A DNA stretch of 10,041 bases from a bacterium. Lineage in GTDB: Bacteria; Bacillota; Bacilli; Lactobacillales; Streptococcaceae. Of this stretch, positions 1 to 10,041 are shown piece by piece; within the stretch, counting starts at the first letter, position 1; every line of letters starts with the position of its first letter. The notes below the pieces were generated by a model. It made no database searches. It was not told the DNA's origin and saw only the letters and a program-made list of their open reading frames with translations. Position numbers and translations under genes: made by a program. The stretch lies in NCBI GenBank assembly GCA_905221345.1, contig CAJNCW010000013.1, positions 1 through 10,041 on the forward strand, written 5' to 3'.

Positions 1-78
1 CGAACACAGCAGTTAAGCCCTAGAACGCCGGAAGTAGTTGGGGGTTGCCCCCTGTGAGATATGGAAGTCGCTTAGCTT
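1..78 (+). rRNA. rrf: 5S ribosomal RNA, 3' part
   Basis: The window opens inside a 5S rRNA. The segment starting CGAACACAGCAGTTAAG and continuing through CGCCGGAAGTAGTTGG to the GTCGCTTAGCT end is the conserved 3' two thirds of streptococcal 5S rRNA. The 5' part lies before the window, so the gene is cut by the window edge, not broken. The exact 3' end is estimated. A tRNA gene follows within a few bases, as is usual at the end of streptococcal rRNA operons. Confidence 0.95.
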
Positions 79-81
79 TTA

Positions 82-155
82 TCCGCCATAGCTCAGTTGG
101 TAGTAGCGCATGACTGTTAATCATGATGTCGTAGGTTCGAGTCCTACTGGCGGAG
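82..155 (+). tRNA. tRNA-Asn (anticodon GTT)
   Basis: A full cloverleaf can be folded by eye. The 7-bp acceptor stem TCCGCCA pairs with TGGCGGA (148-154), with discriminator G at 155. The D-loop contains AGCTCAGTTGGTAG and the T-arm contains GGTTCGAGTCC. The anticodon stem CATGA/TCATG closes the loop CTGTTAA, which places anticodon GTT at 116-118 and reads Asn codons. CCA is not encoded. The gene is probably co-transcribed with the 5S rRNA just upstream. Confidence 0.97.
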
Positions 156-161
156 TATAGT

Positions 162-191
162 AAGGAACGTTCTGATGAGCGTTTTTTTTTT
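162..191 (+). terminator. Weak intrinsic terminator after tRNA-Asn
   Basis: A short stem (AACG 166-169 with CGTT 180-183, extendable by G-T pairs) is followed by an unbroken run of ten T (182-191). The stem is weak but the U-tract is strong, and the position, about 10 bases after the tRNA, fits the end of the rRNA-tRNA transcript. Confidence 0.6.
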
Positions 192-269
192 GCTCTTTGT
201 CAACTGTAGCAGGTTGAAGTCAGCTAATATTTGAAGGGAACTAATTTGCTCCCCTCCTTAGCATAGAAA

Positions 270-323
270 TTACAGAGCCTTATTTTTCTTATTCGATGTT
301 TTTCAATCTATTTCGCTCTGTAA
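270..323 (+). repeat. 9-bp perfect inverted repeat flanking a U-rich loop
   Basis: TTACAGAGC (270-278) is the exact reverse complement of GCTCTGTAA (315-323). The 36 bases between are pyrimidine-rich. The right arm ends inside AAGGAG (322-327), a good Shine-Dalgarno sequence for an ATG at 334. If the region is transcribed, pairing of the arms would touch the first two bases of that ribosome binding site. No clear promoter was seen just upstream, so transcription would have to come from the rRNA side. Confidence 0.6.
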
Positions 324-333
324 GGAGAGAAAT

Positions 334-372
334 ATGGTACAAAAAGCTCATAGCTTATCTCACACGCTGTGA
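334..372 (+). CDS. Possible 12-residue mini-ORF (MVQKAHSLSHTL)
   Basis: The ATG at 334 has a near-ideal Shine-Dalgarno AAGGAG at 322-327 with 6 bases of spacing, which is better than that of several real genes here. The frame ends at TGA 370-372 inside the first copy of a 28-bp tandem repeat. Short streptococcal peptides can act as leaders or signals, but this one has no signal peptide or known pheromone motif. It lies between an upstream inverted repeat and a downstream 18-bp hairpin, an arrangement that could suit a leader peptide. It may equally be chance or the stub of a decayed gene. Confidence 0.25.
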   Translation: MVQKAHSLSHTL

Positions 373-402
373 ATCTCATAGCTTATCTCACACGCTGTGA
401 AT
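347..402. repeat. Perfect tandem duplication, 2 x 28 bp
   Basis: Positions 347-374 and 375-402 are identical 28-base units in direct contact. Each contains the short palindrome TCACA-CGC-TGTGA. The first unit is also preceded by AAG, making AAGCT-CAT-AGCTT (344-356). With no spacer between the copies this is a tandem duplication, not a CRISPR array. The unit is not a multiple of three, so it would shift any reading frame through it. Confidence 0.9.
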
Positions 403-404
403 AT

Positions 405-453
405 AGAGGAAAGGTCATCTATAATCAATTTTGAAATAGATGACTTTTTCTCT
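405..453 (+). terminator. 18-bp hairpin with U-rich right arm, probable terminator
   Basis: Left arm 405-422 pairs over its full length with right arm 436-453 (16 Watson-Crick and 2 G-U pairs), leaving a 13-base loop. The right arm and following bases are T-rich (TTTTTCTCTTTTC), so the structure most plausibly ends transcription coming from the rRNA or mini-ORF side and insulates comW. The U-run lies partly inside the stem, so it is not a textbook terminator. Confidence 0.6.
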
Positions 454-511
454 TTTCTTTCAGTATTTTTTATTTTTTTGTTCGTTTAGATTGCTATTTT
501 CACTTTACAGG

Positions 512-541
512 AATTTTGGACTAAAGCTTTTAAATTTTTGA
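512..541 (+). promoter_or_regulatory. Putative ComE-box (9-bp direct repeats 21 bp apart) for comW
   Basis: AATTTTGGA (512-520) and AATTTTTGA (533-541) agree at 8 of 9 positions and start 21 bp apart, i.e. two 9-bp half-sites separated by 12 bp. That is the known spacing of ComE response-regulator sites in early competence promoters, and comW is a known early gene in S. pneumoniae. The match to the ComE consensus itself is only partial, so assignment rests on geometry and position. The second half-site ends 8 bases before the -10 element. Confidence 0.5.
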
Positions 542-549
542 TATCCTAA

Positions 550-555
550 TACTAT
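550..555 (+). promoter_or_regulatory. -10 element of the comW promoter
   Basis: TACTAT lies just downstream of the putative ComE half-sites. Transcription would start near 562, giving a leader of about 20 bases. This argues against an ATG at 562 as the translation start, because that codon would sit at the mRNA 5' end without a ribosome binding site. There is no good -35, as expected for an activator-dependent promoter. Confidence 0.5.
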
Positions 556-582
556 AAAAAAATGAAATGGAGATTATTGAGG

Positions 583-819
583 ATGTTTCAAGATATCTAT
601 GAACAAATTATTGAATTTTGTGATGCTGTTGAGCAGGAGTATAATGGGTTATTTGCTGATAAAACGAAATGGGAAACCACACATCTTGGTTATTTGCATT
701 ATTATTTAATTCGCTATAAGATTACTGATGAAAGAGATTTTATTATCTATCATTTTAGAACATCCTATCGTTTATTTTTAGAAAAATTTGTGATGAAAAG
801 GAATTTTATTTCTAATTGA
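583..819 (+). CDS. comW: ComW, competence protein that stabilises and activates sigma-X
   Basis: This 78-residue protein matches the length and pattern I remember for pneumococcal ComW: MFQDIYEQ at the start, YYLIRY and RDFIIYHFRTSYRLFLEKFVM near residues 39-73, and an FIS ending. In S. pneumoniae, ComW protects the alternative sigma factor ComX from proteolysis and stimulates its use by RNA polymerase, so it is needed for full late-gene expression and transformation. The ATG at 583 is chosen over the in-frame ATG at 562. It has GGAG (569-572) 10 bases upstream and gives exactly the family length, while 562 coincides with the expected transcription start. Its place before purA is conserved. 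The sequence is clearly diverged from the pneumococcal form, which suggests a sister species. Confidence 0.9.
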   Translation: MFQDIYEQIIEFCDAVEQEYNGLFADKTKWETTHLGYLHYYLIRYKITDERDFIIYHFRTSYRLFLEKFVMKRNFISN

Positions 820-820
820 G

Positions 821-979
821 TCAAGATTATTAAAAGACGAACGATAGGCAACTAATGAGATTATATTAACAGTAATTAACAATTATTTCTCTTTAGATAT
901 TTTTAAATGGAGAGAATTTCCAGATGTTTCTACGCTGAGTCTTGAAAAAATGATGAAGTTTTATTATAATAAATTGTAA
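821..979 (+). pseudogene. Remnant of an unidentified coding sequence, one in-frame stop
   Basis: One frame reads SRLLKDER, then TAG (845-847), then about 43 protein-like codons ending in LDIFKWREFPDVSTLSLEKMMKFYYNKL and TAA (977-979). The mix of charged and hydrophobic residues resembles the C-terminus of a real protein, such as the helical end of a regulator, rather than random AT-rich sequence. The family is not recognised. There is no ribosome binding site or plausible full-length start, and the purA promoter lies within the last codons. It is read as a decayed 3' fragment between comW and purA; chance remains possible. Confidence 0.35.
942..970 (+). promoter_or_regulatory. purA promoter (TTGAAA-17-TATAAT)
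   Basis: TTGAAA (942-947) and a perfect TATAAT (965-970) are separated by exactly 17 bases, a strong sigma-70/SigA-type promoter. The start of transcription is expected near 977, which gives purA a leader of about 70 bases and excludes the ATG at 983, which would have no ribosome binding site. Confidence 0.8.
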
Positions 980-2335
<1,356 letters not shown>

Positions 2336-2341
2336 GAGATT

Positions 2342-2374
2342 TTTAAGATTTGTTTAAGATAGGTCGGGTATACT
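2342..2374 (+). promoter_or_regulatory. CiaR-dependent promoter of the csRNA
   Basis: TTTAAG (2342-2347), five bases, then TTTAAG (2353-2358) is an exact match to the CiaR response-regulator site known from S. pneumoniae. It lies 10 bases before the -10 hexamer TATACT (2369-2374), the expected geometry. Transcription should begin near 2381. Confidence 0.88.
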
Positions 2375-2380
2375 ATAGAC

Positions 2381-2480
2381 AGTTACAAGAAGACCTCCTA
2401 ACTTGTTGTAACAAATATCCTAAACTTTTCTTTTTCATAATAATCTCCCTATTAAGTCACCGCATTCGGTGGCTTTTTTT
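2381..2480 (+). ncRNA. Cia-dependent small RNA (csRNA family)
   Basis: The RNA of about 100 nt starts with a hairpin (GTTACAA 2382-2388 with TTGTAAC 2406-2412) whose loop exposes ACCTCCT (2393-2399), complementary to a Shine-Dalgarno. A single-stranded U-rich middle follows. It contains TTTTTCAT (2431-2438) and ATCTCCC (2443-2449), so its complement reads AGGGAG, spacer, ATGAAAAA, a translation start site. It ends in a GC-rich hairpin (2455-2462 with 2467-2474, loop CATT) and seven T. This is the architecture of the pneumococcal ccn csRNAs, which act downstream of CiaRH and repress translation of mRNAs including comC. Which ccn paralogue this is cannot be decided from sequence alone. Confidence 0.88.
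2454..2480 (+). terminator. Terminator of the csRNA
   Basis: The stem AAGTCACCG / CGGTGGCTT (2454-2475, one U-G pair, 4-base loop) is followed by a T-run to 2480. It forms the 3' end of the small RNA and separates it from the tadA promoter. Confidence 0.9.
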
Positions 2481-2493
2481 GTGTTGAGAATCA

Positions 2494-2502
2494 TGATATA
2501 AT
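2494..2502 (+). promoter_or_regulatory. Extended -10 promoter of tadA
   Basis: TGATATAAT is a perfect extended -10 (TGN-TATAAT), a type common in streptococci that works without a good -35. The position 17 bases upstream has only a T-run from the preceding terminator. Transcription should start near 2509, about 24 bases before the tadA ATG. Confidence 0.75.
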
Positions 2503-2532
2503 AATAAAATCGAGTAGGAAAAGGGAAAATTG

Positions 2533-3000
2533 ATGAATTATACAGTTGAAGAAAAAGAAGCTTTTATGAGAGAGGCTTTGAGAGAGGCTGAGATTGCCTT
2601 AGAACACGATGAAATTCCAATTGGTTGTGTGATTGTCAAGGATGGAGAAATCATTGGCCGTGGGCATAATGCGCGCGAGGAGTTGCAACGGGCGGTTATG
2701 CATGCAGAAATCATGGCTATAGAGAATGCGAACGTGAGTGAAGAGAGTTGGCGCTTGCTGGATTGTACGCTTTTTGTGACCATTGAGCCTTGTGTTATGT
2801 GTAGTGGGGCGGTTGGGCTTGCCCGTATTCCAAACGTAGTCTACGGGGCTAAAAACCAGAAATTTGGTGCTGCTGGGAGTTTGTACGATATTTTGACAGA
2901 TGAGCGTCTTAATCATCGTGTAGAGGTCGAAACGGGAATTTTGGAAGATGAATGTGCAGCTATTATGCAAGACTTTTTCCGAAATCGACGGAAAAAATAA
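2533..3000 (+). CDS. tadA: tRNA-specific adenosine deaminase
   Basis: TadA deaminates adenosine 34 in the anticodon of tRNA-Arg(ACG) to inosine, letting one tRNA read CGU, CGC and CGA. The 155-residue protein shows the zinc deaminase signature: HAE (His57 as ligand, Glu59 as proton shuttle) and PCVMC (Cys87 and Cys90 as ligands). The N-terminal helix EEKEAFMREALREAEIA and the basic C-terminal FFRNRRKK, typical of tRNA-binding TadA forms, are intact. The start is the ATG at 2533 after the Shine-Dalgarno AAGGG (2521-2525), not the TTG one codon earlier. The gene has its own extended -10 promoter and is followed by the SRP RNA gene. Confidence 0.96.
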   Translation: MNYTVEEKEAFMREALREAEIALEHDEIPIGCVIVKDGEIIGRGHNAREELQRAVMHAEIMAIENANVSEESWRLLDCTLFVTIEPCVMCSGAVGLARIPNVVYGAKNQKFGAAGSLYDILTDERLNHRVEVETGILEDECAAIMQDFFRNRRKK

Positions 3001-3026
3001 TTTCTCTTTTAAAATAGAGAGGTATG

Positions 3027-3035
3027 TGGTATAAT
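3027..3035 (+). promoter_or_regulatory. Extended -10 promoter of the SRP RNA gene
   Basis: TGGTATAAT is a perfect extended -10 element. Transcription seven bases downstream would begin at about 3042, exactly where the closing stem of the SRP RNA begins. The -35 region at 3007-3012 is TTTTAA, a poor match. Confidence 0.8.
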
Positions 3036-3042
3036 AAACAGT

Positions 3043-3120
3043 GGAGCAACAATTCTGCGTGAAGCGGGTCAGGGGAGGAATCCAGCAGCCCTAAGCGATG
3101 TGAATTGTGTGCTCTTTTTT
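3043..3120 (+). ncRNA. ffs: Signal recognition particle RNA, small bacterial type
   Basis: The closing stem pairs GAGCA (3044-3048) and ACAATTC (3049-3055) with GAATTGT (3102-3108) and TGCTC (3110-3114). At the tip are the SRP domain IV hallmarks: GGGTCAGG, a GGA/TCC stem capped by a GGAA tetraloop (3077-3080), and AGCAGCCC on the other side. This hairpin binds Ffh (SRP54) and the complex directs nascent membrane and secreted proteins to FtsY. The length, about 75 nt plus a U-tail at 3115-3120, fits streptococcal scRNA, which lacks the Alu domain found in Bacillus. The closing stem and U-run also serve as terminator. Confidence 0.93.
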
Positions 3121-3129
3121 CGTGCTTTT

Positions 3130-3137
3130 TTCGAATA
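3130..3137 (+). promoter_or_regulatory. Cin-box (sigma-X / ComX promoter) for the dut-radA unit
   Basis: TTCGAATA matches the combox TACGAATA at 7 of 8 positions and is preceded by a T-rich stretch, as in other ComX promoters. Genes from dut through radA are known late competence genes in S. pneumoniae, which supports the call. A possible ordinary -10 (TAAAAT, 3145-3150) overlaps downstream and could give basal expression. Confidence 0.75.
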
Positions 3138-3185
3138 AATAAGATAAAATAGCCTAGAATAAATGATAATAGAAAAGAGAAAAAG

Positions 3186-3629
3186 ATGAAAATTCGTGGT
3201 TTCGAGTTGGTTTCGAGTTTTACAGACGAAAATTTATTGCCTAAGCGTGAGACAGCGCATGCAGCAGGTTACGACTTAAAGGTAGCAGAACGTACGGTGA
3301 TTGCTCCAGGCGAGATTGTCTTGGTTCCGACAGGTGTTAAGGCCTACATGCAGCCGACAGAAGTGCTCTATCTTTATGACCGTTCATCAAACCCTCGTAA
3401 GAAGGGCTTGGTCTTGATTAACTCAGTTGGGGTCATTGATGGGGATTATTATGGAAATCCTGGAAATGAGGGACATATCTTTGCGCAGATGAAAAACATT
3501 ACTGATCAGGAAGTGGTTCTTGAAGTTGGGGAACGTGTGGTTCAGGCTGTCTTTGCACCATTTTTAATTGCAGATGGAGATGCAGCTGATGGCGTGCGGA
3601 CTGGTGGATTTGGATCGACTGGGCACTAA
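3186..3629 (+). CDS. dut: dUTP diphosphatase (dUTPase)
   Basis: Dut hydrolyses dUTP to dUMP and pyrophosphate, keeping uracil out of DNA and supplying dUMP for thymidylate synthesis. All five motifs of the trimeric dUTPase family are present in 147 residues: AAGYDL (26-31), DRSSNPRKKG (65-74), GVIDGDYYGNPGNEG (82-96) with catalytic Asp85, GERVVQAVF (115-123), and the glycine-rich C-terminal arm RTGGFGSTG (138-146) that closes over the nucleotide. The Shine-Dalgarno is weak (AGAGA-rich stretch before 3186). It is the first gene after the cin-box, so it is probably induced with radA during competence, which suits DNA synthesis after uptake. Confidence 0.96.
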   Translation: MKIRGFELVSSFTDENLLPKRETAHAAGYDLKVAERTVIAPGEIVLVPTGVKAYMQPTEVLYLYDRSSNPRKKGLVLINSVGVIDGDYYGNPGNEGHIFAQMKNITDQEVVLEVGERVVQAVFAPFLIADGDAADGVRTGGFGSTGH

Positions 3630-3680
3630 GATGAAGTCTTTATGAGTCAGAATACTTTTGATGGAAAATAGGGGAGAAGT

Positions 3681-4379
3681 ATGTCAGGGTTATATTTTGA
3701 AGTGAGATCTAGGTTAAGAAGAAAGTTTAACTGGTGGGAAGATATAGGATTCAAATTTTTTGAAGTTGTTCTACTTTTACTTCTAATACTTTATGTTGTG
3801 GATTTAGTATATTCTAATTCATATGCTTCAAATACAGATTTTTTAAACGTACTAATATTTTTTTTCGTTTATCGTGGTTTTGCGATATTTAGAAAAAATA
3901 AAGTAATAAACATTGCAATACAATATAAGCGAAATAACATTTTAACTCCAGAGGATATTGATAAACTTTTAAAAGAAATTAAAAAATCAGTCAATTCTAC
4001 TAGAGATTTAATAAAATGGGGAATGGGGATTTTTGCAACAATTACAATTGCTTTTTTATCCATTGCTTCAACATTATTTTCAAAAATAATTGATTTATTA
4101 ACGAAGAATATTTCAGAAACAGAACTATTAAAATATTTCAGAGACTTATCAATTGAATCTATAGTAATAGAATGGATAAAAATTCTATTTTCAATTTTGA
4201 TTATAGTTATTGCATTCTTGTTGGTTATATATATCATATTAGATTTATTCACTTATGATAGAAGATTTGTGTATAATATTTTAATAAATTTTCAGTATAA
4301 TGCTTTCCAAATAGGAGAGATAAAACAAAAAAGATTTTGGACATCGTTGAAAGAAATATTTTTTATAGATTATTTTTAA
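3681..4379 (+). CDS. Unknown AT-rich multi-pass membrane protein inserted between dut and radA
   Basis: I do not recognise this 232-residue protein. Hydrophobic segments at about residues 27-47, 53-71, 113-137 and 163-190 suggest four membrane passes. A basic N-terminus (RSRLRRKF) precedes the first. A polar, Lys-rich segment (about 72-112, with [13 protein letters not shown]) and an aromatic, charged C-terminal tail are probably soluble. No catalytic motif is visible. The Shine-Dalgarno GGGGAGAAGT fits the ATG at 3681. The gene lies about 50 bases after dut and its stop is only 3 bases before the radA ribosome binding region, so it probably shares their transcript. Sampled lines have about 18-30% G+C against about half in radA, and rare AT-rich codons dominate, which suggests horizontal gain. 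From memory, pneumococcus has a different gene here. Confidence 0.7.
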
Positions 4380-4395
4380 TAGAAAGAGGTTTATC

Positions 4396-5757
4396 ATCGC
4401 AAAGAAAAAAGCGACATTTGTATGTCAAAATTGTGGGTATAATTCCCCTAAATATTTGGGGCGCTGTCCAAACTGTGGATTTTGGTCTTCTTTTGTCGAG
4501 GAAGTTGAGATTGCAGAGGTCAAGAATGCGCGTGTGTCCTTGACAGGTGAAAAAACCAAACCTATGAAACTGGCTGAGGTGACTTCAATCAATGTCAATC
4601 GAACAAAGACGGAGATGGAGGAATTTAACCGTGTACTTGGAGGCGGAGTGGTTCCAGGAAGTCTCGTCCTAATTGGGGGAGATCCTGGAATCGGGAAATC
4701 AACGCTTCTTTTACAAGTTTCAACCCAGTTGTCTCAAGTGGGGACGGTTCTCTACGTCAGTGGGGAGGAGTCTGCCCAGCAGATTAAGTTACGAGCAGAG
4801 CGCTTGGGAGATATTGATAGTGAGTTTTATCTCTATGCAGAGACCAATATGCAGAGTGTTCGATCTGAGGTAGAGCGCATTCAACCAGATTTTCTCATCA
4901 TCGACTCTATCCAGACTATTATGTCTCCTGAGATTTCAGGGGTGCAGGGGTCTGTGTCTCAGGTGCGCGAGGTGACAGCTGAACTCATGCAGTTGGCCAA
5001 GACTAATAACATTGCCATCTTTATCGTAGGGCATGTGACTAAGGAAGGAACCTTGGCTGGTCCGCGTATGTTGGAGCATATGGTAGATACAGTGCTTTAC
5101 TTTGAAGGGGAACGTCACCATACCTTTCGTATTTTGAGAGCGGTCAAAAACCGTTTTGGCTCGACAAATGAGATTGGGATTTTTGAGATGCAGTCAGGTG
5201 GATTGGTTGAGGTGCTCAATCCGAGTCAAGTTTTCCTAGAGGAGCGTTTGGATGGAGCGACTGGCTCATCAATCGTGGTGACTATGGAAGGAACGCGTCC
5301 GATTTTGGCGGAGGTCCAGGCTTTGGTAACACCAACCATGTTTGGAAATGCTAAACGCACGACGACAGGACTTGATTTCAATCGTGCGAGTCTGATTATG
5401 GCTGTTTTGGAAAAACGAGCAGGGCTTCTCTTGCAAAATCAGGATGCCTATCTCAAATCTGCTGGTGGTGTGAAATTGGATGAGCCTGCCATTGACTTAG
5501 CCGTTGCGGTTGCTATTGCTTCTAGTTACAAGGACAAGCCTACCAATCCTCAGGAATGTTTTGTGGGTGAACTGGGCTTGACCGGAGAAATTCGGCGCGT
5601 GAATCGTATCGAACAACGTATCAATGAAGCGGCAAAATTGGGCTTTACTAAGATTTATGTACCTAAAAATTCCTTGACAGGAATCACTCCACCCAAGGAA
5701 ATTGAGGTGATTGGAGTGACGACTATTCAGGAAGTTCTGAAACTGGTCTTTGCTTAA
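4396..5757 (+). CDS. radA: RadA, RecA-like DNA branch migration ATPase, apparent ATC start
   Basis: RadA (Sms) is a hexameric DnaB-like motor that extends RecA-made D-loops and is needed for pneumococcal transformation and repair. From 4396 the 453-residue protein shows a zinc finger (Cys10, Cys13, Cys24, Cys27), Walker [10 protein letters not shown] (95-103, Lys101), a Walker B LIID (ending Asp170), the RadA-specific KNRFG (251-255), and a C-terminal Lon-protease-like domain. No ATG, GTG or TTG precedes the finger in frame after the stop at 4366-4368. A TTG at 4456 would cut off half the zinc finger. The ATC at 4396 aligns with the usual MAKKK start and has AAAGAGG (4383-4389) six bases upstream. 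A rare ATC start is therefore inferred. It follows the membrane gene closely. Confidence 0.93.
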
Positions 5758-5760
5758 TCT

Positions 5761-5789
5761 GTGACAAATCTTCTTAAAAATGATAAGAT
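5761..5789 (+). promoter_or_regulatory. Promoter of the carbonic anhydrase gene
   Basis: GTGACA (5761-5766, five of six to TTGACA), a 17-base spacer, and TAAGAT (5784-5789) preceded by TGA (extended -10) form a credible promoter immediately after the radA stop. It would start transcription near 5796, giving a leader of about 35 bases, and it occupies the place of the more upstream GTG start codon. Confidence 0.6.
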
Positions 5790-5829
5790 AGGAGAAATAT
5801 TTGCTGATCAAATTTTTAAGGGGGAAATC

Positions 5830-6324
5830 GTGTCGTATTTTGAACAGTTTATGCAAGCCAATCAGGCTTATGTTGCCCTTCATGGGAAATTAAATCTGCC
5901 ACTTAAGCCGAAAACAAGAGTAGCAATTGTGACCTGCATGGACTCACGGCTACACGTCGCGCAAGCTTTAGGTTTAGCACTTGGAGATGCCCATATCTTG
6001 CGGAATGCTGGCGGTAGAGTAACTGAGGACATGATTCGTTCACTGGTGATTTCCCAGCAACAAATGGGGACAAGAGAAATTGTGGTGCTTCACCATACAG
6101 ACTGTGGAGCTCAAACCTTTCAAAATGAAAGTTTTCATGAACATTTGAAACACGAGCTCGGAGTTGATGTGTCTGATCAAGATTTTTTACCATTCCAGGA
6201 TGTTGAAGAGAGTGTGAGAGAGGATATGCAGTTACTTCGAGAATCTCCACTGATTCCTGATGATGTGGTTATTTCAGGTGCTGTCTATGATGTGGATACA
6301 GGAAGTATGAGAGAAGTATACTAA
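5830..6324 (+). CDS. Beta-class carbonic anhydrase, short form
   Basis: The enzyme interconverts CO2 and bicarbonate, which feeds carboxylations such as fatty acid, aspartate and nucleotide synthesis; in pneumococcus a carbonic anhydrase is needed at ambient CO2. The 164-residue protein carries CMDSR (36-40: zinc ligand Cys36, Asp38-Arg40 dyad), the RNAGGR loop (58-63), and HTDC (His89 and Cys92 as zinc ligands). This is the compact prokaryotic beta type. The GTG at 5830 is chosen because AAGGGGGA (5818-5825) lies just upstream and MSYFEQFM is the usual start. An in-frame GTG at 5761 would add 23 residues overlapping the promoter. The C-terminus (SMREVY) seems to differ from the pneumococcal one as I remember it. 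Confidence 0.93.
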   Translation: MSYFEQFMQANQAYVALHGKLNLPLKPKTRVAIVTCMDSRLHVAQALGLALGDAHILRNAGGRVTEDMIRSLVISQQQMGTREIVVLHHTDCGAQTFQNESFHEHLKHELGVDVSDQDFLPFQDVEESVREDMQLLRESPLIPDDVVISGAVYDVDTGSMREVY

Positions 6325-6411
6325 CTTTGTCTCGAAAAAATCTCATCCTAGCATAAAATCGATTGTTAAAATGTAGGGTTTTTAGTTTCAATATAGCTAA
6401 TATAAAATAGC

Positions 6412-6450
6412 ATAAAGCAAGGGTATAAATGTTTGCTCTTGTTTTATTTT
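6412..6450 (+). terminator. Probable terminator after the carbonic anhydrase gene
   Basis: ATAAAGCAAG (6412-6421) pairs over ten positions (one G-U) with CTTGTTTTAT (6438-6447), with more T after it. The 16-base loop contains further self-complementarity (GCAA with TTGC as an alternative). The rest of 6325-6411 shows no gene or other clear signal. Confidence 0.55.
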
Positions 6451-6453
6451 TGA

Positions 6454-6482
6454 TTGAAAAATAAAGGAAAAAGCGCTACAAT
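6454..6482 (+). promoter_or_regulatory. prs promoter (TTGAAA-17-TACAAT)
   Basis: TTGAAA (6454-6459) and TACAAT (6477-6482) are separated by 17 bases. Transcription would start near 6489, leaving a leader of about 50 bases before the prs ATG, which has the strong Shine-Dalgarno GGAGG (6529-6533). Confidence 0.8.
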
Positions 6483-6538
6483 GGTAAATGGAAAATGTTG
6501 TGTAAAAAACAAGTGATACATAAATACCGGAGGAAATC

Positions 6539-7507
6539 ATGTCTTTTTCTGATTTAAAGCTGTTTGCCCTTTCTTCTAATAGAGAATTGGCAGAGCGTGT
6601 GGCGCAAGAGATTGGGATAGAGTTGGGGAAATCGACTGTTCGCCAATTTTCAGATGGGGAGATTCAGGTCAACATCGAAGAATCAATCCGTGGAAAACAC
6701 GTCTTTATCCTACAATCAACTAGTTCACCTGTAAATGATAATTTACTTGAAATTTTGATTATGGTGGACGCATTGAAGCGTGCTAGTGCAGAATCTGTCA
6801 ATGTTGTTATGCCTTACTATGGCTATGCTCGTCAGGATAGAAAAGCGCGCGCGCGTGAGCCAATCACTTCAAAACTCGTTGCCAACATGTTGGAAGTGGC
6901 TGGAGTGGATCGTTTGTTGACGATTGATTTGCACGCTGCACAGATTCAGGGATTCTTTGATATTCCTGTGGATCACTTGATGGGTGCTCCACTGATTGCG
7001 GACTACTTTGAACGTCGTGGCATGGTTGGCTCTGACTACGTGGTTGTCAGCCCAGACCATGGTGGGGTGACTCGTGCTCGTAAATTGGCAGAGTTTTTGA
7101 AAACTCCGATTGCGATTATTGACAAACGCCGTAGTGTAGACAAGATGAATACCAGTGAAGTGATGAACATCATTGGTAAGGTAGAAGGTAAGACTTGTAT
7201 CTTGATTGACGATATGATCGATACAGCTGGAACCATTTGCCATGCAGCGGATGCTCTTGCTGAAGCAGGTGCTGTTGAAGTTTACGCAAGCTGTACACAC
7301 CCAGTACTTTCTGGGCCAGCTATGGACAATATCCAAAAATCAGCTATTAAGAAATTGGTTGTTTTGGATACTATCTACCTACCAGAAGAGCGTTTGATTG
7401 ATAAGATTGAACAAATTTCGATTGCTCATCTTCTAGGCGATGCTATTATCCGTATCCACGAAAAACGTCCTCTTTCTCCTCTATTTAGTATTGAGAAAAC
7501 CATTTAA
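6539..7507 (+). CDS. prs: Ribose-phosphate pyrophosphokinase (PRPP synthetase)
   Basis: Prs transfers pyrophosphate from ATP to ribose 5-phosphate to give PRPP, the precursor for purines, pyrimidines, NAD, histidine and tryptophan. The 322-residue protein has the class I features: FSDGE and the ATP-side loop [15 protein letters not shown] (96-110), [11 protein letters not shown] (130-140), and the PRPP-binding loop [12 protein letters not shown] (221-232). The length and the C-terminal [13 protein letters not shown] are normal. It is transcribed alone from its own promoter. No clear terminator follows directly; a short open remnant in the same frame does. Pneumococcus carries two prs paralogues; the position after radA and the carbonic anhydrase corresponds to the first. 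Confidence 0.97.
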
Positions 7508-7627
7508 ATCGGGTATCTGAAAGTCTATGACCCTTCAAAAGTAGAGAAATCCTTCTTAGATAGTGATGAAGTGTCATCTTCAGAGGTAATGATTAAGGAA
7601 GAATCTCCGAAAATGTTCGTCTTTTAG
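7508..7627 (+). pseudogene. 39-codon open remnant in frame after prs
   Basis: Directly after the prs stop (TAA 7505-7507) the same frame stays open for 39 codons to TAG 7625-7627, reading GYLKVYDPSKVEKSFLDSDEV and ending ESPKMFVF. The composition looks protein-like, but there is no start codon at its head, no ribosome binding site and no family I recognise. It could be the stump of a deleted gene fused by recombination, or chance. Stop-codon readthrough would add it to Prs, but nothing in the sequence supports that. The remainder up to 7731 shows only an A/T-rich tract before the next promoter. Confidence 0.25.
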
Positions 7628-7731
7628 ACATTTCTATCAGCTATTGCTAGTAAGAAAATCGCTTGCACGGCTTATGTAGAGAAAATTTTTCCCACTTTAC
7701 TAGATTTTTTCAAAAAAAAATTAAAAAACAC

Positions 7732-7759
7732 TTGACAACCGCCATATATATGATATACT
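7732..7759 (+). promoter_or_regulatory. Strong promoter for the LPKTHAAK protein (TTGACA-16-TATACT)
   Basis: A consensus TTGACA (7732-7737), a 16-base spacer and TATACT (7754-7759) preceded by TGA (extended -10) are present. A-tracts at 7711-7728 sit where an UP element would be. Transcription would start near 7766, giving a leader of about 50 bases. Everything points to high constitutive expression. Confidence 0.85.
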
Positions 7760-7818
7760 TGTAGGTAATAAGGCCTGTCCTTATAAATTAATTATGAATT
7801 TAAAGAGGAGATAAAACA

Positions 7819-8451
7819 ATGAAAAAAGTTTTATTATCATCAGTAGCAGCACTTGCAGTATTTTCTGCAGCAGCTCCAGCTTTTGCCCAAGGTGAAAACC
7901 CAAATTCTTCTAACCAATTGATCCAAAAGAAATATGTTTCTGAACGTGATATTGCTGATGAAGTTAATACACAAGTAGCAGCACACGAAGCTGAAATCAA
8001 CGAAGAAGCTGAACGTCAACCAGCAGTTGTAGCAGCTAAGGCAGCTCTTGAAGCATACGGTTCAGGTCATCTTTACGGCGAATATGTAGCTAAAGTTGAA
8101 GCAGCTCGTACAGAAGCACGTAACATCGTTCGTAACCGTTATGTTCAAGTAATCCAAGAAAAAGTACGTGAAGCAGCTAAAGCTCAAGGTAACTACTGGA
8201 ACGATCCAACTGGTATTGAAGACAACAAACCAAACGATGTTCGTAAAGCTGAAGATCAAGCTAACCAAACAGGTAAAGGATCTGGTAAAGGATCAGCTAA
8301 ACCAACAGATGGTAAAGGATCAGCTACTCCAGAACCAGGTAAACCAGGTGCTGTAGATCAAGCTAAAAAAGCTGACGATGCAGCTAAAAAAGCTGGTGTA
8401 GCGGCTAAAGCTGGTCAAAAAGCTCTTCCAAAAACACACGCTGCTAAATAA
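7819..8451 (+). CDS. Secreted alanine-rich protein with C-terminal LPKTHAAK, likely sortase substrate
   Basis: The 210-residue precursor has a signal peptide (MKK, hydrophobic core, cleavage expected after AFA at residue 23). Residues 35-125 are Ala/Glu/Lys-rich and helix-prone, with possible coiled coil. Residues 150-180 are low-complexity (repeats of GKGS with Pro), like a wall-spanning linker. A Lys/Ala-rich helix leads to LPKTHAAK (203-210) at the very C-terminus. The motif resembles LPxTG, but the Gly is His and the hydrophobic segment and basic tail of ordinary sortase substrates are absent. The Shine-Dalgarno GAGGAG (7805-7810) is strong. The next gene is a class B-like sortase. I recall a described LPKTxAVK protein/sortase family; unverified. 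The mature function is unknown. Confidence 0.85.
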   Translation: MKKVLLSSVAALAVFSAAAPAFAQGENPNSSNQLIQKKYVSERDIADEVNTQVAAHEAEINEEAERQPAVVAAKAALEAYGSGHLYGEYVAKVEAARTEARNIVRNRYVQVIQEKVREAAKAQGNYWNDPTGIEDNKPNDVRKAEDQANQTGKGSGKGSAKPTDGKGSATPEPGKPGAVDQAKKADDAAKKAGVAAKAGQKALPKTHAAK

Positions 8452-8475
8452 TTCATTGATTTGATGAAGTAGCCT

Positions 8476-8506
8476 ATCACTGAAACTTCGTTTCAGTGAT
8501 TTTTTT
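8476..8506 (+). terminator. Terminator between substrate and sortase genes
   Basis: ATCACTGAAA (8476-8485) pairs perfectly with TTTCAGTGAT (8491-8500) around CTTCG, followed by seven T (8500-8506). No promoter is visible between it and the sortase gene, so sortase expression probably depends on partial readthrough, giving much substrate and little enzyme. Confidence 0.9.
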
Positions 8507-8536
8507 GGTAAAAGTGGAAAAGATGAAGGAGAAAAG

Positions 8537-9373
8537 ATGAGTAGACGTTCTAAGAAAAAGAATTTGTCCGTTTGGAAAATTATTGCTTCCGTAGTCACAG
8601 TAGCTATTGTTGCGGTTGGTGGGTATTTTATCATTAATAGCCTTTCTACTCCCAACGACTCAACCAACGAGCCAAAAGTTACTCAGGAAACTAAAAAACC
8701 AGCCTATACAGCCAGCGCAGAAGAAAAGGAATACCTTTCAAATAAATTTAAGGGCTTAACTTCGACCAACTCGGAGACAATTGCCTATGTCTATGCTCCT
8801 GGTACACAGTTAGATGAGCCTGTTGTTCAAACAAAGGACAATGAAACCTACCTCAATAAAACCTTTGAAGGGGACAATGTTCCTTATCTAGGTGCTGTAT
8901 TTATGGATACGGACAATAAGAAAGATTTTAGTGATCGTTTGACATGGTTGTTTGCCCATGCGAGAGGAAGTAAACTTGGCGATCATCGTATGTTCAATGA
9001 TGTGAACTATTATAGCCGTCAAGACTATTTTGATGAACATCCTTATGTTGTTATCGAAACACCTGAGAGAAAGTTCTATTATGAAGCCGTTGCGATGATC
9101 ATTGTACCAGAAGAAACAGCCTTCTATCGCACTAGTTTTGATGATGACAAAGATTTTGAAAAACAGCTAACCACTATTTACGATACAGCAGAGGTTAAAA
9201 AACCAAATGTGAAAGTATCTGCTAAGGATAAGTACCTTGTTCTTTCTACTTGTCGTGAAGAGGATGATACGATTCGTGCTAATCTCTATCTTCGCCAAAT
9301 TCCTGATTCAGAGATGAGTGAGTTTGTCAAACAACATGGAGAGAAATTGACTTATAAACCAACCAGATCATAA
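8537..9373 (+). CDS. Class B-like sortase, probably specific for the LPKTHAAK protein
   Basis: Sortases are membrane transpeptidases that cut a C-terminal sorting motif and join the protein to cell-wall peptidoglycan or another protein. The 278-residue protein has a basic cytoplasmic N-terminus, one membrane anchor (about 14-34), a polar linker, then a sortase fold. Likely catalytic residues are His141 in LFAHAR, Cys239 in YLVLSTC and Arg247. The LSTC motif, the length and the insertion between His and Cys (MFNDVNYYSRQDYFDEHPYVVIET) fit class B rather than the housekeeping class A or pilus class C. The start is set by AAGGAG (8526-8531). It lies 85 bases after the substrate gene, past a terminator. 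Substrate specificity is inferred from adjacency. Confidence 0.9.
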   Translation: MSRRSKKKNLSVWKIIASVVTVAIVAVGGYFIINSLSTPNDSTNEPKVTQETKKPAYTASAEEKEYLSNKFKGLTSTNSETIAYVYAPGTQLDEPVVQTKDNETYLNKTFEGDNVPYLGAVFMDTDNKKDFSDRLTWLFAHARGSKLGDHRMFNDVNYYSRQDYFDEHPYVVIETPERKFYYEAVAMIIVPEETAFYRTSFDDDKDFEKQLTTIYDTAEVKKPNVKVSAKDKYLVLSTCREEDDTIRANLYLRQIPDSEMSEFVKQHGEKLTYKPTRS

Positions 9374-9379
9374 AACCAG

Positions 9380-9421
9380 ATCCTCCTAAAGTCAGATAAG
9401 ATGATTTTAAGAGGATTTTTT
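9380..9421 (+). terminator. Terminator after the sortase gene
   Basis: Left arm 9380-9394 pairs with right arm 9402-9416 over 15 positions (one mismatch, one G-U) around a 7-base loop, followed by a T-run to 9421. It closes the substrate-sortase unit. Confidence 0.88.
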
Positions 9422-9447
9422 GCATTCAGATAATTCATAGCAAAAAC

Positions 9448-9476
9448 CTGCAAGCCTTTTCAAAATGTGCTATACT
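9448..9476 (+). promoter_or_regulatory. Extended -10 promoter of the CoA-binding protein gene
   Basis: TATACT (9471-9476) is preceded by TGC, an extended -10. The -35 at 17 bases spacing, CTGCAA (9448-9453), is poor. Transcription would start near 9483, immediately upstream of the strong Shine-Dalgarno AAGGAGG (9484-9490), so the leader is very short. Confidence 0.65.
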
Positions 9477-9496
9477 GAGAAAAAAGGAGGATTTCT

Positions 9497-9934
9497 ATGA
9501 GCCAAGAATTTATCAATCCAAGTGATGGTGTGATTCGTCAGTATCTGGCGACCAGTAAAACGTTAGCGGTAGTGGGCTTGTCTGATCGTGAGGAAACAAC
9601 TAGCAATCGAGTGACCAAGGAAATGCAGGCTCGAGGCTATAAAATCATTCCAGTTAATCCCAAGGCTGCAGGTGGGGAAATCTTGGGAGAAAAGGCTTAT
9701 GCGAGTCTAACTGAGATCCCTTTTCCAGTGGATATTGTCAATGTATACCGACGTAGCGAATTTTTACCAGATGTGGCGCGTGATTTTCTCAAGGCTGATG
9801 CTAAGATTTTCTGGGCGCAATTAGGACTTGAAAATATAGAAGCGGAAGAAATCTTACGTGCTGGGGGATGCGATGACATCGTGATGAATCGCTGTATTAA
9901 GAGAGAACATACTCGCTTAATTCTTGAGCAATAA
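9497..9934 (+). CDS. CoA-binding domain protein (YccU-like)
   Basis: The 145-residue protein is a single Rossmann-type CoA-binding domain like that of succinyl-CoA synthetase alpha subunits. The first strand and glycine loop are LAVVGLSDRE (23-32). IIPVNPK (50-56) ends the second strand, followed by DIVNVYR (79-85) and a C-terminal segment AQLGLENIEAEEILRAGGCDDIVMNRCIKREH with the conserved Asn-Arg-Cys. Proteins of this family bind CoA, but their cellular role is not established. There is no catalytic partner nearby; it has its own promoter and terminator. The start at 9497 is fixed by AAGGAGG seven bases upstream. The length is normal and no defects are seen. Confidence 0.88.
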   Translation: MSQEFINPSDGVIRQYLATSKTLAVVGLSDREETTSNRVTKEMQARGYKIIPVNPKAAGGEILGEKAYASLTEIPFPVDIVNVYRRSEFLPDVARDFLKADAKIFWAQLGLENIEAEEILRAGGCDDIVMNRCIKREHTRLILEQ

Positions 9935-9961
9935 AAAGGTAGCCAGTAGGCTACCTTTTTT
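9934..9961 (+). terminator. Terminator after the CoA-binding protein gene
   Basis: AAAAGGTAGCC (9934-9944) pairs with GGCTACCTTTT (9949-9959) around AGTA, with more T following. The hairpin begins within the stop codon. The A-run on the left gives it some capacity to terminate in the opposite direction too. Confidence 0.93.
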
Positions 9962-9982
9962 GTATTATGTGACTATTAGTCC

Positions 9983-10031
9983 GTCTCGCTCCGTCAGGTG
10001 CGAGACAAATAAACCACCCGCTATGCGGGTG
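9983..10031. repeat. Two GC-rich hairpins, possible end of a REP or IS200-like element
   Basis: GTCTCGC (9983-9989) pairs with GCGAGAC (10000-10006) around a 10-base loop. CACCCGC (10015-10021) pairs with GCGGGTG (10025-10031) around TAT. Neither has a T-run, so they are not ordinary terminators. The segment is much richer in G+C than other intergenic DNA here. Tight subterminal hairpins of this kind occur at ends of IS200/IS605 elements and in REP sequences, but the window ends before any transposase could be seen. Confidence 0.35.
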
Positions 10032-10041
10032 CGCATCGAAG

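Follow-up and report, generated by a model that had tools for sequence, protein, structure and literature searches.

Why should a class B-like sortase gene lie next to a gene for a secreted protein that stops at LPKTHAAK, and how could such an enzyme handle so short an end? The question is raised by two genes in the window (the whole stretch of 10,041 nucleotides analysed here), which a sequence-only reading had taken for a dedicated pair with unusual recognition and a mechanism that seemed little explored. The pair is the amylase-binding protein AbpA and its own sortase SrtB of an oral streptococcus, which has already been published, and the motif, including its histidine and its AAK end, and the chemistry are likewise already known. 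With high confidence, we read the locus as the abpA-srtB operon of a mitis-group-like oral Streptococcus, in which SrtB would cut LPKTHAAK and anchor amylase-binding AbpA to the wall, and in which a hairpin between the genes would limit SrtB.

The window runs through purA, tadA, dut, a gene for a 232-aa membrane protein, radA, a carbonic anhydrase-like gene, prs, abpA, srtB and a CoA-binding protein gene (purA, tadA, dut and radA are names taken from translations, with no search behind them). The genes abpA and srtB point in the same direction, with the CoA-binding protein gene 3' of srtB, and the published flanking genes of abpA-srtB include prs and a CoA-binding protein gene (PMC5399409). 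The closest fetched locus, L122, shares 97.2% DNA identity in prs and 98.8% in srtB; its genome belongs to the same genus as the S. gordonii locus, which makes the source a Streptococcus. The substrate gene and its signals are:

7732 to 7759, plus strand: promoter-like site of abpA (TTGACA, 16 nt, TATACT, with TG 5' of the second hexamer; 11 of 12 consensus positions)
7806 to 7810, plus strand: ribosome-binding site AGGAG of abpA, from reading the sequence
7819 to 8451, plus strand: abpA, amylase-binding adhesin of 210 aa, ATG start, with NF040523, PF22224 and PDB 2nd4 matches
7819 to 7887, plus strand: signal peptide, residues 1-23 (MKK...AFA), from hydrophobicity and the relatives' signal sequence in PMC5399409
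8425 to 8448, plus strand: LPKTHAAK, C-terminal sorting signal (NF040524, 27.8 bits against a cut-off of 20)

Since promoter-like sites in this region number 6 against 5.4 expected in shuffles, it is the quality of the match and its place that speak for the site listed. The identity of the protein is clear from its family models, with NF040523 (amylase-binding adhesin AbpA) covering residues 2-210 at 252.6 bits against a curated cut-off of 150, PF22224 scoring 60.9 bits against 27, and PDB 2nd4 matching at E 8.5e-35; the predicted structure of AbpA is weak, with a mean pLDDT of 64.2, and carries no argument here. For the AbpA family, a signal sequence of 23 residues is reported to be conserved (PMC5399409).

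Structurally, the substrate departs from a canonical LPxTG sorting signal of motif, hydrophobic segment and positive tail. As the sequence-only reading had it, the open reading frame finishes exactly at ...KALPKTHAAK, followed by a stop, so that AbpA ends four residues past the threonine. The best 19-residue hydrophobicity mean, 2.01, starts at residue 4 within the signal peptide, the sole strongly hydrophobic stretch, and the maximum past residue 40 is 0.61; a C-terminal membrane segment is thus absent. A frameshift concealing a normal tail, the pitfall that reading had warned of, was looked for and rejected because both other frames reach stops shortly past the substrate end and relatives end alike; one of these frames holds an 8-residue hydrophobic run beyond the stops, too short for a membrane segment.

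Functionally, mutation of K37/K38, H56, Y114, V117/L118 or Y132/Y133 abolished or reduced amylase binding in published work (PMC4974636), and at these positions the 2nd4 alignment places K, K, H, Y, V, I, Y and W in the window protein. Six of the eight residues are thus identical and two are replaced, by I and W; most of the tested residues are common to the window AbpA and the AbpA of S. parasanguinis and S. gordonii, and on this likeness the window AbpA likely binds amylase.

The enzyme begins 85 nt past the abpA stop, and its features are:

8527 to 8531, plus strand: ribosome-binding site AGGAG of srtB, from reading the sequence
8537 to 9373, plus strand: srtB, class B sortase, LPKTxAVK-specific, 278 aa (NF040525, 444.8 bits)
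8570 to 8638, plus strand: N-terminal membrane helix, residues 12-34 (a model helix, of low confidence there; hydrophobicity maximum 2.53 at residue 15)
8957 to 8959, plus strand: His141, invariant in 36 of 36 aligned SrtB
9251 to 9253, plus strand: Cys239, in LSTCR, invariant in 36 of 36
9275 to 9277, plus strand: Arg247, invariant in 36 of 36

The neighbour is therefore the class B-like sortase, with its catalytic residues, that had been read from the letters, and the family name suggested there does exist in NCBIfam: NF040525, the model for LPKTxAVK-specific class B sortases, scores far above its curated cut-off of 200, and the substrate gene with an LPKTxAVK-type tail that this family expects beside the enzyme adjoins srtB. 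TIGR03064 scores 221.4 bits against 153.75, Pfam PF04203 falls slightly below its cut-off (24.3 against 26.6), and the predicted sortase B fold, the catalytic His, Cys and Arg and the N-terminal membrane helix all place the protein in class B. Both NF040525 and the substrate tail model NF040524 (LPKTxAVK-anchored surface protein) match the window pair above cut-off, although the last-but-one tail residue is A in the window and V in the model. Substrates of class B sortases of the S. aureus SrtB type carry a membrane segment and a charged tail after the motif. Identity between window SrtB and S. aureus SrtB (NPQTN) or other structure-solved class B sortases is about 25%, and S. aureus SrtB failed to replace an LPKTxAVK-type SrtB in vivo or in vitro (PMC4974636). 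Evolutionarily, window SrtB has Streptococcus sp. LQJ-218 and S. hohhotensis as its closest named rows in the sortase tree, in a set that also includes S. mitis and S. pseudopneumoniae; we take all of these to be mitis-group. Elsewhere among the fetched sortases, the N-terminus resembles a lipoprotein signal (e.g. VSGCSS, LVGCG, LAGCG) at three Gemella and four streptococcal loci (L037, L038, L039, L040, L041, L043, L044), and the sortase match of one genome (G030, at L030) contains an in-frame stop.

What such a pair does has largely been worked out in S. parasanguinis and S. gordonii, whose AbpA-SrtB systems share with the window the gene order, the substrate and sortase families, the short kind of tail and the catalytic residues (PMC4974636). 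There, as shown in S. parasanguinis and for part of the findings in S. gordonii, loss of SrtB released AbpA to the medium and abolished amylase binding; inactivation of srtB left a wall fraction without AbpA; and loss of SrtA had no effect on amylase binding, so that SrtB, not SrtA, is required (PMC4974636). The 13-residue tail KAGKALPKTSAVK was sufficient to bring GFP to the wall fraction, the L, P and T of the tail were essential, and in S. parasanguinis substituting the S after the T had minimal effect (PMC4974636). The window tail, LPKTHAAK against LPKTSAVK in these two species, lies within the motif LP(K/N)T(S/A/H)+A(V/A)K given in PMC5399409, and nothing in the window pair falls outside that motif as printed. 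The sequence-only reading was thus right that the two genes form a dedicated pair and that the signal is unusual and very short, and it was overtaken by the literature in thinking the mechanism little explored, given that SrtB anchoring, tail sufficiency and the cut site are described in PMC4974636.

To judge pairing across genomes we relied on a DNA pattern for the tail, because NF040524 at E 0.001 overlooks genuine tails (no match in 13 of 46 genomes, in 11 of which the pattern then found one); it fixes L/F-P-K/N-T-x-A-x-K plus a stop, so that only its free positions are informative. Among 284 Streptococcus genomes, 108 held the sortase above cut-off (113 genes) and 95 the tail pattern, with 94 of these 95 also holding the sortase (Fisher p 1.2e-58, genome relatedness ignored), 14 holding the sortase only and one the tail only, through a spurious hit that lacked a following stop codon. 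A reversed-pattern control gave one hit each in 4 of the 284 genomes, and the tail motif is thus no chance occurrence. Nearly all tail hits (94/96) lay 89-273 nt upstream of the sortase match, and the sole second hit within one genome was FPKTSACK in G182, away from the sortase. At 46 sortase loci from a genome-contig scan, a tail gene stood directly upstream in 42, the remainder being S. massiliensis (L015) and three Gemella (L039, L041, L044); a looser expression (LP-x-T plus 2-6 residues) again returned 42, all LP[KN]TxAxK. A second substrate for the sortase was not found with NF040524, which gave one match each in 33 of the 46 genomes and two in none.

The 94 tails comprise LPKTSAVK (55), LPKTHAAK (14), LPKTSAAK (8), LPKTHASK (5), LPKTHAVK (4), LPNTAAVK (4), LPNTSAVK (2), LPKTGAVK (1) and LPNTAAIK (1). 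Among the 120 AbpA homologues listed of 2273 matches, the tails are LPKTHAVK (67), LPKTHAAK (51), LPKTHASK (1) and one other, and 118 start with MKK. The one other tail is that of P0080, from a short metagenome contig, where the protein runs on past LPKTHAV into a longer end with a hydrophobic stretch, possibly through a frame error. Precursors span 124 to 270 aa in the 41 loci listed, and mean column identity is 28% across 44 substrates against 67% across 36 sortases. In the substrate alignment the invariance of M1, K2 and K3 and of L203, P204, T206 and A208 is partly built in, because locus rows were chosen by tail and trimmed to the first MKK; the 120 listed homologues, with 119 such tails and 118 MKK starts, give the less biased measure. 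By these comparisons the sorting signal and the enzyme are conserved, and the body of AbpA varies much more freely.

That the tail so consistently closes the protein, for all 42 upstream genes at the sortase-found loci and for 119 of the 120 homologues among the matches listed, could mean that SrtB works as a C-end-reading enzyme and that what it recognises, once the protein is secreted, is the octapeptide's free carboxylate itself, and the loss of amylase binding upon deleting AVK from the tail (PMC4974636) would fit. We consider this unlikely. In vitro, cleavage between T and S also took place in a fusion running past LPKTSAVKLE into GFP-His (PMC4974636), which argues against an essential free carboxylate; the AVK deletion takes away residues besides moving the end; and neither the stop-fixed genome pattern nor the end-anchored expression behind the 42 loci could count internal motifs. 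The suggestion that the eight C-terminal residues alone are read therefore holds in that a short C-terminus is read, but not in that the end must be free, at least in vitro.

Nor does the histidine seem to mark a new recognition variant. If His after Thr and the AAK end were one, with the sortase co-adapted to His, tail type and enzyme lineage should go together, as they do: the 15 H-tail rows of the sortase tree need 3 changes against 12.0 in shuffles. Such clustering, however, follows from the shared ancestry of adjacent genes, two rows with S tails (L124, L127) fall within the H clade, and the residue after Thr is the one whose substitution mattered little in S. parasanguinis (PMC4974636). 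With H in the printed motif (PMC5399409) and in 23 of the 94 tails, His at the Gly position is no oddity, and co-adaptation to it is very improbable. Still less credence can be given to the idea that AbpA is held non-covalently at the surface, for instance through a C-terminal part rich in Lys and Ala (13 and 14, respectively, of the last 60 residues), with SrtB only processing it, for while AbpA does occur both on the wall and in the medium, no AbpA reached the wall fraction once srtB was inactivated, and GFP with the 13-residue tail did (PMC4974636).

Mechanistically, then, we return to wall anchoring by SrtB. By analogy with relatives, for which SrtB dependence, tail sufficiency, the cut site, the ladder, amylase binding and presence in the medium have been shown in print, window SrtB would cut its substrate after Thr and anchor it to the wall. 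AbpA would be exported by Sec and its signal peptide removed; membrane-bound SrtB would recognise the short, flexible LPKTHAAK C-terminus, presumably capturing AbpA as it leaves the membrane; Cys239 would attack the Thr206-His207 bond, releasing HAAK; and Thr206 would be joined to an amino group, probably of peptidoglycan. We infer the cut between Thr206 and His207 from the S. parasanguinis homologue, where cleavage between T and S was demonstrated (PMC4974636). A second acceptor, perhaps a Lys of another AbpA, might give rise to the AbpA ladder, which is reported and incompletely explained; the ladder in vitro is unlike that in cells, and a pilus-like structure was not observed in that study (PMC4974636). 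A non-standard route of attachment, the other option in the sequence-only reading, is thus not needed for wall anchoring, though the ladder is not fully accounted for. AbpA in the medium is to be expected because the protein has no membrane tether, and part of it would escape for want of a C-terminal one; the authors of PMC4974636 offered the missing tether as a suggestion for this escape. The exposed helical body of AbpA would then bind salivary amylase.

Between the two genes lies one further element:

8476 to 8506, plus strand: terminator-like hairpin (11 pairs, loop of 3) followed by six T, between abpA and srtB

Over the whole abpA-srtB gap the fold z is -2.36. With a threshold of -9 kcal/mol, the same test detects a terminator-like hairpin for 71 of the 77 distinct pairs, and 41 hairpin sequences differ from one another. 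Among shuffled intergenic sequences, 11 of 385 gave such a hairpin. Other co-directional neighbours at the same loci, spaced 40-130 nt apart, gave one in 20 of 56 cases, so that these hairpins are not rare between adjacent genes. Each of the 77 is a distinct pairing of a substrate with an intergenic sequence; the window and two loci with LPE tails are among them, 69 distinct intergenic sequences are represented, and the set is not independent of descent. Because co-transcription of the two genes is reported (PMC5399409, and PMC12650345, a 2025 review that restates the operon), we read the hairpin as a partial terminator, which probably makes SrtB the scarcer of the two proteins. A hairpin of this kind speaks for termination; given the reported co-transcription, much of the transcription must nevertheless run through it. 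The S. gordonii secretome yielded 12 peptides of AbpA and 2 of SrtB (PMC4297671), which fits much AbpA and little SrtB and proves nothing, because SrtB is a membrane protein. The word 'terminator' is absent from the main text of PMC4974636 and PMC5399409, and in PMC4297671 it denotes that of the inserted tet(M); in the papers checked, no report of the abpA-srtB hairpin was found.

Pairing of the abpA-srtB type is not absolute, with sortases that lack a neighbouring substrate as a minority. Of the 14 sortase-only Streptococcus genomes, three (G268-G270) have LPKTSVAK upstream, and in nine an adjacent tail gene was not found among frames with a start codon and at least 45 or 60 aa, a search that could miss short or broken substrates. 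A looser tail pattern gave 0 of 10 genomes (these nine plus Gemella sanguinis), while its reversed control hit 5 of the 10. In the remaining two of the 14 (genomes G059 and G172; loci L097 and L101) the gene 5' of the NF040525 sortase ends in LPNTCVLPE or LPNTSALPE, acidic instead of basic. Co-occurrence of the two genes thus stands for 94 pairs in 284 genomes and, by the exact tail pattern, fails for the 14; an LPKTxA[VA]K end describes most tails, although LPKTHASK, LPNTAAIK, LPKTSVAK, LPNTCVLPE and LPNTSALPE exist; and the partner without a neighbour, named beforehand as a case against the pair, does occur, in 9 of the 14 sortase-only genomes among the 108 with the sortase. Second sortase copies occur in five genomes, with LPKTSVAK upstream of one copy in G042, no adjacent tail gene found in G040, G043 and G122, and in G232 a single tail gene flanked by its two sortases.

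Several single loci deserve mention. At L114:3295-5931 two NF040525-type sortase genes flank one tail gene (4291-5016), whose product ends in LPKTSAVK. NF040525-type sortases for which an adjacent tail gene was not found are those of L015, L039, L098, L099, L100, L102, L103, L104, L105, L109, L110, L112 and L113; four of these (L099, L100, L104, L109) form one clade with the same two downstream genes. In the sortase tree a script set the label ORPHAN on 18 rows, at least three of which adjoin a tail: L005 (tail gene cut by the contig end), L126 (tail out of frame) and L114:3295 (tail gene on the other side). At L126 (G184) the signal peptide and tail of the substrate are in different frames, and the gene looks broken. 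Two Gemella haemolysans genomes have one tail gene each, which the 6-kb flanks retrieved around the sortase do not include: at L068:850-1527 a 225-aa protein with LPKTHAAK, 48% identical to window AbpA, and at L067:1501-1914 a 137-aa protein with LPKTSAAK that is AbpA-like at the tail end only. An abpA of G. haemolysans that lacks the usual srtB has been described, and horizontal transfer proposed (PMC5399409).

The rest of the window offered some observations in passing. The gene for the 232-aa membrane protein (3681-4379, between dut and radA) had no DNA match among the fetched loci and no Pfam match above cut-off. In radA (window 4393-4455) no ATG, GTG or TTG occurs from the in-frame stop to the zinc finger, and translation probably begins at an ATC or ATT that follows AGAAAGAGG, likewise in L001, L004 and L006. 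The window end (9965-10041) is a 91% match to L027 3665-3741, placed differently relative to srtB, and is perhaps a dispersed repeat. Three RNA genes were also recognised:

82 to 155: tRNA-Asn
2382 to 2479: csRNA1 (Cia-dependent small RNA)
3033 to 3131: small SRP RNA

The value of this window is chiefly that its question is closed, since pair, motif and chemistry are published. So short a sorting signal as the LPKTHAAK type is of practical interest as a minimal tag. For the family, we tentatively posit, at somewhat less than even chances, that the LPKTxAVK sortase is a general short-tail sorter and not an amylase-binding device, one that would handle fast-changing cargo in animal streptococci, Gemella and oral streptococci, may act in trans in some genomes and accept other ends such as LPKTSVAK and LPNTxxLPE, and would have its dose set by the conserved partial terminator that separates the two genes.
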